DNA of 64,000 nt, from the NCBI GenBank assembly GCA_017450125.1, contig JAFSWZ010000039.1, forward strand, positions 1-64,000, read 5' to 3'. The translations under genes and the position numbers were made by a program. The notes under the pieces were generated by a model. That model was not told where the DNA came from. It was given only the letters and a program-made list of their open reading frames with translations, and did no database searches. This DNA comes from Synergistaceae bacterium (GTDB lineage: Bacteria; Synergistota; Synergistia; Synergistales; Aminobacteriaceae). The stretch's first letter is position 1. The number at the start of each line of letters is the position of its first letter. Below, piece by piece: positions 1 through 64,000 of this stretch.

Positions 1-1
1 G

Positions 2-628
2 GTTCAGGGCTTCGGCAACGTCGGAAGCTACGCGGCCAAGATAATGAACGAAGCAGGCGTGAAGATCGTAGCCATCAGCGACACGACCGGCGCATACTAC
101 AACCCGGACGGCATCAACATCGAGAAGGCGTTTGAGTACATGAACACCAACCCCGGCCAGCGCGGAAGGAAGCTCACGGGCTTTGAGAAGGAAGGCTGCG
201 AGAAGATTCCGGGAGAAGACATTATCGGTCTGGACTGTGATATATTCGTTCCTGCGGCGGCACAGGGCGTGCTTAATCAGGACACGGCAGGCAAGCTCAA
301 GGCAAAGTACGTCTTCGAGGGCGCGAACAGCCCCACAACACCAGAGGCAGAGCAGATTCTCAACGACAAGGGCGTAATCGTAGTGCCGGACTTCCTTGCG
401 AACGCAGGCGGCGTTATCGGGTCATACTACGAGTGGGCGCAGAACCTTCAGGGCTTCCGCTGGAGCGAAGAGGTCTACAACAGAAGGCTTGTAACTCTCA
501 TGACCGAGAACTTCGACAAGGTCTGGGACTACGCAGTGAACCACAAGACGACGATGAGGCGTTCGGCATATATCGCTGCCATCAAGAGGGTAACGGATAT
601 TGTCGAGCTTCGCGGAATTTACCTGTAG
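2..628 (+). CDS. gdhA: Glutamate dehydrogenase (Glu/Leu/Phe/Val family), 3' part
   Basis: The window opens inside this gene; the reading frame is open from base 2, so the amino-terminal half lies outside. The visible part starts at the dinucleotide-binding Rossmann motif (GFGNVG) and runs through the NAD(P) domain, with conserved stretches such as PAAAQG, FEGANSPTTPEA and FLANAGGVIGSYYEW that are typical of bacterial glutamate dehydrogenases. The enzyme interconverts glutamate and 2-oxoglutarate plus ammonia in the cytoplasm; in amino-acid-fermenting anaerobes it usually works in the catabolic direction. Another amino-acid dehydrogenase of the same superfamily cannot be fully excluded without the substrate-binding half. 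A terminator hairpin follows 24 bases after the stop. Confidence 0.9.
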   Translation, partial: VQGFGNVGSYAAKIMNEAGVKIVAISDTTGAYYNPDGINIEKAFEYMNTNPGQRGRKLTGFEKEGCEKIPGEDIIGLDCDIFVPAAAQGVLNQDTAGKLKAKYVFEGANSPTTPEAEQILNDKGVIVVPDFLANAGGVIGSYYEWAQNLQGFRWSEEVYNRRLVTLMTENFDKVWDYAVNHKTTMRRSAYIAAIKRVTDIVELRGIYL

Positions 629-651
629 ACAATAACAGCACCACAAGCGCA

Positions 652-681
652 AAGCCCTCCTGTTACATAGCAGGGGGGCTT
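652..681. terminator. Bidirectional terminator hairpin between gdhA and dapF
   Basis: An 11-bp stem (AAGCCCTCCTG with CAGGGGGGCTT, one G-U pair) closes an 8-base loop in the short gap between the convergent glutamate dehydrogenase and dapF genes. The T tract after it is weak (CTTCTTAC). Confidence 0.65.
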
Positions 682-689
682 CTTACTGC

Positions 690-1526
690 TTAATATTCTC
701 CGTTGAAGACCTCGACAGCAGGCCCCGTCATGAAGCACCTGTCCTCGTCGTCGACGCGAATCACCAAGTCCCCGCCCCTAAGGTGCACGGTTATTCCGCA
801 GTTCCTGTCCAGTCTTCCAGACACAACCCCAGCAAATGCACTCGCAGTAGAGCCCGTTCCGCAGGCCATCGTCTCGCCGCTTCCCCTCTCGTACACGCGC
901 ATGTTGATTTCACGCCTCGAGACTACCTCGATGAACTCGCTGTTGATTCTGTTCGGGAAATTCTCGTGCCGCTCGAAGTAGTCGCCTTCTGACGCAAACT
1001 TGCTGTCCGTCCAAGTGTGAATGTCGGCTATCGCAGGGTTCTCGTCGAGGAAGTAGACTGCGTGGTCGTTGCCGACGTTGATGCCGATGTACTTCAGCTT
1101 CACCCCGTGAACCGTGATGTCCTGCGGTATGCTGGTTGTTGCGCGGCCGATGCCCATGTCTACGGTTGCTGACGAGACCTTGCCGTCCTCAACGGTTATG
1201 TTTATCTCGTGCATTCCGACGGGAGTGTCGATGAGGAGGGTGCGCCTGTCCGGCGGGACGAGACCGTGATCGTAGACGTACTTGGCCACGCAGCGGATTC
1301 CGTTGCCGCACATTGTGTCAGAGCTCCCGTCGGAGTTGTAGAGCTGCATGAACGCGTCTGCTTTGTCCGTAGGGAGAATCAGGATGATGCCGTCCGCACC
1401 GATGCCCTTGTGTCGGTCGGAGACGATGGGCGAGAGCTTCTCGGGGTTGTCGACGGTCTCGAAGCCGGGAAAGCAGTTGACGTAGACGTAGTCATTTCCG
1501 CAGCCGTGCATCTTCGTGAATTTCAT
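690..1526 (-). CDS. dapF: Diaminopimelate epimerase
   Basis: Converts LL- to meso-diaminopimelate for lysine and for peptidoglycan cross-links. The 278-residue protein has the usual DapF length and the start KFTKMHGCGNDYV. Both catalytic cysteines are present in their motifs, MCGNGIRC in the first half and ACGTGSTA in the second. The frame stays open 48 bases further upstream, but the ATG at 1524-1526 is preferred because a GGAGGA ribosome-binding site lies 6 bases before it and the family begins there. The gene is alone, about 24 kb from the dapA-dapB-dapH operon it serves. It converges on the glutamate dehydrogenase gene. Confidence 0.96.
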   Translation of the reverse strand: MKFTKMHGCGNDYVYVNCFPGFETVDNPEKLSPIVSDRHKGIGADGIILILPTDKADAFMQLYNSDGSSDTMCGNGIRCVAKYVYDHGLVPPDRRTLLIDTPVGMHEINITVEDGKVSSATVDMGIGRATTSIPQDITVHGVKLKYIGINVGNDHAVYFLDENPAIADIHTWTDSKFASEGDYFERHENFPNRINSEFIEVVSRREINMRVYERGSGETMACGTGSTASAFAGVVSGRLDRNCGITVHLRGGDLVIRVDDEDRCFMTGPAVEVFNGEY

Positions 1527-1613
1527 GTGTATTCCTCCGTTACTGAGTTTATAGAGAGATTCTACACCGTGCACAGTTACGGCGTGATGCGTGATTATAG
1601 CAATCTCATGTAT

Positions 1614-2435
1614 TTACAGCTTTAGCTTGCGCCTGATCCTGTTCAGGAAGCTGAACGTCTTGGGGCTCAGCCTCTGCTTGACGCTGCCGTAGAGTGCTGA
1701 CTTCATGCTTTGCGGGTGCGTGAACAGATAGTGCTGGAACTCCAGAATCCTGCAGAAGAACTCGTACTGCTCTGCGGGATAGTGCCTCTCGATGACCTTC
1801 GAGATGTCCGCAAGATCTTTCTCCAGCAGCTGCATGTTCCACGGGATCACCAGAGCCTCAAACAGGTTGCCGGCAAACCTTCTCGTAAGCTCGGACACCC
1901 TGAACGCTCCGATGTTCGGCAGAATCTTGTCCTCCGCGTCGGGAGCAGGAACAACCTTATCTTCCGACACAACGCTCGAGAACAGGTAGCGGCAGGCCAA
2001 GTTGTAGCGGTAACGTTCTTGTGCAAACAGGGAAATATCGTGCAGGACAACCCACGAGTCATCCTTCATGAACGGCAGGACGCACAAGAAGTTCAGCGTC
2101 TCCCACGGGTGCGTGTGGACAGTGTCCAGCATGAACAGGTCAATGTCTCCGCCGATCTCCTCTATGAAGTGCGAGACATCACCTCCTCTGAAGACATGCC
2201 ACTTGTCCAGAAACTCAGGAAACTTCTCCTCCACGAGAAAACCTGAATGCTTCTCCGTGCTGGTGATAGATTCCTCGAGGTAATCGACGGAATACAGCTC
2301 TGCTCCGTCAATGTCGGAAATTGCGTTGAGGATTATTGCGCTCCCGCCTCCTGCTGCTATTCCGGCCTCCAAAAGTTTACGAGGCCTCAGAGCGCGTATT
2401 ATCCCGTTGAGGAAATAACGCTCCGTCTTCTTCAT
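1614..2435 (-). CDS. Class I SAM-dependent methyltransferase, 5' end disrupted by a repeat
   Basis: The protein has a class I methyltransferase core: LEAGIAAGGGSAI (SAM loop) near residue 22, an acidic VDYLE at the end of the next strand, then LDTVHTHPWET and VVLHDIS. Similar proteins, as I recall them, occur in surface-polysaccharide gene sets, so a sugar or lipid substrate outside the core metabolism is likely but unproven. The ATG at 2433-2435 is only the first in-frame start. Coherent coding sequence (DTDKLTPIYDIVAPHS) continues upstream of it in the same frame, back to a TAA just beyond a 13-bp tandem repeat, with no start codon on the way. A GTG at 2575-2577 with an AGAGG site reads into this frame only if one repeat unit is removed. 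The gene therefore looks phase-off or frameshifted, and the 273-residue product would be short at the amino end. Confidence 0.8.
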   Translation of the reverse strand: MKKTERYFLNGIIRALRPRKLLEAGIAAGGGSAIILNAISDIDGAELYSVDYLEESITSTEKHSGFLVEEKFPEFLDKWHVFRGGDVSHFIEEIGGDIDLFMLDTVHTHPWETLNFLCVLPFMKDDSWVVLHDISLFAQERYRYNLACRYLFSSVVSEDKVVPAPDAEDKILPNIGAFRVSELTRRFAGNLFEALVIPWNMQLLEKDLADISKVIERHYPAEQYEFFCRILEFQHYLFTHPQSMKSALYGSVKQRLSPKTFSFLNRIRRKLKL

Positions 2436-2519
2436 GATGGAATGAGGAGCTACTATGTCGTATATTGGTGTGAGTTTGTCTGTGTCGAAGTCTTCATATG
2501 GCCTTGCAGAATCGTGAAG

Positions 2520-2557
2520 GTTGCCTTGTCGTGTTGCCTTGTCGTGTTGCCTTGTCG
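2520..2557 (-). repeat. 13-bp tandem repeat, about 2.9 copies, at the 5' end of the methyltransferase gene
   Basis: On the plus strand GTTGCCTTGTCGT is repeated head to tail at 2520-2532 and 2533-2545, with a third copy matching 12 of 13 bases at 2546-2557. Thirteen is not a multiple of three, so each gain or loss shifts the frame. With the present number the frame opened by the GTG at 2575-2577 ends at a TGA in the early methyltransferase region. With one unit fewer, the GTG reads VLDAAIIDKATRQGNLHDSA and continues without a stop into the methyltransferase. Confidence 0.9.
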
Positions 2558-2624
2558 ATTATAGCGGCATCAAGCACGTTTGTCTACCTCTTTCTTCGTG
2601 ATTTTTGAAGATTATATCACATTG

Positions 2625-4205
2625 TTATCTCCCCGCCTCAATCTCCCCCAGCTTCTCCTCAAAACCGTATATCGTCGGGTCTATGCTGTCTACCGTCCTG
2701 TTCAGCTCGTCCATCAGCCTGAACCTCCGGCTTCTAGGAAGCTGGTTCGCAAAACGCTTTATCTTCAGCAATGACTGCAGGTAATTCCTCTCGTACTGTA
2801 TTATCAGCTTCGCGGCCATCAGCGCGCTCGGCATCGGTTCATCTAGGAACAGCCGCGCCATCTCCAAGTTCTCCTCTACCTCCATCTCGTCATACCATAT
2901 CTCAGCAAGAATCTTCATGAACGTCTTTCGGCTTCCCCCGCGCGCTATCCTACGTGCCTCGCGGTCTATCTTCTTCATGTCAGCATTGAGCCTCCGCAGA
3001 ACATCATCTGCCCTCAGCGACGGCATAGAGTATTCCGCAATGTATTCTGCCTCGTCCTCAATCAGAATCTGCCTCCGCAATAACCTTCCGAATGACGGGC
3101 TGAGCTTTATCACGGGCTGTTCAAGTTTCGCGTCCATCAGCTTGCGGAAGATTTTTCCCGTGCTGTAGTGCTCGCACTCGAACTCCGAGTCCTTCAGCCA
3201 CGTAACATATCCCGGGTCAAAGAGCCCCTTCCTCCCTGCACGCCCGGACATCTGCATGAACTCTCCGTGCGTTATCGGCTTGTAGTTGTAGTAGTTCACG
3301 AGCTGGGCAAAGATTACCGACTGTGCAGGAAGGTTCACGCCCAGCGACAGCGCAGAAGTCCCGCACACAACATCAAGCAGCCTCTCTCTGAACGCAGACT
3401 CCACTAACAGCTTCTCCTTCGGCAGCATACTTCCGTGATAAGTTCCAACACCCTTAAGCAGGAACGACGCAACATTTTTCACCTCGAGGATTGCCGCAAG
3501 TTCGTTGATGCGCTTAACGTCCTGCGGAGGGATTCTCTTTCTCGTCGCCGCTATCTGTCCCGCAATGTCCATCACTCCACGCTGTGAGAACAGAAACACC
3601 AGCGAATCGTGAATCTCCCACAGCTTCACCGGGTCGTTGGGCTGGAAGATTAGTTCTGTTACGCGTTTCTTGGCCGCATGAAGCACGAACTCGCGCTGGC
3701 AGATGCCGGATAAGTACTTGCCCACGCTTTTGATGCTCCCGAGCGTCGCCGACATTACGAGTATTTCTGTTTCTGAGTCTGTGTTCCTTATGCCGTCAAT
3801 GTATGTCCGTGCCCTGTCCGAATCGCTGAATATGTAGTGGAACTCGTCAATGATAAGTTTCTGGCCGGGAATGCGCGCGTATTTCATCGTGTAAATTTCC
3901 TGAGTACAGCAGATTATTCCTGCTCCCTCGTTGCGCTTGAAGTCTCCTGTTTCGAGGCCGACATCAAGCCCCATTCTGCGCAGGTCTAAATAGCGTTCGT
4001 TGCTGAGGGCTTTGATGGGGGCGGTGAAGATTATGCGTTCTGCGTCGTTGTTGGGGTTAATTGTGCTGTCGCGCCTGAGGATTCCTGCCCACAGATAGGC
4101 AACTAATGTCTTGCCTGAACCTGTCGGGGCGGATAATACTGCGCTGTGATTCTTGATGTGGTTGAATGCCCGTAGCTGCCAGTCGTAAAATCGTATTGTC
4201 TCCAA
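2625..4205 (-). CDS. Ski2-like DEAD/DEAH-box helicase
   Basis: A superfamily 2 helicase of 526 residues with the motifs in order: Walker A APTGSGKT near residue 25, PIKALSNER (Ia), a DEFH box as motif II (the DExH form seen in Ski2/Mtr4-type enzymes), MSAT (III), then in the second RecA domain SLGVNLPA and QMSGRAGRKG (VI). It probably unwinds structured RNA or DNA in the cytoplasm with ATP. The carboxy-terminal 120 residues after motif VI are helical and lack a recognisable added domain. The gene lies between the methyltransferase and the RNase P RNA gene, all on the minus strand. The exact substrate cannot be told from sequence; an Lhr-type role is less likely because the large Lhr carboxy-terminal core is missing. 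Confidence 0.85.
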   Translation of the reverse strand: METIRFYDWQLRAFNHIKNHSAVLSAPTGSGKTLVAYLWAGILRRDSTINPNNDAERIIFTAPIKALSNERYLDLRRMGLDVGLETGDFKRNEGAGIICCTQEIYTMKYARIPGQKLIIDEFHYIFSDSDRARTYIDGIRNTDSETEILVMSATLGSIKSVGKYLSGICQREFVLHAAKKRVTELIFQPNDPVKLWEIHDSLVFLFSQRGVMDIAGQIAATRKRIPPQDVKRINELAAILEVKNVASFLLKGVGTYHGSMLPKEKLLVESAFRERLLDVVCGTSALSLGVNLPAQSVIFAQLVNYYNYKPITHGEFMQMSGRAGRKGLFDPGYVTWLKDSEFECEHYSTGKIFRKLMDAKLEQPVIKLSPSFGRLLRRQILIEDEAEYIAEYSMPSLRADDVLRRLNADMKKIDREARRIARGGSRKTFMKILAEIWYDEMEVEENLEMARLFLDEPMPSALMAAKLIIQYERNYLQSLLKIKRFANQLPRSRRFRLMDELNRTVDSIDPTIYGFEEKLGEIEAGR

Positions 4206-4239
4206 ATTCGTGAATATCCTTTGTGCGTTAAGAAATAAT

Positions 4240-4577
4240 GCGGGCAGTCCGTAAGCCGGGTTCTGTGTGAGAGACGGCCATTTATCTTGGACACTCCTCG
4301 CGGAATGCCTCCAGCGGTCATACCCGGAGGTCAGCGGGCCGCCTACAAATCCTCCCTATTAGACCTTGCTTCGGATGGGGCTTGCAAAGCATATGATTTG
4401 CATCATATCTGGTGCGCTCTTGCCGACACCATTTCACCATTGCCGTTTTGCGGCTGTATATTTTCTGTTGCGCTTTCCCTCGAATTGCTCCGGCCAGTAA
4501 TTAGCTGGCATCCTGCCCTGTGAAGCCCGGACTTTCCTCCGCATCATGAAGACACGGCAGCCGTCTGAACTACCCGC
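4240..4577 (-). ncRNA. rnpB: RNase P RNA
   Basis: The catalytic RNA that trims the 5' leader of tRNA precursors. On the minus strand the 5' part has the conserved GGAGGAAAGTCCGGGCTTC block (near 4540) and the 3' part has the ACAGAACCCGGCTTAC block (near 4250), which together form the P4 region and are diagnostic. The ends are set by the outer helix P1: GCGGGTAGTT at the 5' side pairs with GGACTGCCCGC at the 3' side, giving about 338 nucleotides. It fills the 384-bp gap between the helicase and cobJ. A TACAAT box lies just upstream of the 5' end and may be its -10 element. Confidence 0.95.
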
Positions 4578-4589
4578 AAGCGTATTGTA

Positions 4590-5312
4590 TCATGCATTGT
4601 AGCCGCGCGGAGTGATAATCTTTCCATCAACTATACAGCTCTGTGAGTTGCCGATTATGACGGTGCAGAGCATATCGATTTCACGCGTCATGATTTCTCC
4701 GAGCGTCGTAACTTCGTGCGTCTCTCCTTCACGTCCGATGTTCCTAACGTACCCTGCGGGAGTCTCGGGCGGTTTGTGCCGGAGAAGAATCTCACATGCA
4801 CGCTTGAAGTGTTCGGGTCTGTGCCTGCTGGCGGGGTTGTAGATGCAGATCACGAAATCCCCTATACACGCGGCAACAAGCCTCTTCTCGATTGTTCCCC
4901 AGCCGGTCATTATGTCGCTCAGGCTGATGGTAACATAGTCGTTCATCAGCGGAGCACCGAGAATTGCCGCCGCAGAGTTAGCCGCCGTTATGCCGGGAAT
5001 GACGACAACCTCCTGACCGCTGCCCTGCGCAACCTCCATCATGAGGCCAGCCATGCCGTAGACTCCTGCGTCTCCGCTCGAGATTACCGCAACAGTCTTC
5101 CCGTAATCCTGCGCCAGCTTCAGAGCCATCGTGCACCTGTCTACTTCCTGCCTCATCCCTGAAACATAAATTATTTTCTCCTTCAGCTCTTCCTTAAGGA
5201 GCTCGATATATCGCGAGTAGCCGACGACAGCATCACACGATTTCAGGATGTTCATTGCGCGGGGGGTAATCTCGTCAGTTCCTCCCGGCCCTGTGCCTAC
5301 AACGTAAATCAT
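4590..5312 (-). CDS. cobJ: Precorrin-3B / cobalt-factor III C17-methyltransferase
   Basis: A SAM-dependent tetrapyrrole methylase that contracts the corrin ring by methylating C17 in cobalamin synthesis. The 240 residues match the family length. Seen motifs are VGTGPGG at the amino end, the SSGDAGVYGMAG stretch near residue 80, VIPGITAANSAAA near 105 and CIYNPASRHR near 160, all typical of CobJ/CbiH. The gene overlaps the 3' end of no other gene but its start overlaps the trmFO stop by four bases, so the two are translated from one message. No other cobalamin gene is present in the window, so this copy is separated from the rest of the pathway. Whether it uses the aerobic or anaerobic intermediate cannot be seen; an anaerobic host would favour the cobalt route (CbiH). 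Confidence 0.92.
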   Translation of the reverse strand: MIYVVGTGPGGTDEITPRAMNILKSCDAVVGYSRYIELLKEELKEKIIYVSGMRQEVDRCTMALKLAQDYGKTVAVISSGDAGVYGMAGLMMEVAQGSGQEVVVIPGITAANSAAAILGAPLMNDYVTISLSDIMTGWGTIEKRLVAACIGDFVICIYNPASRHRPEHFKRACEILLRHKPPETPAGYVRNIGREGETHEVTTLGEIMTREIDMLCTVIIGNSQSCIVDGKIITPRGYNA

Positions 5313-6592
5313 AATTTCTCCAGAAACTCCTTCATTGCGTTAATCGCTCTGTCCCTGTGGAATTGCGCGCGTTCCTTCTTGCCACGCAGTGTGATTTCCG
5401 GGAACAGGCCAAGATTGATATTCATGGGCTGGAAGTGCTTGGGGTCTGTAGTCATGAGGTAGTGCAGTAGCGAGCCGATTGCTGTTTCGCGCGGCCAAGA
5501 CGGCAACCCGCACGCAATGTTTATCCCCGCAACGAGCCCCATTGCGGTGCTCTCCATGTACCCTTCAACACCCGTAATCTGTCCCGCAAGAAACACGTTG
5601 TCCCTGCCCTTCAGCCGTAACCATTCGTCTAGGACTGCCGGAGCGTTCACGCTGGTGTTGCGGTGCATTACGCCCAGACGTACAAACTCTGCGTGTTCGA
5701 GGCCGGGTATCATGGAAAATACGCGCTTCTGTTCTCCCCACTTCAGGCCGGTCTGGAAGCCCACGAGGTTATAGAGCGTACCTTCTGCGTTGTCCTGCCG
5801 GAGCTGAACTGCCGCGTAGGGTTCGTGCCCTGTTCTTGGGTCAACGAGGCCGCGAGGCTTCATCGGTCCGAAACGCAGGGTGTCTCTCCCTCTGTCGGCA
5901 ATTGCTTCGACGGGCATACAGCCTTCAAAGTACTTGCCCTTCTCGAAGTCGTGAGGAAGGTTTCTCTCTGCAGTGATTAATGCGTCATAGAATGCATTGT
6001 ACTCGTCGCGCGAAAAGGGGCAGTTGATGTAGTCGTCCCCTCGTCCGTAACGTCCCGACACGAACACCCGCGACATGTCGATAGAGTCCCGCATGACCAC
6101 CGGCGCGACTGCGTCATAGAAGTATATGCGTTCTCCCGCAATGTCCCGGAGTTTCCCGGCGAGCGCGTCAGAGGTCAGAGGCCCGGAAGCGATTATCGCC
6201 GGTGTGTCGGGAATGTCCCTGACTTCCTCGCGGATAAGCGTAATGTTCGGGTGAGAGGTTATGCGTTCGGTTACGAGTGCGGAGAACTTTTCGCGATCAA
6301 CGGCTAACGCTCCTCCTGCTGGGACGCGTGATTCTTGTGCGCAGGAGAGTATCAGCGAGTCGAGGAGTGAGAGTTCTTCTTTGAGGATGCCTGCGGCGGA
6401 GATTCTGCCGTCTTTGTTCTCCGAGCCTAGAGAGTTGCTGCACACTATTTCCGCGAGTCCGCCTGTTTTGTGCGCGGGAGTCAGGAGCGAGGGGCGCATC
6501 TCGTACAGCGAGACGTTGAAGCCTCTCTGTGCTAGCTGGTATGCGGCTTCACTTCCGGCGAGGCCTGCACCGATTATCTTTATGTCCGTCAT
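5309..6592 (-). CDS. trmFO: Methylenetetrahydrofolate-tRNA (uracil-5-)-methyltransferase
   Basis: A folate- and FAD-dependent enzyme that makes ribothymidine at position 54 of tRNAs. The 427-residue product begins with the FAD-binding GAGLAGSEAAYQLA loop. It has CSNSLGSENKDGR near residue 52, GCMPVEAIADRGRDTLRFGP near 220, QTGLKWGEQKR near 275 and LAGQITGVEGYMESTAMG near 340, all characteristic of TrmFO rather than of the related GidA. Length is normal. The gene starts 42 bases from the ATG of the divergent DNA methyltransferase gene, so both probably use promoters in that short gap and inside each other's ends. It is followed by cobJ with a 4-bp overlap. Confidence 0.95.
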   Translation of the reverse strand: MTDIKIIGAGLAGSEAAYQLAQRGFNVSLYEMRPSLLTPAHKTGGLAEIVCSNSLGSENKDGRISAAGILKEELSLLDSLILSCAQESRVPAGGALAVDREKFSALVTERITSHPNITLIREEVRDIPDTPAIIASGPLTSDALAGKLRDIAGERIYFYDAVAPVVMRDSIDMSRVFVSGRYGRGDDYINCPFSRDEYNAFYDALITAERNLPHDFEKGKYFEGCMPVEAIADRGRDTLRFGPMKPRGLVDPRTGHEPYAAVQLRQDNAEGTLYNLVGFQTGLKWGEQKRVFSMIPGLEHAEFVRLGVMHRNTSVNAPAVLDEWLRLKGRDNVFLAGQITGVEGYMESTAMGLVAGINIACGLPSWPRETAIGSLLHYLMTTDPKHFQPMNINLGLFPEITLRGKKERAQFHRDRAINAMKEFLEKL

Positions 6593-6634
6593 GAATTTAT
6601 CCCTGTGCTAAAATTTTTTGCGGTGAATATTATC

Positions 6635-7822
6635 ATGTACTCCGTTGAACAAGTCAAAGCTATCGGCAAAGAACGTACTTCTGAAAGTTTCTCGCTTCTG
6701 CTTGAGATTTTTGGGAGCAGTACTGATATTGACATCCGGCGTGAAGCTGTTTCATCAATCGGACGGCACACCGATAACAGCAGAATATATGACTTCATAT
6801 CACGCGAGGCCTTCAAGAAAGATAACCCGATGGAATTAATCTACCAGATGTTCAGAACCTGCCTGTACAAGAGCAGGGAGGACGAGAGATTTTCACATCT
6901 CCGCCGTAGAATCATAGAGACTTATCATAATGAGGTCATAGACAAGATGGACAGCTATTACATGTTCCGGCAGGGCAGGGAGAAATTACAGCCCCGCACA
7001 GGAATCACCAGCCCGATCCTTCTTGTCGGGGACTGCGAGCAGACATTAAGCCAGCTTCCCGGTGAGTCGGTGCAGTTGGTATTCACTTCTCCGCCGTATT
7101 ACAACGCTCGGGAATACTCGGACTATTCTTCGTACGCTGACTATCTCGCAAAAATGGGCAGGGTGTTTTCCGAGTGCAGCCGTGTGCTTGAGGCCGGGAG
7201 GTTCATGATTGTGAACGTTTCCCCAGTCATCACGAAGAGGCCGGGACGCGAGTTCGAGAGCATAAGATACCCTATACACTACGACTTTCACAGGGTGCTT
7301 AGCGAGTCAGGATATTACTTCATCGACGAGATTATCTGGATAAAGCCCGAGCCGTCAGTCCCGGACAGGATAAGCGGCTACAAGCAGACCCGCAAGCCTC
7401 TTTCCTACAAGCCCAACTGCATAACCGAAAGCATAATGATTTACCGCAAGAACTGCCCGTTTCTGCTTGACCGCAACATGAAGGCATACGGCGAATACGA
7501 CAGGCACGACGAAGAAGAGATAGACACGTCCAACTGCTGGTACATTGCGCCGAAATACGACAAGAATCATCCGGCTGTTTTTCCGGAAGAACTGTGCAGG
7601 AGGATTCTGCGGTACTATTCGTTTGAAGGTGATGCTGTGCTTGACCCGTTTGCGGGGTCGGGGACATTCGGGCGTGTCGCAAGGAGAATGGGGAGGCTGC
7701 CTGTCCTGTGCGAGATGAATGAAGATTACGCAGAGATTATAGATAGCGAGGCGGAAGGATATTATGACGTTCGAGGAAGGAATAATCCGAAGCACTGTCA
7801 GCAAATTACTATCGGGCTGTGA
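6635..7822 (+). CDS. Beta-class DNA methyltransferase (N4-cytosine or N6-adenine)
   Basis: A modification methyltransferase of 395 residues. The catalytic motif IV is TSPPY near residue 150 and the SAM-binding DPFAGSGTFG is near 340, so motif IV precedes motif I, the beta-class order. TSPPY is most often seen in N4-cytosine enzymes. The amino-terminal 110 residues are helical and look HEAT-like (IDIRREAVSSIGRHTD). The ATG at 6635 is chosen; a GTG at 6605 is in frame but lies inside the upstream region next to trmFO. A broken restriction endonuclease gene overlaps its 3' end by 59 bases. As I recall, methyltransferase and nuclease pairs of the CfrBI type have this arrangement, which suggests the same specificity class but does not prove it. 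The methyltransferase itself looks intact. Confidence 0.88.
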   Translation: MYSVEQVKAIGKERTSESFSLLLEIFGSSTDIDIRREAVSSIGRHTDNSRIYDFISREAFKKDNPMELIYQMFRTCLYKSREDERFSHLRRRIIETYHNEVIDKMDSYYMFRQGREKLQPRTGITSPILLVGDCEQTLSQLPGESVQLVFTSPPYYNAREYSDYSSYADYLAKMGRVFSECSRVLEAGRFMIVNVSPVITKRPGREFESIRYPIHYDFHRVLSESGYYFIDEIIWIKPEPSVPDRISGYKQTRKPLSYKPNCITESIMIYRKNCPFLLDRNMKAYGEYDRHDEEEIDTSNCWYIAPKYDKNHPAVFPEELCRRILRYYSFEGDAVLDPFAGSGTFGRVARRMGRLPVLCEMNEDYAEIIDSEAEGYYDVRGRNNPKHCQQITIGL

Positions 7823-8481
7823 TTACCGTGATGAAGTAGTGAACGCAATCAACTCTAGCTTCTTCGACCATTCACGGCCGTGCGACGCGGAAGATTATTC
7901 TTGAGGCCGCAAATGACAATTTCGAGTACCTGCGCTCAATGCTCACAGAGCTTGAGAACGACTCAGACAATGACATAGCGATAACAATCAGCATAAGCCA
8001 TAAAGATATAACGGTTAATCTCTCGCTGACGGAGAGCCTGATAGTGATTAACGCCCTCGCTACGAAGAAACTGCAGATACGCGGAGGGGCATGGAGTGCA
8101 ATCGGTAAAAAGGTAGAGAAGCCGCTAGTTGATGAGTTGTGCAGGAGGGCTGGAGTTCCTGCTGAGAACATAGACAACAGGCCGTTCACCAGAGACAAGA
8201 AGAGAGCCTACGACCGAGAGACAGACTATAAGCTCATCAGCAGGGCAGGAAAAATCTACCGTGTTGAAGTCAAACTGATGGGTAAAGGCAACCCTGAGAG
8301 TGCGGATGCGACAATAGCAAGGGACAGCGACATATTTATAGCTGACACGCTGGGCGAGCAGAACTGCGCACAGCTCGAGGCTAGAGGGATTGAGTACCTG
8401 ATACTTCGGGGCAACAGCAGTTCTCTTGAAGACTTCGTGAAGATTCTGGACAGGCTGGATATTCCTTACAGCAAAAAGTAG
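7764..8481 (+). pseudogene. Type II restriction endonuclease, CfrBI-like, frameshifted
   Basis: Two adjacent frames together encode a restriction endonuclease. Frame one starts at the ATG at 7764, inside the end of the methyltransferase gene, and reads through GCDYRDEVVNAINSSFF before a TGA at 7902-7904. The second frame, open from 7843, continues TIHGRATRKIILEAANDN and carries the conserved part: GGAWSAIGKKVEKPLVDEL, an acidic residue followed by VEVKLMGKGNPESADA (the E-x-K pattern of a PD-(D/E)xK nuclease) and ARDSDIFIADTL. The break lies between about 7843 and 7901, most likely near 7866-7869. From memory of this family some 40-50 residues seem to be missing at this point, so a small out-of-frame deletion is more likely than a one-base slip. 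No tandem repeat is present there. The longest single open frame starts at 7939 and would lack the amino terminus. Activity is unlikely. Confidence 0.75.
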
Positions 8482-8520
8482 ATGCAGGAAGCCTAAACGT
8501 TGAAACCTCCTGCATCATTT
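8481..8520. terminator. Terminator hairpin between the restriction gene and topA
   Basis: A 9-bp perfect stem (GATGCAGGA with TCCTGCATC) closes an 18-base loop, then ATTT. It lies between two convergent genes and overlaps the last base of the restriction gene stop codon. Confidence 0.6.
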
Positions 8521-8524
8521 AAGT

Positions 8525-10879
8525 TTATTCATCCGCAGAGTCAGCCGCCGCCTTGTACTTGCACGTTGCACAGAATACACTGCTTCCCCGCCTGTACAAG
8601 TCCTCTCCGCACTCCGGGCACTTTTCCCCCGCAGGCCTGTTCCACGCAACATAATCGCACTCAGGATACCGCGAACACCCGTAGAACGTCCGCCCCTTCT
8701 TGCTCTTGCGCCTCACAATCTCTCCTTCTCCGCACTTCGGGCACTTCACCCCGATCGTCGACAGAATCGGCCTCGTGTACTTGCACGCAGGATAGTTCGA
8801 GCACGCGATAAATTCCCCGAAACGTCCGCGCTTCTTCACGAGGTCATGCCCGCATTCAGGACACGCTTCACCTATGGGCTCAGGCTCGGGTATCGGCACG
8901 CGGGGAGCATCTTCCGCCTCGTTCAGTGTGTTGCTGAACTCCCCCCAGAACTCACCGACAACGTCAAGCCACCTGCGCGAGGCATCTTCTACCTCGTCAA
9001 GTTCCTTCTCCATCTGCGCCGTGAATCCCGCGTCAACGATCGACGACAAGTCTTTACGGTTGAAGTACTGCGCGAGGAACTCATCTACCGTCATTCCAAG
9101 AGGAGTGGGACAAAACCTGCGCTCCTCGTTCTTCTCGATGTAGCCGCGCGAGTCCAGCGTCCCCGCTATCGTCGCGTATGTTGACGGACGGCCGACACCG
9201 TTCTCCTCGAGCGTCTTAATCAGGCCGGCCTCTGAGTACCTCGACGGCGGCTTCGTTGCCTTCTTCTCGCTCTGAACATCAGCAAGTTCCAGCATCTCGC
9301 CCGCGTCAATCTTCGTTACTTCGCTGCCCTTAAGGTCAAGAGGCCACAACCTGCTCCATCCGTCGAACACAAGCGTTTCGCCTTCCTGCTTTAGGGTTAC
9401 GCGCCCGGCCTGTGCCTTTACCGTTGACTTGGCCGTAACTGCCGGAGTCATCTGGCTCGCCGTGAACCTCCGCCATATCAGCGAGTACAGTTTGTGCTGT
9501 TCGGGAGTGAGCGCGCCTTCAAGGCTCTCGGGAGTAAGGGCAATGTCCGTCGGCCTTATGGCTTCGTGAGCGTCCTGAACCTTCATGTTCTTGCTGGATG
9601 TTGTGTAGACGTTCGGAGCTTTGGGGAGGTATGCGGGCGGGTACGTTCCCGCGATGAACTGCCTGCACATGTCTAGTGCTTCGTTCGAGATTCTGAGGCT
9701 GTCCGTGCGCATGTAAGTTATCAGCCCGATGTTCCCTCTGCCCGGAACGTTCACTCCCTCGTAGAGCTCTTGCGCTACCCTCATCGTGCGGGCGGGTGCC
9801 ATGCTGAGCCTCCGGCTGGCTTCCTGCTGTAACGTGCTCGTCCTGAACGGCGCAGGTGCTGAGTGCGGGCTGTCCTTGCTCTTGAACTCCGTAACAACAA
9901 GTTCGCTCGCCCTTATCTCCGCAATAATCTCCTCTGCCTTCTCCTTAGTGTTTATTCCGAGCGGAAGATTGTTCTTCATGAGAGTTTTGCCGTCCAGCTT
10001 GTAGGCTCGGAGCTCGTAAACACGGCCGCCGTTCTCTGCTCGGGCTGTGATTATGTAGTACGGGTCTGGCACAAAGGCTTGTATTTCGCGTTCGCGCTGG
10101 CAGATGAGATTCAACGCCACAGACTGTACGCGTCCGGCAGAAAGCCCGTAACGTATCTTCTTCCACAGCAGAGGGCTCAACGTGTAGCCGACGAGACGGT
10201 CAAGGACTCGCCGTGCCTGCTGTGCGTCGACCTTGTTCATGTCGATGTAGTCAGGATTCTTCACGGCGGTTCGGACTGCGTTTGCCGTAATCTCGTAGAA
10301 CCTCACTCGGCACTTCTGCGACAAGTCCACTCCTAGAATGTCGGCCAAGTGCCACGCTATCGCCTCGCCTTCGCGATCAGGGTCGGAGGCCAAGAGAACG
10401 CGTGATGCTCCTGCCGCCAGCTTCAGCAGCTCGTTCTTGAGGGCGGCTTTGCCCTTCACGAGGATGTATTCAGGCGCAAAGTCGTGCTCTATGTCGATGG
10501 CTAGCCTGCTCTTGGGCAAGTCCTTCATGTGCCCCTTGCTTGACCTGACGATGTAGCCTTTCCCCAGCATTCCCGACAAAGTTGCGGCTTTCGACGGCGA
10601 CTCCACAATCACCAAGATCTTGCCGCTGTCCTCTGATGATGTGCTGATAACCTTTCTGGGTTTTGCGGGTGTCTTCTTTGTGGCTGATGCTTTCTTAGTC
10701 CCGGCCGTCTTTGCGGATGCTGTCTTCTTGGTTGTCTTTGCCGATGCTGAAGCCGTCTTCTTAGTTGTCTTCGTGGTGGTCTTGGTCTTGGACGAGCCGG
10801 ATGCTTTCCTCTGCCTAGTGTCCTCCGATGTATCAGCGGGCACTGACTTTCTCACAGGTGAAATCGTAATTACCCCCAT
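8525..10879 (-). CDS. topA: DNA topoisomerase I with a lysine-rich amino-terminal tail
   Basis: Relaxes negatively supercoiled DNA by cutting one strand. The 784 residues contain a Toprim domain starting near residue 87 (ILVIVESPSKAAT, later SDPDREGEAIAWH), the catalytic tyrosine in GLITYMRTDS, and three carboxy-terminal zinc-ribbon modules (CPECGHDL, CPKCGEGE, CPECGEDL, each with later cysteines; the last one is short). Unusually the Toprim domain is preceded by about 85 residues made mostly of lysine, threonine, alanine and serine, like a histone H1 tail, which may add non-specific DNA binding. The ATG is the first in the open frame; a start just before the Toprim domain would need an alternative codon. 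The gene is divergent from the AsmA-like gene with a 73-bp AT-rich gap between them. Confidence 0.96.
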   Translation of the reverse strand: MGVITISPVRKSVPADTSEDTRQRKASGSSKTKTTTKTTKKTASASAKTTKKTASAKTAGTKKASATKKTPAKPRKVISTSSEDSGKILVIVESPSKAATLSGMLGKGYIVRSSKGHMKDLPKSRLAIDIEHDFAPEYILVKGKAALKNELLKLAAGASRVLLASDPDREGEAIAWHLADILGVDLSQKCRVRFYEITANAVRTAVKNPDYIDMNKVDAQQARRVLDRLVGYTLSPLLWKKIRYGLSAGRVQSVALNLICQREREIQAFVPDPYYIITARAENGGRVYELRAYKLDGKTLMKNNLPLGINTKEKAEEIIAEIRASELVVTEFKSKDSPHSAPAPFRTSTLQQEASRRLSMAPARTMRVAQELYEGVNVPGRGNIGLITYMRTDSLRISNEALDMCRQFIAGTYPPAYLPKAPNVYTTSSKNMKVQDAHEAIRPTDIALTPESLEGALTPEQHKLYSLIWRRFTASQMTPAVTAKSTVKAQAGRVTLKQEGETLVFDGWSRLWPLDLKGSEVTKIDAGEMLELADVQSEKKATKPPSRYSEAGLIKTLEENGVGRPSTYATIAGTLDSRGYIEKNEERRFCPTPLGMTVDEFLAQYFNRKDLSSIVDAGFTAQMEKELDEVEDASRRWLDVVGEFWGEFSNTLNEAEDAPRVPIPEPEPIGEACPECGHDLVKKRGRFGEFIACSNYPACKYTRPILSTIGVKCPKCGEGEIVRRKSKKGRTFYGCSRYPECDYVAWNRPAGEKCPECGEDLYRRGSSVFCATCKYKAAADSADE

Positions 10880-10926
10880 ACATAAATTTGATTTTTGGCA
10901 ACGTAAATTTATACCACATTTTAGAA

Positions 10927-10932
10927 TATAAT
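10927..10932 (+). promoter_or_regulatory. Probable -10 box for the AsmA-like gene
   Basis: A perfect TATAAT sits 20 bases before the proposed start in the AT-rich gap shared with divergent topA. No good -35 box is seen at the usual distance. Confidence 0.4.
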
Positions 10933-10952
10933 TAACGAAATTTTTTCAGGAT

Positions 10953-13900
10953 GTGAATATTACTGTGCGCATCATAGGCTCACTCATAAAGTATGTGATA
11001 TATCTCTGTATCGTGCTCATTGCTGTTACTGCCGCGCTCTTCTGGTTCGACACGGGCTCGTGGCTCGTCAAGCCTCTGGCTGAGAGGGCAGGCAGCTACT
11101 TCCTTGCTCCCATGACGCTGACTGTGGACAGCGTAAACGGTTCAGTACGCGAGGGCTTCACGCTGGAAGGCCTTGTGCTGTCGTCTGGGGACGAGGAGAT
11201 GTTCACGCTCGGCTACGCATCAGTGAGCCCGGACTGGGACATGGTTCTTGCAGGAGGAGACGGACTGCCCTACATCAAGAGCCTTAACGTCAGGGGTGTA
11301 AGTTCTGACCTCGACAAGGTGATGACAGTTGCGGGATTGTTCGAAAAAGATGAAGAGGACGAAGACGCAGAAGACGATGACGAGGAAGACGAAGAATCCT
11401 CCGCGTTTCACCTTAACCCTTTCAGCCTCTCGGTGAGCGACGTGAATTTCGGCACGCCGTACGCTGCATTGTCCCTCGACGCAATCACTCTCACGCCCGA
11501 AGGCATTTTCTCTTTCGCCGCAGACGTAACCTCGAACGACAACACATTACCCCTCAAAGCAGACGCACGGATAAACTTTGAGCCCCTCGAGGTAATCTCG
11601 TCGGATCTGTTCATTGGACGCAAGGGCACGGGGAAATTCGCTGGCTGTCTCGAACCGTTGAAGGCTTACCTGTCATTGACGGCGTTATCTCTTGATGAGT
11701 TCATGAGGTTCGCGCCGCCTCTGCCGGTTACTGCATCGGGAAGGCTTGACGGGAGATTCTCTGCAGTCAGCGAGGACGGAAGGCTGAAGGCAAACGGTGT
11801 CGTGTCGATGCCGCGCGCCGAAGTGATGGACGTTCCGCTGAATCTGCGAGTACCTTTCGCGTGGGATGGTGCAGGAGTCCTCACGCTGGACAATGCTGCA
11901 CTCAACACCAGAGCCGCAAGCGTGAAGCTGGACTCGGAGACGGACATCAACACTCTCAGGGTTAAGGCGAATGGAGAAGCGTTGAACATCTCGCTGAACG
12001 AGATAGGCCGTATCTTTGCGCCGGAAGCAGGCCTCGAGGGCGAGGGAGGAAGCGTGAAATTCGACGTTGACGCGGTGCTGTCGGGGGACATTCTCGGAAG
12101 AACGAGTGCGGACGTTAAGGCGGACATTCCGCAGATTACGGCGGCAGGAGTAAGGATTCTGCGGAGCTTGGCCGGACAGCTGACGCTCACTCCCGGAGGT
12201 TTTCCGCGCCTCAACGCCAATGGAGAAATTTTCGGCGGAAAGTTATTTGCCCGCGCAGAAGCACAGACAGCTTCTGATAGCAGCATCAAACCGAACGCAG
12301 TCCTCTCAATCGTGAATCTGGACATCCCGACGGCGGTAAGGACTTTTCCGGCTCTGGCCAAGAGCGTTAAACGTCCCGAAGGCAAAATCACCGCCCGAGC
12401 AGTTCTCACGGAATCACTCGACGTAACTGCGAAGCTGACTTCAGACCGTCTCGGTGCTGAGGGAGTAACGCTCACGAATCTTCTTGCGGAAGCGTTCTAC
12501 AGCAACAGCAGGGGCATCGCGGAGCTCGAAGGCTTGTCGATGAATCTCGGCAAAGGAAGGCTCACTGCTTCAGGGAGCGCGAACCTCAGCACTAACCGTT
12601 TCAGCTTCAGGACGGACGCACAGAACATAGAGCCGCGAGCCATTCCGATGCTGCGGGACGTTAAGGGCACGTACACTTTGACCGCGCAGGGTTCGGGGGA
12701 CTACACGGACATCAAGAGCATCAAGGCAGAAGCAGACCTCAAGGCACGGAACGTAGGCTACCAGACTTACAGCGTCGGGACGGTGAACATTCCTGTAGAT
12801 GTGTCGGACGGCAAGGTATCAATCAGCGACGCGGCAATCACCCTCCCGAAAGGCAGAATAACCCTTGACGGGACAGCTGACCTGCTCAGAAACACTTTCA
12901 GCCTCAATGCAGACGCACAGAACGTAGAACCCCGTTATTTCGTGAAGGATGTTGCGGGGACGTTCAACCTCACTGCGAACGCGTCAGGCAACTACACGAA
13001 GATACCCACAATCCGCGCGACCGCAGACCTCAAGGGGCGAAACTTGGGTTATCAGGGCAGAAGATTCGGTAACGTGGATGTCCCGTTCACGTTTGCTGAC
13101 AGCACAGCGAGAATCAACGGCGCAGTAATCAGTCTCCCGAAGGGCAGAGTTACGCTCGGAGGGACTGCAAACGTCAATTCAGGAGCATTCAGCTTTAACG
13201 CCAATGCCCAGAACGTAGAGCCGGGAGCTTTCGTGCCTGACTTGTCGGGGACGTTGAGCCTCACAGCCAGCGGGTCAGGCAACTACAACAACATCAACGG
13301 CATAAAGGCAACCGCAGACCTCAAAGCCCGCAATCTAGGCTATCAGGGCAGAAGATTCGGCAATGTGGACGTTCCGTTGTCCTTCGCGAACGGTACGCTG
13401 AACATTCCGTCGGCAAGGGCAGCACTTCCCGGCGGGACTGTCTCGCTCAAGGGCACTGCGAACGTCAAGAACACCGCCAACCCTGTGCTTAACTTGTCGG
13501 CCTCAACGCAGGGCATCGACCTGGCCGAGCTCATGACCCGCCTGAAGCTGCAGACAGCGGACATGCCGGTCTCCGGGAAAGTCTGGGGCAGCGTGAACGT
13601 CAAAGGACCTCTTGACCGTGCCTCAGTAAGTGCAGTCCTCAGAGCCGCGAACGTCAAAGCAGGTGAGCTGGCTGACGTTAAGGGTGGAGTTCTCGAGGTT
13701 CAGGGGGACACGAGGAAGGTTGTCGTGAAGAGGCTCGAAGCTGACATCAACGGCGCAAACATTATCGGCAACGGAGACCTGACCATCAACCAGCGGGACA
13801 TCATGAAGAGTGCGGTGAACGTTCAGGCCAAAGTCGGACGGCTTAACCTGAAGAAGATTCTGACCCAAGCAATGGGGAGCGCGCCGGTAACAGGAATGAT

Positions 13901-15197
13901 AAGGGGAGACGTGGCACTTCGCGGAACTCTGGGACAGCCTGCGCTTGACGTTCAGCTGAAGTCGCCGGTGATTTACGGGAGCACGGAGATTGACGACATA
14001 ACGGTAAGGCTGAGGTCTCCCGAAAACAATCACTTTGTTGTGAACGCCGGAGCAAGAGTCGGTGAGTTCCGTGCTGACGCAGAGACTGACCTTCGGAACA
14101 GCGGCGGAGTGTGGACGTATCAGGTTGGCACGAAGCCTCTGGACATCGACAAGGCGATACAGACGCAGATGCCTGACATGGCCGGAATCGCGAAGGGCAA
14201 ACTCACCGTCAACGTCAAGGGGAGCACGAAGCCGGGTGCGGACGTACGCGTAGACGCGCGGATCCCGAGACTTCAGCTCGTGGACAAGATAGACGTTACG
14301 GACATAACCCTTCCTGTAACTTACAGCCCCTCTACGAACAGAGTAGAACTCAGAAAGGCGGGTGCGAAGCTCAGCGACGGGACGATAGACACGGGCTTTG
14401 AGTACGACATCGCGAAATCTTCGTGGAAGGGCAGCGTGAAGGTCATGCACCTGGACTTCGGGAAGCTGGCGAATAAGTTTCTGCCTGAGGGAGAACTTGT
14501 AGGGAGCGTCGACGCACAGGTCAGCATGAAGGGACAGCAGGGCATGATGAACACGAGTTTTGCGAGCGGGAAATTTTCGACAACGCCGGGATATTTTCAC
14601 AAGATGGCATTTCTCGACAAAGTTACTCCGACGAAGCGCATAAGTTTCGAGAACATCAGCGGTTCATTCTTCTGGAACGGAACGGATGTCTTCCTGAATC
14701 CAGGCACACGCGCGCGCGCAGGCAATGATGAGCCGCTCTACAGGTATGTTGACCTCAACGGTTCGCTTGGAGTTCCGGGAAAGGGCTTGAACCTTGTTTG
14801 CGACGGAAGATTTGACCTTAAGATTCTCGACCAGTTCTTGGGCGCGATGAAGGGAGTGTTCCAGTACGTTACTGGCGGTGTTGCGCGCAACGTCCTCAAG
14901 GATGCGGCGGGGCGTGTTCTTGGCCTGAAGCGGAGGGACTTCCAGAATGTGTCATTCACGCTCGCTAACTCGTGGCAGAACCTGCGCCTGCTGAACCTGA
15001 AGATAACGAAGCCGATAGAGGACTTCCTGCCGATAGACATCCTCAACAGGGACGAAGAGAAGCAGAGGGACGACACACAGTTCAAGATGAGGCTTAGGAT
15101 TCCGACGGGCAAAGGTGATAAGAGCGTCGAGGAGGAGAGTACTACTGACCAGTTCAAGGAACAGCTTATCGACAACCTGTTCAACTTGGGACTGTAA
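10953..15197 (+). CDS. Giant AsmA/TamB-like outer-membrane biogenesis protein
   Basis: The 1414-residue product has one amino-terminal membrane segment (residues about 7-28) and then a very long periplasmic region of beta-rich repeats, the build of AsmA/TamB/YhdP proteins that bridge the inner and outer membranes and move lipids or assist outer-membrane assembly. Residues about 130-150 are almost only Asp and Glu (DNA 11340-11400). Residues about 549-845 hold three tandem copies of a roughly 97-residue unit with the recurring core ADLKARNLGYQ and AQNVEP. The carboxy-terminal part, with ISGSFFWNGTDV and LKILDQFLG, looks like an AsmA carboxy-terminal domain. A GTG start at 10953 is used; another GTG at 10965 is possible and better spaced from AGGA. 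A TATAAT box lies at 10927-10932. Exact orthology to TamB is not clear. Confidence 0.82.
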   Translation: MNITVRIIGSLIKYVIYLCIVLIAVTAALFWFDTGSWLVKPLAERAGSYFLAPMTLTVDSVNGSVREGFTLEGLVLSSGDEEMFTLGYASVSPDWDMVLAGGDGLPYIKSLNVRGVSSDLDKVMTVAGLFEKDEEDEDAEDDDEEDEESSAFHLNPFSLSVSDVNFGTPYAALSLDAITLTPEGIFSFAADVTSNDNTLPLKADARINFEPLEVISSDLFIGRKGTGKFAGCLEPLKAYLSLTALSLDEFMRFAPPLPVTASGRLDGRFSAVSEDGRLKANGVVSMPRAEVMDVPLNLRVPFAWDGAGVLTLDNAALNTRAASVKLDSETDINTLRVKANGEALNISLNEIGRIFAPEAGLEGEGGSVKFDVDAVLSGDILGRTSADVKADIPQITAAGVRILRSLAGQLTLTPGGFPRLNANGEIFGGKLFARAEAQTASDSSIKPNAVLSIVNLDIPTAVRTFPALAKSVKRPEGKITARAVLTESLDVTAKLTSDRLGAEGVTLTNLLAEAFYSNSRGIAELEGLSMNLGKGRLTASGSANLSTNRFSFRTDAQNIEPRAIPMLRDVKGTYTLTAQGSGDYTDIKSIKAEADLKARNVGYQTYSVGTVNIPVDVSDGKVSISDAAITLPKGRITLDGTADLLRNTFSLNADAQNVEPRYFVKDVAGTFNLTANASGNYTKIPTIRATADLKGRNLGYQGRRFGNVDVPFTFADSTARINGAVISLPKGRVTLGGTANVNSGAFSFNANAQNVEPGAFVPDLSGTLSLTASGSGNYNNINGIKATADLKARNLGYQGRRFGNVDVPLSFANGTLNIPSARAALPGGTVSLKGTANVKNTANPVLNLSASTQGIDLAELMTRLKLQTADMPVSGKVWGSVNVKGPLDRASVSAVLRAANVKAGELADVKGGVLEVQGDTRKVVVKRLEADINGANIIGNGDLTINQRDIMKSAVNVQAKVGRLNLKKILTQAMGSAPVTGMIRGDVALRGTLGQPALDVQLKSPVIYGSTEIDDITVRLRSPENNHFVVNAGARVGEFRADAETDLRNSGGVWTYQVGTKPLDIDKAIQTQMPDMAGIAKGKLTVNVKGSTKPGADVRVDARIPRLQLVDKIDVTDITLPVTYSPSTNRVELRKAGAKLSDGTIDTGFEYDIAKSSWKGSVKVMHLDFGKLANKFLPEGELVGSVDAQVSMKGQQGMMNTSFASGKFSTTPGYFHKMAFLDKVTPTKRISFENISGSFFWNGTDVFLNPGTRARAGNDEPLYRYVDLNGSLGVPGKGLNLVCDGRFDLKILDQFLGAMKGVFQYVTGGVARNVLKDAAGRVLGLKRRDFQNVSFTLANSWQNLRLLNLKITKPIEDFLPIDILNRDEEKQRDDTQFKMRLRIPTGKGDKSVEEESTTDQFKEQLIDNLFNLGL
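12601..13480 (+). repeat. Three in-frame repeats of about 295 bp within the AsmA-like gene
   Basis: Units start near 12601, 12898 and 13189 and each encodes about 97 residues beginning AQNxEP and containing ADLKARNxGYQ, then LPKGRxTLxGTA. Units two and three are nearly alike at DNA level around GGGCAGAAGATTCGG (near 13056 and 13347), so at least one duplication seems recent. Confidence 0.8.
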
Positions 15198-15263
15198 ATT
15201 TTCGTCAACGCACCGTAAAATAACTCATATAACCCTTGATTTTTTAGGAAGGAGCATATAATA

Positions 15264-16290
15264 ATGAGCAGAGAGCAGAGAGCAGAGAGCCTGCTATTTT
15301 GACTTTTTGCGGGTGCTGGCAGCTTTTGCAGTAATGTTGCTTCACGCCTCAAGCAGAAATTACACAAGCAGCGTATCGCAGGAAGTCTTCAGGTTTTACG
15401 GCAGTACAGTAAGGTGGGCAGTTCCTATGTTCCTGATGATAAGCGGTTCACTGTTCCTCAGCCGAGATATTCCAGTCAGGAAAATTTACGGCAAATACAT
15501 ACTGAGGATATTCACGGCGTATTTGTCGTGGTCAGCAGTATACGCGCTTGCAGTCTATAGGGAGACAGGAGCATCAGCCGAAATCATCCCCAACATAATG
15601 ACAGGGCATTATCATATGTGGTTTCTGCCGATGATAATGACAATGTACATGCTGGTTCCATTCTTGAAGAAAGTAGCAGACTCACAGTTCCTGACGAGAT
15701 ATTTTCTTGTGCTGAGCTTCATTGCAGTGTTCGTTGTGCCGCAAATCCTGCGCCTCGTGTCTCCGATTTCAGAGTATTATGATGAAGCCGCCAAAAAACT
15801 TGCTGATAATTTTCATCTGTCCATATTCTCCACACATGTCGGCTATTTCGTGTTCGGGTACGTCATGAGCAGAATCAAGCTGTCCCGTAACGCGGAGCGT
15901 ATGGTTTACGTTCTTGGTGTGCTGGGCTTCTTGGGGACATTCCTATACAGCAGATACTCTCTGCAGAATGACTCGCTGTACACCAAATACCCTATCGGCT
16001 CTGGGCTCAGCGTGTTATTCCAAGCGACGGCAATCTTTGTGCTTTTCAAGGAGCACTGCCCAGCTAATGAAAAGGTCAGGGATTTCTTCAGGATGCTGGC
16101 TAAATACAGTTTCGGTGCGTACCTTGCACATGAAGCTGTGATACATCTTCTAAGGAAGCTGGGGCTTAACCTTTTGTTGTTCGACACGAGAGTTTCAGTG
16201 CCTGTAATTGCTTCAGCAACGTTTGTGGTTGCGTTCGGAATATCTGCGGTCTTGAATCAAATCCCCGTACTGAGAAAGTATATCGTGTAG
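15264..16290 (+). CDS. Membrane acyltransferase (acyltransferase 3 family), out of frame at a 7-bp repeat
   Basis: A multi-pass membrane protein of the family that transfers acetyl or other acyl groups to surface sugars, with some ten hydrophobic segments. The family's amino end is recognisable: YFDFLRVLAAFAVMLLHAS, with the conserved histidine, then RWAVPMFLMISGSLF and HMWFLPMIMTMY. The ATG at 15264-15266, with a GGAAGGAG site 8 bases upstream, is the natural start, but three copies of AGAGAGC follow and the frame ends at a TGA at 15300-15302 after 12 codons. With two copies the same ATG reads MSREQRACYFDFLRVLAA and runs to the stop at 16290. As it stands, only an internal start such as the TTG at 15307 could give a product, without part of the first membrane segment. 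The sequence upstream ends the AsmA-like gene 66 bases away. Confidence 0.82.
15270..15290 (+). repeat. 7-bp tandem repeat, three full copies, directly after the acyltransferase ATG
   Basis: AGAGAGC occurs at 15270-15276, 15277-15283 and 15284-15290, preceded by a partial GAGC. Seven is one more than a multiple of three, so each copy gained or lost shifts the frame by one. Two (or five) copies would join the ATG at 15264 to the acyltransferase frame. Confidence 0.93.
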
Positions 16291-16297
16291 AAAACCT

Positions 16298-16327
16298 GCC
16301 CCCTGAATGTCGGCAGGGGGCTTCTTC
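16298..16327. terminator. Terminator between the acyltransferase and ychF-like genes
   Basis: An 8-bp perfect stem (GCCCCCTG with CAGGGGGC) closes an 8-base loop and is followed by TTCTTCT. It separates two convergent genes. Confidence 0.8.
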
Positions 16328-16332
16328 TACTC

Positions 16333-17430
16333 TTACACGTTGAAGCGGATCTCTATCATGTCGCCGTCCTTGACTATGTACTCTTTGCCCTCGAGCCTCA
16401 GAACTCCCTTGTCCCGGCACTGCGCAATTGATGCGTTGTTCGCGATAAAGTCCTCGTACGCCACAACCTGCGCCCTGATGAAGCCTCGCGCAAGGTCGCT
16501 GTGTATTGTTCCTGCGGCATCTACAGCACTGCTCCCCTCACGCAACGTCCATGCTCTGACCTCGTCGCTGCCTGACGTGAAGAACGAAATCAGCCCCAGC
16601 AGCTTGTACGCCTCGTGAATCAGCCTGTCCCTGCCCGGCTCTGTGATGGACAAGTCCTTCATGAACTCCGCGCGGTCTTCCGGGTCAAGTTGCTCAAGCT
16701 CCATCTCAGTAGCTCCGTAGACTTTTACCGACTTCAAGCCCTTAGCGGACATCTCCGCCTCAAGAGGGGCAAGCTCCGGGACATCCCCCGTCTGAGTGTC
16801 GTCGAGGTTCAGCACGACAAGTTCAGGCTTCAGCGTCAGGAACGCAAACCCTGAGAGTGCGCGCTTCTGCTCATCAGTGAGCTCGAACTCACGAAGAGGC
16901 TTCTCGTCCAGAAGGTGAGCCTCTAACTCCTTCAGAAGCTCGAGCTCCTGCGCCTCCTGAGGTGTCAGCTTCTTCTTGGCCTTCTTCTCGTCTAGACGTG
17001 CAAGCCTGTTGCTGATTACCCCTAAATCACGGTAAATTAACTCCGCTTCTACTATGTGCCAGTCCCGCAGAGGGTCAATGCTGTTCTCAGGGTGTGGCAC
17101 TGAAGCATTCTTGAAGACCCTCACGACGTGAAGCAGTGCCTCGCTCTCGGCAACGAACGACAGGAACGAGTTGCCCAGCCCCGCTCCCTTCCCTGCATCG
17201 CGCGACAATCCGGCCAAGTCCACGAACTCGACATCAGCGGGCTTCTCGCTTCTGGGCTTGAAGATCTCCACGAGGCGGTCAAAACGTGCATCAGGAACGT
17301 TCACGAGCGCACGGTTCGGCTCTGTCTTGCCGGATGCGTAAGGCTTAACCTCTGCTCCGGCTCTGGTGATTACGTTGAAGACAGTAGATTTTCCTGACAA
17401 CGGCAGTCCTACAATTCCGCATTTCAGCAT
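16333..17430 (-). CDS. YchF/Obg-related GTP-binding protein (DUF933 type)
   Basis: A 365-residue P-loop GTPase of the YchF group. It starts with CGIVGLPLSGKSTVFN (P-loop; most YchF proteins have NVGKS here), has DLAGLSRDAGKGAGLGN (switch II region), and in place of the usual NKxD motif shows VVLNLDD, a YchF trait linked to ATP preference. The carboxy end has the TGS-like block VRAWTLREGSSAVDAAGTIHSDLARGFIRA. YchF proteins bind ribosomes and act in stress responses. The frame is open further upstream, but the ATG at 17428-17430 is chosen because the family begins here. It lies two bases after the L,D-transpeptidase stop, so the two are probably one operon. Confidence 0.88.
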   Translation of the reverse strand: MLKCGIVGLPLSGKSTVFNVITRAGAEVKPYASGKTEPNRALVNVPDARFDRLVEIFKPRSEKPADVEFVDLAGLSRDAGKGAGLGNSFLSFVAESEALLHVVRVFKNASVPHPENSIDPLRDWHIVEAELIYRDLGVISNRLARLDEKKAKKKLTPQEAQELELLKELEAHLLDEKPLREFELTDEQKRALSGFAFLTLKPELVVLNLDDTQTGDVPELAPLEAEMSAKGLKSVKVYGATEMELEQLDPEDRAEFMKDLSITEPGRDRLIHEAYKLLGLISFFTSGSDEVRAWTLREGSSAVDAAGTIHSDLARGFIRAQVVAYEDFIANNASIAQCRDKGVLRLEGKEYIVKDGDMIEIRFNV

Positions 17431-17432
17431 GA

Positions 17433-18272
17433 TTAATTCTCCCTTATCGTTACCGGCATGTTGCGGTACGCGTACTGCTTCAGCTCCGCTATGTCCTCGT
17501 TGCTGAGGCGGATGCATCCTTCTGTGGCGTTCGTGCCCCTGCTGTCGGGGTCGTGCGTTCCGTGAATGCCTATGCCCTTCCAGCCCTTAGCGTCGAGCCT
17601 CAGAAACCACGGGCCGTAAGCTCCTGCGATCTTGCCTTTGCCGTCGCGGAAGTCGTGAGACCAGCCGGATGCGTTCTCGATCGACACTATCTTGAAGTCC
17701 CCGACGGGTGTCCTGTTGTCGCCCCTCTTCTGCTTGTCGCCCTTGTTTCTGCCGACGGCAACGCTGTACGTTTTCACGGGTTCATTGCCCCTGTAGAGCG
17801 TTAAGGTGTACTCTGACTTGTTGATGACAATGCTGTACCTGCCGTTGTTCGGCTGAAGAGACACAGAGACAGGAGCAGGCAGAGTTTCCACTATTATCCT
17901 GTCGGTGTGGGGATTAGATTCTGAGGGCAGAACTATCGTGTTCTTCGTCATCGCGAGCGGAATGATTATGTGCTGCTGTTCCTGCTGAACGGGAGGGGCA
18001 GGAGGTTCTTCCGGCGCAGGAAGAGGAAGGCTCTCGGGTTCAGGGAGCGAGGCGGTAACCATCACGGGCTGGGGCTCGGCTTCGACGGCATGAGGCATGT
18101 TCAGCCCGGCGTAAACAGTGGCACACAGCACAACTCCGGCAGTGCAGAACACTCCGCGAAGCAGAGGATGAAGCCGCTTCTTGACGGTCCACTTCCCTGC
18201 CCCTCTGTCAATCCACACTGTACGGAGCGTGAACAAGTCTTTGACAAATTCGCGCAGTCTGTCAGTATTCAT
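17433..18272 (-). CDS. L,D-transpeptidase (YkuD family)
   Basis: Forms 3-3 cross-links in peptidoglycan or attaches proteins to it. The 279-residue protein has a cytoplasmic amino end, one membrane segment (about residues 38-57), a proline-rich linker (about 70-105) and a carboxy-terminal YkuD domain (about 150-278). The active site is complete: GIHGTHDP with the histidine and TEGCIRL with the catalytic cysteine and the following arginine. YSIVINKSEYTLTLYRG at the domain start is also typical. A single-pass type II membrane topology puts the domain in the periplasm. The gene precedes the YchF-like gene by two bases. Confidence 0.92.
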   Translation of the reverse strand: MNTDRLREFVKDLFTLRTVWIDRGAGKWTVKKRLHPLLRGVFCTAGVVLCATVYAGLNMPHAVEAEPQPVMVTASLPEPESLPLPAPEEPPAPPVQQEQQHIIIPLAMTKNTIVLPSESNPHTDRIIVETLPAPVSVSLQPNNGRYSIVINKSEYTLTLYRGNEPVKTYSVAVGRNKGDKQKRGDNRTPVGDFKIVSIENASGWSHDFRDGKGKIAGAYGPWFLRLDAKGWKGIGIHGTHDPDSRGTNATEGCIRLSNEDIAELKQYAYRNMPVTIREN

Positions 18273-18326
18273 GTGTAAGTTCTCCTTTACGGGTATTACT
18301 GAATATTAGCGCATTGGGGGCAAAAA

Positions 18327-19808
18327 TCAACTGGGATTTTCCGCCCGCACAGCAAGTTTTGCCTCTATGTCCGTGAGCTTCGCCCTGTCTCCGAACAGTA
18401 ACAGCGTGTCGTCCTTCTCGAGCACCGTCCAGCCCTTAGGGATGAGGTACTTATCTCCTCTGTTGATGAGCAGGATAGTTACTCCGTCGGGAAAACGCAG
18501 ATCCTTCACCGCCGTGCCGATCACCGCCGCATCGGGCAGAAGGTCTACCTCGCGCGTAACGTCATCGCCAGAACTCGGCGTGATGTCGAAGTTCAGCGTC
18601 CAGCTCTTGGCCTCGCGTACTGCGGCATCAAGGCGGAGGAGCTTTGCAGCACCAGCGAGGGTCTTGCCCTGAATCATCACTGATGTGAGGACGACGAAGA
18701 ATATCAGGTTGAACATGTACTTTGCCTGAGGATGTCCCTCAGTGAGCGGGTAAGTTGCGAGGATTATGGGCACTGCTCCTCTTAGTCCCGTCCAGCTCAC
18801 GAAGAGTTTTTCCCGCCAGTTGAAGCGGCTGAAGATTGTCCCGATGAATACGGCTATAGGACGGGCAATGAACATCAGGCAGAACGACACCAGAAGCCCG
18901 AAACTTATCACCTCAACGTCGAAGACTTCACGCGGTGTAACGAGCAGTCCCAGCACGAGGAACATTATTATCTGCATCAGCCACGCAAAGCCTTCGTGGA
19001 ATCTCTGCAGGCTGTACTTGTAGAGGAAGTCTCCGCCTCCCATTACGATGCCGCACACGTACACGGCCAAGTATCCGTTGCCGTAGACCGTCTCGGTAAG
19101 TCCGAAGGTTGCCATGACGATGGAGATTCCCCACACGGGATAGAGTGCCTCATTCGTAACCCTGAGACGCTGGATTGCGTAGCACGCGAACTTCCCCATC
19201 ACGAAGCCCATAGCTCCGCCTGCCGCCATCTGAACAACGAACTTCACAGCGAGTTCCGTAACCGGCACGTCAGGAGTCTTCAGCCAGGTTATTGCCGTGA
19301 GAGTGAGGAAGACTGCCATAGGGTCATTGCTGCCGCTCTCGAACTCAAGCAGGGGCTTCAACGCTCCCTTAACGCCGACCTTCTGCGTGCGTAGGATCGA
19401 GAAGACTGCCGCCGCGTCTGTTGAGGAGATTATTGCGCCGAGAAGGAACGCGTCCTTGTAGTCGAACTGCGGGAGCATAGCCAGAGGCACAGCCATAGCT
19501 ACAGCAGTGAGGAACACTCCGAGAGTCGAGAGCACAACTCCCTGCGTAACGATGGGCTTAACGTCGCTCCACTGTGTCTGGAAGCCGCCGGAGAACAGGA
19601 TAAATGCCAGCGCGAACGTTCCGACGTTGTTTGCGGCGACGGCATCGGAGAAGTTGAGGCCGCCCGGACCGTCAACACCAGCGAGCATACCGATCCCGAG
19701 AAAGAGGATAAGGGCAGGGACTTTTATCTTCTCGGAGAGTGCTCCGGCAACGAGGGACAGGAAGAACAGCATTCCTGCGACAAGGAAGGGGTTAATAGTC
19801 TGAAGCAT
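18327..19808 (-). CDS. K+(Na+)/H+ antiporter of the CPA1 family, NhaP2-like
   Basis: A 493-residue cation/proton antiporter. It has about 12 membrane segments in the first 390 residues, with ISSTDAAAVF and LEFESGSNDPMAVFLT, the conserved acidic sites of CPA1 exchangers, and SWTGLRGAVPI later. The soluble end (about residues 415-490) reads AVIGTAVKDLRFPDGVTILL and WTVLEKDDTLLLFGD, a TrkA-C-like regulatory domain as in NhaP2/CvrA. It likely exports K+ or Na+ across the inner membrane to adjust pH and osmolarity. Which ion is carried is not visible in the sequence. Confidence 0.9.
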   Translation of the reverse strand: MLQTINPFLVAGMLFFLSLVAGALSEKIKVPALILFLGIGMLAGVDGPGGLNFSDAVAANNVGTFALAFILFSGGFQTQWSDVKPIVTQGVVLSTLGVFLTAVAMAVPLAMLPQFDYKDAFLLGAIISSTDAAAVFSILRTQKVGVKGALKPLLEFESGSNDPMAVFLTLTAITWLKTPDVPVTELAVKFVVQMAAGGAMGFVMGKFACYAIQRLRVTNEALYPVWGISIVMATFGLTETVYGNGYLAVYVCGIVMGGGDFLYKYSLQRFHEGFAWLMQIIMFLVLGLLVTPREVFDVEVISFGLLVSFCLMFIARPIAVFIGTIFSRFNWREKLFVSWTGLRGAVPIILATYPLTEGHPQAKYMFNLIFFVVLTSVMIQGKTLAGAAKLLRLDAAVREAKSWTLNFDITPSSGDDVTREVDLLPDAAVIGTAVKDLRFPDGVTILLINRGDKYLIPKGWTVLEKDDTLLLFGDRAKLTDIEAKLAVRAENPS

Positions 19809-19868
19809 AAGCGATAAATATTTCCTCCTAACGATACATTGAGATGATGCAATTATCGCACATAAACA

Positions 19869-19903
19869 GCGAGCTTCCCCCCATAATTTCAGGAGAAGCC
19901 CGC
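19869..19903 (-). terminator. Terminator of the giant surface-protein gene
   Basis: On the minus strand GCGGGCTTCTCC pairs with GGGGGGAAGCTCGC across a short loop, one mismatch and one wobble, then TGTTTATG. It lies 24 bases after the stop codon at 19927. Confidence 0.6.
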
Positions 19904-19926
19904 CGTGTCAGTTCTGCGTGTTGATG

Positions 19927-22900
19927 TTATCTCTTGCGCTTGATGAAGAACGCGAGGACTGCTGCTCCTGCGACGGAGAGTCCCGCATCACAGCCGCCGC
20001 CGGGGCTTCCGATGGATGAAGGCTCTGCTGTGCTCGTGGTAATGACGGGCGCGTAGGTCTTGTCCGGCTCCATGTACGCCGCCGCGTTGACCTTCTTGCT
20101 CTCGGGAACGGTCTTGACCTCGTTTCCGTCGTCGTCAACGAACGTGCCGGTCTCGTCGTCGCCGCTGTCGTCTGACGCGCTGACTTCCGCAGTGCCAGTG
20201 TCGCTCTCGGGGAACATGTGCAGTACGATAACTGCTCCCACGTCGAGGCTCGTGAGGTCAATTCCCCAGACGTAGACTGCAGGGGTCTCCACGCGCATTA
20301 CGGGGAGAACGAGTGCCGGTATCTCGCCTGCCGGGATGGCCGCAACTTCCTCACTGCTGAGGGAGGATCTGTCGCCGCCTGACGCACTTTCGGGAAGCGC
20401 AAGGACTTCCGTGTCGCCGGTGAGAACTCCCACAATGGCCTGAAGAAGGCTGATTATATTCCCGGTTACTGTTTCGCTCTCTAGGTTCGCTGTCGGACGG
20501 GAAGGCCTCACAGGCACAGCCTCAACAGTCGGCGCGGAGGTGTCGCGGCTGTCGACTTCGGGAACAGTAACATCTACGCTGTCGGTGTCGGGAACAGAGT
20601 TGTCTCCGCTGTCGGGCTTCACATCCGGTGATGATGACACACCCGAAACTGCAATGTACATCGCCAGCTTTATGTGCCCGTCCTTCACTCCGTCGGCTAT
20701 CAGCGTCTCGCCTTCAGGTGAAAGCATGTACTCGCCTTCCTCAACATCCCCCGAAGCCGCATCTGCCGCCATCACTCCGTAGAACAGCATGATGTCTTCT
20801 CCGTCAATCATCGCGCCTGCCCCCGTGAGAGCAGTTACATCGCGCGACACACCGTAAGCCTGTACCGCCACAACTTTTAGCCCTGTCTTGCTGCTCAGAT
20901 CCGAGAGGTTCGGCATCTCACGGTAGCCGCTCTCTCCGACAGGAAGTGCGTTTATCGCCGTGAAGACCCTGTTGTAATTCTCCGTCCCAAGCGTTGTACG
21001 CGTCATGGTGAACTGCTTTCCGAAGCCTACGATACCCTTATAGTCGGCTGATACCCCGTTAAGAACTATGTCGAACGAGAAGCCGGAGTCCTGAACGCCC
21101 GCATCGTATGCGTCCGCCCTGTTGATGTCCCTCGACGTGCAGTCCGTTGCGTTGATGAAGTTGTTCTTGTCGAGCTCGGCATCAACCGCGTCCATTGCCC
21201 CGCGAGGAGTAAGCAGGAAGTTCAAGGCGGCAGTGTTCTTGTCCGTCGAGACGATAAGGTCTGTTGCGTCCGTCGTGAAGACATCAACGAACGTGCTCAC
21301 ATCAATGTACGTCTCGTTCCCGAACACAGCTTTGTACCTTCCCGCTCCGACATACGGCGAGAACGTCAGAGTCTTGTCGCTGCTCGAGTAAGTGTAGAGG
21401 TCAGGGCTGAGTGCGTCCGCGTGCCTGATGTTCGGCGTTACTGACACTATATCGTACTCCGCTCCCGCAGGAACATCGAACGACATCGTTACTGCCTGCC
21501 CCGCACCTTGAAGGAGTGCGTGATAACCCTCAGGGTACACCGGCGAAACATCAACGCTTGCCTGTTTCTTCAGCAACACGCTGCTCTTGAGCACAACGTC
21601 AGGAAGATTCTTCACCATGTACTTGATCTCAGTGATGGTCTTGCCCTCAAGGTCTGCTGTGTAATCATAATCCCTCGAGATTCCGTGAGGCTCGATGAAC
21701 TCCTTGATTGTCAGTGCGACAGTTCCTGCGGTGAACCACAAGTTGCTGTTGTGCCTGAGGCCGTAAGTCTTTCCCTCCGAAGTCGTGATGAGTGCGCCCA
21801 GATAGTTCTCGCGCGCGGCTATTGTGTCAAGGCTGGCATGTGTGATGTTCAGCGTGTAGTTCCCCCACGTGCTGGCTGTTCCGCTCGAGAGGGTTATTGC
21901 AGCGTCGTCGAACTCCCTTTCTTCCGTGAACATCTTGCCGAACTTACCTGCTGAATCAGCGTCCTTGTACTCAGCGAAAACATCTACGCTCCACGTGTAT
22001 CGTTTGTCCGCGCTTAGTGCCTGATACACTGCCTCAGACATGCGAACCTGCACAGCTTTTACGCCCGTGATGTCCCTGCCGCCGATGTCGTTGCTCTCGC
22101 TCGCCAGCTGGGCGAAATTGTTTGCGATTCTGGCTGTCGGAGAACTCACTGCGTCAAGACCGTCCACCCAGAGGTCAGCTGAAGTCTTGCCGGTCTCTCC
22201 TGCGTAGAACTCCGCCCAAGTCATGTCGGTAGTCGCGTAGTGATTACCTTCCGCGTAGAAGTTCAGGGCTATATCGCTGTACCCCTCTATCTTGAAGATT
22301 GCCGTATAATTTCCACCGGCAAGATCCCCGCTGATCGTCAAGGCCTTCCCTGTGTACGTATAGCCTGCTATCGGTGTACGGTTGCGCCCGTTCACAAAAA
22401 CAAACGAAGCAAGATCATACGATACCCCTTCAGGAATACCCGTGAACGTCAGCGGGATTGTTACATCAGTTCCTGTGGTTACCTTGTCTCCAGAGACACC
22501 AACCGTCGCTTCTGAGAACAGAGGGACTTTCACACTGCACGTGATGTGCTTGTCCGGCGCGTCCTTGAGCAGGTAGGTTATGCCGGTGATGGTCTTTCCG
22601 GCCAAGTCGTTGGTGTGTGCATAAGCAGGATGGTTGCCGTGAGGCTCCGTGAAGTCCGTTACGCAGAATGCCATCTCGTCATTCTTGAAGAATAAGTTGT
22701 AGAGGTGCTGTAGGCCGTACTTCTTTCCGTCCGAAGTCTCGAGAACTGCGCCGAGATACTTCCCTGAAACGTCGATGCTGTCAACGCCCGAGAGCTTCAG
22801 CCAGTAGTTGCCCCACACTGTTGATGCTCCGCTGGAGAGCGCGACAGATGCACTCGCAACCTCCTCGAGCTCGGTAACCATTTTCCCGAACGTCCCGTCT

Positions 22901-25191
22901 GCGCTGACTTCCTTATACTCGCTGAAGGCCTCACTGCTGGCCTTGTAGCGCGAGTCCTTGCTCAGAAGCCCGTAAAGCTCCTCGTTCATCCTCACGTGAA
23001 CGTCAGCCAGACCGCCTATGCGCGTGATGCTCTTCCCGTCCTCCGATACAACGTCGAACGACAGCACGCCGAACCTTGCGGCCTTGCCCGTTGTCGCCGA
23101 ACTCACAGCGTCGAGGCTGATCGCTGAGGCTTCCCCTATCTCGCCGGTGAAGAACTCCGTGTAGGTCATGTTCGTCGTCGCGTAATGCCAGCCCGAAACG
23201 TACACCGCTGCAGTGATGTCCGTGTAGTTGCTGCTGGAGAACGTTATAACATAAGAATTGGCCGGGATGCCTGCCTTGAACGTCAATTTTCCGTCAGAGT
23301 AAGAATAGAGCTCAGAGCTGACTGCCGACGAACCTTTCGCTGAAGGCGTAACCGCTGAGACCGTGTAGCCCGCATCCGAAGGCACGTTCTGGAACGTGAA
23401 GCTGACTGTGTCTCCAGCTTCTGCCTCTGCCTTGTCGGGGGAAGCCACTGCTTTGCAGAAATACTTGACGAACACATCACAGCTTATCACCGCGTCAGGC
23501 TGGTTCTTGAGCATGTAGGTTATCTTCTTGATGGTTTTGCCCTGCATGTCCTCAGTGTGCTTGAACGACAGGTGAGTTCCGTTCTTTTCCTCGAAGTCAT
23601 CAATACTGAAGCCTATCTGCTCGGCCAAGTTGCCCCTTATCCACAGGTTATGCAGAGGCTTGAGGCCGTAGACTGCTCCGTCGCTGGTCTCGAGCGTCGC
23701 CCCCAAGAAGTTGTCGAGGCTTGCTCCGATGTCCAGATCAAGGCTCGCGTAGTTGAAGTTAGAGAGGTTCAGCCTGTAGTGGCCGTGTCCGTTGGAAGTC
23801 CCTCCGGCAAGAGCTACGTCAACGCTCAGCTTTGCGTTCACATCCAGAGACTGCGTAACCATCTTTCCGAACGTGCCGTCTGCATCAACGTCCTTGTACT
23901 CGGCGAAGGTATCTCCGCTGAACGTGTAGCGGCTGTCGTTCCTGAGAGTCTGATACACTGCGTCGGTCATTCGGACCTGCACTGCCTTCACGCCTTCGAA
24001 GACCGTGCCGTCTCCCGAAGTTCTGGCCGTAAAGCCCTGAAACCTGCTCACGAAACGCGTGGTAGCTGTGCTCACAGCATCATATTCCTCTGCCATGTCT
24101 GCCGCTTTCCCGCCGATTTCTCCCGCGTAGAACTCTGCCCACGTCATGTCAGTCGTTGCGTACCATGACGACACCTTGAACGTCGCCGCAACATCAGCGT
24201 ATTCTTCGCTCGTGAATGTCGCAGTGTAGCTCCCTTCTGCTGGGTTCGTGAGGGTCAGTACTCCGCCCTCGTAGGTGTAACCAGTTACGGCCTTGCTGTT
24301 CCTGCCGCTCCCGGTTGAGAGGCCCGAGAGCGTGTAGCCTTCCGCATCCTTCACGACGAACTTCACGGAGACCGTCGCATCTCTCTTGTAGTCCGACGAC
24401 TCTGCCTCGATGTCCGCGCTTCCCAGAGGCTTGACGTAAAGGTTCGTGTTGACCACAACGTCGGGCTTGTCCTTGAGGAGGTAGGTTATCTTGGTGATGG
24501 TCTCGCCCTCAAGGTCTGAGGTGTACTGCCAGCTCCTCTGGACTCCTGTCCCGTGAGGCTCGGTGTAGTTTGCGCTCACGCAGAAAGCTACGTCGGTGTT
24601 GCTCCAGATGTTGTTGTCATGACGCAGGCCGTAGACCTTTCCGCTCGCGGTCTCGAGCAGTGCTCCCATGTAGTTCGCGGCAACCTTGCTCGTGTCCGTT
24701 GTGCCGATGTCAATGTCAGCACTCTTCACGCTCAGGACGTAGTGCCCCCAGCGTGCGCTTGAGCCCGTCGCCATCGACACGACAGCTTCACCCGCCGTAA
24801 CCTTCTCGCCGACCATTGCGCCGAACGAGCCGTCAGCGTTCACGGGCTTGTACTCTCTGAATGACGATGTGCTGAGCGTGAAACGTGTTTTGTCGGTCAA
24901 AGCATTGTACACATCTTCACTCATTCTCACCTGCACAGCCTTCATGCCGCTGAGGGTCGTTCCGTTGTCGCCGGAAACTCCGAGCACCAAAGGAAATCTT
25001 CCCAGCCCGTGAGTTGTCGGGGTGCTGAACGCGTCGAGGCCTTCTGCTTTGAGGTCAGAAGATGTTTCGCCGGTCTCACCCGCATAGTACTCTGACCAGG
25101 TCATGTCTGTTGTTGCCCAGATGTCCGCGCCGAACGCACAGCTTGCCGCAAACACACTGCACAGCACCAGAAGAACACATAACTTCTTCAC
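19927..25191 (-). CDS. Giant repeat surface protein with Synergist-CTERM-type tail
   Basis: A 1754-residue exported protein of unknown function. The GTG at 25189-25191 is the best start: GGAG lies 10 bases before it and a clear signal peptide follows (KKLCVLLVLCSVFAASCAFG, cut near AFG-A). Four units of about 315 residues start at DNA 25118, 24159, 23194 and 22244; each opens with an ATTDMTWAEFY-like motif, then DAVSSATT-like and VRMSEAVYQAL-like stretches, and ends in a beta-rich, Ig-like part. From about 21290 a different region follows, then a Ser/Asp/Pro-rich linker. The tail SIGSPGGGCDAGLSVAG, a hydrophobic run and KRKR is a sorting signal of the Synergist-CTERM type, implying processing and anchoring at the cell surface. 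Adhesion is a guess only. It is divergent from the dapA operon. Confidence 0.85.
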   Translation of the reverse strand: MKKLCVLLVLCSVFAASCAFGADIWATTDMTWSEYYAGETGETSSDLKAEGLDAFSTPTTHGLGRFPLVLGVSGDNGTTLSGMKAVQVRMSEDVYNALTDKTRFTLSTSSFREYKPVNADGSFGAMVGEKVTAGEAVVSMATGSSARWGHYVLSVKSADIDIGTTDTSKVAANYMGALLETASGKVYGLRHDNNIWSNTDVAFCVSANYTEPHGTGVQRSWQYTSDLEGETITKITYLLKDKPDVVVNTNLYVKPLGSADIEAESSDYKRDATVSVKFVVKDAEGYTLSGLSTGSGRNSKAVTGYTYEGGVLTLTNPAEGSYTATFTSEEYADVAATFKVSSWYATTDMTWAEFYAGEIGGKAADMAEEYDAVSTATTRFVSRFQGFTARTSGDGTVFEGVKAVQVRMTDAVYQTLRNDSRYTFSGDTFAEYKDVDADGTFGKMVTQSLDVNAKLSVDVALAGGTSNGHGHYRLNLSNFNYASLDLDIGASLDNFLGATLETSDGAVYGLKPLHNLWIRGNLAEQIGFSIDDFEEKNGTHLSFKHTEDMQGKTIKKITYMLKNQPDAVISCDVFVKYFCKAVASPDKAEAEAGDTVSFTFQNVPSDAGYTVSAVTPSAKGSSAVSSELYSYSDGKLTFKAGIPANSYVITFSSSNYTDITAAVYVSGWHYATTNMTYTEFFTGEIGEASAISLDAVSSATTGKAARFGVLSFDVVSEDGKSITRIGGLADVHVRMNEELYGLLSKDSRYKASSEAFSEYKEVSADGTFGKMVTELEEVASASVALSSGASTVWGNYWLKLSGVDSIDVSGKYLGAVLETSDGKKYGLQHLYNLFFKNDEMAFCVTDFTEPHGNHPAYAHTNDLAGKTITGITYLLKDAPDKHITCSVKVPLFSEATVGVSGDKVTTGTDVTIPLTFTGIPEGVSYDLASFVFVNGRNRTPIAGYTYTGKALTISGDLAGGNYTAIFKIEGYSDIALNFYAEGNHYATTDMTWAEFYAGETGKTSADLWVDGLDAVSSPTARIANNFAQLASESNDIGGRDITGVKAVQVRMSEAVYQALSADKRYTWSVDVFAEYKDADSAGKFGKMFTEEREFDDAAITLSSGTASTWGNYTLNITHASLDTIAARENYLGALITTSEGKTYGLRHNSNLWFTAGTVALTIKEFIEPHGISRDYDYTADLEGKTITEIKYMVKNLPDVVLKSSVLLKKQASVDVSPVYPEGYHALLQGAGQAVTMSFDVPAGAEYDIVSVTPNIRHADALSPDLYTYSSSDKTLTFSPYVGAGRYKAVFGNETYIDVSTFVDVFTTDATDLIVSTDKNTAALNFLLTPRGAMDAVDAELDKNNFINATDCTSRDINRADAYDAGVQDSGFSFDIVLNGVSADYKGIVGFGKQFTMTRTTLGTENYNRVFTAINALPVGESGYREMPNLSDLSSKTGLKVVAVQAYGVSRDVTALTGAGAMIDGEDIMLFYGVMAADAASGDVEEGEYMLSPEGETLIADGVKDGHIKLAMYIAVSGVSSSPDVKPDSGDNSVPDTDSVDVTVPEVDSRDTSAPTVEAVPVRPSRPTANLESETVTGNIISLLQAIVGVLTGDTEVLALPESASGGDRSSLSSEEVAAIPAGEIPALVLPVMRVETPAVYVWGIDLTSLDVGAVIVLHMFPESDTGTAEVSASDDSGDDETGTFVDDDGNEVKTVPESKKVNAAAYMEPDKTYAPVITTSTAEPSSIGSPGGGCDAGLSVAGAAVLAFFIKRKR
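21290..25118 (-). repeat. Four diverged protein-coding repeats of about 315 codons in the surface protein
   Basis: Unit starts are marked by TTDMTWSEYYAGE, TTDMTWAEFYAGE, TTNMTYTEFFTGE and TTDMTWAEFYAGE near 25118, 24159, 23194 and 22244. The units differ throughout, so they are old duplications. Confidence 0.8.
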
Positions 25192-25234
25192 TGCTAATTC
25201 ATCTCCTAAAAGTTTTGTACTGGAAACAGTCGCA

Positions 25235-25264
25235 ATTATATCACGCGGGGATTTGACAAGATAA
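25235..25264 (-). promoter_or_regulatory. Probable promoter of the surface-protein gene
   Basis: On the minus strand a perfect TATAAT (25235-25240) lies 44 bases before the GTG start, with TTATCT as a possible -35 at 18 bp. It overlaps the dapA promoter on the other strand, so the two may compete. Confidence 0.5.
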
Positions 25265-25281
25265 ATTTTCGCGTCTATCAT
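25253..25281 (+). promoter_or_regulatory. Promoter of the dapA operon
   Basis: TTGACA (25253-25258), a 17-base spacer, then TATCAT (25276-25281). This is the strongest sigma-70-type promoter seen in the window. Transcription would begin near 25289, leaving a leader of about 210 bases before dapA. Confidence 0.75.
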
Positions 25282-25326
25282 TTCACGCATTCACACTAAA
25301 TTTTTGCGGAGGAGGATGAAGAGTTG

Positions 25327-25398
25327 ATGCGTTATTCTTGCGCAGTGTCTTCGTGCTCCAAGATAAAGCGTAACTGTCTCTTGTTCTGTGGTGAATGA
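25327..25398 (+). CDS. Possible 23-residue cysteine-rich leader peptide
   Basis: The open frame MRYSCAVSSCSKIKRNCLL plus FCGE starts 11 bases after a GGAGGAGG site inside the dapA leader. Four cysteines are spaced 5, 7 and 4 residues apart and there are two lysines. It could be a regulatory leader peptide, a small protein in its own right, or chance. I do not recognise a family. Confidence 0.3.
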   Translation: MRYSCAVSSCSKIKRNCLLFCGE

Positions 25399-25426
25399 CG
25401 GACAGAAGATTTTGCTGAACATTAAG

Positions 25427-25464
25427 GCCGCTCTTTCACGACTAGGACAAGGGGCGGCTTTTTT
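25427..25464 (+). terminator. Intrinsic terminator ahead of dapA
   Basis: GCCGCTCT pairs with GGGGCGGC (two G-U pairs) across a 16-base loop, followed by six T. It sits between the leader ORF and the dapA start, inside the transcript, so it probably works as a regulated terminator. Confidence 0.75.
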
Positions 25465-25497
25465 GTGTATGAATATAAATTCAGGAGGTTATTATTC

Positions 25498-26385
25498 ATG
25501 ACGGACAGCCCCATTTTCAGGGGAGTAGCTACGGCACTCATTACCCCCCTCAACGAGAACGGCATCGACTATGACGCATTCGGACGCGTGATTGACTGGC
25601 AGTGCGAGCAGGGCATCAACGCGCTCGTCATCGCAGGGACAACGGGCGAAGGCTCGACCCTCAACGACAAGGAGCACAAGGACGCGGTGAAGTTCGCGGT
25701 CGAACGCATAGCAGGACGGTGCAAGGTCATCGCCGCAACCGGCTCGAACGACACAGCATACGCAATACAGCTCTCTAAGTTTGCGTGCGATGCAGGAGCA
25801 GACGGCCTTCTCGTCATCACTCCCTACTACAACAAAGCAACCCAGAAGGGACTTATCACCAGCTTCACGAAGATTGCCGACGCAGTGGACAAGCCAATCA
25901 TCCTCTACAACGTGCCCAGCAGGACGGGCGTGAACATTGAGCCGGAGACTTATGCGGCGGTAGCAGACCATCCAATGATTCGGGGCATCAAGGAAGCGAA
26001 TTCCAACATCAGCAAGATTGTGCACACAGTGCAGTTAGTCGGCGACAAGCTCGACATCTACTCTGGCAATGATGACCAGATAGTACCTATCCTCTCGATG
26101 GGCGGCAAGGGAGTGATTTCCGTACTGTCGAACGTTGCGCCGAAGCAGACAATGGAGATCTGCGAGCGGTTCTTTGCGGGCGACGTTAAGGGTGCGGCTG
26201 AGTTGCAGTGCAGGTATCTTCCGCTCGTCAATGCCCTGTTCTCTGAGGTCAACCCGATTCCAGCGAAGGCGGCTATGGCGGCTATGGGCTGGTGCAAGAA
26301 CTACGTCAGGCTTCCCTTAACGCCGATGGAAGACGCGCACTGGCAGAAGCTCAAGGCATTGATGCAGGAGCAGGGGTTACTCTAG
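25498..26385 (+). CDS. dapA: 4-hydroxy-tetrahydrodipicolinate synthase
   Basis: First committed enzyme of lysine and diaminopimelate synthesis; condenses pyruvate with aspartate semialdehyde. The 295 residues show ATALITPLNENGIDYDAF, GTTGEGSTL, TPYYNKATQKGL and the conserved tyrosine in YNVPSRTG. The Schiff-base lysine is in IRGIKEAN. The ATG at 25498 is chosen because AGGAGG lies 9 bases before it; an upstream in-frame GTG would add 11 non-family residues. It is the first enzyme gene of the operon dapA-dapB-dapH-deacetylase-aspartate kinases, with dapB two bases downstream, and sits behind the leader and terminator described above. Confidence 0.97.
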   Translation: MTDSPIFRGVATALITPLNENGIDYDAFGRVIDWQCEQGINALVIAGTTGEGSTLNDKEHKDAVKFAVERIAGRCKVIAATGSNDTAYAIQLSKFACDAGADGLLVITPYYNKATQKGLITSFTKIADAVDKPIILYNVPSRTGVNIEPETYAAVADHPMIRGIKEANSNISKIVHTVQLVGDKLDIYSGNDDQIVPILSMGGKGVISVLSNVAPKQTMEICERFFAGDVKGAAELQCRYLPLVNALFSEVNPIPAKAAMAAMGWCKNYVRLPLTPMEDAHWQKLKALMQEQGLL

Positions 26386-26387
26386 TC

Positions 26388-27113
26388 ATGAAGCTGATAA
26401 TCAACGGTGCCGCCGGAAAGATGGGGCACATAATCACGAGGATGGCAGGAGCTGAGAACATCGCGGCTCTTGTCGACGTTGCGGGAGGAGAGGGAATCTA
26501 TAAGTCTCTCGACGAGTTCACGGGCTCTGCGGACTGCGTGATAGACTTCACGAACCACAAAGCCACAAATGACGTTGTGAGTTATTGCGTGAAGAGAAGT
26601 TTTCCCGTGCTGATTGCGTCGACGGGGCAGACGGAGGAAGAGCTGGCGTTGATACGCGAAGCCTCGAAGAAGATTCCCGTCTTCCTGTCGCCCAACATGT
26701 CAATAGGCGTTGCTCTGGTCGCTGACTTGGCCGAAAGAGTTGCGCGGGTGTTCGGCGAGTGCGATATAGAGATGATAGAGGCACACCACAACCAGAAGCT
26801 CGATGTCCCCAGCGGCACGGCAGTAATGCTCGCGAAGAGACTGCAGGAAGCCCGCGAAGGCTCAACCCTGAACATCGGCAGGCACGAGAACGGCAAGCGT
26901 CCTTCCGGCGAGATAGGAATACACTCACTGCGTTACGGCTCGGAGGTCGGCACTCACGAGATAATCTTCTCCAACGGCCTCGAGACCATCACCCTGCGTC
27001 ATGACGCAAAGGACAGAGCATTATTCGCACGGGGCGCGCTGTCTGCGGCAAAGTGGTTAATTACCCAGCCCGCCGGACTTTACGGAATGCGCGAGTTTCT
27101 CAAGGAGGCGTAA
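26388..27113 (+). CDS. dapB: 4-hydroxy-tetrahydrodipicolinate reductase
   Basis: Reduces the DapA product with NAD(P)H. The 241-residue protein starts KLIINGAAGKMGHIITR, the dinucleotide-binding loop of DapB, and contains the catalytic EAHHNQKLDVPSGTA stretch (histidine pair and lysine) and VGTHEIIF near the end. The ATG at 26388 lies two bases after the dapA stop; an overlapping longer frame into dapA has no family support. Slightly short compared with the E. coli enzyme but usual for this branch. dapH begins three bases after its stop. Confidence 0.96.
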   Translation: MKLIINGAAGKMGHIITRMAGAENIAALVDVAGGEGIYKSLDEFTGSADCVIDFTNHKATNDVVSYCVKRSFPVLIASTGQTEEELALIREASKKIPVFLSPNMSIGVALVADLAERVARVFGECDIEMIEAHHNQKLDVPSGTAVMLAKRLQEAREGSTLNIGRHENGKRPSGEIGIHSLRYGSEVGTHEIIFSNGLETITLRHDAKDRALFARGALSAAKWLITQPAGLYGMREFLKEA

Positions 27114-27116
27114 GAG

Positions 27117-27815
27117 ATGGACGCTCAGGACATAATCGACAGAATAGCGAACGCCAAGAAGACCACGCCCGTAAAAGTTTTCCTGAAAGAACGCGAGGAG
27201 ATAGATTTCTCCGGCACGAACGTGAGGATATTCGGTACGCCGGACAGAATAATCTTCGGCGACTGGGAAGAGATTCAGCCCGTTCTTATGGCTCATAACG
27301 ACTGGATAATAGACATCGTTGTAGAGAACTCAGCCCGCAACTCGGCGATTCCGCTCCTCGACATTAAAGGCATTCCCGCAAGGATAGAGCCCGGCGCAAT
27401 AATCCGCGATGACGTGAGCATAGGCAAGAACGCCGTAATCATGATGGGAGCAATCCTCAACATCGGCGCGGTCGTAGGAGAAGGAACGATGATAGACATG
27501 GGAGCAGTTCTCGGAGGCCGTGCGACCGTCGGGAAGAATTGCCACATAGGAGCAGGAGCAGTCCTCGCAGGAGTCATCGAGCCCGCATCGGCAAAGCCCG
27601 TAATCGTTGATGATAATGTTCTTGTCGGTGCTAATGCAGTAGTCATCGAGGGAGTTCACATCGGTGAAGGTGCTGTAGTTGCCGCCGGAGCAGTAGTGAT
27701 AGAGGACGTTGAACCCGGAAAAGTCGTCGCGGGCTGCCCTGCACGTGTCATCAAGGACAAGGACGAGACTACGACTCTGAAGACCGCGCTTCAGCAGTCA
27801 TTGAGGAAGATATGA
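27117..27815 (+). CDS. dapH: Tetrahydrodipicolinate N-acetyltransferase
   Basis: Acetylates tetrahydrodipicolinate, placing this organism on the acetylase branch of lysine synthesis rather than the succinylase, dehydrogenase or aminotransferase branch. The 232 residues begin with an alpha-helical DapH domain (to about residue 85) and continue with left-handed beta-helix hexapeptide repeats ([55 protein letters not shown]). [16 protein letters not shown] near the end is typical of this acetyltransferase class. Its stop overlaps the start of the deacetylase gene by four bases. Confidence 0.95.
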
Positions 27816-28957
27816 GCATAGATTTCCTGAAGGAAGCAGAGGCACTCCGGCCAAGACTTGCGGAGATTCGCGAGAGACTGCACCGAATGCCAGAGCTCGG
27901 CAATCACGAGCACAAGACAGCCGAATACCTTGAACGCCAGCTCGACCTCCTGCAGATTCCGCACAAGAGAGTGCTGGACACAGCGATAGTCGCATACATC
28001 GACGGAATGAAGCCCGGCCGCAACAGTGCATTACGCACAGACATTGACGCACTGCCGGTAACTGAGGCGACGGGGTGCAGTTTCGCCAGCCAGAACGCCG
28101 GAGTTATGCACGCCTGCGGACATGATGTGCACATGACGAGCGTGCTCGGTGCGGCAATGATTCTCACGGCTCACCGCAAAGAACTCTGCGGGAGGGTTAC
28201 TCTGCTCTTCCAGCCCGACGAAGAGGGCGAGGGCGGAGCTGACAGGATGATTAAGGCAGGTGCACTCGACCATGTTGATGCGGTGTTCGGTGCGCACGTT
28301 GACCCTGCATTACCCGCCGGGCACATCGGCATAAAGTACGGGAACTTCTACGCGGCTTCAGCAACGTGGAAGGTTACGGTCATCGGCAAGTCCGCGCACG
28401 GTGCACAGCGCGACAAGGGAATAGACTCCATCGAGGCGGCAGCACACATAATCCCGGAGATGCTGAAGATTCCGGGCGGTGTTGTGTCCGTCGGGACGAT
28501 TAACGCGGGGACAGCGAACAACATTCTTGCGGGAAGGTGCGAGATGACCGGCATAATCAGGACGTACGGCGTTGACGAACGAGCCCGTATGTGCCGTGAG
28601 CTCGAGACAGTCTGCACTGAAGGTGCGGCAAAGTTCGGCGCAAAGTGCGAGTGCGAGATTACTGACTCCTGTCCCGGCATCGTCAACGACAACGACGCTC
28701 TGACCGAGTTAGCCGAGAAGACAGCTAGAGAGGTGCTCGGGGACGAAAGGGTTGATGTGATAGAGAAGCCGTTATTCACCAGCGAGGACTTCGGGTTCTT
28801 CCTGATGGCTCGGACTGGATGCTTCTACCACATCGGCGCGGGCTGTGAATACCCTCTGCACAGCGACCGCTTCCTGCCCGTCCCTGAGGCATTCATCACA
28901 GCTTCGGCGGTTCATGCTGCCGTCGTAATGAACTACAACTCTACAATACAGGACTGA
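27812..28957 (+). CDS. M20 amidohydrolase, probable N-acetyldiaminopimelate deacetylase
   Basis: A zinc-dependent M20-family amidohydrolase of 381 residues. Metal-binding motifs are visible: ACGHDVHMT near residue 100, [11 protein letters not shown] near 135 and a histidine in [30 protein letters not shown] near the start and [19 protein letters not shown] near the end fit the group that removes acetyl from N-acetyl-amino acids. Its place directly after dapH (4-bp overlap) and before aspartate kinase suggests it is the N-acetyl-LL-diaminopimelate deacetylase of the acetylase branch. The aminotransferase for the step between is not in the window. A general hippurate-type hydrolase is the alternative, but the context argues against it. 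Confidence 0.88.
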
Positions 28958-28963
28958 TACAGC

Positions 28964-30292
28964 TTGAACAATATTATTGTGGCGAAATTCGGGGGCACGT
29001 CGCTGGCGGATGCCTCACAGATAAAGAAGGCCTGCGCGATAATCACAGCCAAGCCGGAACGCAGATACGTCGTCGCCTCAGCACCGGGCAAGAGGTACGC
29101 TGAGGACATCAAGATAACCGACATGCTCTACAAGGCTCACGCTCAGGCAAAAGCAGGAGAGGACTTCGCTGACACGATGCGGGACATTGCCGACCGTTAC
29201 GCGAAAATCATCGAGGGCTTGGGGATAACGTTCGACATTGACGCGGAGGTTGCGGAGATTTCGGAGAAGCTCAAGGCCGGGACGACTCCCGACTATCCGG
29301 CAAGCAGGGGAGAATACATCAACTCGAAGATTATTGCGGCGTTCTTGGGCTGGCAGTTTGTTGACGCGGCGGAAGGAATTTTCTTCACGGCGGAAGGCAC
29401 GCTCGACGAGGATAAGACCTTCAAGACGCTCGGTGAGGTTCTCAGCAGGTATGAACGTGCTGTAGTGCCTGGCTTCTACGGCTCGCTTCCTGACGGGAGC
29501 ATCAAGACATTCTCGCGCGGAGGCTCTGACGTTACCGGCTCAGTAGTGGCACGTTCGGTGAAGGCTGACCTCTACGAGAACTGGACGGACGTTTCAGGTA
29601 TGCTCAGTGCTGACCCGCGAATAGTCAAGAATCCCCGCGTAATCGAGCACATCACGTACACCGAGCTTCGGGAGCTGTCGTACATGGGCGCGAGCGTTCT
29701 CCATGAAGATGCAGTGTTCCCTGTGAGGAAGGCGGGAATCCCCATCAACATCCGCAATACCAACCGTCCCGACGACGCAGGAACTCTCATAGCGGCATCT
29801 CTCCCCGAAGGGACTGTGAGGCCGATAGTTACAGGAATAGCCGGACGCAAGGGCTTCTGTTCCGTGCGCGTGGAAAAGTCCATGATGAACGGCGAGACGG
29901 GCTTTGGGGCTAAACTCCTTCAGGTCTTCGCGCAGAAGGGTATTCCGTTCGAGCACTGCCCGACCGGCATCGACACAATCTCCGTCGTCGTGAACGGCTC
30001 GGCCTTCGAGAGCAGAAGGAGCGAGATTCTCGACGAGATAAAGAACGTCCTTGACCCTGATTGCATCACGATAGAGAAGGGCTTGTCGGCAATTGCTGTC
30101 GTCGGCGCAGGAATGGTCAACGTCAAGGGAGTTGCCGCGCGGATCTTCCGGGCAATCGCGGACGCAGGCATAAACATAAGGATGATAGATCAGGGTAGCG
30201 ATGAGCTGAATATCATCGTCGGAGTTGATGATTCAGACTATGAGAAGGCAGTCAATGCCCTGTATAATGGTATGGTGTTGCAGCAATCCTAA
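28964..30292 (+). CDS. lysC: Aspartate kinase, first copy
   Basis: Phosphorylates aspartate, the entry to the lysine, threonine and methionine pathways. The 442 residues have the active-site block KFGGTSLADASQ near the start and the substrate-binding FSRGGSDVTGS near residue 190, followed by two ACT-domain regions in the carboxy-terminal third, which commonly bind lysine or threonine as feedback inhibitors. The TTG at 28964 is the likely start; it lies 6 bases after the deacetylase stop. Length and motifs are normal, so this copy is probably the main enzyme. A second, diverged copy follows 12 bases downstream. Confidence 0.94.
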   Translation: MNNIIVAKFGGTSLADASQIKKACAIITAKPERRYVVASAPGKRYAEDIKITDMLYKAHAQAKAGEDFADTMRDIADRYAKIIEGLGITFDIDAEVAEISEKLKAGTTPDYPASRGEYINSKIIAAFLGWQFVDAAEGIFFTAEGTLDEDKTFKTLGEVLSRYERAVVPGFYGSLPDGSIKTFSRGGSDVTGSVVARSVKADLYENWTDVSGMLSADPRIVKNPRVIEHITYTELRELSYMGASVLHEDAVFPVRKAGIPINIRNTNRPDDAGTLIAASLPEGTVRPIVTGIAGRKGFCSVRVEKSMMNGETGFGAKLLQVFAQKGIPFEHCPTGIDTISVVVNGSAFESRRSEILDEIKNVLDPDCITIEKGLSAIAVVGAGMVNVKGVAARIFRAIADAGINIRMIDQGSDELNIIVGVDDSDYEKAVNALYNGMVLQQS

Positions 30293-30316
30293 TCTTTCAG
30301 GGAAGTGAGTAATCAC

Positions 30317-31645
30317 ATGAGCCTTATTGTCTCCAAGTTCGGAGGTATATCCCTTGCAGATGCCGAGAGCATACGCAGGACAGCAGATATAATCATGTCA
30401 GACCCTTCGCGGCGTTACGTTGTGGTTTCCGCGCCGGGAATACGTTCGGGCGATGAAATCCGTGTTACGGACATGTTCTACATCTGCCACGCCAGATACG
30501 GCAACCGCGAGAACTTCACCGAGATGCTCGACAAGATCGAAGCGCGCTACAACGAGATAATTGACGGTCTGGGCATAGACTTCGACATGCACGCGATGAT
30601 CACTGACCTCAAGAAGAACCTGTTTCTTGGCCGGACAAACGAATACATAGTTTCGCGCGGAGAGTATATTATGGGCCGGATAATGGCTGAGTACTTGGGC
30701 TGGGAGTTCATTGACGCGGCACAGGTGATAATCTTCAACCGCGACGGAACCCTGAACGCCGAGAAGTCCATCGCCGCAGTGCAGGAAGTCCTGAGCAGCG
30801 TAGAACACGCGGTGATACCCGGCTTCTACGGCACTGTCTCCGGCAACAACATCAAGACCTTCGAGCGCGGAGGAGGCGACGCGACGGGAGCAGTGATAGC
30901 CCTTGCCCTGAAAGCTGACAAGTACGAGAAGTGGGCGGAAGCTACGGAGATATTCAGCGCAGACCCTGCAATAGTCCCGAATCCCGAGATAATACGCAAT
31001 ATAACCTTTGCCGAGCTCAAAGAGCTGACATACATGGGCATCAAAGTGGTCTACGAGGACGTTATCCTGCTTATGCACGATGCCGGCATCCCGATACTTA
31101 TCCGCAACATTCACCACCCTGACGACAGAGGCACGCTGATAACTAAGGAGCTTCCGGAAGATTCGCATAGGGGAGTAGCCGCGTGCATAGCCGGGCGCAG
31201 GAAGTACAAGGTTATACACATCCACAAGTTCGGGCTGAACAGGACGGTAGGGATAGGGCGAAAAGTCTTCGGGATATTCTCCGACAGGAACATTTCCTGC
31301 GAGCATTACCTGTCAGGAATCTACCAGTTCTCGATAGCGGTGAAGAGTCCGCTGTTCGACCTGAAGAGGGCAGAGATCATCAAGGAGCTCGAGGACGCAA
31401 TCAAGCCTGAGGCTATCGAGGTGCGCAATGACTTGTCCGTGATAGCTGTAATCGGTCAGGGGATGGGGACAGTTCACGGGATCTTCGCGCGGATCTTCAA
31501 CGCACTTGCCGGAGCACACATCAAGGTGAGGCTTGTCGAGCAGGGGGGCGATGACCTGAATATCCTGCTGGGGGTCTACGACGAGGACTTTGAGAATGCG
31601 GTCAGGGCAATCTACGACGCAGTGATAACGCACAGCGAGCAATAA
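30317..31645 (+). CDS. Aspartate kinase paralogue with altered active-site motifs
   Basis: A diverged tandem copy of the preceding gene, 442 residues from the ATG at 30317; a GTG at 30305 is in frame but sits too close to the AGGGA site. The fold is the same, with kinase and ACT regions, but key motifs differ: KFGGIS replaces KFGGTS and FERGGGDATGA replaces FSRGGSDVTGS. The serine lost in the second motif contacts substrate in known aspartate kinases. The product may have reduced or changed activity, or act mainly as a regulatory subunit of the first. It ends the operon; a terminator follows. Confidence 0.82.
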   Translation: MSLIVSKFGGISLADAESIRRTADIIMSDPSRRYVVVSAPGIRSGDEIRVTDMFYICHARYGNRENFTEMLDKIEARYNEIIDGLGIDFDMHAMITDLKKNLFLGRTNEYIVSRGEYIMGRIMAEYLGWEFIDAAQVIIFNRDGTLNAEKSIAAVQEVLSSVEHAVIPGFYGTVSGNNIKTFERGGGDATGAVIALALKADKYEKWAEATEIFSADPAIVPNPEIIRNITFAELKELTYMGIKVVYEDVILLMHDAGIPILIRNIHHPDDRGTLITKELPEDSHRGVAACIAGRRKYKVIHIHKFGLNRTVGIGRKVFGIFSDRNISCEHYLSGIYQFSIAVKSPLFDLKRAEIIKELEDAIKPEAIEVRNDLSVIAVIGQGMGTVHGIFARIFNALAGAHIKVRLVEQGGDDLNILLGVYDEDFENAVRAIYDAVITHSEQ

Positions 31646-31662
31646 GGCAGCAAGAGCACAAT

Positions 31663-31693
31663 CCCTCCTGAACTTTTGGGAGGGTAAATTTTT
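31663..31693 (+). terminator. Terminator of the lysine operon
   Basis: CCCTCC pairs with GGAGGG across a 10-base loop, then TAAATTTTT. It lies 18 bases after the second aspartate kinase stop and before leuS. Confidence 0.75.
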
Positions 31694-31749
31694 AGTTGTA
31701 TAATTCCCTCCGAATATCACAAACTTTACCCGGAGGTACGAATCTCTTA

Positions 31750-34239
31750 ATGCCCTACAACTTTGCTGACATAGAATCCAAGTGGCAGGCACGCTGGAAT
31801 GCCTCACACTGCTTCGAATCCCGCACCGACCCAACGCGCGAAAAATTCTTCTGCCTCGAAATGTTCCCCTACCCGTCAGGTGCTCTACACATGGGACACA
31901 TACGCAACTACTCCATCGGCGACGTGTTAGCCCGCTTCTTCCGCAAGAACGGCAAGAACGTCCTCTACACCATCGGCTTCGACAGTTTCGGAATGCCCGC
32001 AGAAAACGCCGCCCTGAAGTACAAGACCAAGCCCCACGACTGGACGCTGTCCAACATCGCCTACATGACTGAGCAGCTCAAGCGCATGGGCTACAGCTAC
32101 GACTGGCGGCGCGAAGCTATAACCTGCCTGCCCGAGTATTACCGCTGGAATCAGTGGATATTCCTGCAGATGTACAAGCGCGGCATAGTCTACCAGAAGG
32201 AAGCTCCAGTGAACTGGTGCGACACTTGCGGCACTGTCCTTGCGAACGAGCAGGTCGTTGACGGCGGATGCTGGAGGTGCGGAAGCCCTGTGCACAAGAA
32301 GAACCTCAAGCAGTGGTTCATCAAGATTACGGACTACGCGCAGGAGCTCCTAGACGACATCGAGAAGGATTTAGACGGCTGGCCGAGACGAGTCCGCATA
32401 ATGCAGACCAACTGGATAGGCAGGTCTGAAGGTGCGCGGCTGTCCTTCAAGATTCCCGAGCTGGACTATGAGCTTGAGGCTTTCACGACGCGTTTCGACA
32501 CGATTTACGGCGTAACGTTCATTGCACTAGCACCCGAGCACGAGCTCGTGAAGAAGATGCAGGCCGCCATGAAGCCTGAGGACGCACAGAAGCTCGCTGA
32601 GTTCGTGAAGCAGACGGCGGCTCAGTCATCCATCGAGAGGAGCGACGCAGGAGCAGAGAAGCTCGGCTTCAAGACTCCGTTCTTCGGCATCAACCCTGTT
32701 ACCGGCAAGCAGATTCCCATCTGGGTAGCTAACTACATCCTCATCGATTACGGCACCGGCGCGATAATGGGTGTCCCTGCCCACGACGGACGCGACTTCG
32801 ACTTTGCGCGCAAGTACGGCATCTCCGTTATCCCCGTCATCAACCCGGCAGACGGCGAGCCTCTTGACGGCGAAACGCTGTCTCATGCGTTCGAGGACGA
32901 TGGCATAGTCTGTAATTCAGGAAAATTCGACGGAATGAAGACAGCCGACGCAATCCCCGCAATGATTGACTGGGGAGAAAAGGAAGGCTACTGCAAGCGT
33001 GAGGTCAACTTCAAGCTGAGGGACTGGCTGATTTCGCGCCAGAGATACTGGGGAACGCCGATACCGTTCGTGTACTGCGACAAGTGCGGAGTCGTTCCTG
33101 TACCTGAAGACCAGCTCCCCGTCCGTCTCCCTGAAGATGTTGAGGTTAAGGAGGTCGGACATTCACCGCTTCTCGACCTGCCTGACTTCCTCAACACTAC
33201 CTGCCCGCACTGCGGAGGCCCGGCACGCCGCGAGGCTGATACGATGGACACGTTCTTCTGCTCGTCGTGGTACTTCGACAGGTACTGCTCGCCCGGAGAC
33301 ACGCGCGCACCCTTCGAGAAGTCCGACGTGGATTACTGGATGCCGGTTGACCAGTACATCGGCGGAATCGAGCACGCGTGCCTTCACCTGATTTACGCGC
33401 GGTTCTTCGCGAAGTTCCTCACGGACATCGGCCTCACGGATTACCGCGAACCCTTCACCCGCCTGCTCACTCAGGGAATGGTCATCAAGGACGGCGCGAA
33501 GATGTCGAAGTCTCTGGGCAACACCGTAGACCCCACCGAGATGGTCAAGAAGTTCGGCGCGGACACAATAAGGCTGTTCATTCTTTTCGCCGCACCGCCG
33601 AATAATGACCTGGAGTGGTCAGACCGCAACGTCGAGGGCGCGCATCGCTTCCTTAATAGGGTATGGCGTTACGTCGAGGACAACGCGGCCAAGCTCAAGG
33701 AGTACGGCAAGGTCATCCCGATGAGCGAGCTGAAGGACGCACAATTGAGGGATCTCAAGCGGAAGATTCACACGACCATCAAGGACGTTACCCACGACAT
33801 CAGCGACGAGAAGCAGTTCAACACCGCGATAGCCCGCCTTATGGAGCTCACGAACGCCATCTACTCCGCGAACGGCGACTCGCCCGAAGCATGGGAGCTC
33901 AGGCGCGAAGCTGTTGACGTTCTGCTGAACTGCCTGTCCCCCTTCTGCCCGCACATCACTGAGGAGCTCTGGGAGATGCTCGGTCATGAAAACATGCTCT
34001 GCGCGGAATCTTGGCCTGCTGTCGATGAGTCGTCGCTCACGAAAGACAGCGTTACAATCGTCGTGCAGATAAACGGCAAGGTTCGCGGAAAGTTCGAGCG
34101 TCCTGCAGGAATGGACAGGGATGAGCTTCAGGCAAGCATTCTGTCTGAGGGCTACATTGCCGAGAGGATTGCAGGTAAAGACCTCGTGAAGGTCATAGTT
34201 GTGCCCGACAAGCTCGTGAACATTGTGGTGAAGGGTTAA
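31750..34239 (+). CDS. leuS: Leucyl-tRNA synthetase
   Basis: Charges tRNA-Leu with leucine. The 829-residue class I enzyme begins [14 protein letters not shown] and has the HIGH-type motif in [15 protein letters not shown], the KMSKS motif as [12 protein letters not shown] near residue 580, a connective editing domain with [17 protein letters not shown], and the anticodon-binding and carboxy-terminal domains. The ATG at 31750 is chosen from the GGAGGT site 10 bases upstream; the frame is open further upstream. WCDTCG and CWRCGSPV suggest a zinc-binding module. No T-box is seen in the 60 bases after the preceding terminator. Confidence 0.97.
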
Positions 34240-34255
34240 GTTCTCCGTAAAGCAG

Positions 34256-34287
34256 TCTCCTGCTCAGAGATGGGCGGGAGATTTTTT
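34256..34287 (+). terminator. Terminator after leuS
   Basis: TCTCCTGCTC pairs with GGGCGGGAGA across a short loop and is followed by six T. It begins 17 bases after the leuS stop. Confidence 0.85.
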
Positions 34288-34346
34288 GCGGCGTTAAAGA
34301 ATTGCCCGCCTCCTCCGAAAATACACACATCAGGAGGAAAAACACA

Positions 34347-34736
34347 ATGGCAAATATACACAAAGGTTTCACGTTGATCGAGATACTGATAGTGGTAACA
34401 TTCACGGGAGTACTGAGCACAGTACTGACTTTGTCGAACATCAACGCAGAGACGACAGCTCAGGCAAGGCGTGTAATCAGCAGGCTGCAGAGCGCGAGAG
34501 TGGCGGTATTATCGGGGCAGAGGGACGGAAAGAAGGCAGTGAGAGTTTTCGACGGATGCATGATACTGAGGACGGAAGACGGACTTTACGCGGGATGCGA
34601 GCTTGATGACAACGAATGGATGAGGAGCAAGCTGGCGGACAGGGCAGAAGTTGCCGGGCTTCTCGAACGCGACATGAAGACACCGTACACCAGCGGCGGG
34701 GAAGTGTGGATACAGATTCTTTCTTCGGAAAGTTAG
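34347..34736 (+). CDS. Type IV pilin-like protein (pseudopilin)
   Basis: A 129-residue protein with the prepilin signature KGFTLIEILIVV directly after a short, lysine-containing leader. This is the cleavage and methylation site used by prepilin peptidase, with the glutamate at the fifth position after cleavage. A hydrophobic helix of about 20 residues follows. The rest is small and without recognised repeats. Type IV pilins and pseudopilins build filaments for secretion, DNA uptake or attachment. The ATG at 34347 has an AGGAGG site 10 bases upstream. It stands alone between leuS and holA; the pilus machinery is not in the window. A terminator follows. Confidence 0.8.
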   Translation: MANIHKGFTLIEILIVVTFTGVLSTVLTLSNINAETTAQARRVISRLQSARVAVLSGQRDGKKAVRVFDGCMILRTEDGLYAGCELDDNEWMRSKLADRAEVAGLLERDMKTPYTSGGEVWIQILSSES

Positions 34737-34742
34737 GGGATG

Positions 34743-34770
34743 AAGGGGGCTCAAGCAGCCTCCTTATTTT
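34743..34770 (+). terminator. Terminator after the pseudopilin gene
   Basis: AAGGGGGCT pairs with AGCCTCCTT (one mismatch/wobble) across a 5-base loop, then ATTTT. Confidence 0.7.
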
Positions 34771-34795
34771 ATAATTCCCCCTGAGGTGATAAGAC

Positions 34796-35725
34796 TTGCC
34801 GCACATAACCGCAATAGAGTATTCTGAAGCACAGAGAAGGCAGCTAGCGGAACTTCTGGGGGAGCTCGCCAAGAAGGGCTGGCCTCTCTCCGCAAAGTAT
34901 GACGCGCAGACTTTCCCGTCATGGCAGGAAATGTTCAGCACAATCATTCAGCCGGGACTGTTCGCCGAGCGTGAAGCAGTGGTCGTCGAAGGAGCAGAGA
35001 CGCTGGGAGATTTTCCTGAGACGCTGTCATCACTTCTTGAGGACGACAAAGCCGACACGCAGATTGTTCTGGTTTTCACGACGGACACCAAGACCCTAAA
35101 GCCCATAGCCTCAGCAATCACCATCATCAAGCCGGAAGCACAGATTCCCCCGTGGAAGCGTCAGAGCTGGCTGATGGACATCGCGAAGTCCGAGAAGTTC
35201 AAGCTCTCGCCTGATGCGGCACAGTTACTTGCGGACAGCATAGAGTCTCAGGAGGAACTGCGCAACGAAGTCCTGAAGCTCGGTCTTTACGCTGAAGGCA
35301 GAGAGATAACACAGTCGGACGTTGAAGCGTTGTCGTTCGACGAGGGAGGGCGCGCACAGATGATGTTGATTGACGGAGTGTGCGACAACAAGCCCCGCGA
35401 CGTTGCACGGGCGATACGCTACCTGCGAACAGACTCGATCCTTCAGCCACTCGCCGCAATCACCAACCGTCTGCGTCCGGCGTTCATCATGTCGTGTTTT
35501 CCCGAACGACAGTACACAGAAGCCCTCAAAGCGACGGACAATGACCCCGTGAAGAAGAAGTACGCGGTGGGGAAGTCCCGAAGCGCGCTGAAGCATTACG
35601 GGGCAGAACGAATCAAACGCTTCATGCTCGGAGCAATCCGGCTGTCGTTCCTCGAGAAGACATCAAGAGCGGAAGGCTGGCAGGGCTTCGAGCTGATAAT
35701 CTGGGAACTTATGGCGAAAGTTTAG
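34796..35725 (+). CDS. holA: DNA polymerase III subunit delta (HolA-like)
   Basis: A clamp-loader subunit candidate of 309 residues. The layout (a divergent AAA+-like amino domain, with an NVLKLGLYAEGR-type middle segment as ELRNEVLKLGLYAEG and a helical carboxy-terminal part with RSALKHYGAERIKRFM) fits the delta family. Delta opens the sliding clamp during replication. It starts at a TTG (34796) preceded by GAGGTGAT. The family is poorly conserved, so the call rests on overall pattern more than on single residues. It lies between a pseudopilin gene and the SprA-like gene. Confidence 0.75.
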   Translation: MPHITAIEYSEAQRRQLAELLGELAKKGWPLSAKYDAQTFPSWQEMFSTIIQPGLFAEREAVVVEGAETLGDFPETLSSLLEDDKADTQIVLVFTTDTKTLKPIASAITIIKPEAQIPPWKRQSWLMDIAKSEKFKLSPDAAQLLADSIESQEELRNEVLKLGLYAEGREITQSDVEALSFDEGGRAQMMLIDGVCDNKPRDVARAIRYLRTDSILQPLAAITNRLRPAFIMSCFPERQYTEALKATDNDPVKKKYAVGKSRSALKHYGAERIKRFMLGAIRLSFLEKTSRAEGWQGFELIIWELMAKV

Positions 35726-35758
35726 CCGATAATCTATGTGTGTCTCGTTACGCAAAAG

Positions 35759-35787
35759 TTAATAGGGGAGGCGGTATCTAGTATAAT
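35759..35787 (+). promoter_or_regulatory. Probable promoter of the SprA-like gene
   Basis: A perfect TATAAT (35782-35787) follows TTAATA (35759-35764) at 17 bp, 32 bases before the ATG. Confidence 0.55.
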
Positions 35788-35819
35788 ATACGTACCCAAA
35801 GCACAAGGAGGTGTAGATC

Positions 35820-36725
35820 ATGCAGGTAACATCAATGCTGTCGGCAGGATATTTGCAGCCAATGATGCAGAGTTCCCGCACAACGCAGAAGGCTGACCAG
35901 TACCGTCAGGCAAAGGAGCAGGAGATTCTCGCGGAGGAGCAGAACATTCGTGCCCGTCTCGGGAGTTCTGCGGAGGTTCACACGGTGTACCAGTACGCGA
36001 TAGGTGAGGACGGCCGCCGGTACATCACGGGCGCGTCAATCACCATGAAGGGTACTGAGGAACAGCTCAGCCGCGTGAACGGAGGAATAACGAGCGAGGA
36101 CATCAAGACAGGACAGCAGGAAGTCAGCGACGCTCAGGACAAGGACGGCCGCGAGTCAGAGCAGACACAGAACATCCTTGAGGAGGAGTCCGGCAAACAG
36201 GCAGCTTCACGCAGAGAGGACAAAGCCGACGACGAAGAGGAAGCCCAGATCCACGAGCTCGAGCAGACGGAACGTGAAGTCATAGCCCACGAGGCGGCCC
36301 ACAAAGCAGCAGCAGGGGAGTTCGGGGGAGCAATAAGCTACACGTACACTGAAGGCCCGGACGGAAAACGCTACATTACGGGCGGGGAAGTTCCCATAAA
36401 GATGAAGCAGGGAGCTACACCCGAAGAGACCATCAGGAACATGCAGCAGGTTCAGGCGGCGGCGAATGCTCCCGCAGACCCGAGCGGCCAGGACAGAAGC
36501 GTAGCGGCACGTGCGGCGGCGTTAGCGGCGAAGGCAAGGGCACAGCTCTCGCGTGAGGACAAGGAAGAAGAGGACGGCGAACAGCACCCCTCGAAGGTCG
36601 CGGAAGGCACGCCGATTTTCGCTGGTGCGGACGAAGAGGAGACAGACCCGAACAAGAACGGAGTAGCGTCAGTACTGGCGGCGGTTGCTGAATACCAGAT
36701 ACAGGGGCTTCTTCCTGCGGCATGA
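35820..36725 (+). CDS. SprA-related putative metalloprotease
   Basis: A 301-residue protein of the SprA-related family, whose members occur widely in bacteria and are annotated as putative metalloproteases; function is not established. The hallmark is the HEAAH motif within VIAHEAAHKAAAGEFGG near residue 160, with GEDGRRYITG and GPDGKRYITGGEV flanking it, and a later ANAPADPSGQDRSVAARAAALAAKARAQ-like helical segment (positions about 215-245). The HExxH-type sequence suggests zinc binding. The amino-terminal 100 residues are charged and low in complexity. An AAGGAGGTG site precedes the ATG. No signal peptide is seen. Confidence 0.75.
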   Translation: MQVTSMLSAGYLQPMMQSSRTTQKADQYRQAKEQEILAEEQNIRARLGSSAEVHTVYQYAIGEDGRRYITGASITMKGTEEQLSRVNGGITSEDIKTGQQEVSDAQDKDGRESEQTQNILEEESGKQAASRREDKADDEEEAQIHELEQTEREVIAHEAAHKAAAGEFGGAISYTYTEGPDGKRYITGGEVPIKMKQGATPEETIRNMQQVQAAANAPADPSGQDRSVAARAAALAAKARAQLSREDKEEEDGEQHPSKVAEGTPIFAGADEEETDPNKNGVASVLAAVAEYQIQGLLPAA

Positions 36726-36759
36726 GATTATGACACGGACAACTTTATACGGATGAGAA

Positions 36760-36796
36760 TCCTTCCGGCGATTCGCGCTTAACCGGAGGGATTTTC
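36760..36796 (+). terminator. Terminator after the SprA-like gene
   Basis: AATCCTTCCGG pairs with CCGGAGGGATT across a loop of about 14 bases, then TTTC. A TATAAT box (36799-36804) follows at once and may start the next transcript. Confidence 0.7.
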
Positions 36797-36830
36797 TGTA
36801 TAATGAGGCATATTGCGAGGTGCATAATTC

Positions 36831-37742
36831 ATGACTGTATTCCAGCGTATGCTGAACACTCAAGCCTTGATGTTCGTCTACGTAGTTACCGGCATCATCA
36901 TGGCCAAGACAAAGATACTTAAGCACGAGGGACGCTCCAGCTTCATAAATCTTCTGCTGGACATCACGCTTCCGTGCATGATTCTGGACTCCTTTAACGT
37001 TGATATAGGCATTGACGAGCTCATAGCCGCGTGTGAAATTATGGTTATCTCCACAGTCTGCGTAGTGATTGCGTGGTTTATGGGAAAATTCTTGTGGCGC
37101 AAAGAGAGCGTAAACCGTTATGCAGTCCTGCAGTTCTCGACTCTCTTCTCGAATGCCGGGAATGCCGGTATGCCGATTGTCGCATCAGTCTTCGGTGCGC
37201 AGGGAGTGTTTTACGCGTCATTCTACCTTCTGCCGGTTAGAGTGCTCATCTGGACGCTGGGGCTGTCGCTGTTCGTTGACGGCGGGAACACTAAGGAACG
37301 CATGATGATTCTCGCGAAAACTCCTAGCCTCGTTGTGGTGTTCGTTGGCATCGCGTTAATGTTCATGCCGTTCAAGCTGCCGGGAGTTCTGTCCGTCGCC
37401 ATAAAGAACATCGGGGACATGACCGGCCCGCTGTCGATGATGATAATCGGTGCGGCACTCGGTGAAAGCGATCTGCGTTCGGCGTTCGACGCTGATGCGT
37501 TCAAGCTGACAGCTGTAAGGCTGGCGGTGCTCCCGATAATCTACATGGTCTTGATGAAGCTGGCGGGAGTTGATACTTTGCTGTGGCAGGTTGCGGTGGT
37601 GCTGACTGCTATGCCTGCGGCGGCGAACACGGAAATCATCGCGGAGATGTACGGCAAGGACTACCAGTTCGCGGCACGGTGCGTTGTTGTCTCGACGATA
37701 ATATCACTCGTGAGCGTTCCTCTGCTTACCCTACTCTTCTAG
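36831..37742 (+). CDS. AEC-family membrane transporter
   Basis: A 303-residue membrane protein of the auxin efflux carrier (AEC) family with about ten hydrophobic segments. Seen features are the FSNAGNAGMPIVAS stretch near residue 105 and MPAAANTEIIAEMYG near 260, both typical of bacterial AEC members. Bacterial relatives export malate or other organic acids, but the substrate here is unknown. The TATAAT at 36799-36804 could supply a promoter. uvrA starts two bases after its stop, so the two may be co-transcribed although unrelated in function. Confidence 0.88.
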   Translation: MTVFQRMLNTQALMFVYVVTGIIMAKTKILKHEGRSSFINLLLDITLPCMILDSFNVDIGIDELIAACEIMVISTVCVVIAWFMGKFLWRKESVNRYAVLQFSTLFSNAGNAGMPIVASVFGAQGVFYASFYLLPVRVLIWTLGLSLFVDGGNTKERMMILAKTPSLVVVFVGIALMFMPFKLPGVLSVAIKNIGDMTGPLSMMIIGAALGESDLRSAFDADAFKLTAVRLAVLPIIYMVLMKLAGVDTLLWQVAVVLTAMPAAANTEIIAEMYGKDYQFAARCVVVSTIISLVSVPLLTLLF

Positions 37743-37744
37743 CC

Positions 37745-40561
37745 ATGACAGACACAATCACAATCAGAGGCGCGAGGGAGCACAACCTCAAGAACGTTGA
37801 CCTTGACCTTCCGCGCGGAAAGTTAATCGTTATCACCGGCCCGTCCGGCTCAGGGAAATCGTCTCTGGCGTTCGACACTCTTTACGCTGAGGGGCAGAGA
37901 AGGTACGTCGAGAGCTTGTCTGCTTATGCGCGGCAGTTTCTCGGCGTTCAGAAGAAGCCCGACGTTGACGAGATCTCCGGCCTGTCGCCCGCAATCTCAA
38001 TCGAGCAGAAAGGCACGGGGCACAACCCACGCTCAACCGTCGGGACAGTTACGGAGATATACGACTACTTCAGGCTGTTGTTCGGACGAATCGGAATCCC
38101 GCACTGCCCGAAATGTGGAAAGCCCGTACAGCGGCACAGCATCGACGAGATTCTAGGGTACATCCTCGAGCACGAGGACGGAGCGAGAGTCGAGATACTT
38201 TCGCCGTTAGTGAGGGGCAAGAAGGGAGAGTTCCGAAACCTCTTCAGCCAGACGCAGGCGAAAGGCTACACGCGCACACGGGTTGACGGCACAACTTATT
38301 ACCTCGAGGAAGAAATCTCCCTCGACAAGAACAAACGCCACACCATTGAAGCAGTGATTGACCGTCTGAGAGTTTCCGCCGACAAGCGCACGAGGCTGGC
38401 GGAGAGCGTTGAAGCCGCGCTGAAATTGTCGGATGGTTACGTGCTTATTGCTCCTGAGGGCAAGGCCGAATACACTATGACCGAGAATTACTCCTGCCCC
38501 GACTGTGAAATCTCGATGCCGGAAATAGAGCCCGCATTGTTCTCGTTTAACGTCCCTAAAGGTGCGTGCCCTGACTGCGGAGGACTGGGAAGCCACGAGC
38601 ATTTTTCGCGGGAGCTTGCGATTGACCCGGAACGTTCCGTGCTCGACGGCGCGGTTATCCCTTGGCGGTCGAAGCCTCACTCAATCACCAAGCTCAACAT
38701 GTTCGCGGAGAAGCACGGCTGGGACTTGTCGGTAGCGTGGAAGGACCTTTCTCCCGAAGTTCAGGACTTCATCTGGAACGGAAGCGGGGACGAGAAGCTG
38801 CCGATGATTTTCGACGAGAAGGGAATAGCCCGCCCGTACATGGGACGCTTTGAGGGCGTAACGGGATGGCTTGAAGCAAAGCTGAAGTGGTTTGCGGACA
38901 ACGAGAACGTTGCGGACGAGGTTGTGTCTTACCGTGAAGAGGACGTGTGCAAGACCTGCGGAGGGTTACGCTTGCGGCAGGAAGCCCTGAACGTCAAAGT
39001 GTCGGGTTACGGCATCGGAGACCTTCTCACTATGCCGGTGGATAAACTCTTGGCCGTCATGAAGTCCCTAACTCTCACCAAGAATGAATCAATAATCATC
39101 GGCCAAGTCATGAGCGAAATCCTCAAGAGGTTAGAATTTCTCGTTGATGTCGGAGTAGGTTACCTGTCGTTACTGCGGAGGGCTGACACGCTTTCAGGCG
39201 GAGAGTCGCAGAGAATACGCCTCGCAACACAGATAGGCTCTAACCTCAGCGGAGTGCTCTACGTCCTCGACGAACCCACGATAGGCCTTCACTCCCGCGA
39301 CACGGAGAAGCTGATACGTTCGCTGAAGTCGATCAAGGCACTCGGTAACACCGTAGTAGTCGTCGAGCATGACCGCGACACTATGCAGGCGGCAGACGAA
39401 CTGATAGAGCTCGGCCCTGAAGCCGGAGAGAACGGAGGCAGGATTCTCTACGCGGGGAGCTATGACGACGTGCTGAAGACTGACGGCCAGACGGCGAGAT
39501 ACCTGCGCGGCGAGGCATCGGGAATCGTGAGGCCTGAAACGCGTCGTTCACCTTCGGGGTGGTTCACGGTGAAGGGTGCGGCACACAACAACCTGAAGCA
39601 CATTGACGTGAAGATTCCGGCGGGAGTGTTCACGTGCATTAGCGGGGTGTCGGGCTCGGGCAAAAGCTCTCTGGTCTACGATGTTCTGTACAAGGGAATG
39701 CGCAGGATGCTTGACCGTGATTTTAGGGAGCGTCCCGGCAAGTTCACCAGCATTGAGGGAGCTGATATGTTCGACAACATCGTTCTTGTCGACCAGTCGC
39801 CTATAGGCAGGACTCCGCGCTCAAACCCTGCGACGTACACGGGAGTCTTCTCGCTGATCCGTGAGTTCTTCGCGCAATTGCCGGAAGCCAGAGTGAGGGG
39901 CTACAACGCCGGACGGTTCAGCTTCAACGTCAAGGGCGGGCGGTGTGAGGCCTGCGGAGGTGCGGGGAGCGTGAAAACGTCTATGCTGTTCCTGCCGGAC
40001 ATATACTCTGACTGCGAAATCTGTCATGGCACAAGGTACAACCACGAGACGCTGGAGGTGCGCTTCAAGGGGAAGAACATTGCGGACGTTCTGGGGATGA
40101 CGGTTGACGAGGCTATAGAGTTCTTTGCTGACATCCCGAAGATTGCCGGGAAGCTCAAGGTGATTCAGGACGCGGGGCTGGGGTATATTCAGCTGGGGCA
40201 GTCAGCACTGACGCTCTCAGGAGGAGAGGCACAGCGCGTGAAGCTCGCTAAAGAACTGTCGAAGAAGTTCGGAGGTAGGACACTGTACCTGCTTGACGAA
40301 CCGACGACGGGGCTCTACTACACGGACGTGAAGAAGCTGCTGCAGATTGTTCACAGGATGATCGACAAGAACAAGTGCACAGTGATATTCATTGAGCACA
40401 ACCTTGACGTATTAATGTCGGCAGATTATATAATTGACTTGGGGCCGGAAGGCGGAGAGGCCGGAGGGGAAATCGTAACCTTCGGGACACCTGAAGAGGT
40501 CATTAAGAGCAATACAGGCTATACGGCAAAATTCTTGCAGACATATTCACAGGAGGTATAA
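37745..40561 (+). CDS. uvrA: Excinuclease ABC subunit A
   Basis: The damage-sensing ATPase of nucleotide excision repair. The 938 residues begin ITIRGAREHNLKNVDLDLPR, with Walker A GPSGSGKSSLAF near residue 31 and a second ATP site with GVSGSGKSSLVYD near 640. The two ABC signature blocks (SGGESQR and SGGEAQR) and two Walker B regions (LDEPTIGLH, LDEPTTGLY) are present, as are zinc-binding cysteine sets (CPKCGKP, CPDCGGLG, CEACGGAG). The ATG at 37745 is chosen because the open frame upstream lies inside the transporter gene and is not family sequence. Length is normal. Confidence 0.98.
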   Translation: MTDTITIRGAREHNLKNVDLDLPRGKLIVITGPSGSGKSSLAFDTLYAEGQRRYVESLSAYARQFLGVQKKPDVDEISGLSPAISIEQKGTGHNPRSTVGTVTEIYDYFRLLFGRIGIPHCPKCGKPVQRHSIDEILGYILEHEDGARVEILSPLVRGKKGEFRNLFSQTQAKGYTRTRVDGTTYYLEEEISLDKNKRHTIEAVIDRLRVSADKRTRLAESVEAALKLSDGYVLIAPEGKAEYTMTENYSCPDCEISMPEIEPALFSFNVPKGACPDCGGLGSHEHFSRELAIDPERSVLDGAVIPWRSKPHSITKLNMFAEKHGWDLSVAWKDLSPEVQDFIWNGSGDEKLPMIFDEKGIARPYMGRFEGVTGWLEAKLKWFADNENVADEVVSYREEDVCKTCGGLRLRQEALNVKVSGYGIGDLLTMPVDKLLAVMKSLTLTKNESIIIGQVMSEILKRLEFLVDVGVGYLSLLRRADTLSGGESQRIRLATQIGSNLSGVLYVLDEPTIGLHSRDTEKLIRSLKSIKALGNTVVVVEHDRDTMQAADELIELGPEAGENGGRILYAGSYDDVLKTDGQTARYLRGEASGIVRPETRRSPSGWFTVKGAAHNNLKHIDVKIPAGVFTCISGVSGSGKSSLVYDVLYKGMRRMLDRDFRERPGKFTSIEGADMFDNIVLVDQSPIGRTPRSNPATYTGVFSLIREFFAQLPEARVRGYNAGRFSFNVKGGRCEACGGAGSVKTSMLFLPDIYSDCEICHGTRYNHETLEVRFKGKNIADVLGMTVDEAIEFFADIPKIAGKLKVIQDAGLGYIQLGQSALTLSGGEAQRVKLAKELSKKFGGRTLYLLDEPTTGLYYTDVKKLLQIVHRMIDKNKCTVIFIEHNLDVLMSADYIIDLGPEGGEAGGEIVTFGTPEEVIKSNTGYTAKFLQTYSQEV

Positions 40562-40567
40562 AACTTT

Positions 40568-41812
40568 ATGGCAGATTACGAAGTCGCTGACATCGAACTG
40601 GCTCAGCACGGACAGAACAAAATCGACTGGGCGTGGCAGTACATGCCCTCCCTGCAGTTCCTCTACAACAAGCACCGCAACGACCAGCCCTTCAAGGGAG
40701 CAACAATCGCCGCGTGCCTTCACCTTGAGGCCAAGACCGCAAACCTGCTCATCACCCTCAAGAAGCTCGGTGCACGTGTCGCCGCCTGCGGGAGCAATCC
40801 TCTCTCAACGCAGGACGACATCTGCGCCGCCCTCGCAAAGAACGGCGTGAACGTCTACAGCCGTCGCGGAATGTCCACAGAAGAATACTTCTCCAACGTC
40901 AAGAAGGTGCTGAACTACAAGCCCAACGTGATTATTGATGACGGAGCTGACCTTGTCGCGACAGTTCACACGGAGATGCAGGACTTGATACCCAACATTC
41001 TGGGCAGTTCTGAGGAGACGACATCGGGCGTTAAGCGTCTTAAGGCAATGGCGAATCAGGGAGTGCTGAAGTTCCCTGTTATCGACGTGAACGACGCACT
41101 GAGCAAGTACCTTTTCGACAACCGCTATGGTACGGGGCAATCTGTGTGGGACGGCTTCATTCGCACTACTAACATGGTTGTTGCGGGCAAGACCGTCGTA
41201 GTTGTGGGTTACGGCTGGTGCGGAAGAGGAGTAGCTATGCGCGCGCAAGGCATGGGGGCACATGTTGTAGTTACGGAGATTGACCCGCACAAAGCCTGCG
41301 AGGCACTGATGGACGGCTTCCGCGTAATGAGCATGGAGAAGGCCGCCCGTGTCGGCGACATCTTCCTGACCCTCACGGGGAACATTCATGTCATCCGCCG
41401 CGAACACATGATGCTGATGAAGAACGGCGCAGTTCTCGGGAACGCCGGACACTTCGACGTAGAGATAAGCAAGCCCGACCTCGAGGCACTCTCTGACCAC
41501 ATCGAGCACCTGCGCGACAACATCGACACCTACGTGATGAAGGACGGACGCAGGATAAACCTTCTCGGCGAAGGAAGATTGACGAACCTTGCGTGTGCGG
41601 ACGGACACCCCATCGAGATTATGGACTTGAGCTTCTCGCTTCAGCTCGCCTCAGCACTGCACGTCTACACTCACAAGCTAGAGCCGGGACTTTACCCCGT
41701 ACCTTACGAGACAGACCGCGCCGTGATGGAGTCGAAACTTGCGGCACTGGGCATCGAGATTGACACGATGACACCTGAACAGACCGCGTACATGAGGAGC
41801 TGGCAGGAATAA
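40568..41812 (+). CDS. ahcY: Adenosylhomocysteinase
   Basis: Hydrolyses S-adenosylhomocysteine to adenosine and homocysteine, relieving product inhibition of methyltransferases. The 414 residues have KPNVIIDDGADLVAT, SEETTSGVKR, FDNRYGTGQSVWDGFIRTTN and the NAD-binding GYGWCGRGVAMRAQGMG near residue 220. The short form lacking the insert of the eukaryotic enzyme is typical of several bacterial and archaeal lineages. The start lies six bases after the uvrA stop with an AGGAGG site. It overlaps the next gene, a deaminase of the same substrate group, by one base, so both probably serve SAH disposal. Confidence 0.97.
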   Translation: MADYEVADIELAQHGQNKIDWAWQYMPSLQFLYNKHRNDQPFKGATIAACLHLEAKTANLLITLKKLGARVAACGSNPLSTQDDICAALAKNGVNVYSRRGMSTEEYFSNVKKVLNYKPNVIIDDGADLVATVHTEMQDLIPNILGSSEETTSGVKRLKAMANQGVLKFPVIDVNDALSKYLFDNRYGTGQSVWDGFIRTTNMVVAGKTVVVVGYGWCGRGVAMRAQGMGAHVVVTEIDPHKACEALMDGFRVMSMEKAARVGDIFLTLTGNIHVIRREHMMLMKNGAVLGNAGHFDVEISKPDLEALSDHIEHLRDNIDTYVMKDGRRINLLGEGRLTNLACADGHPIEIMDLSFSLQLASALHVYTHKLEPGLYPVPYETDRAVMESKLAALGIEIDTMTPEQTAYMRSWQE

Positions 41813-43083
41813 TGGCGACACTCTTCAAGGACGTATACATTGCTGACGGTTCGCGGGCAAAGGCAGAGCGGGTTCACCTTCTGGTCTCGAAGGGCAGGAT
41901 TGCGGAGATTATTGACGCGTCGCAGACCCCTCCGACTGCAGACAAGATAGTTTCCGGCAGGGGAAGGATGGCGGTGATTCCCGGCTTCGTGAACGCACAC
42001 ACTCACGCGGCGATGACGCTTCTTCGCGGGCTCGGCGAGGAGACACCCTTAATGGAGTGGCTGCAGACACAGATATGGCCTGTGGAGGACAAGCTAACCC
42101 CCGAATACATTTACTGGGGAACGCTGGGTGCGATGCTGGAGATGTTATCCACAGGCACGACGTGCTTTGCTGATATGTACTTCGAGATGGACAGGGTAGC
42201 TGAGGCCGTGTTAGGTACAGGAATGCGCGCGGCACTCTGCAGGGGCATAACAGCAGGCGAGCCCGGCAAGATAGAGCGTTCGCTGGAGAACAACCTCGAG
42301 CTCGCGAAGGCGTATCACGGACGCGAGGGATTAATCACCGTTCAGCTCGGCCCTCATGCTCCGTACACTGTGCCTATGAACTACATGAAGATGATAACCG
42401 ATGCGGCAAAGTCCAACGGTCTCGGGGTGCACTTCCACTTCTTGGAGACTAAGGGAGAGCTCGACAATCTCGATATGCCCGCAGAAGACTACCTTAACGA
42501 GTCCGGCCTTCTTGATGCACCGTATACTGTTCTTGCGCACGCGGTGTACCTTGACCCGTCAGTCTCTCTTCCCGATAATGTTTCTCTCGTGCACAACCCC
42601 TGCAGCAACCTGAAGCTCGGGAGCGGGATAATGCCTCTGCCGGAGTGGCTGGACAGGGGGATACCTGTTGCGCTCGGAACAGACGGAGCGTCGAGCAACA
42701 ACCGCCTCGACATGTGGGAAGAGATGCGCACGGCCGCGCTTCTGCACAAGGGAGCACGGAGAGACCCTGTGTGCGTGTCCGCTCTCGATGTCCTGCGGAT
42801 GGCGACGTACGAGGGTGCGAGGGCGTTCGGTTTCTCGCAGAAGGGAATGATTCGCGAGGGCTGGTTCGCTGACCTCGTGCTGGTGAACCTCGACAGGCCT
42901 CACTACATCGGCGTGAACGAGGAGAACCTAGCGATGTATCTTGTTTACGCGGGGAGTTCTGCGGATGTCGCGGGGACTATGGTCAACGGCCGCTGGCTGT
43001 ACCGTAACGGCGAGTATCCGACGCTCGATGCGGAAGAGATAGCGGTTAAGGCACGCGAAGCCCGCGAGGCAATAACGAAATAG
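41812..43083 (+). CDS. mtaD: 5-methylthioadenosine/S-adenosylhomocysteine deaminase
   Basis: An amidohydrolase of 423 residues that deaminates S-adenosylhomocysteine or methylthioadenosine. Metal and active-site motifs are present: NAHTHAAMTLLRG near residue 60, HFHFLETKGE near 205, AHAVYL near 240 and GTDGASSNNRLDM near 285. Pairing with ahcY (TAATG overlap) strongly suggests a shared role in clearing methylation by-products; as I recall, a deaminase that supplies inosylhomocysteine has been reported with some SAH hydrolases. A chlorohydrolase of the same superfamily acting on another substrate is the alternative. Confidence 0.9.
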   Translation: MATLFKDVYIADGSRAKAERVHLLVSKGRIAEIIDASQTPPTADKIVSGRGRMAVIPGFVNAHTHAAMTLLRGLGEETPLMEWLQTQIWPVEDKLTPEYIYWGTLGAMLEMLSTGTTCFADMYFEMDRVAEAVLGTGMRAALCRGITAGEPGKIERSLENNLELAKAYHGREGLITVQLGPHAPYTVPMNYMKMITDAAKSNGLGVHFHFLETKGELDNLDMPAEDYLNESGLLDAPYTVLAHAVYLDPSVSLPDNVSLVHNPCSNLKLGSGIMPLPEWLDRGIPVALGTDGASSNNRLDMWEEMRTAALLHKGARRDPVCVSALDVLRMATYEGARAFGFSQKGMIREGWFADLVLVNLDRPHYIGVNEENLAMYLVYAGSSADVAGTMVNGRWLYRNGEYPTLDAEEIAVKAREAREAITK

Positions 43084-43089
43084 CGTTTA

Positions 43090-43115
43090 AGGGGGCAGAC
43101 TAATCCCTGCTCCCT
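43090..43115. terminator. Terminator overlapping the end of folC
   Basis: AGGGGGCAG pairs with CTGCTCCCT (one mismatch) across an 8-base loop between the convergent deaminase and folC genes. The downstream T tract on the plus strand is modest. Confidence 0.5.
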
Positions 43116-44395
43116 ATCTTTCCCCTAATGTACCCCACAAGATACAGGCTTCCGCACACAACCACAACATCATTCCCGTCATTGCGTGCTTTCTTCAGCG
43201 CGTCTTCCGGCAGAGCGAATCCTTCCGGCTCGTTTCTCCACGCCAGCCCCCTCGACGCTCCCAACAACTCATCCGGCACAGCTGCTCTGGGCATTCCCGG
43301 CACTGTCGTAACGTACAGCTTCGGGTCAAGCTCACTGCTCATCAGCTCAAGGCATCCCGCGTAGTCCTTGTCCCTCATAGCCGCGTAAACAATCCCGATC
43401 TTCTTTCCCGGCCACAGCTCTTTCACGCTCGCGCAGAGGTTCTTCACGCCGTCAAGGTTGTGCCCCCCGTCAAGAACAATGTCAGGGTCATACGCTACAA
43501 CCTCGAGCCTTCCCGGCCAAAACGCAACAGCCATGCCTTCACGCACAGAAGATACGCTGATGCAGGGCAGGACATTCCTCACGAGCGACAAGGCCGACAG
43601 AGCAAGAGCAGCATTCTTCACCTGATAGCTGCCGGTCAGCTTCGTCCTGACTTCCTCAATCTCAAAGCTGCCGTCCGAGAAGCCCAGCGTTACGCCTTCC
43701 GGCGAAACATTCACTCCGACTACACGAGCTGATTCGCTCACGACGAACGGCTGAGCTCCCCGCTCCCTGCAGACTTTCTTGAACATAGGGATTAATGACG
43801 CGGGATTCCCGGAGAAGCACGCCGGAGTGTCCTTCCTCACAACAGCGAATTTTTCCCCCGCAATGTCCTCAAGCGTCGGGCCGAGATATTCCGTGTGGTC
43901 GATTGAGATTGACGCGATAGCTGTACAGATCACGTTGTGCATGGTGTTCGTCGCGTCGAGCTTGCCGCCAAGCCCGGCCTCAACAACTCCCACGTCAACC
44001 TTCTTCCGCCTCATCAGCAGGAACGCCCCCGCAGTCAGAAGCTCGAAGTACGACGGCGGGTCTTCGTCCTCACGGATGACGCTCACTGCTTCGTTCACAG
44101 CGTCAATCCATTCATCCGCGCTCAGAGGCTGGCCGTCAATGAGCAGCCTCTCTCCCGGGCTCTCGAGGTGCGGGCTCGAGTAGAACGCCGTCTTGTAATG
44201 CGATGCCCGCAGCACCGACGAGATGAACGCTCCAGTTGAGCCTTTGCCGTTCGTTCCGACAATGTGAATCGCCTTGAAGGTGTCCTGAGGATTGCCGAGA
44301 CGTTCAAGCAGCCGCTCTATTCTCTCAAGGCCGGGAATTATTCTGTTGGCGGAATGTCTGTGCAGTAATTCTTCAAGCGTGTCAAATGTGTTCAT
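43100..44395 (-). CDS. folC: Folylpolyglutamate synthase / dihydrofolate synthase
   Basis: Adds glutamate residues to folates and, in many bacteria, joins dihydropteroate to glutamate. The 431 residues have the ATP-binding loop HIVGTNGKGSTGAFISS near residue 43, GLGGKLDATN near 130, and SIDHTEYLGPTLEDIAGEK near 158, all typical of FolC in the Mur ligase superfamily. The ATG at 44393-44395 is chosen because MNTFDTLEEL resembles the family's start; the frame stays open to 44422. No strong ribosome-binding site is seen before either. It lies after the SPOR gene and its terminator. Confidence 0.93.
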   Translation of the reverse strand: MNTFDTLEELLHRHSANRIIPGLERIERLLERLGNPQDTFKAIHIVGTNGKGSTGAFISSVLRASHYKTAFYSSPHLESPGERLLIDGQPLSADEWIDAVNEAVSVIREDEDPPSYFELLTAGAFLLMRRKKVDVGVVEAGLGGKLDATNTMHNVICTAIASISIDHTEYLGPTLEDIAGEKFAVVRKDTPACFSGNPASLIPMFKKVCRERGAQPFVVSESARVVGVNVSPEGVTLGFSDGSFEIEEVRTKLTGSYQVKNAALALSALSLVRNVLPCISVSSVREGMAVAFWPGRLEVVAYDPDIVLDGGHNLDGVKNLCASVKELWPGKKIGIVYAAMRDKDYAGCLELMSSELDPKLYVTTVPGMPRAAVPDELLGASRGLAWRNEPEGFALPEDALKKARNDGNDVVVVCGSLYLVGYIRGKIGSRD

Positions 44396-44401
44396 GGCAG
44401 A

Positions 44402-44440
44402 AAAAATACGGCAGACACCCATTCAAGAGATGCCCGCCGC
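44402..44440 (-). terminator. Terminator after the SPOR-domain gene
   Basis: On the minus strand GGCGGGCATCTC pairs (with wobble) with GGGTGTCTGCC across a 6-base loop, then TATTTTTT. It ends just before the folC start and marks the end of the division gene run. Confidence 0.7.
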
Positions 44441-44447
44441 CGAAAGT

Positions 44448-45128
44448 CTACTTCTTTGCTGGCGGAAAAGCAAAACTCGTCTTGTAGCCGAGCTTCTTCA
44501 TCGCATCAACAACAAGACCGGCCTGATACTTGCTTACTCCTCCTTCAACCCAGACCTTCACGTACTTCGAGGCCGGGTTCTGGTACACAACAGCCTTGTA
44601 GCCCGCCTTCTTGACCTTCTTTGCGGCCTCCTGAGCTGCTGCCTTAGAGCCGTACGAGCCTATCTGTACCCTCCACTGTTTGTCCATCGGGACAGCGGCG
44701 GCTTTCGCGGGTTCGGTCTTCTTGGCCGGAGCTGGCGCGGGTGCTGATGCCTTTGCCGGAGCGGTTATCGGAGGTATAGGTTCGGCAACAGCTAGCGTCT
44801 CTGCTTCTTTCTGCGGAGCTTCCTCCACAACCTCAGGAGCAGCAGGCTGCACGGGAGGCAGAGAGGCTTCCTGTTCCTTCTCGCGCTCAGCAATGAGAGC
44901 CGGTGCTTCAGCGTACGCCTTCGTTGAAGTTATCTCCGGCGCAGTGTTCATGCCGCTGATGAAGAACTGCCGTCCCGCAAGTATAAGCAGTCCCACAGCC
45001 GCAACGCTCACCACTGGCAGGACAATGTCTCCGAATGACGGCAATATACCGCGCTTCTTGATTCCTCTACGCATTCTTGGCCGACGCTCAGTTCCTGCCG
45101 GTCGTTCTGTAGTAGGCTGGCTGGTCAT
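44448..45128 (-). CDS. SPOR-domain membrane protein
   Basis: A 226-residue, single-pass protein. A short basic cytoplasmic end (RRPRMRRGIKKR) is followed by a membrane segment (about residues 35-52), an alanine- and proline-rich linker (about 70-145), and a carboxy-terminal SPOR domain starting WRVQIGSYGSKAAAQEAAKK. SPOR domains bind denuded glycan strands at the division site, and the protein sits at the end of the ftsQ-ftsA-ftsZ run, so a role in septal peptidoglycan handling as in FtsN or DedD is likely. Its start overlaps the end of ftsZ by 41 bases. Confidence 0.88.
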   Translation of the reverse strand: MTSQPTTERPAGTERRPRMRRGIKKRGILPSFGDIVLPVVSVAAVGLLILAGRQFFISGMNTAPEITSTKAYAEAPALIAEREKEQEASLPPVQPAAPEVVEEAPQKEAETLAVAEPIPPITAPAKASAPAPAPAKKTEPAKAAAVPMDKQWRVQIGSYGSKAAAQEAAKKVKKAGYKAVVYQNPASKYVKVWVEGGVSKYQAGLVVDAMKKLGYKTSFAFPPAKK

Positions 45129-46410
45129 ATGATCTCTTCAATCCTCCCGGAAATGCCGCGCTTTCCTCGCTCGGTTCTCCTAACGATGCTTCCTGAAAAT
45201 CTTCCTGAACTATGTTCTTCTTCCTGTTGTACAAGTCCGCTAATGTCCTGTTCCCCGTTCTTATGAGGGGCTGTGGCGGCGTGGGCTGAGGCGGCAGAGG
45301 AGGACGGATGCCTATTCTTCCGCCGGTCTGGCCTGTGCCTGCAGGTGTCGTTCCGCTGCCGGGAATTCTTGTCCCGCCGACCGTTCCGCCTGTTGCACCG
45401 CTGGTCTTCCTCACGGCCTGTGCTCCCTCAGGGAACGTCGCAATGAGCGTTACGCGCACCTTGTCGCCCAGCGACTCGTCAATAACGTGCCCCCAGATTA
45501 CCTGCGCGTCCTCGTCGGCCGTCGACTGTATGATGTCCGCCGCCTGCGTCATCTCCTCGAGCGTGATTTCCGGGCCGGTCGTTACGTTGAGGAGCATTCC
45601 CTTCGCGCCGGAAAGGTCAAGCGTCATAAGCGGCGAGTGTATAGCCTGCTCTGCGGCCTTGCGGGCACGTCCTTCACCTTCGCCTTCTCCCATGCCCATG
45701 ATGGCGATCGTTGCACCGCCGTTCTCGGGAGCTTTCAGGATGGTCTTGATGTCCGCAAAGTCCAGGTTGATGAAGCCTTCCTTCGTGATGAGGTCAGTAA
45801 CTCCCTGCACCGCCTGACGGAGCACCTCATCAACCTTCTTGTACGCGTCGACTATCTTCATCTTTAGGCCGTTGTCGAGCTCAAGCAGCTTCTGGTTCTC
45901 GACGATAAGCAGCGCGTCAACGTTCTTCTTGAGCTGTGCGATGCCTTCTTCTGCGGTTGACATACGCTTGCGCATCTCGAACCCGAACGGCTTGGTTACT
46001 ACGCCGACAACAAGCACTCCCATTTCTTTGGCGGCTTCTGCGATGATGGGTGCAGCTCCTGTTCCTGTCCCTCCGCCCATGCCTGCGGTTACGAACAGCA
46101 TGTCTGCTCCGTTGATGTATTCGCGGATCTTGTCGATGCTTTCTTTTGCGGCGGCAGCTCCTGTGGCTGGGTTAGCTCCCGCTCCGAGCCCGCGCGTCAG
46201 TGCCTCGCCCAGAAGTATCCTGTTGGGGGCACGGTTGGACTCGAGGGCTTTGCGGTCTGTGTTGGCGGCTACGAAATCCACGCCCATTACGTTGGACTCA
46301 ATTATGTGGTTGAGAGCGTTTCCGCCTCCGCCTCCTACTCCGAAGACTACCAGCTGTTCTGCTTTCTGCGAACTGGTGTCTGTAAGGCTGAATAATTCGT
46401 CCTGATTCAT
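45088..46410 (-). CDS. ftsZ: Cell division protein FtsZ
   Basis: The tubulin-like GTPase that forms the division ring. The 440 residues contain GVGGGGGNALNHI, the tubulin signature GMGGGTGTGAAP near residue 108, and a GTPase domain ending about residue 320. A Pro/Gly-rich linker (about 330-390) and a carboxy-terminal peptide YDQPAYYRTTGRN follow; the last resembles the conserved FtsA-binding end (DIPAFLR) of other FtsZ proteins with changed residues. The ATG at 46408-46410 has an AGGAGGT site 10 bases upstream; longer open frame lacks support. ftsA lies 77 bases upstream and the SPOR gene overlaps the 3' end. Confidence 0.98.
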   Translation of the reverse strand: MNQDELFSLTDTSSQKAEQLVVFGVGGGGGNALNHIIESNVMGVDFVAANTDRKALESNRAPNRILLGEALTRGLGAGANPATGAAAAKESIDKIREYINGADMLFVTAGMGGGTGTGAAPIIAEAAKEMGVLVVGVVTKPFGFEMRKRMSTAEEGIAQLKKNVDALLIVENQKLLELDNGLKMKIVDAYKKVDEVLRQAVQGVTDLITKEGFINLDFADIKTILKAPENGGATIAIMGMGEGEGEGRARKAAEQAIHSPLMTLDLSGAKGMLLNVTTGPEITLEEMTQAADIIQSTADEDAQVIWGHVIDESLGDKVRVTLIATFPEGAQAVRKTSGATGGTVGGTRIPGSGTTPAGTGQTGGRIGIRPPLPPQPTPPQPLIRTGNRTLADLYNRKKNIVQEDFQEASLGEPSEESAAFPGGLKRSYDQPAYYRTTGRN

Positions 46411-46487
46411 TAATTTATTTACCTCCTGCGATATGCGGCGCAACGTATTTTACTGTATTTTTTCAGGCATTACAATTTTGCGCGGCA

Positions 46488-47879
46488 CTAGAACATCTTG
46501 CCTATGTCGTGAAGGAATCTCTTGAGCTTATCGCCGACGCTCTCGCGGGGTTCGTCGTCATCGTCGTCGGTTTCTTCTGGTTCCTCGTCCTCTTCCCTGC
46601 TGTCGGGCTGGGGTGTCTCCTCTTCGTCCTCTTCCTCATCGGGAATCCCACCAAAGAACCGCGAACGTTTCTTGGGCTGTTCCTGCTGTTCGTCCGACTG
46701 CACAGACAGTCCCGGCAGAGGCTGTTCCGGCTTCATGAACACGTAGGGGTCTCTGTCGGTGATCGAGGCATACTTCAGGATTCCGGCCAAGTCAACGTAG
46801 GCGGCATTGTCGAGGCCGTCCGGCATGTTGTAGATCGGGCGGTCAGCGATACGCACAGGCATCTGCAGAATGTTCTCCATCATCACGTCAATGCCCGGCA
46901 TCAAAGCCACTCCGCCGGAAAGAATTATCCCCCCCGGAAAGTTCTGCGGAGTGCATTCGGCCAGCGCGTTGCGGATGTACACGTCAAACAGTTCTTCGAG
47001 GCGCGCAACCACCACCTGAAACGCTGTATCTACATCGATGCCCCTGCTCCTGAGTTCGTCCTCGCTGTCGACAAACAGCTTCTTCTTCAGGAACTCAGCT
47101 TCCCTCAAAGTCAGGTGAAGCACCATCGCGAGGTCTCTGCTGACGTGTTCGCCGCCGATAGGAATGCTCGTTACGTGGAAAGCACGCCCGCCCCTGTAGA
47201 GAACGATTCCTGTCGTGCCTCCGCCGATGTTGATGGAGATGCAGCCTACACGCATTTCGTCCTCATAGATTGCCCCCAGAGACGCGGCTAGCGGTTTCAG
47301 CACGAGGCCTTTGACGTTGAGGTCTGCTCCCCTTACGCAGCTGACTACGTTCTGCACAAAAGTCATGGGGAAGGTTACTGTCTGAAGCCACACGTCGAGC
47401 TTGTTGCCGTTCATGTCCAGCGGGTCATCAACGTTCTGTCCGTCGAGCTCGTAGCGCGTCGGTATCATGTGCAGGGCACAGATGTCGCTCCTCATCGAGA
47501 CAAGATCCCGCGCCCGCGCTATGACGTTGCGCAGGGCTTCCTCGCTTACTGCTCTGGACTCTCTTCCTCCGAGCGTGATCATGCCGTGCGTCGGCTCGCT
47601 CTTCACGTTGTGCGCGTTGAAGGCTACGATGACGTTCTTCAGCCTCTTGGCCGGAACGCCGGTTATGCTCTGTGCTTCCTGCAAGGCTCTCATCACTGAC
47701 TGCCGGGCGTCAGGAAGATTCACAATTATGCCCTTAGTGATACCCTTTGAAGGTGCTGGTCCGAATCCGATCACTTGAACGGAATCTGGATAGTTCGGGT
47801 TCTTCTCCGCAACTATCATGAAAGTTTTGGTTGTACCAATACTCAGCCCTACAATTAGGTTATCCGATTTTCCCGGCAT
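46488..47879 (-). CDS. ftsA: Cell division protein FtsA
   Basis: An actin-like ATPase that ties FtsZ to the membrane. The 463 residues start LIVGLSIGTTKTFMIVAE (phosphate-binding loop) and have CISINIGGGTTGIVLYRGG near residue 205, IPIGGEHVSRDLA, and GIILSGGVALMPG near 305. Residues about 395-445 are nearly all acidic or glutamine, proline and serine, an unusual spacer. The very end, VGDKLKRFLHDIGKMF, is an amphipathic helix that would bind the membrane, as in known FtsA. ftsQ ends 34 bases before it and ftsZ starts 77 bases after it. Confidence 0.97.
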   Translation of the reverse strand: MPGKSDNLIVGLSIGTTKTFMIVAEKNPNYPDSVQVIGFGPAPSKGITKGIIVNLPDARQSVMRALQEAQSITGVPAKRLKNVIVAFNAHNVKSEPTHGMITLGGRESRAVSEEALRNVIARARDLVSMRSDICALHMIPTRYELDGQNVDDPLDMNGNKLDVWLQTVTFPMTFVQNVVSCVRGADLNVKGLVLKPLAASLGAIYEDEMRVGCISINIGGGTTGIVLYRGGRAFHVTSIPIGGEHVSRDLAMVLHLTLREAEFLKKKLFVDSEDELRSRGIDVDTAFQVVVARLEELFDVYIRNALAECTPQNFPGGIILSGGVALMPGIDVMMENILQMPVRIADRPIYNMPDGLDNAAYVDLAGILKYASITDRDPYVFMKPEQPLPGLSVQSDEQQEQPKKRSRFFGGIPDEEEDEEETPQPDSREEDEEPEETDDDDDEPRESVGDKLKRFLHDIGKMF

Positions 47880-47913
47880 TTTGTCTCAAGTTCCCTTCTT
47901 TTGTTGTGTATAT

Positions 47914-48669
47914 CTATAGCTTGCGAAGCACTATTTTGCCCTCGTATGTAGCGTCTATTACATGGTTGCCGCCCTGCTTGATGAGGTCGTCAAACACTCT
48001 GTCTATCGAGGCTCCTATCTCCTGTCCGTCGTACTTTCTGCGCTGAAGGTAAAGCTCGAACCTCTGTCTTCCGTGAGCCAGCTTCAGCACGAACAAGTCC
48101 ATTCCTGCACGGCGTTCCCACGTGATTTCCTGCGCGGCATCAAACCAACGGTAGCCCCTGAACTCCTCGAGGAACGAGTCGATAACTTCCGTCGATATCG
48201 GCGACGCGAACACTCCGAACGTCGGCGGCTGTACGCTCACGTCTCCTGTTCCTCCGTCCTCCGGGACTTTCCAGACCAGAGAACCGGCTTCCGCTTCGCT
48301 GGGTCTTCCCGGTTCGTAGAGCCACATCTTGCGGTCTCTGGAGATGCACCAGATTTTTCCGCGCCACTCGACTTTAACCCAAGCCTTCAGCCACTCAATG
48401 CGCGTCCTGAAGTTCCCCAAGCCCTCCATTTTCGTCTCTACGATGACGGGCATATCACGCTCGAGAAAATCCTTCATGCCCTTAGAGTCCCTGATCAGGT
48501 ACGGCCAGAACGTCAGGCATCTCTGCGGAAAAACCTCCCACAGCCTGCGCTCCAGTGCCTGAGACTGCGCTTCCACCTTGTAGTCCTTAAGGGTGAACCA
48601 AAAACGGTATTCGTATATGCGTGTCATACATCCTATCAGCATAACAAGCACGATAAGTTTACGGCGCAC
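47914..48669 (-). CDS. ftsQ: FtsQ/DivIB-like division protein
   Basis: A 251-residue bitopic membrane protein with a very short cytoplasmic end (MRRK) and a hydrophobic segment (about residues 4-16), then a periplasmic part. Residues YKVEAQSQALERRLWEVFP after the membrane segment could be a POTRA-like start, and the position between murB and ftsA is where ftsQ sits in division clusters. The sequence itself is poorly conserved, so the identification leans on context. It starts six bases after murB ends. The membrane segment is shorter than in E. coli FtsQ. Confidence 0.72.
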   Translation of the reverse strand: MRRKLIVLVMLIGCMTRIYEYRFWFTLKDYKVEAQSQALERRLWEVFPQRCLTFWPYLIRDSKGMKDFLERDMPVIVETKMEGLGNFRTRIEWLKAWVKVEWRGKIWCISRDRKMWLYEPGRPSEAEAGSLVWKVPEDGGTGDVSVQPPTFGVFASPISTEVIDSFLEEFRGYRWFDAAQEITWERRAGMDLFVLKLAHGRQRFELYLQRRKYDGQEIGASIDRVFDDLIKQGGNHVIDATYEGKIVLRKL

Positions 48670-48675
48670 AATTTC

Positions 48676-49584
48676 TCACGACACGCTGAAACACGGGTCA
48701 AGTATCTTTATCTCAGGCTCAAGCCGTATTCCCGTGCTGTCAAACACTCTCTGCGAGCACTGCTTCACCAGCTCCATGATGTCCGAACTGGTTGCGTGTC
48801 CCCTGTTCAGGATGAAGTTCGCGTGAACGTCCGACACAACAGCATCGCCTGCACGCAAGCCCTTGCACCCTGCTTCGTCGAGGAGTTTTCCGGCGGAATT
48901 GCCGTCGGGGTTCTTGAAGGTACAGCCTGCGTTGCGGAGGCCGTGAGGCTGAGTCCCGCGCCTGAGAAGATAGCTCTCCAGAACGTCAGCGTCTTTCGGC
49001 GTTGCTTTCCTGAAGGTCATACGGGCAGAAACTATCACGCGCTTTTCTCCGGCCAGCGAACACCTGCGGTAGGAATAAGCTATCTCGTTCGAGTGCCACA
49101 TCCTTATGCTTCCGTCCGGCTCTACAGCTATAACCTCGTCAAGAAGCTCGCAAACTCCATGACCGCCCGCACCTGCATTCCCCGCGATTGCACCGCCCAA
49201 AGTTCCCGGTATCCCCGCCGCAAACTCCATCCCCGCAAGCCCGTGCTCCCGTACTTCCTTCATGAGAAGAGGGAGCTTGAAGCCAGCGTCGATGTCCGCT
49301 GTGAGATTCGTCCGCCACTCTATGGCTGTGAGGTTCTGCGTGGAAATTACGATGCCTTTGACGAGGCCGTCGGGGAAAAGTACATTGCTTCCTCCTCCAA
49401 GAACATATACGGGGCAGCCTTCCTTTACTGCTTCAGCAAAAAGTATGTGCATCTGCTCGATGGTCGAAGGAGCTGCGAAAAATTCAGCCTCGCCGCCCAC
49501 ACCAAGCGTGCACAACGGAGAAAGCGGCACGTTCTTGTGTATCGTTATGTCTGGTAAAGTGGTCTGCAGGTTATTCAACAACAT
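48676..49584 (-). CDS. murB: UDP-N-acetylenolpyruvoylglucosamine reductase
   Basis: Reduces the enolpyruvyl group to give UDP-MurNAc using FAD and NADPH. The 302 residues have LGVGGEAEFFAAP, the FAD-binding YVLGGGSNVLFPDG near residue 62, and the AGIPGTLGGAIAGNAGAGG loop. The proton-donor position reads NAGCTFKNP, with Cys where many MurB have Ser; this is known in some lineages. The absence of the tyrosine-containing insert of the E. coli enzyme fits type II MurB. murC ends 51 bases upstream and ftsQ starts six bases downstream. Confidence 0.95.
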   Translation of the reverse strand: MLLNNLQTTLPDITIHKNVPLSPLCTLGVGGEAEFFAAPSTIEQMHILFAEAVKEGCPVYVLGGGSNVLFPDGLVKGIVISTQNLTAIEWRTNLTADIDAGFKLPLLMKEVREHGLAGMEFAAGIPGTLGGAIAGNAGAGGHGVCELLDEVIAVEPDGSIRMWHSNEIAYSYRRCSLAGEKRVIVSARMTFRKATPKDADVLESYLLRRGTQPHGLRNAGCTFKNPDGNSAGKLLDEAGCKGLRAGDAVVSDVHANFILNRGHATSSDIMELVKQCSQRVFDSTGIRLEPEIKILDPCFSVS

Positions 49585-49635
49585 AGCGCATTCAATAGTT
49601 CCTGATAAATTTTTGGTAATTATACCTTAAACGCT

Positions 49636-50997
49636 TTAATTCTCCGTCAAAAACTTTTCGCCGAGCTTGTAGACATCCCCTGCTCCCATAGTCAGCAGAA
49701 TATCTCCGGGCTTCAGAGCGTCCTTAAGCAGTGCAGGAATTTCCGCAAATTCTGCAGGCTTTACGCTTTCGGGAGCGAGCTTGATTATCTCCTCAGAGCT
49801 GCCCGCCTCTATCTCGTCTTCACCAGCCGAGAACACCGGCAGAACGTACGCGCTGTCAGCCTGTCCGAGAGACTGCGCAATGTATCCCGCGAATTTCGCC
49901 GTACGCGAATACCTGTGCGGCTGGTACACAACTACGAGCCTTCTGTCAGGGTAAATGTTCCGCACAGCACGTATCGTCGCGTGAATCTCCGACGGGTGGT
50001 GAGCGTAGTCATCCATCACGAGAATGTCGCCGCTGGTTATGCCCTTGACCTGCATCCGGCGTTCCGAACCGTGAAAGTCCTTCAGTATCGCCGCAGACAG
50101 CTCGAAGTCTATCCCGCAGATGTCCGCCGAAGCTATTGCCGCGAGTGCGTTCATGATGTTGTGCTCTCCGCTCACAGTGAGTTCAAGCCGCCCCAAGAAG
50201 TGTCCTTCACGTGCAACACTGCAGGAGATTCCTCCGCCGTTCATGTGAATAATGTTGTACGCGCCCCAGTCGCGGCCCTTCCCCCAGCCGTAACGTACTA
50301 TCTTGCCGCGCGTCTTGCTGCAGAGCTCGTAGACCTGCGATGCTCCTTCGTCCTCAGCGCACATCACGAGCGTCCCGCCTTCCTTGCGTCCGTCCGCAAA
50401 CCTCGTGAACGCCTGAATCACTGCTTCGCGCGTCGGGTAATGGTCGACGTGATCCCAGTCCGCGTTGGTGATGACTGCTATTGACGGGTGGAAGAGCTCA
50501 AACGTTCCGTCGGACTCGTCGAGCTCCGCGATGAAGTGTTCTCCTTTGCCGGAAACTGCGTTGCTCCCGATGTCCGGGACGTTCGCGCCGACGTAGATTG
50601 TCGGGTCAAGCTCAGCCTTCAAGAAGATTAGGCCGGTCATTGATGTTGTTGTGGTCTTGCCGTGAGCTCCGGCTATGCCGATGCCGTACGACTTGTTGAA
50701 CAGCGAGCTCAAAGCCTGTGCGCGGGAGAATATCTTGAGGCCGTGCTCTTGTGCGAAAGTTACTTCTTCGTTGTCGCGGTGGACTGCTGAGCTGAGGATC
50801 AATGCGTCAGGGCTGAGGCTGGTGATGTGAGTGTGAGAATGCCCGATCATACAGGGAATGCCGTTCAGGTCGTAATGCGGCTCGCAGAGATCACAGCCGG
50901 AGACATCTAGCCCGTCAGCCCGCAAGAGCTTGGCGAGCGCGCTCATTCCAGCACCGCCGATGCCCATAAGGTGGACGCGCTGTACGTTATTCATCAT
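49636..50997 (-). CDS. murC: UDP-N-acetylmuramate-L-alanine ligase
   Basis: Adds the first amino acid of the peptide stem. The 453 residues begin with the Rossmann-like block VHLMGIGGAGMSALAKLL, the ATP-binding loop AGAHGKTTTTSM near residue 107, EADESDG-like ELDESDGTF near 155, and AHHPSEIHATI near 325. Two ATG codons in a row open the frame and the AGGGGTG site lies before the first. It heads the minus-strand run murC-murB-ftsQ-ftsA-ftsZ-SPOR. The preceding FtsK-like gene is separated by a terminator. Confidence 0.97.
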   Translation of the reverse strand: MMNNVQRVHLMGIGGAGMSALAKLLRADGLDVSGCDLCEPHYDLNGIPCMIGHSHTHITSLSPDALILSSAVHRDNEEVTFAQEHGLKIFSRAQALSSLFNKSYGIGIAGAHGKTTTTSMTGLIFLKAELDPTIYVGANVPDIGSNAVSGKGEHFIAELDESDGTFELFHPSIAVITNADWDHVDHYPTREAVIQAFTRFADGRKEGGTLVMCAEDEGASQVYELCSKTRGKIVRYGWGKGRDWGAYNIIHMNGGGISCSVAREGHFLGRLELTVSGEHNIMNALAAIASADICGIDFELSAAILKDFHGSERRMQVKGITSGDILVMDDYAHHPSEIHATIRAVRNIYPDRRLVVVYQPHRYSRTAKFAGYIAQSLGQADSAYVLPVFSAGEDEIEAGSSEEIIKLAPESVKPAEFAEIPALLKDALKPGDILLTMGAGDVYKLGEKFLTEN

Positions 50998-51050
50998 GCT
51001 TACACCCCTAAGTTTTGTGATGGTTGAATGAGCTATTGTAACATGACAAA

Positions 51051-51080
51051 AAAATTACCCCCGCATTTTCGGCAGGGGGA
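51051..51080 (-). terminator. Terminator after the FtsK-like gene
   Basis: On the minus strand CCCCCTGC pairs with GCGGGGG (one bulge) across a short loop, followed by TAATTTTTTT. It separates mltG-FtsK-like from the murC run. Confidence 0.75.
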
Positions 51081-51086
51081 AGCACC

Positions 51087-53171
51087 TCAGAACGTCATCA
51101 GTTCCGGCGGTTCTAGGCTTGTGCTCATGTACTCAACGAAGTCGGCGATTTTGTCTGCCGCTATGTACGGTGCCTGAAGCCTGACGGGAACGGGGCTGTT
51201 TGTGCTGATGAAGAGCAGGTCTCCTTTGCCGGTGAGTTTCGCGGCATCCGCAGTGTCGATGATGTTGCGGGAGTCTGCTGCTGAACTCAGTGTGAAGGCC
51301 GCTCTTGCGGGGAAGACTGACTTCATCATCGAGGGCAGAATGTCCACTGAGGGCTTCTGCGCAGAGACGATCATGTGTATTCCAGCTCCGCCTGACTTGC
51401 GAGCCAGCTTGATGATGAGACCGCTGAAGTCGTTATCCGCCGCGTACACGAGGTCAGAGAGTTCGCCGATAATTATCACTATCTCGGGAATCCTTCTGGA
51501 CTTGGGAACTTTTCGGTTGTAGGCCTCGATGTTCTTGGCCTTCTCCTGCGCGAAGTCTGCCGTCCTCTTGTCCATCTCGGCACACGCCCACTCGAGAGCT
51601 TTGCGGGCAGTGTCGAGCGTGCTGACTGGTTCGGCGAGCAGGTGAGGAAGCTTCTCGTAGCCGGAGAAGTCGGAATGCTCCGTGTCGATGAGCAGGAGCT
51701 TGAGCTCGTCAGGAGTTTTTACCGAGCACAGGCTGACGATGCACGTGTTCACGAACGTAGTGCGCCCCGAGCCCTCTCCTCCTGCGGCCAAGAGATTAGG
51801 CATGTCCTCGAGCCCCTTGACCAAGACACGCCCTCCCGTCCTCACGCCCAACGGCAGGGGCAGACGCGCCGCAGTGTTGATGAACTCGCCGGACTCTATG
51901 AGGCTGCGGAGGGTTACGGTCTTGCGTTCAGCCGCCGGGACCTCAACGCCGACGTAATGCGTCCCGAGTATCGGTGCTTCGATGCGAACGGTCATGACGG
52001 CCAAGTCCATCGCAATTTCCTCGTCGAGGCCGGAGATCTTGCTTATCTTTGTGCCCGGAGCAAGCTCGAGCTTGTACTGTACAACCGAAGGCCCTGCCGC
52101 TGTCTGTGCAACGTTCGCACTTATCCCGAAGTTCTTGAGGGTGGTGATTATCGTCCTGCCTTGCTTCTCCGAATCACGCTGAAGACTGCGCGACGCATCG
52201 AACCTCGAACGTTCGCCGAAGATTTCCGGCGGAGGAGGGAAGACAGCTTCATCGCGCCTTGTTCTTGCTTGGGGTTTCGGAGAGTCGGTGTCAGGAGTTG
52301 CCGTGCCGTCAGGGAACGTAATTTCAGGGAGAGGACGGCGGGCTTTGCGGGGGCGCGGCGGTGTCGCGGGAGCTTTGCGTCTCGGGGTCTCCGTCGTTCC
52401 TGCGTCGATCATCGCAAGTGCGTCGTCAATAATCTCTATGGCCTTCTGTCCTGTCCTGAGTTTCGGTGCAGGGCGGGGGCTAGCGGGCATCTCGATTTCT
52501 GGCAGCTCAATCTGCGCGGAGTCTTCTTCGTCGTCCTGAGAGGCGGGCTTGAGCTTGGGCGAAGGTACGCTCTCTGTGAACAGTATGCTTTCCGGCGTGT
52601 CGGGCTCGTAGTCCTCACGTTCACGACGGCGGGGCTTGGGCTTCCTCCGCCTGAAACGCCATGACGGAAGCGCAGGAAGAGTCAGCCTGAGGATTCGCGA
52701 CCCGTAGAACACTGCCGACAGAACGAACGACCCGGCAACCAGCAGCAGGGTGATGAACGTTCCGATGTTGAGGACAAAGAACTTCGCCAGCCCGCTCCCG
52801 AAAGAACCCGGGCGGAACAGAGTCATCTGCGACTCCCAGCCCGTCTCGCGGAGGAAGCCCAGCATGAACGCAAACGATATGTACAGCTGAACCGTTCCCA
52901 GAACCTGACGGGGAAGTCTGGGTATCCTGAACCTCATCAGCTTTGCGATGCAGACATACATCAGGAACAGCAGAAGCACAATCACTGCTCCTCCCCACGT
53001 TTCGCGCAGGGATTTTCCCCATTCGCGCCCGCCTTCGCCCGTTAATGAGCTGTCGAACAACGCAAGCATAAAGTATATGCACGCAACTATCAGCACGAAC
53101 AGGAACAATTCTGTCCAGCTGCCTTTTCCGCTGTCCTGCCTCCTTCTTGCCACGTTACGCACCTCCCTCAA
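51087..53171 (-). CDS. FtsK/SpoIIIE-like protein with degenerate ATPase motifs
   Basis: A 694-residue relative of the FtsK DNA translocase. The amino-terminal part has four membrane segments (about residues 20-40, 60-80, 90-110, 130-160), then a charged and proline-rich linker (about 175-330), then a domain with FtsK-like order. Walker A reads GGEGSGRTTF (lysine replaced by arginine) and Walker B reads EIVIIIGELSDL where FtsK has a DELADL-type block (aspartate replaced by glycine). The carboxy-terminal gamma domain that reads KOPS/SRS sites is missing: the protein ends with FVEYMSTSLEPPELMTF. ATP-driven translocation is doubtful. It may be a structural or regulatory paralogue at the septum. 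Its start overlaps the mltG stop by four bases. Confidence 0.82.
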   Translation of the reverse strand: MREVRNVARRRQDSGKGSWTELFLFVLIVACIYFMLALFDSSLTGEGGREWGKSLRETWGGAVIVLLLFLMYVCIAKLMRFRIPRLPRQVLGTVQLYISFAFMLGFLRETGWESQMTLFRPGSFGSGLAKFFVLNIGTFITLLLVAGSFVLSAVFYGSRILRLTLPALPSWRFRRRKPKPRRREREDYEPDTPESILFTESVPSPKLKPASQDDEEDSAQIELPEIEMPASPRPAPKLRTGQKAIEIIDDALAMIDAGTTETPRRKAPATPPRPRKARRPLPEITFPDGTATPDTDSPKPQARTRRDEAVFPPPPEIFGERSRFDASRSLQRDSEKQGRTIITTLKNFGISANVAQTAAGPSVVQYKLELAPGTKISKISGLDEEIAMDLAVMTVRIEAPILGTHYVGVEVPAAERKTVTLRSLIESGEFINTAARLPLPLGVRTGGRVLVKGLEDMPNLLAAGGEGSGRTTFVNTCIVSLCSVKTPDELKLLLIDTEHSDFSGYEKLPHLLAEPVSTLDTARKALEWACAEMDKRTADFAQEKAKNIEAYNRKVPKSRRIPEIVIIIGELSDLVYAADNDFSGLIIKLARKSGGAGIHMIVSAQKPSVDILPSMMKSVFPARAAFTLSSAADSRNIIDTADAAKLTGKGDLLFISTNSPVPVRLQAPYIAADKIADFVEYMSTSLEPPELMTF

Positions 53172-54259
53172 CGCTCAGAGCGTACCTGCTTGATGTTGCG
53201 CTGGTGTTCCGCGCTGGTCTTCGCGAAGTGGTGGTAGCCGCTCTTGTCCGCAACGTAGTACAGGTACTCGTTGTCTTCCGGGTCAAGCGCAGCTCCCCAC
53301 GCCTCAACGCCGGGAACACATATCGGTCTCGGAGGAAGGCCGGGAATCTTGTAGGTGTTGTACGGCGAATCAATCTCCAAGTCCTTATACAGCACGCGCG
53401 TGAGCTTCCTGCCCTTCAGCCTCCACGCGTAGACTACAGTAGCATCAATCTGCAGCTTCATATTCCTGCGGAGCCTGTTGTGTATAACTCCGGCAACTGT
53501 ACGGCACTCCGCGTCATGCAGAACTTCACGCTCAACCATTGCGGCGACTATCGAGGCTTCCTGAACGTCACGCGAGGTCAGCTTGTGTTCGCTGATGAAG
53601 TCTCCCCAGTGATTCCACCACGCGGAGGCTGAGACGTTCACGAGTTCGTCGGCGTTGCGGTCAACGAGCATGTATGTTTCCGGCATGAGGAAAGCAACAC
53701 GGGTCTCTTCGTCTTCAGGGAGGGCTGAGAGGAGGTCTGCCATTTTCGGGGGATAGTTTTTGTTGTTGAGCAGTGCTTCACAGAATGCTTTGCGGGTAAT
53801 TTTCCTGTCCTGGCTCTCGAGGGACTCTATCACCGCGAAGACATCAAGTCCCGGCACAATCTGCGCCTTGAGGAGAGCGGGCTTTACCGTCCGAAGCTGC
53901 CGGGCCAAGTTCCACGCGTCAGACGGAACTACCGCGTAATGTCCGGCCTTGATTCTTCTGTCGATGCCGAATTTCACCATCCACTTTGACAGGTCGGCGG
54001 GAGAACCTCTGAGCAGTGCTCCCTGAATCTCGAAGGCACGGGCGGCCTGAGCGGCGGTCATTCCGTTTTCGACGGAGACGCTGACCTTTGCACCCTCAGG
54101 TATGGGTATGATTTCTTCCCAGAACTCTGAAGGCCTCTTGAGGTAGTATGAGGCAAAGGCACTTCCCACTGCCGCAACGGTTATGATTATGAGAAAGATT
54201 CCCTTGATGACGGAGAGCCGTCCGCTCTTCTTTTTGCGTTTGCGTGAATTATTCTGCAA
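53168..54259 (-). CDS. mltG: Endolytic transglycosylase MltG
   Basis: A membrane-bound lytic transglycosylase that cuts nascent glycan strands and sets their length. The 363 residues have a lysine/arginine-rich amino end (RKRKKKSGR), a membrane segment (about residues 18-40), a LysM-like region and the catalytic part with SIVAAMVEREVLHDAE near residue 240, the glutamate being the expected active residue; VAGVIHNRLRRNMKLQ, IDATVVYA and YNTYKIPGLPPRPICVPG are MltG hallmarks. The start is the first ATG of the frame, upstream of the membrane segment. A TATAAT box about 30 bases upstream may be its -10. Confidence 0.95.
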   Translation of the reverse strand: MQNNSRKRKKKSGRLSVIKGIFLIIITVAAVGSAFASYYLKRPSEFWEEIIPIPEGAKVSVSVENGMTAAQAARAFEIQGALLRGSPADLSKWMVKFGIDRRIKAGHYAVVPSDAWNLARQLRTVKPALLKAQIVPGLDVFAVIESLESQDRKITRKAFCEALLNNKNYPPKMADLLSALPEDEETRVAFLMPETYMLVDRNADELVNVSASAWWNHWGDFISEHKLTSRDVQEASIVAAMVEREVLHDAECRTVAGVIHNRLRRNMKLQIDATVVYAWRLKGRKLTRVLYKDLEIDSPYNTYKIPGLPPRPICVPGVEAWGAALDPEDNEYLYYVADKSGYHHFAKTSAEHQRNIKQVRSER

Positions 54260-54340
54260 GTTGAAAGCACATCCTGTTAGTTTTTGCGCCCTATTATAGC
54301 AACAAAAGGATGTGCCTTGCGTTTTTCGGTGTAGCGTGGG

Positions 54341-54802
54341 TTAGTCGTCGTTGTCTTCGTCGCTTCTTGGGGGAGTATCGGAGGTTCTGACTCTTCCGCC
54401 GATCGAAGCTAAGATGACGTAGTGCGGGTCGCCCCTGCCTCTGACAGCGATTGTTCCGCCCTTAGAGTAGGCACTGGACGAGTATGAGTACTCGATATTT
54501 GCGTTGTTCACCGTGTAGGAACATCCCCGACTTGCCTCAAGGACTTCCTCGCGCCCCTCAGAGCCGTAAGGCAGTCTCATCCACGTTATCTTGATGCTCT
54601 GCGACTCGACAGCCAGCGTGAAATTGGAGTGAAGGTTGTCTGCCTTCACCATGCTGCTGGTGATGAACTTCGCTACCTTTGCGGCTTCGTTGACCGATGT
54701 CTGCCGGGAAAAATCCGTGTTCAGCGACGTAACTCCGGCAATAAGCGCAAGTATCGCCAATCCTGCTATAAGTTCAACGAGTGTTAATGCAGAACGCTTC
54801 AT
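54341..54802 (-). CDS. Second pilin-like protein (pseudopilin)
   Basis: A 153-residue protein with a prepilin-type start: MKRS, then ALTLVELIAGLAILALIAG, where the glutamate at the fifth mature position and the hydrophobic helix fit class III or IV pilin-like proteins. The residue before the cleavage site is Ser-Ala rather than Gly-Phe, so recognition by prepilin peptidase is less certain. The rest is beta-rich, ending with an acidic tail RSDEDNDD. The ATG at 54800-54802 has a GGGAGGGTAAC site. No pilus genes adjoin it. The other pseudopilin in the window (34347-34736) is unrelated in sequence outside the helix. Confidence 0.72.
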   Translation of the reverse strand: MKRSALTLVELIAGLAILALIAGVTSLNTDFSRQTSVNEAAKVAKFITSSMVKADNLHSNFTLAVESQSIKITWMRLPYGSEGREEVLEASRGCSYTVNNANIEYSYSSSAYSKGGTIAVRGRGDPHYVILASIGGRVRTSDTPPRSDEDNDD

Positions 54803-54961
54803 GTTACCCTCCCAGTAAACGATCATAATGGCCAAAGCCAGCGGCTTCACGGTAATTTTATGGGGAAGTACGGGAAAAGTAAAGCATTGACGGGCTAGCA
54901 TTTATGATTATTGCCTCCGCTGTAAACTGTACTAACATTGCGGCGGAGGTGTTTCGTTATC

Positions 54962-56044
54962 ATGGAGAAGTACAGAATAGGACTCGTTCCAGGCCCGGTA
55001 ACTGTCCCCGAAAACATCCGCGCGGCATGGAGCAGTGATTACGGCAGCTCAGACCTCGAGGAAGAGTTCTTCACTCTCTACAGGGACAACCAGTCTCTTA
55101 CACAGCAATTGCTTCACACGAACAGCGACATCGTGATAACTTCCGGCGAAGCAATGTCCGTCCTCTGGGCGGCTCTCAAGTGCACCCTCAGACCCGGCGA
55201 AAAGCTGCTCGCAGTCTCGTCGGGACTCTTTGGCGACGGATTCTGCGACATGGCACGGAGCTTCGGTGCTGACGCTATCGTCTGCGTGTTCCAGTACGAC
55301 GACGTGCCCAATCCCCAGAAGGTTCGCGAGTACGCAAAACGTTTCCGCCCGAAGGTCATCACCGCCGTTCACTGCGAGACACCGAGCGGGACGCTCACGC
55401 CCTGCCTCGAAGAACTGGGGAGCATTGCCCACGAGTACGGCGCGCTGTTCGTCGTGGACTTCGTCTCGAGCGCGGGAGGTGCTCCGCTCGACGTTGACGC
55501 GTGCGGGATAGACATCGGCCTTCTCGGAAGCCAGAAGGTTCTTTCCCTCACGTCATCCCTCTCAATCTCCAGCATATCGCCCCGTGCATGGGAAGTCATC
55601 GAGGACGTGAACTATCAGGGCTACGAGGCATATTCCGGGTGGCGCAACGTTCCCGCCGTTCACTACATGCCATACTCCCACGACTGGCACAGCATGAAGG
55701 CTCTTAATATCTCCCTCAACGCGATAATGTCAGAGGGAATGAACGAGGTATTAACGCGTCATGAGAAGGCTGCTCAGCTGTGCAGGGACATGGGCAGGCG
55801 CATCGGCCTCAAGCTCTACCCCAAGCGTGAAGACATCTGCTCGCCGACAGTTACGGCGTTCTGTGTGCCTGACGGGTGGTCTTGGCCGGAACTTGACGCG
55901 GCGTTCAGGAGCAAAGGGCTCGTTGTCGGAGGGAATTACGGTGAGCTGTCCGGCAAAGTCTTCCGCATCGGGCACATGGGTTCTCAGGCAAGGTCTGAAC
56001 TCGTCGAGGAAGGCATGAATATTATCGCTGAGGTTCTGCACTAA
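54962..56044 (+). CDS. Class V aminotransferase (alanine-glyoxylate/serine-pyruvate type)
   Basis: A pyridoxal-phosphate enzyme of 360 residues. The cofactor lysine is in LLGSQKVLSL near residue 190, with the aspartate of VVDFVSSAGG upstream and HCETPSGTLTP before it. The amino end GLVPGPVTVPENIRAAW is the usual opening of the serine-pyruvate/alanine-glyoxylate group, which includes aminotransferases of the photorespiratory and phosphonate pathways. The substrate cannot be told. The ATG at 54962 is chosen over one at 54938 because the family starts there. No partner genes adjoin it. The next gene starts 55 bases later. Confidence 0.9.
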   Translation: MEKYRIGLVPGPVTVPENIRAAWSSDYGSSDLEEEFFTLYRDNQSLTQQLLHTNSDIVITSGEAMSVLWAALKCTLRPGEKLLAVSSGLFGDGFCDMARSFGADAIVCVFQYDDVPNPQKVREYAKRFRPKVITAVHCETPSGTLTPCLEELGSIAHEYGALFVVDFVSSAGGAPLDVDACGIDIGLLGSQKVLSLTSSLSISSISPRAWEVIEDVNYQGYEAYSGWRNVPAVHYMPYSHDWHSMKALNISLNAIMSEGMNEVLTRHEKAAQLCRDMGRRIGLKLYPKREDICSPTVTAFCVPDGWSWPELDAAFRSKGLVVGGNYGELSGKVFRIGHMGSQARSELVEEGMNIIAEVLH

Positions 56045-56098
56045 ATCTTTACTGGTAATATAATAAGGCGCATATCTCTCAATAATTCTCAAAGGAGC

Positions 56099-59000
56099 AT
56101 GATTTATGTGCCTGACGACTCACGCAGAAACTTCGTAGATACCATCAAGCAGCTCGGCGGAAACTCTATCCTTCTGCGCACCATCGGAGGACGCTACGAG
56201 ACGCTGTACGTATCGCCCGAATACTCCGCAATGATGGAGGACTCCGAAGAAGCCTCTGCAAGCTATGACGTTATGCGGGACATTGACGAAGTGATTTACC
56301 ACGAGGACAGGGAGCTCGCCCAGTACATGCTCAAGCACTGCGAAGCTCCCGACAAGTCCAGAAGCATACAGATCCGCAAGGTTACCGCAAAGCACAACGT
56401 CATCTGGTGCGACGTGCGCTGTTCACGCGTATCTTCAGGCGAAGACGAGTACCTGTACATGACCTTCAGCGACATCACCCTCTTCAAGAGCTACGAGGAG
56501 AAGATTCGCACCAGTTATGACTCGCTGGGGCAGACGTTCTACCATCAGGACGAGCACACACTGGCGATGTTCAGGGTTGACCTGACGCTTGACCACGTCG
56601 ACGAGGCGCGCGGTAAAGACCTCTTCAGCCACGACCGCGAAGAGCCGGTGTACTCCGAGCTGATACGGCGCAGGGCCAGGCACTACATAAACTTCATGGA
56701 GCGCAAGAAGTTCCTTGATACTTTCAGCGTAAATTCACTGCTTGATGTTTACGTCAAGAGCAGGATCGGCATAAAGCAGGTCTTGTTGTCCAGGCGCGAG
56801 AAGGGCATAATCTCCTACGTCGAAATCTCCGCAATGATGACACGCAACCCCCTCAACGGGCACGTTATAGCGTTCATTACGGAAAGGGAATGCAACGACA
56901 CCAAAGCCTATCAGACGATCGTGGACAAGATACTGTCCCGTCAGTTCGAGATGATCGCGTATATGTCTCTGGGAAGGTACACAATAACTGTGAGCACACC
57001 TCTCGCCGAAGGAAGCATAATCCCCAAGTCCGAGCACAACATCTTCAACAGTTACGTTCATGACGAGATACTACCTATACTTCACGGGACGGACGAGCAG
57101 AGGCAGTCGATGGCTCTCGCGCTAGGGCCGGACTCGATAGCTTTCGGGACGCAGAAGGATTCGCTGTACGAGGTAAACATTGTGTGCGACATTGACGGCG
57201 GAACATTCTACAAGCAGTTCAACTTCTACGCGGTCAACCCGGGCTTCTACATCATACTTGTTGCTGACACGACGAGGCTTCACCGCGAGCAGGAGGAACG
57301 CAGCCGACAGCTTGAGGACGCACTAGCCCTCGCGAAAGCAGCAACCGAGCAGGCACGCCGCGCGAACAGTGCCAAGAGCGAATTTCTCGCCAACATGTCG
57401 CATGAGATTCGTACGCCGATTAACGCTGTTTTAGGCATGAACGAGATGATTATCAGGGAGAGCACCAACAGCCGCATCACCACCTACGCCCGCAACATCG
57501 AGAGCGCAGGACGTAACCTTCTTTCAATCATCAACGACATTCTTGACTTCAGCAAGATTGAGGCCGGAAAGATGGAGATTTCGGAGGCAGACTACAAGCT
57601 CAGCTCCGTGCTCAACGACGTAACGAACATGATAGTGTTCAAGGCGCGGCAGAAGGACTTGCAGTTCACGGTGAACGTTGACGAGGCACTGCCGGACGGA
57701 CTTTTCGGCGACGAAGTCAGGGTGAGGCAGGTTATCACGAACATCCTCAACAACGCCGTGAAGTACACCCATGAAGGCAGCGTAACAATGGACGTGAGCG
57801 GCGAGATGACTGCGGAGGAGAGCATTGAGCTCGTGATACGCATAACGGACACGGGCATCGGCATCAAGGAAGACGACCTGCCCAAGCTGTTCAAGAAGTT
57901 CGAGCGGGTTGACCTCGTCAAGAACAACACAGTAGAGGGCACGGGGCTCGGCCTGTCGATAACGCAGAACCTCCTGCGTATGATGGGCGGACATGTCAGC
58001 GTTGAGAGCGTTTACGGTCAGGGCTCGACGTTCACGATTCACCTTCCGCAGAAAATCATCTCTCCCGAACCCATCGGCAACTTCCACGAAAAGTTTGAGC
58101 GTTACGTCCACGCCCTCAAGGCCTACAGGGAGTCCTTCAAAGCTCCTGATGCGTTCCTTCTTGTCGTCGACGATACGGACATGAACTTGACGGTGATTGA
58201 GGGGCTGCTCAGCAAGACGGAGATAAACCTTGACACAGCATCGAGCGGACAGGAAGCACTGGGCTTCACGACACAGAAGAAGTACGACCTGATTCTGATG
58301 GATCACCGTATGCCCGGAATGGACGGAACCCAGACCATGAACAACATCCGTGCGCAGGACGGCGGGCTGAACGCGGACACGCCGATAATCTGCCTGACTG
58401 CCGACGCAGTTAGCGGAGCACGAGCAAAGTACATAGAGCAGGGTTTTACTGACTACCTGTCGAAGCCCGTTGACGGCCCGAACCTTGAAGCTGCCCTGAT
58501 AAAATATCTTCCCGACGAGAAAATCATTGTGCAGGAAGAAGCAGAGGAAGAACAGGCAGAACCGCAGGGACTCTCGCCTCTCGAGGAGTTCTACTCGCAG
58601 ACTGAGGGGCTGGATTACGCGGAAGCCGTCAAGAACTGCGCGACAGAAGAGATTCTCGCCAAGACCCTGCAGCAGTTCTACAACTCCATAGCCAACAACC
58701 TGCGGGACATCAGCAAGTTCTTTGAGGAACAGGACATCCCCAACTACACCATTAAGGTACACGCCCTCAAGAGCTCGGCAAGGTTAATCGGTGCGCAGGA
58801 ACTCTCCGACATGGCACGGCATCTCGAGGACTGCGGGAACGCCGGGGATCTCGACGAAATTGCGGCCAGGACACCGGCACTCCTTGAACGCTACGGTGAG
58901 TATCTCGGCAAGCTCGAACCGCTCTACAAGAAGGACGATGATGCACCGCTGATCGAACCCGAGAGGCTTCATGAGGCATACGAGGCGATAAAGGAATTTA

Positions 59001-59155
59001 CGGCGATGTTCGATAGTGATTCTATAGACGGAATAATATCAATGCTGCGGGAGTACAGGATTCCCAGCGACGAGGCCGAACGCTTCAACGTCATAGCTTC
59101 ATGTGCGGATGCTGCGGACTGGGGCGGTCTTGAAGAAGCATTGAAGAACGTATAG
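56099..59155 (+). CDS. Hybrid sensor histidine kinase with receiver and HPt domains
   Basis: A 1018-residue cytoplasmic signal protein without clear membrane segments. The amino-terminal 290 residues look like two PAS-type sensory folds (YVSPEYSAMMED, then a DVRCSR region). HisKA lies near residue 430 with the phospho-histidine in MSHEIRTPINAV, then a HATPase domain (DTGIGIKEDDLP, GTGLGLSI), a receiver near 685-800 with the phosphorylated aspartate in LILMDHRMPGMDG, and an HPt domain with the histidine in IKVHALKSSARLIG near 886. The start could also be the GTG at 56108, better spaced from the AAAGGAG site. It is followed by a response-regulator gene 10 bases downstream, so they probably form a phosphorelay. 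Confidence 0.93.
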   Translation: MIYVPDDSRRNFVDTIKQLGGNSILLRTIGGRYETLYVSPEYSAMMEDSEEASASYDVMRDIDEVIYHEDRELAQYMLKHCEAPDKSRSIQIRKVTAKHNVIWCDVRCSRVSSGEDEYLYMTFSDITLFKSYEEKIRTSYDSLGQTFYHQDEHTLAMFRVDLTLDHVDEARGKDLFSHDREEPVYSELIRRRARHYINFMERKKFLDTFSVNSLLDVYVKSRIGIKQVLLSRREKGIISYVEISAMMTRNPLNGHVIAFITERECNDTKAYQTIVDKILSRQFEMIAYMSLGRYTITVSTPLAEGSIIPKSEHNIFNSYVHDEILPILHGTDEQRQSMALALGPDSIAFGTQKDSLYEVNIVCDIDGGTFYKQFNFYAVNPGFYIILVADTTRLHREQEERSRQLEDALALAKAATEQARRANSAKSEFLANMSHEIRTPINAVLGMNEMIIRESTNSRITTYARNIESAGRNLLSIINDILDFSKIEAGKMEISEADYKLSSVLNDVTNMIVFKARQKDLQFTVNVDEALPDGLFGDEVRVRQVITNILNNAVKYTHEGSVTMDVSGEMTAEESIELVIRITDTGIGIKEDDLPKLFKKFERVDLVKNNTVEGTGLGLSITQNLLRMMGGHVSVESVYGQGSTFTIHLPQKIISPEPIGNFHEKFERYVHALKAYRESFKAPDAFLLVVDDTDMNLTVIEGLLSKTEINLDTASSGQEALGFTTQKKYDLILMDHRMPGMDGTQTMNNIRAQDGGLNADTPIICLTADAVSGARAKYIEQGFTDYLSKPVDGPNLEAALIKYLPDEKIIVQEEAEEEQAEPQGLSPLEEFYSQTEGLDYAEAVKNCATEEILAKTLQQFYNSIANNLRDISKFFEEQDIPNYTIKVHALKSSARLIGAQELSDMARHLEDCGNAGDLDEIAARTPALLERYGEYLGKLEPLYKKDDDAPLIEPERLHEAYEAIKEFTAMFDSDSIDGIISMLREYRIPSDEAERFNVIASCADAADWGGLEEALKNV

Positions 59156-59165
59156 GAGGGATTGC

Positions 59166-59855
59166 ATGAAGCAGAAAGTTTTGTACGTAAGCGACAGGCC
59201 TTCGATGGGAGCAGATATGCTCATCAAGACGCTTGGGGATGAGTTCGAGATTCTGAAGGCACGCAGCAGCGACGAGATAAAGCATGTGCCGGGAATCGTC
59301 CTCGTGAATCTGGCCGGGCTCGAGAGTTCGGAGAGGGTAAAGGCTTTCACCGGCGCAAAGATATTCCTTCTGGGCAATCAGGCAGAGGCTGATGCGTCGG
59401 ACATTGCCGGATCAGAAAAGTTAATCAGGCCGTTCAACGCGAAGGAGATTCGGGAGAAGCTGGAGGGTTTGTCTCAGACAGGAGAGGCGCAGAAGACCTT
59501 GCTGCTGGTGGACGATGACGCTGTGATGATTCGGACACTGCGCGAGGGGCTGAGCACGAGCTACAAGGTGCTTCCCGCGAACTCCGGGACGAATGCGCTG
59601 AAGATTCTCGAACGCACGAAGCCTGACCTGATTCTGCTGGATTACGAGATGCCGGAAATGACCGGGCCGGAAGTTCTTGCGACTCTCAGGGCTAAGGAGG
59701 AGACGGCCGGGATTCCTGTGATGTTCCTTACGGCCAAGAACGACTTGGGGAGCATCTCGCTGATCGAAGCCTTGAAGCCTCAGGGGCACATGCTGAAGAC
59801 TTTGCCATTACGGGAGATAAAGGCTATCATTCAGAAATTCTTTGACGGAAAGTAG
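59166..59855 (+). CDS. Two-domain response regulator
   Basis: A 229-residue protein. The carboxy-terminal receiver has TLLLVDDDAVMIRTL near residue 115 (acidic pair), LILLDYEMPEMTG (phosphorylated aspartate), VMFLTAKND (threonine) and MLKTLP (lysine). The amino-terminal 105 residues resemble a receiver fold without its acidic residues (YVSDRPSMGADMLIKTL), perhaps a degenerate receiver used for dimer contact. No DNA-binding domain is present, so it may relay phosphate or act by protein contact. It directly follows the hybrid kinase and is its likely partner. Confidence 0.9.
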   Translation: MKQKVLYVSDRPSMGADMLIKTLGDEFEILKARSSDEIKHVPGIVLVNLAGLESSERVKAFTGAKIFLLGNQAEADASDIAGSEKLIRPFNAKEIREKLEGLSQTGEAQKTLLLVDDDAVMIRTLREGLSTSYKVLPANSGTNALKILERTKPDLILLDYEMPEMTGPEVLATLRAKEETAGIPVMFLTAKNDLGSISLIEALKPQGHMLKTLPLREIKAIIQKFFDGK

Positions 59856-59867
59856 ACCACACAGCCC

Positions 59868-59898
59868 CCTTGCAGTACAGCAGGGGGGATTTGTACTA
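59868..59898 (+). terminator. Terminator after the response regulator
   Basis: CCCCCTTGC pairs loosely with CAGGGGGG across a short loop, then ATTTG. A TATAAT box (59897-59902) follows at once and may serve the next gene. Confidence 0.55.
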
Positions 59899-59902
59899 TA
59901 AT
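59897..59902 (+). promoter_or_regulatory. Probable -10 box for the EF-G-like gene
   Basis: A perfect TATAAT 52 bases before the ATG; no good -35 at the usual spacing. Confidence 0.4.
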
Positions 59903-59954
59903 ACACTCATCCAAAGTTTTCACAACAATCATCAAGGGAAGGTGTTTATCCACT

Positions 59955-62021
59955 ATGGGGGTACGTAAACCCGAAGATACCCGCAGTTTCGCATTATGTG
60001 CGCACGGCGGGGCAGGCAAGACCTCACTGGCCGAAGCAATGCTTTTCGACAACGGCAATATCGGCAGGATGGGCAGTGTCCAGAACGGCAACACAGTAAG
60101 CGATTTCCAGTCAGAGGAACAGAAGCGCAGCATCTCAATCTCCACCTCACTAATGACCCTCGAACGCAAAGGCAAAACGTTCTTCGTCCTTGACGCACCC
60201 GGCTACGCAGACTTCACCGGCGAAATGAGCGCGGCAATCCGTGTCGCGGACACAGCAGTGATTCTCGTGAGCAGTGTCGGCGGCATCGAGGTACAGACCA
60301 GCAAGGCTTGGGAGTACGCAGAGCACCACAACGCTCCTGTGTCGTTCGTGGTCTCGAAGATGGACAGGGAAAATGCAGACTTCGAGAAAGTGCTTGACGA
60401 CATTCAGAGCCAGTTCTCCAAGAACGCTCTTCCTGTGCTGCTTCCTATCGGGAGTGCGGAGAAGTTCACGGGAGTCGTCGATGTCCTCAAGGGCAAAGCC
60501 TACACCTACAAGCCGGACGGGAGCGGAAAATTCACGGAGGGCGAAATTCCTGCGGACTTGGCCGGAGAAGCGGAGAGCGCGCGTGAAGCACTCATTGAAG
60601 CCGCCGTCGAGATGGATGATGCTCTGATGGAGAAGTACTTAGAGGGCGAAGCAGTCAGCGAGGCAGACCTTGAACGCACCCTGAAGCTGGCTGTTGCGGC
60701 ACGAAGGATAATGCCCGTCGTAGCACTCTCAGCGACCGCGAACATCGGAGTTCCGCAGTTCATGGACTTTGTGGCGGACTACTTCCCGTCGCCTGTGGAC
60801 ATCGGAGCTGTCGAGGGTGCAGAGCCCAAGACCGACGCACCTTTCTCCGCACTGTGCTTCAAGGTTATGGCTGATGCGTTCGTCGGGAAGCTGTCGTTCA
60901 TCCGCGTGTACTCGGGAACTCTCTCCTCCGAAGGCAGCAGCATCTACAACGTCAGCAAGGGCGAAGAAGAGCGCATCTCCTCCTTCAAGCTGATGACCGG
61001 CAAGGACGGAAAGGACGTTAAGGAAGTCATAGCCGGAGACATCGTAGCGATACCGAAGCTCCAGAGCGCGCGCGTAGGACACACTCTCGCGACAAAGGGC
61101 GGTTTCTCCGGGCAGTTCAAGCCGATAGAGTTCCCGAAGCCGGTATACAGTGTCGCGGTTGTGGCCAAGACCAGAGCCGACGAGGACAAGCTCGGCAACG
61201 CAATTTCCCGCACGCTCGAAGAAGACTGCTCGCTGACGTTCGAGAAGAACGCGGAGACAAGGGATAACGTACTCTCAGGAATGGGAGACATGCACATAGA
61301 CATAGTGCTGGCCAAGATGAAGGAACGTTACGGCGTTGACCTCGAGACCAGAACCCCGCAGGTGCCTTACCGCGAGACCATCCGCAAGGTTGCAGAAGCT
61401 CAGGGCAAACATAAGAAGCAGTCCGGCGGGCACGGGCAGTACGGAGATGTGTACATCAGGTACAGGCCTCTTGAGCGCGGCGCAGGGTTCGAGTTCATTG
61501 ACAGCGTAGTCGGCGGAGCAGTACCGCGCAACTTCATTCCGGCGGTCGAGAAGGGACTTCGTGAGTACATGACCGCAGGGCCTCTCGCGGGATTCCCGGT
61601 TGTGGACTTCAGCGCAGAACTCTACTACGGAAGCTATCACGACGTTGACAGCTCGGAAATGTCCTTCAAGCTCGCAACGAGGCTTTCTTTCCGCAAGGGC
61701 ATTATGGACGCGAATCCTGTCCTGCTTGAGCCCGTTATGGATGTTGAAGTTACTGTGCCTGAAAGGTTCATGGGCGACGTTATGGGCGACTTCAACAGCC
61801 GCAGAGGCCGCATCATGGGCATGGAAGGACACGGTAAGCTGCAGGTCGTGAAGGCGCAGTGCCCGCTTGCTGAAATGTTCAGGTACGCGATAATCCTGAG
61901 GTCGATGACGAGCGGCGAGGGTTCGTTCTCGATGGAGTATTCTCACTACGAGGAAGTTCCGGGCGACATCGCGAAGAAGGTTATTGCGGCGCACAAGAAG
62001 GAAGACGAGGACGAGGAGTAG
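59955..62021 (+). CDS. Elongation factor G-like GTPase
   Basis: A 688-residue translational GTPase related to EF-G. The P-loop reads AHGGAGKTSLAEAM, switch-type RSISISTS follows, and the G3 motif is DAPGYADF, with tyrosine where EF-G has the catalytic histidine. GDMHIDIVLAKMKERYGV and the carboxy-terminal MEGHGKLQVVKAQCPLAEMF match domains IV and V. This is the paralogous EF-G-like group found beside canonical EF-G in several phyla, whose role is uncertain (possibly ribosome rescue or recycling). Length is close to EF-G. The canonical fusA is not in the window. Confidence 0.9.
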   Translation: MGVRKPEDTRSFALCAHGGAGKTSLAEAMLFDNGNIGRMGSVQNGNTVSDFQSEEQKRSISISTSLMTLERKGKTFFVLDAPGYADFTGEMSAAIRVADTAVILVSSVGGIEVQTSKAWEYAEHHNAPVSFVVSKMDRENADFEKVLDDIQSQFSKNALPVLLPIGSAEKFTGVVDVLKGKAYTYKPDGSGKFTEGEIPADLAGEAESAREALIEAAVEMDDALMEKYLEGEAVSEADLERTLKLAVAARRIMPVVALSATANIGVPQFMDFVADYFPSPVDIGAVEGAEPKTDAPFSALCFKVMADAFVGKLSFIRVYSGTLSSEGSSIYNVSKGEEERISSFKLMTGKDGKDVKEVIAGDIVAIPKLQSARVGHTLATKGGFSGQFKPIEFPKPVYSVAVVAKTRADEDKLGNAISRTLEEDCSLTFEKNAETRDNVLSGMGDMHIDIVLAKMKERYGVDLETRTPQVPYRETIRKVAEAQGKHKKQSGGHGQYGDVYIRYRPLERGAGFEFIDSVVGGAVPRNFIPAVEKGLREYMTAGPLAGFPVVDFSAELYYGSYHDVDSSEMSFKLATRLSFRKGIMDANPVLLEPVMDVEVTVPERFMGDVMGDFNSRRGRIMGMEGHGKLQVVKAQCPLAEMFRYAIILRSMTSGEGSFSMEYSHYEEVPGDIAKKVIAAHKKEDEDEE

Positions 62022-62036
62022 CAGTAAAGTTTTGCG

Positions 62037-62062
62037 CCCTCCTGTTCTTGAAGCAGGGGGGT
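62037..62062 (+). terminator. Terminator after the EF-G-like gene
   Basis: CCCTCCTG pairs with CAGGGGGG across a 9-base loop, then TATTATTA. Confidence 0.6.
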
Positions 62063-62088
62063 ATTATTATGCAGAGGTGTAATAGTTT

Positions 62089-63291
62089 ATGGCTAATGTT
62101 AAGTTTTCCGCGCACCATTATCTGCTGATGATACTTTTTGCCGGACTTGGCACAGCGGGAGTATGGTGGATGTTTCATGACGGAGCTACTTGGACGGATT
62201 TCCCGACTCAGTGGCGGATATGCGTGTATACTCTTCGCGGCATGGATATATACTCGTTCAGGGGAACAGCTGATTATCTGCCGGAGATCGGAGCAATAAG
62301 CGAGGGCTTCCACGCTTCGCCTTTCGGGCTTGTGCTGGAAAATCTGTTCTACGGAGGTTTTCTGCCGTTCAATGCCGCAAAAATATACTTCATTGCGCTC
62401 AACATAGCAGTGATTGTCATTGCGTCTTGCCTGCTGTACCAGAAGACAGCAAAACTCTCTCAGGAACTGGGAATAATGTCGTTCTTGGTGTCTCTGACAT
62501 CGGTGAACTTCTTCATATCGACGCACGAGGGCAACGCAGGAGGAATGATCTGTGCTTTTCTAGTTATCGCGTGGCTCATTCTTGAGGAGCATCCGTACAC
62601 TTCGGGAATACTCATCGGCTTCGCGATGGTCAAGCCGCAAGATGCCGCTATCGTTTGCATCGCGCTTCTCCTGATGAAGAAAGTTCTTTCGGTTGTTGTG
62701 GCAGCTGTGATTGACGTTGCTGCATGGCTGGTCTCATCTTTGCTCCTGAAGCGCGGAATGCTGGAGCTACTTCAGGAATTTCTGTTTGCCCCTAACGCTC
62801 TGCCTGTCGGTTCTTCGGAGGCGAGACCATTCGCTGGGATATTCTCTCTTGTGTCCGATAATTTTCTGTACGCGACGGCAGCAAGCATGGTGTTCGGAAT
62901 AATATTCCTGTTTTGGGTTTACCGTTCGCTTCCCGCAGAAATGCCGGGAATCTTCAAGATATACCCCGCTTTCATGGCCGTAACTTTCTGGTGTTATTCA
63001 TGGGCTCTGGACAGTTACGTGCTGATTGTTCCCGCGTGCCTGTGCCTGTGGCTGATGTTCAGGAGCAGTTCACGGAGGGAGTTCTGGGGCTGGATGCTGT
63101 GGGGGCTGTTCTGCGTGAGCGGTGCATTCTTCAGGAGTGCGGTCTGCAGGGTGCTGATGAGAGCTTATGCCGACATCGGCTACTACAAAGCCTACGATAT
63201 AGCGCGTACCCTGAACGAAGTCGGCATTATAATTCTGGGAATAGTAATCTGCGTTGAACTCAGGCGCATATACAGAGAGGCAAGCTCATGA
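62089..63291 (+). CDS. GT87-like membrane glycosyltransferase
   Basis: A 400-residue protein with about nine hydrophobic segments and the layout of GT87/DUF2029 glycosyltransferases, which use polyprenol-linked sugars: a luminal loop after segment one with DFPTQWRICVYTLRGMDIYSF and a PEIGAISEGFHASPFGL stretch, then EGNAGGM and MVKPQDAA. Those enzymes add mannose or arabinose to surface glycans in Actinobacteria; in this phylum the substrate is unknown. It overlaps the next gene, a FAD oxidoreductase, by four bases (ATGA), so the two may act on the same glycan. Confidence 0.72.
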   Translation: MANVKFSAHHYLLMILFAGLGTAGVWWMFHDGATWTDFPTQWRICVYTLRGMDIYSFRGTADYLPEIGAISEGFHASPFGLVLENLFYGGFLPFNAAKIYFIALNIAVIVIASCLLYQKTAKLSQELGIMSFLVSLTSVNFFISTHEGNAGGMICAFLVIAWLILEEHPYTSGILIGFAMVKPQDAAIVCIALLLMKKVLSVVVAAVIDVAAWLVSSLLLKRGMLELLQEFLFAPNALPVGSSEARPFAGIFSLVSDNFLYATAASMVFGIIFLFWVYRSLPAEMPGIFKIYPAFMAVTFWCYSWALDSYVLIVPACLCLWLMFRSSSRREFWGWMLWGLFCVSGAFFRSAVCRVLMRAYADIGYYKAYDIARTLNEVGIIILGIVICVELRRIYREASS

Positions 63292-64000
63292 AGAAAGTTC
63301 TCATCATAGGAGCAGGCCCGGCCGGCCTCACAGCAGCATACGAAATTCTACGTACGGGGGGGGGGACTACACTGTAACAGTCTTTGAGGAGAGCACGTAC
63401 ATGGGCGGCATCTCCCGCACCGTCTGCCACAACGGCAACCGCATGGACATGGGCGGACATCGCTTCTTCTCGAAGGTTCAGGCCGTCAACGACTGGTGGC
63501 AGAACATGATGCCCTCTCAGGGTGCACTGCCTTACGACGACAGAACGCTCGGCCGCACTTCACAGCTCACGCCCGGAGGCCCGGACCCGGAACAGACTGA
63601 CCGCGTCATGCTCCGGCGTAACAGGCTCAGCCGTATATTCTTCAACCGCAAGTTCTTCGACTACCCAATCTCGATGAAGCCCGCAACAATCCGAAACATG
63701 GGGCTTTTCACAACGATAGCAGCAGGGTTCAGCTACCTCAAGGCCGCAATGTTCAAGCGCGAGGAAAAATCCCTTGAGGACTTCTACATCAACAGGTTCG
63801 GCTATAAGCTCTACAGCATGTTTTTCGAGAACTACACGCTGAACTTGTGGGGAAGGCATCCGCGCGACATTTCCCCTGAATGGGGAGCACAGAGAGTTAA
63901 GGGACTCTCAATCACCGCAATACTCCGCGACATCTTCGGGAAAATCTTTCACCTGCATTACCGCAAGGTAGAGACCTCGTTAATCGAGGAGTTCTCTTAC
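63288..64000 (+). CDS. FAD-dependent oxidoreductase (UDP-galactopyranose mutase-like), out of frame at a poly-G tract, 3' end outside window
   Basis: The ATG at 63288 opens KKVLIIGAGPAGLTAAYEIL, the FAD-binding loop, and runs into ten G; after the tract the frame ends at a TAA (63376-63378). In another frame the sequence goes on from the tract as DYTVTVFEESTYMGGISRTV, MDMGGHRFFSK and NLWGRHPRDISPEWGAQRVK, to the window end without a stop, the expected continuation of a FAD oxidoreductase related to UDP-galactopyranose mutase. Eight or eleven G would join the two parts. As drawn the gene is interrupted. It follows the GT87-like gene directly and could supply furanose-type or other modified sugar donors. 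Confidence 0.78.
63356..63365 (+). repeat. Poly-G tract (ten G) in the FAD oxidoreductase gene
   Basis: Ten consecutive G lie 69 bases after the ATG, inside codons for glycine. It is the only G run of this length I see in the window. With ten, translation stops 12 bases past the tract; with eight or eleven the whole frame is open. Confidence 0.93.

Follow-up and report, generated by a model that had tools for sequence, protein, structure and literature searches.

The acyltransferase-3 (AT3) gene located between a tamB-like gene and ychF in the window, the 64,000-nucleotide stretch of Synergistaceae DNA analysed here, is very probably a simple-sequence-repeat contingency locus that is switched by slippage. 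Its assembled copy is OFF, its product is likely to acylate a surface glycan, and it would be one of a few dozen such loci. The repeat lies in the 5' coding region and its period is not divisible by three (7 here; 4, 5, 7 and 13 elsewhere), and the copy number decides in silico whether a full-length or a truncated product is made.

The AT3 locus and its reading frames

The AT3 locus consists of the following parts.

10953..15197, + strand: tamB-like gene, 1414 aa, upstream neighbour of the AT3 gene (ORF; tblastn in relatives)
15246..15254, + strand: Shine-Dalgarno sequence AGGAAGGAG (read from the sequence)
15264..15266, + strand: start codon ATG (same Shine-Dalgarno/ATG place in frame in the array-free AT3 genes of G010 and G030)
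15266..15290, + strand: tandem array, unit AGAGAGC (GAGCAGA) x3.57, putative phase switch (repeat scan, shuffles)
15292..16290, + strand: AT3 frame after the array, with R-X10-H in the first helix (PF01757, 8.3e-34; alignment)
15300..15302, + strand: TGA closing the out-of-frame product after 12 codons, OFF (frame reading)
16333..17517, - strand: ychF, downstream neighbour of the AT3 gene (NCBIfam TIGR00092)

The initial annotation had placed an ATG at 15264 downstream of a Shine-Dalgarno sequence, three copies of AGAGAGC at 15270-15290 and a TGA at 15300-15302 after 12 codons, and all of them are read in the sequence as described. Three is the count in one register; the full perfect period-7 tract is 25 bp long and corresponds to 3.57 copies. 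It is the sole period-7 array with more than three copies in a repeat scan of the 64-kb window. Arrays with a period of 5-9 and a length of at least 25 bp are not detected in 30 dinucleotide shuffles of the window, and those of at least 18 bp appear at 0.03 per shuffle. When the AT3 product is read in silico with one to nine copies of the unit, proteins of 339, 346 and 353 aa are obtained at 2, 5 and 8 copies, and only products of 12-32 aa are obtained at 1, 3, 4, 6, 7 and 9 copies. This frame arithmetic agrees with the earlier proposal that two or five copies are ON and three or four are OFF, and the assembled allele with three copies is OFF.

The frame that runs to 16290, previously proposed to encode an acyltransferase-3 protein, matches PF01757 with 117.5 bits (8.3e-34; cut-off 31) if it is extended by the five residues preceding TTG 15307, and with 112.5 bits (2.8e-32) when it is taken from this TTG. 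It is intact over 332 codons and has the conserved residues of the family in the alignment. The R/K-X10-H motif in the first transmembrane helix, which is a mark of AT3 enzymes (PMC9558356), is present in the window protein as R7 and H18 of the alignment. A search of solved structures gives no homologue at E <= 1, and the sole match in one scan of genome contigs is a distant Lachnospira homologue. The window protein is located on a long branch of the tree (1.3 changes per column), which could reflect relaxed constraint.

The same locus is found in other species. By tblastn, a tamB gene with 52-74% identity adjoins an AT3 gene in G004, G010, G016, G026, G028, G030 and G065, and ychF adjoins it in G010, G030 and G065. 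After the ATG, the window and G004 have the unit AGAGAGC, G026 has AAGGCAG and G016 has AGGAGTC, whereas ACAGCAG is found in G028, G065 and the second AT3 copy of G010. One AT3 clade (support 100/99) contains three units, AGAGAGC, ACAGCAG and the 5-nt ACCAG. These units differ at an orthologous locus and all of them shift the frame, indicating that the unit has changed while the frame-shifting property has been kept. The change may have occurred through recombinational gene replacement or through replacement of the repeat alone. A single unit can also differ in copy number between orthologues of different species, as TCAGGAC is repeated 4.0 times in G023 and 7.4 times in G035. At the place downstream of tamB, G010 and G030 also have array-free AT3 genes, whose frame opens straight from the ATG that follows the Shine-Dalgarno sequence (MTDESRYYYFDFLRV, MTTETRCHYFDFLRV). 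The array has thus been either gained by, or lost from, an ordinary AT3 gene. The frame arithmetic, the orthologous arrays of other units and the array-free in-frame orthologues thus support the earlier reading of this gene as a phase-variable acyltransferase.

A second locus of the window has a similar arrangement.

1614..2519, - strand: methyltransferase frame PF13578 after the array (Pfam, homologues)
2520..2557, - strand: array of the 13-nt unit CGACAAGGCAACA x2.9 at the 5' end of the methyltransferase frame (repeat scan, comparison)
2558..2610, - strand: leader with SD-like AAAGAGG and TAGACA-N17-TATAAT, followed by the array (read and compared)

Like 7, 13 is 1 mod 3. The frame that starts at the GTG of the leader closes after 27 codons, and the locus is therefore OFF; an extended -10 sequence, TGTGATATAAT, is located further upstream. 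The conserved region of the methyltransferase starts upstream of the first ATG of the frame. The same contig carries, at a distance of 87 kb, a paralogue with 68% identity and the array ACAAGCC x4.3, and homologues in other species have GAGCAAC, GACTCAG, ACACAGC, an array with a 14-nt period, or no array and an in-frame ATG. The methyltransferase locus is an independent repetition of the AT3 pattern.

Leader sequences and alternative readings

A putative promoter-like pair, P2, precedes the start codon of the AT3 gene.

15236..15241, + strand: TTGATT, -35-like hexamer of P2, 15-bp spacer (similar TTGAAA/TTGACA...TATAAT in orthologous leaders)
15257..15262, + strand: TATAAT, -10-like hexamer of P2, just before the ATG (statistics of related leaders)

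The usual order in related leaders is an A-rich Shine-Dalgarno sequence, TTGACA, 15-18 nt, TATAAT or CATAAT, and the array; TAGACA replaces TTGACA in part of the methyltransferase group. Statistics were obtained for 57 leaders that were not selected for the hexamer pair. TATAAT with one mismatch at most is found 15-18 nt after TTGAC in 41 of them, as compared with 3.7 in shuffles (maximum 10), and in 36 the -10-like hexamer is separated from the array by 0-1 nt. The TTGAC-TATAAT pair is not found at any of 314 ordinary long ORF starts sampled. The hexamers enclose an ATG in 46 of the 57 leaders (22.9 by chance), and a start codon is open into the array in nearly every leader. An extended -10 sequence (TGnTAnnnT) is present in 28 leaders (5.5 by chance), mostly 31-46 nt before TTGAC, and is plausibly a real promoter. 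We know of no TTGACA-TATAAT leader at Haemophilus contingency loci.

The spacing of the pair, its contact with the arrays and its absence from ordinary starts favour the possibility that the arrays act mainly on transcription, with TTGACA-TATAAT being a working promoter whose output or start site is tuned by array length. The probability of this possibility is small, because the start codon, being enclosed by the hexamers, would be missing from transcripts of the pair, because no period found at gene starts is divisible by three and the units are stop-free, which points to control of the reading frame, and because an extended -10 sequence occurs further upstream in about half of the leaders. 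TTGACA-TATAAT was dropped as the main promoter on account of the start codon inside the pair and the extended -10 sequence upstream of it. A doubtful but conceivable alternative role is that of a dedicated slippage module, in which TTGACA-N16-18-TATAAT, built across the start codon, would place the region melted by RNA polymerase at initiation on the array, so that the array would become hypermutable or its length would be linked to transcription; this module, with its units often replaced, would have been set before dozens of unrelated surface genes throughout the genus. That the pair exposes the array to slippage is speculation.

The initial annotation had itself named TTG 15307 as an alternative start. 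If this codon were the true start, the gene would always be on and the repeat would be irrelevant. The frame is open from 15307 to 16290 and its product matches PF01757. However, the residues encoded between the array and this codon, YFDF, lie within the conserved first helix, with R-X10-H next, and in the alignment of 21 homologues Y2 is at least 90% conserved and D4 is invariant, both of them preceding the TTG codon (L6). The codon is replaced by CTG or TTA in some relatives, and no Shine-Dalgarno sequence precedes it. In glycosyltransferase genes that share this leader, none of the usual start codons follows the array, and the array-free genes at the AT3 locus begin at the upstream ATG. Because the residues before TTG are conserved and the array-free orthologues are in frame at the Shine-Dalgarno/ATG place, the upstream ATG is concluded to be the start, and initiation at TTG 15307 is very unlikely. 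The short tract, the OFF state of the assembly and the long branch would also be expected if the gene had decayed and were permanently OFF, the repeat being a chance or fossil tract. This is improbable, because the frame of 332 codons is intact and has the conserved residues of the family, and arrays of different units have been kept at the same place across species. An artefact of assembly or sequencing might be suspected, because the genome is a draft of 43 contigs and several arrays of relatives are located at contig ends, but an array of 25 bp is well within a read and dozens of independent assemblies show arrays at the same genes, so that such an origin is extremely improbable.

Predicted switching and comparison with known systems

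As a contingency locus, the AT3 gene would be switched as follows. Translation would begin at ATG 15264 and pass through the heptanucleotide array. Slipped-strand mispairing at replication would add or remove copies, reversibly, and each change by one copy would shift the reading frame, because 7 is 1 mod 3. With 3k+2 copies the ATG would be joined to the AT3 frame (ON), and with other counts translation would stop within approximately 30 codons (OFF). When ON, the membrane enzyme would most likely modify a surface glycan with an acyl (O-acetyl) group, and the population would therefore be a mixture of modified and unmodified cells. The mutation rate may be low, because the tract is short (3.57 copies).

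NeuO, the polysialic acid O-acetyltransferase of the E. coli K1 prophage CUS-3, has an AAGACTC array two nucleotides after its start codon; it is ON at multiples of three, and its heptads raise the activity (PMC3046976). It resembles the window AT3 gene in having a heptanucleotide array in the 5' coding region, in that the frame is set by the copy number, and in being a surface-glycan O-acetyltransferase, which is the predicted role of the AT3 protein. Its heptads, RLKTQDS, also resemble the LRTQDSG heptads of GGACTCA arrays in this genus. NeuO is, however, a left-handed beta-helix enzyme, unlike AT3; the window protein matches PF01757 only and lacks hexapeptide repeats. In addition, NeuO is a single prophage gene with one unit, whereas many chromosomal genes and dozens of units are involved here. 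Haemophilus influenzae oafA and the tetranucleotide loci are likewise phase-variable AT3 or glycosyltransferase genes with frame-shifting repeats, several per genome, but their units are mostly 4 nt long and of few types, and the GCAA tract of oafA is located in the middle of the gene (PMC2651432, PMC9558356). Salmonella oafB encodes a phase-variable AT3 O-acetyltransferase that acts on O-antigen, but it is switched epigenetically (phase variation signature upstream) without repeat slippage (PMC9558356). The TAACTGA repeats of Beggiatoaceae and cyanobacteria are also abundant heptamer arrays near translation starts, but they have one fixed unit, are mostly intergenic upstream of start codons, and have been proposed to be translational regulators (PMC4679880). 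NeuO and the Haemophilus repeat loci are the closest known systems, NeuO being the nearest in logic.

The genus probably belongs to Synergistota, as judged from the weak Synergist_CTERM match of a neighbouring protein, and it may conceivably live in the gut. Nothing relevant on phase variation in Synergistetes/Synergistota was found in the literature searched (open-licence papers). Most knowledge of phase variation by repeats comes from a small number of pathogens (Haemophilus, Neisseria, Campylobacter and E. coli K1). The loci studied here form a genus-wide set of surface genes that are likely to be switched ON and OFF, and no earlier description of such a set was found in this bacterial group. 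Two features go beyond the textbook case. One is that orthologous loci retain the switch but differ in their unit, so that unit turnover can be studied directly. The other is that a promoter-like pair abuts the arrays at a fixed spacing, which provides a testable idea of how arrays stay mutable. In metagenomic assemblies, the annotation would show many of these genes as truncated or lacking the N-terminus.

Repertoire of arrays in the genus

Loci were collected by pattern searches in 43 genomes of the same genus and by homology searches. The pattern-search loci are biased to CAG-containing units, a bias that does not affect the homology-found and unit-agnostic sets, and the number of loci was not taken from raw pattern counts, because a single array yields many overlapping matches. 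The fetched loci contain 55 cases of a leader, an array and a gene, with periods of 4, 5 and 7 and 25 units. Frame-shifting arrays (5, 7 and 13 nt) begin AT3, glycosyltransferase, methyltransferase and sugar transferase genes in many species of the genus. All 25 units, including all 18 heptamers, lack a stop codon in every frame; because an array of a random heptamer is stop-free with a probability of approximately 0.7 by simple arithmetic, 18 of 18 is a notable result. The Pfam families of 52 downstream proteins are enriched in surface-structure genes: 17 are AT3, 6 GT2 and 5 methyltransferase, and GT4, GT61, Bac_transf, WbsX and Stealth are found among the others. A phasevarion, in which a DNA methyltransferase is phase-variable, was considered and rejected, as DNA methyltransferases are absent among the downstream families listed and the two array-bearing genes of the window belong to PF01757 and PF13578. 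With automatically assigned starts, 11 of the 55 cases are ON, 36 are OFF and 8 are unassigned, the ON fraction being somewhat under one third, a point against the contingency reading.

The genome of the window was sampled over 475 kb (400 kb of stretches, the window and one fetched region) and scanned regardless of unit. Ten arrays are detected; most of those with periods of 5 or 7 follow the leader at a gene start, and the single 9-nt array sits inside an ORF. From six arrays in 400 kb, a rough figure of 30 arrays per genome is obtained. A GT2 gene (C29:61343), a methyltransferase gene (C13) and a gene for an unknown membrane protein (C33) are ON, and the AT3 gene, a second GT2 gene (C29:63628), a GT61 gene (C10) and others are OFF. 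On contigs C14 and C25 of the same genome, CAGTTCG arrays with the same leader (L185 2680-2860 and L186 2640-2815, minus strand) code for a short upstream ORF, and the stop codon of this ORF and the beginning of a radical-SAM gene overlap (TGGTAA/ATGG and TTGA). Switching at these sites may work by translational coupling; alternatively, the short ORF could be a product in its own right.

In L046 (G005:C18), neighbouring GT4-like paralogues on the reverse strand (219-312 and 1498-1525), 80.6% identical in DNA over 535 bp, have CGCAGAA x13.4 and AGCCAGA x4.0 at the same place, which is a change of unit within one genome. Between the tandem AT3 genes of the tamB-ychF locus in G010, contigs break inside what is apparently a single array (L194 8935-9006, end of C15; L023 1-55, start of C7), and arrays are also located exactly at contig ends in L002, L043, L044, L045, L052, L054, L096 and L142. 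G007, G014 and G063 (L077, L083) have many dispersed mixed heptads, GAGTTAG, GAGTGAG and GAGGCAG, adjoining gene starts; these heptads include stop codons and seem to represent another class of repeat rather than clean arrays.

The CAG-heptad pattern is common in the genus and patchy in the rest of the order (G133, G112, G088, G139, G141, G074, G091 and G111), and in several of these patchy genomes the arrays that were read are not fused to a long frame. In another genus of the order, CAACATT x7.7 is followed by the adjacent related unit CAACAGG x19.6 (L200 1449-1634), and in another family the 5' end of an AT3 gene carries an array of the tetranucleotide ACAG (L027 of G056, 1445-1462, reverse strand). 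Finally, the minus strand of the window at 19927-25290 encodes a large surface protein (1787 aa) that contains repeated modules and has, at its C-terminus, a Synergist-CTERM-like sorting signal, the match of which to Synergist_CTERM is weak (18.2 bits; cut-off 22.5).
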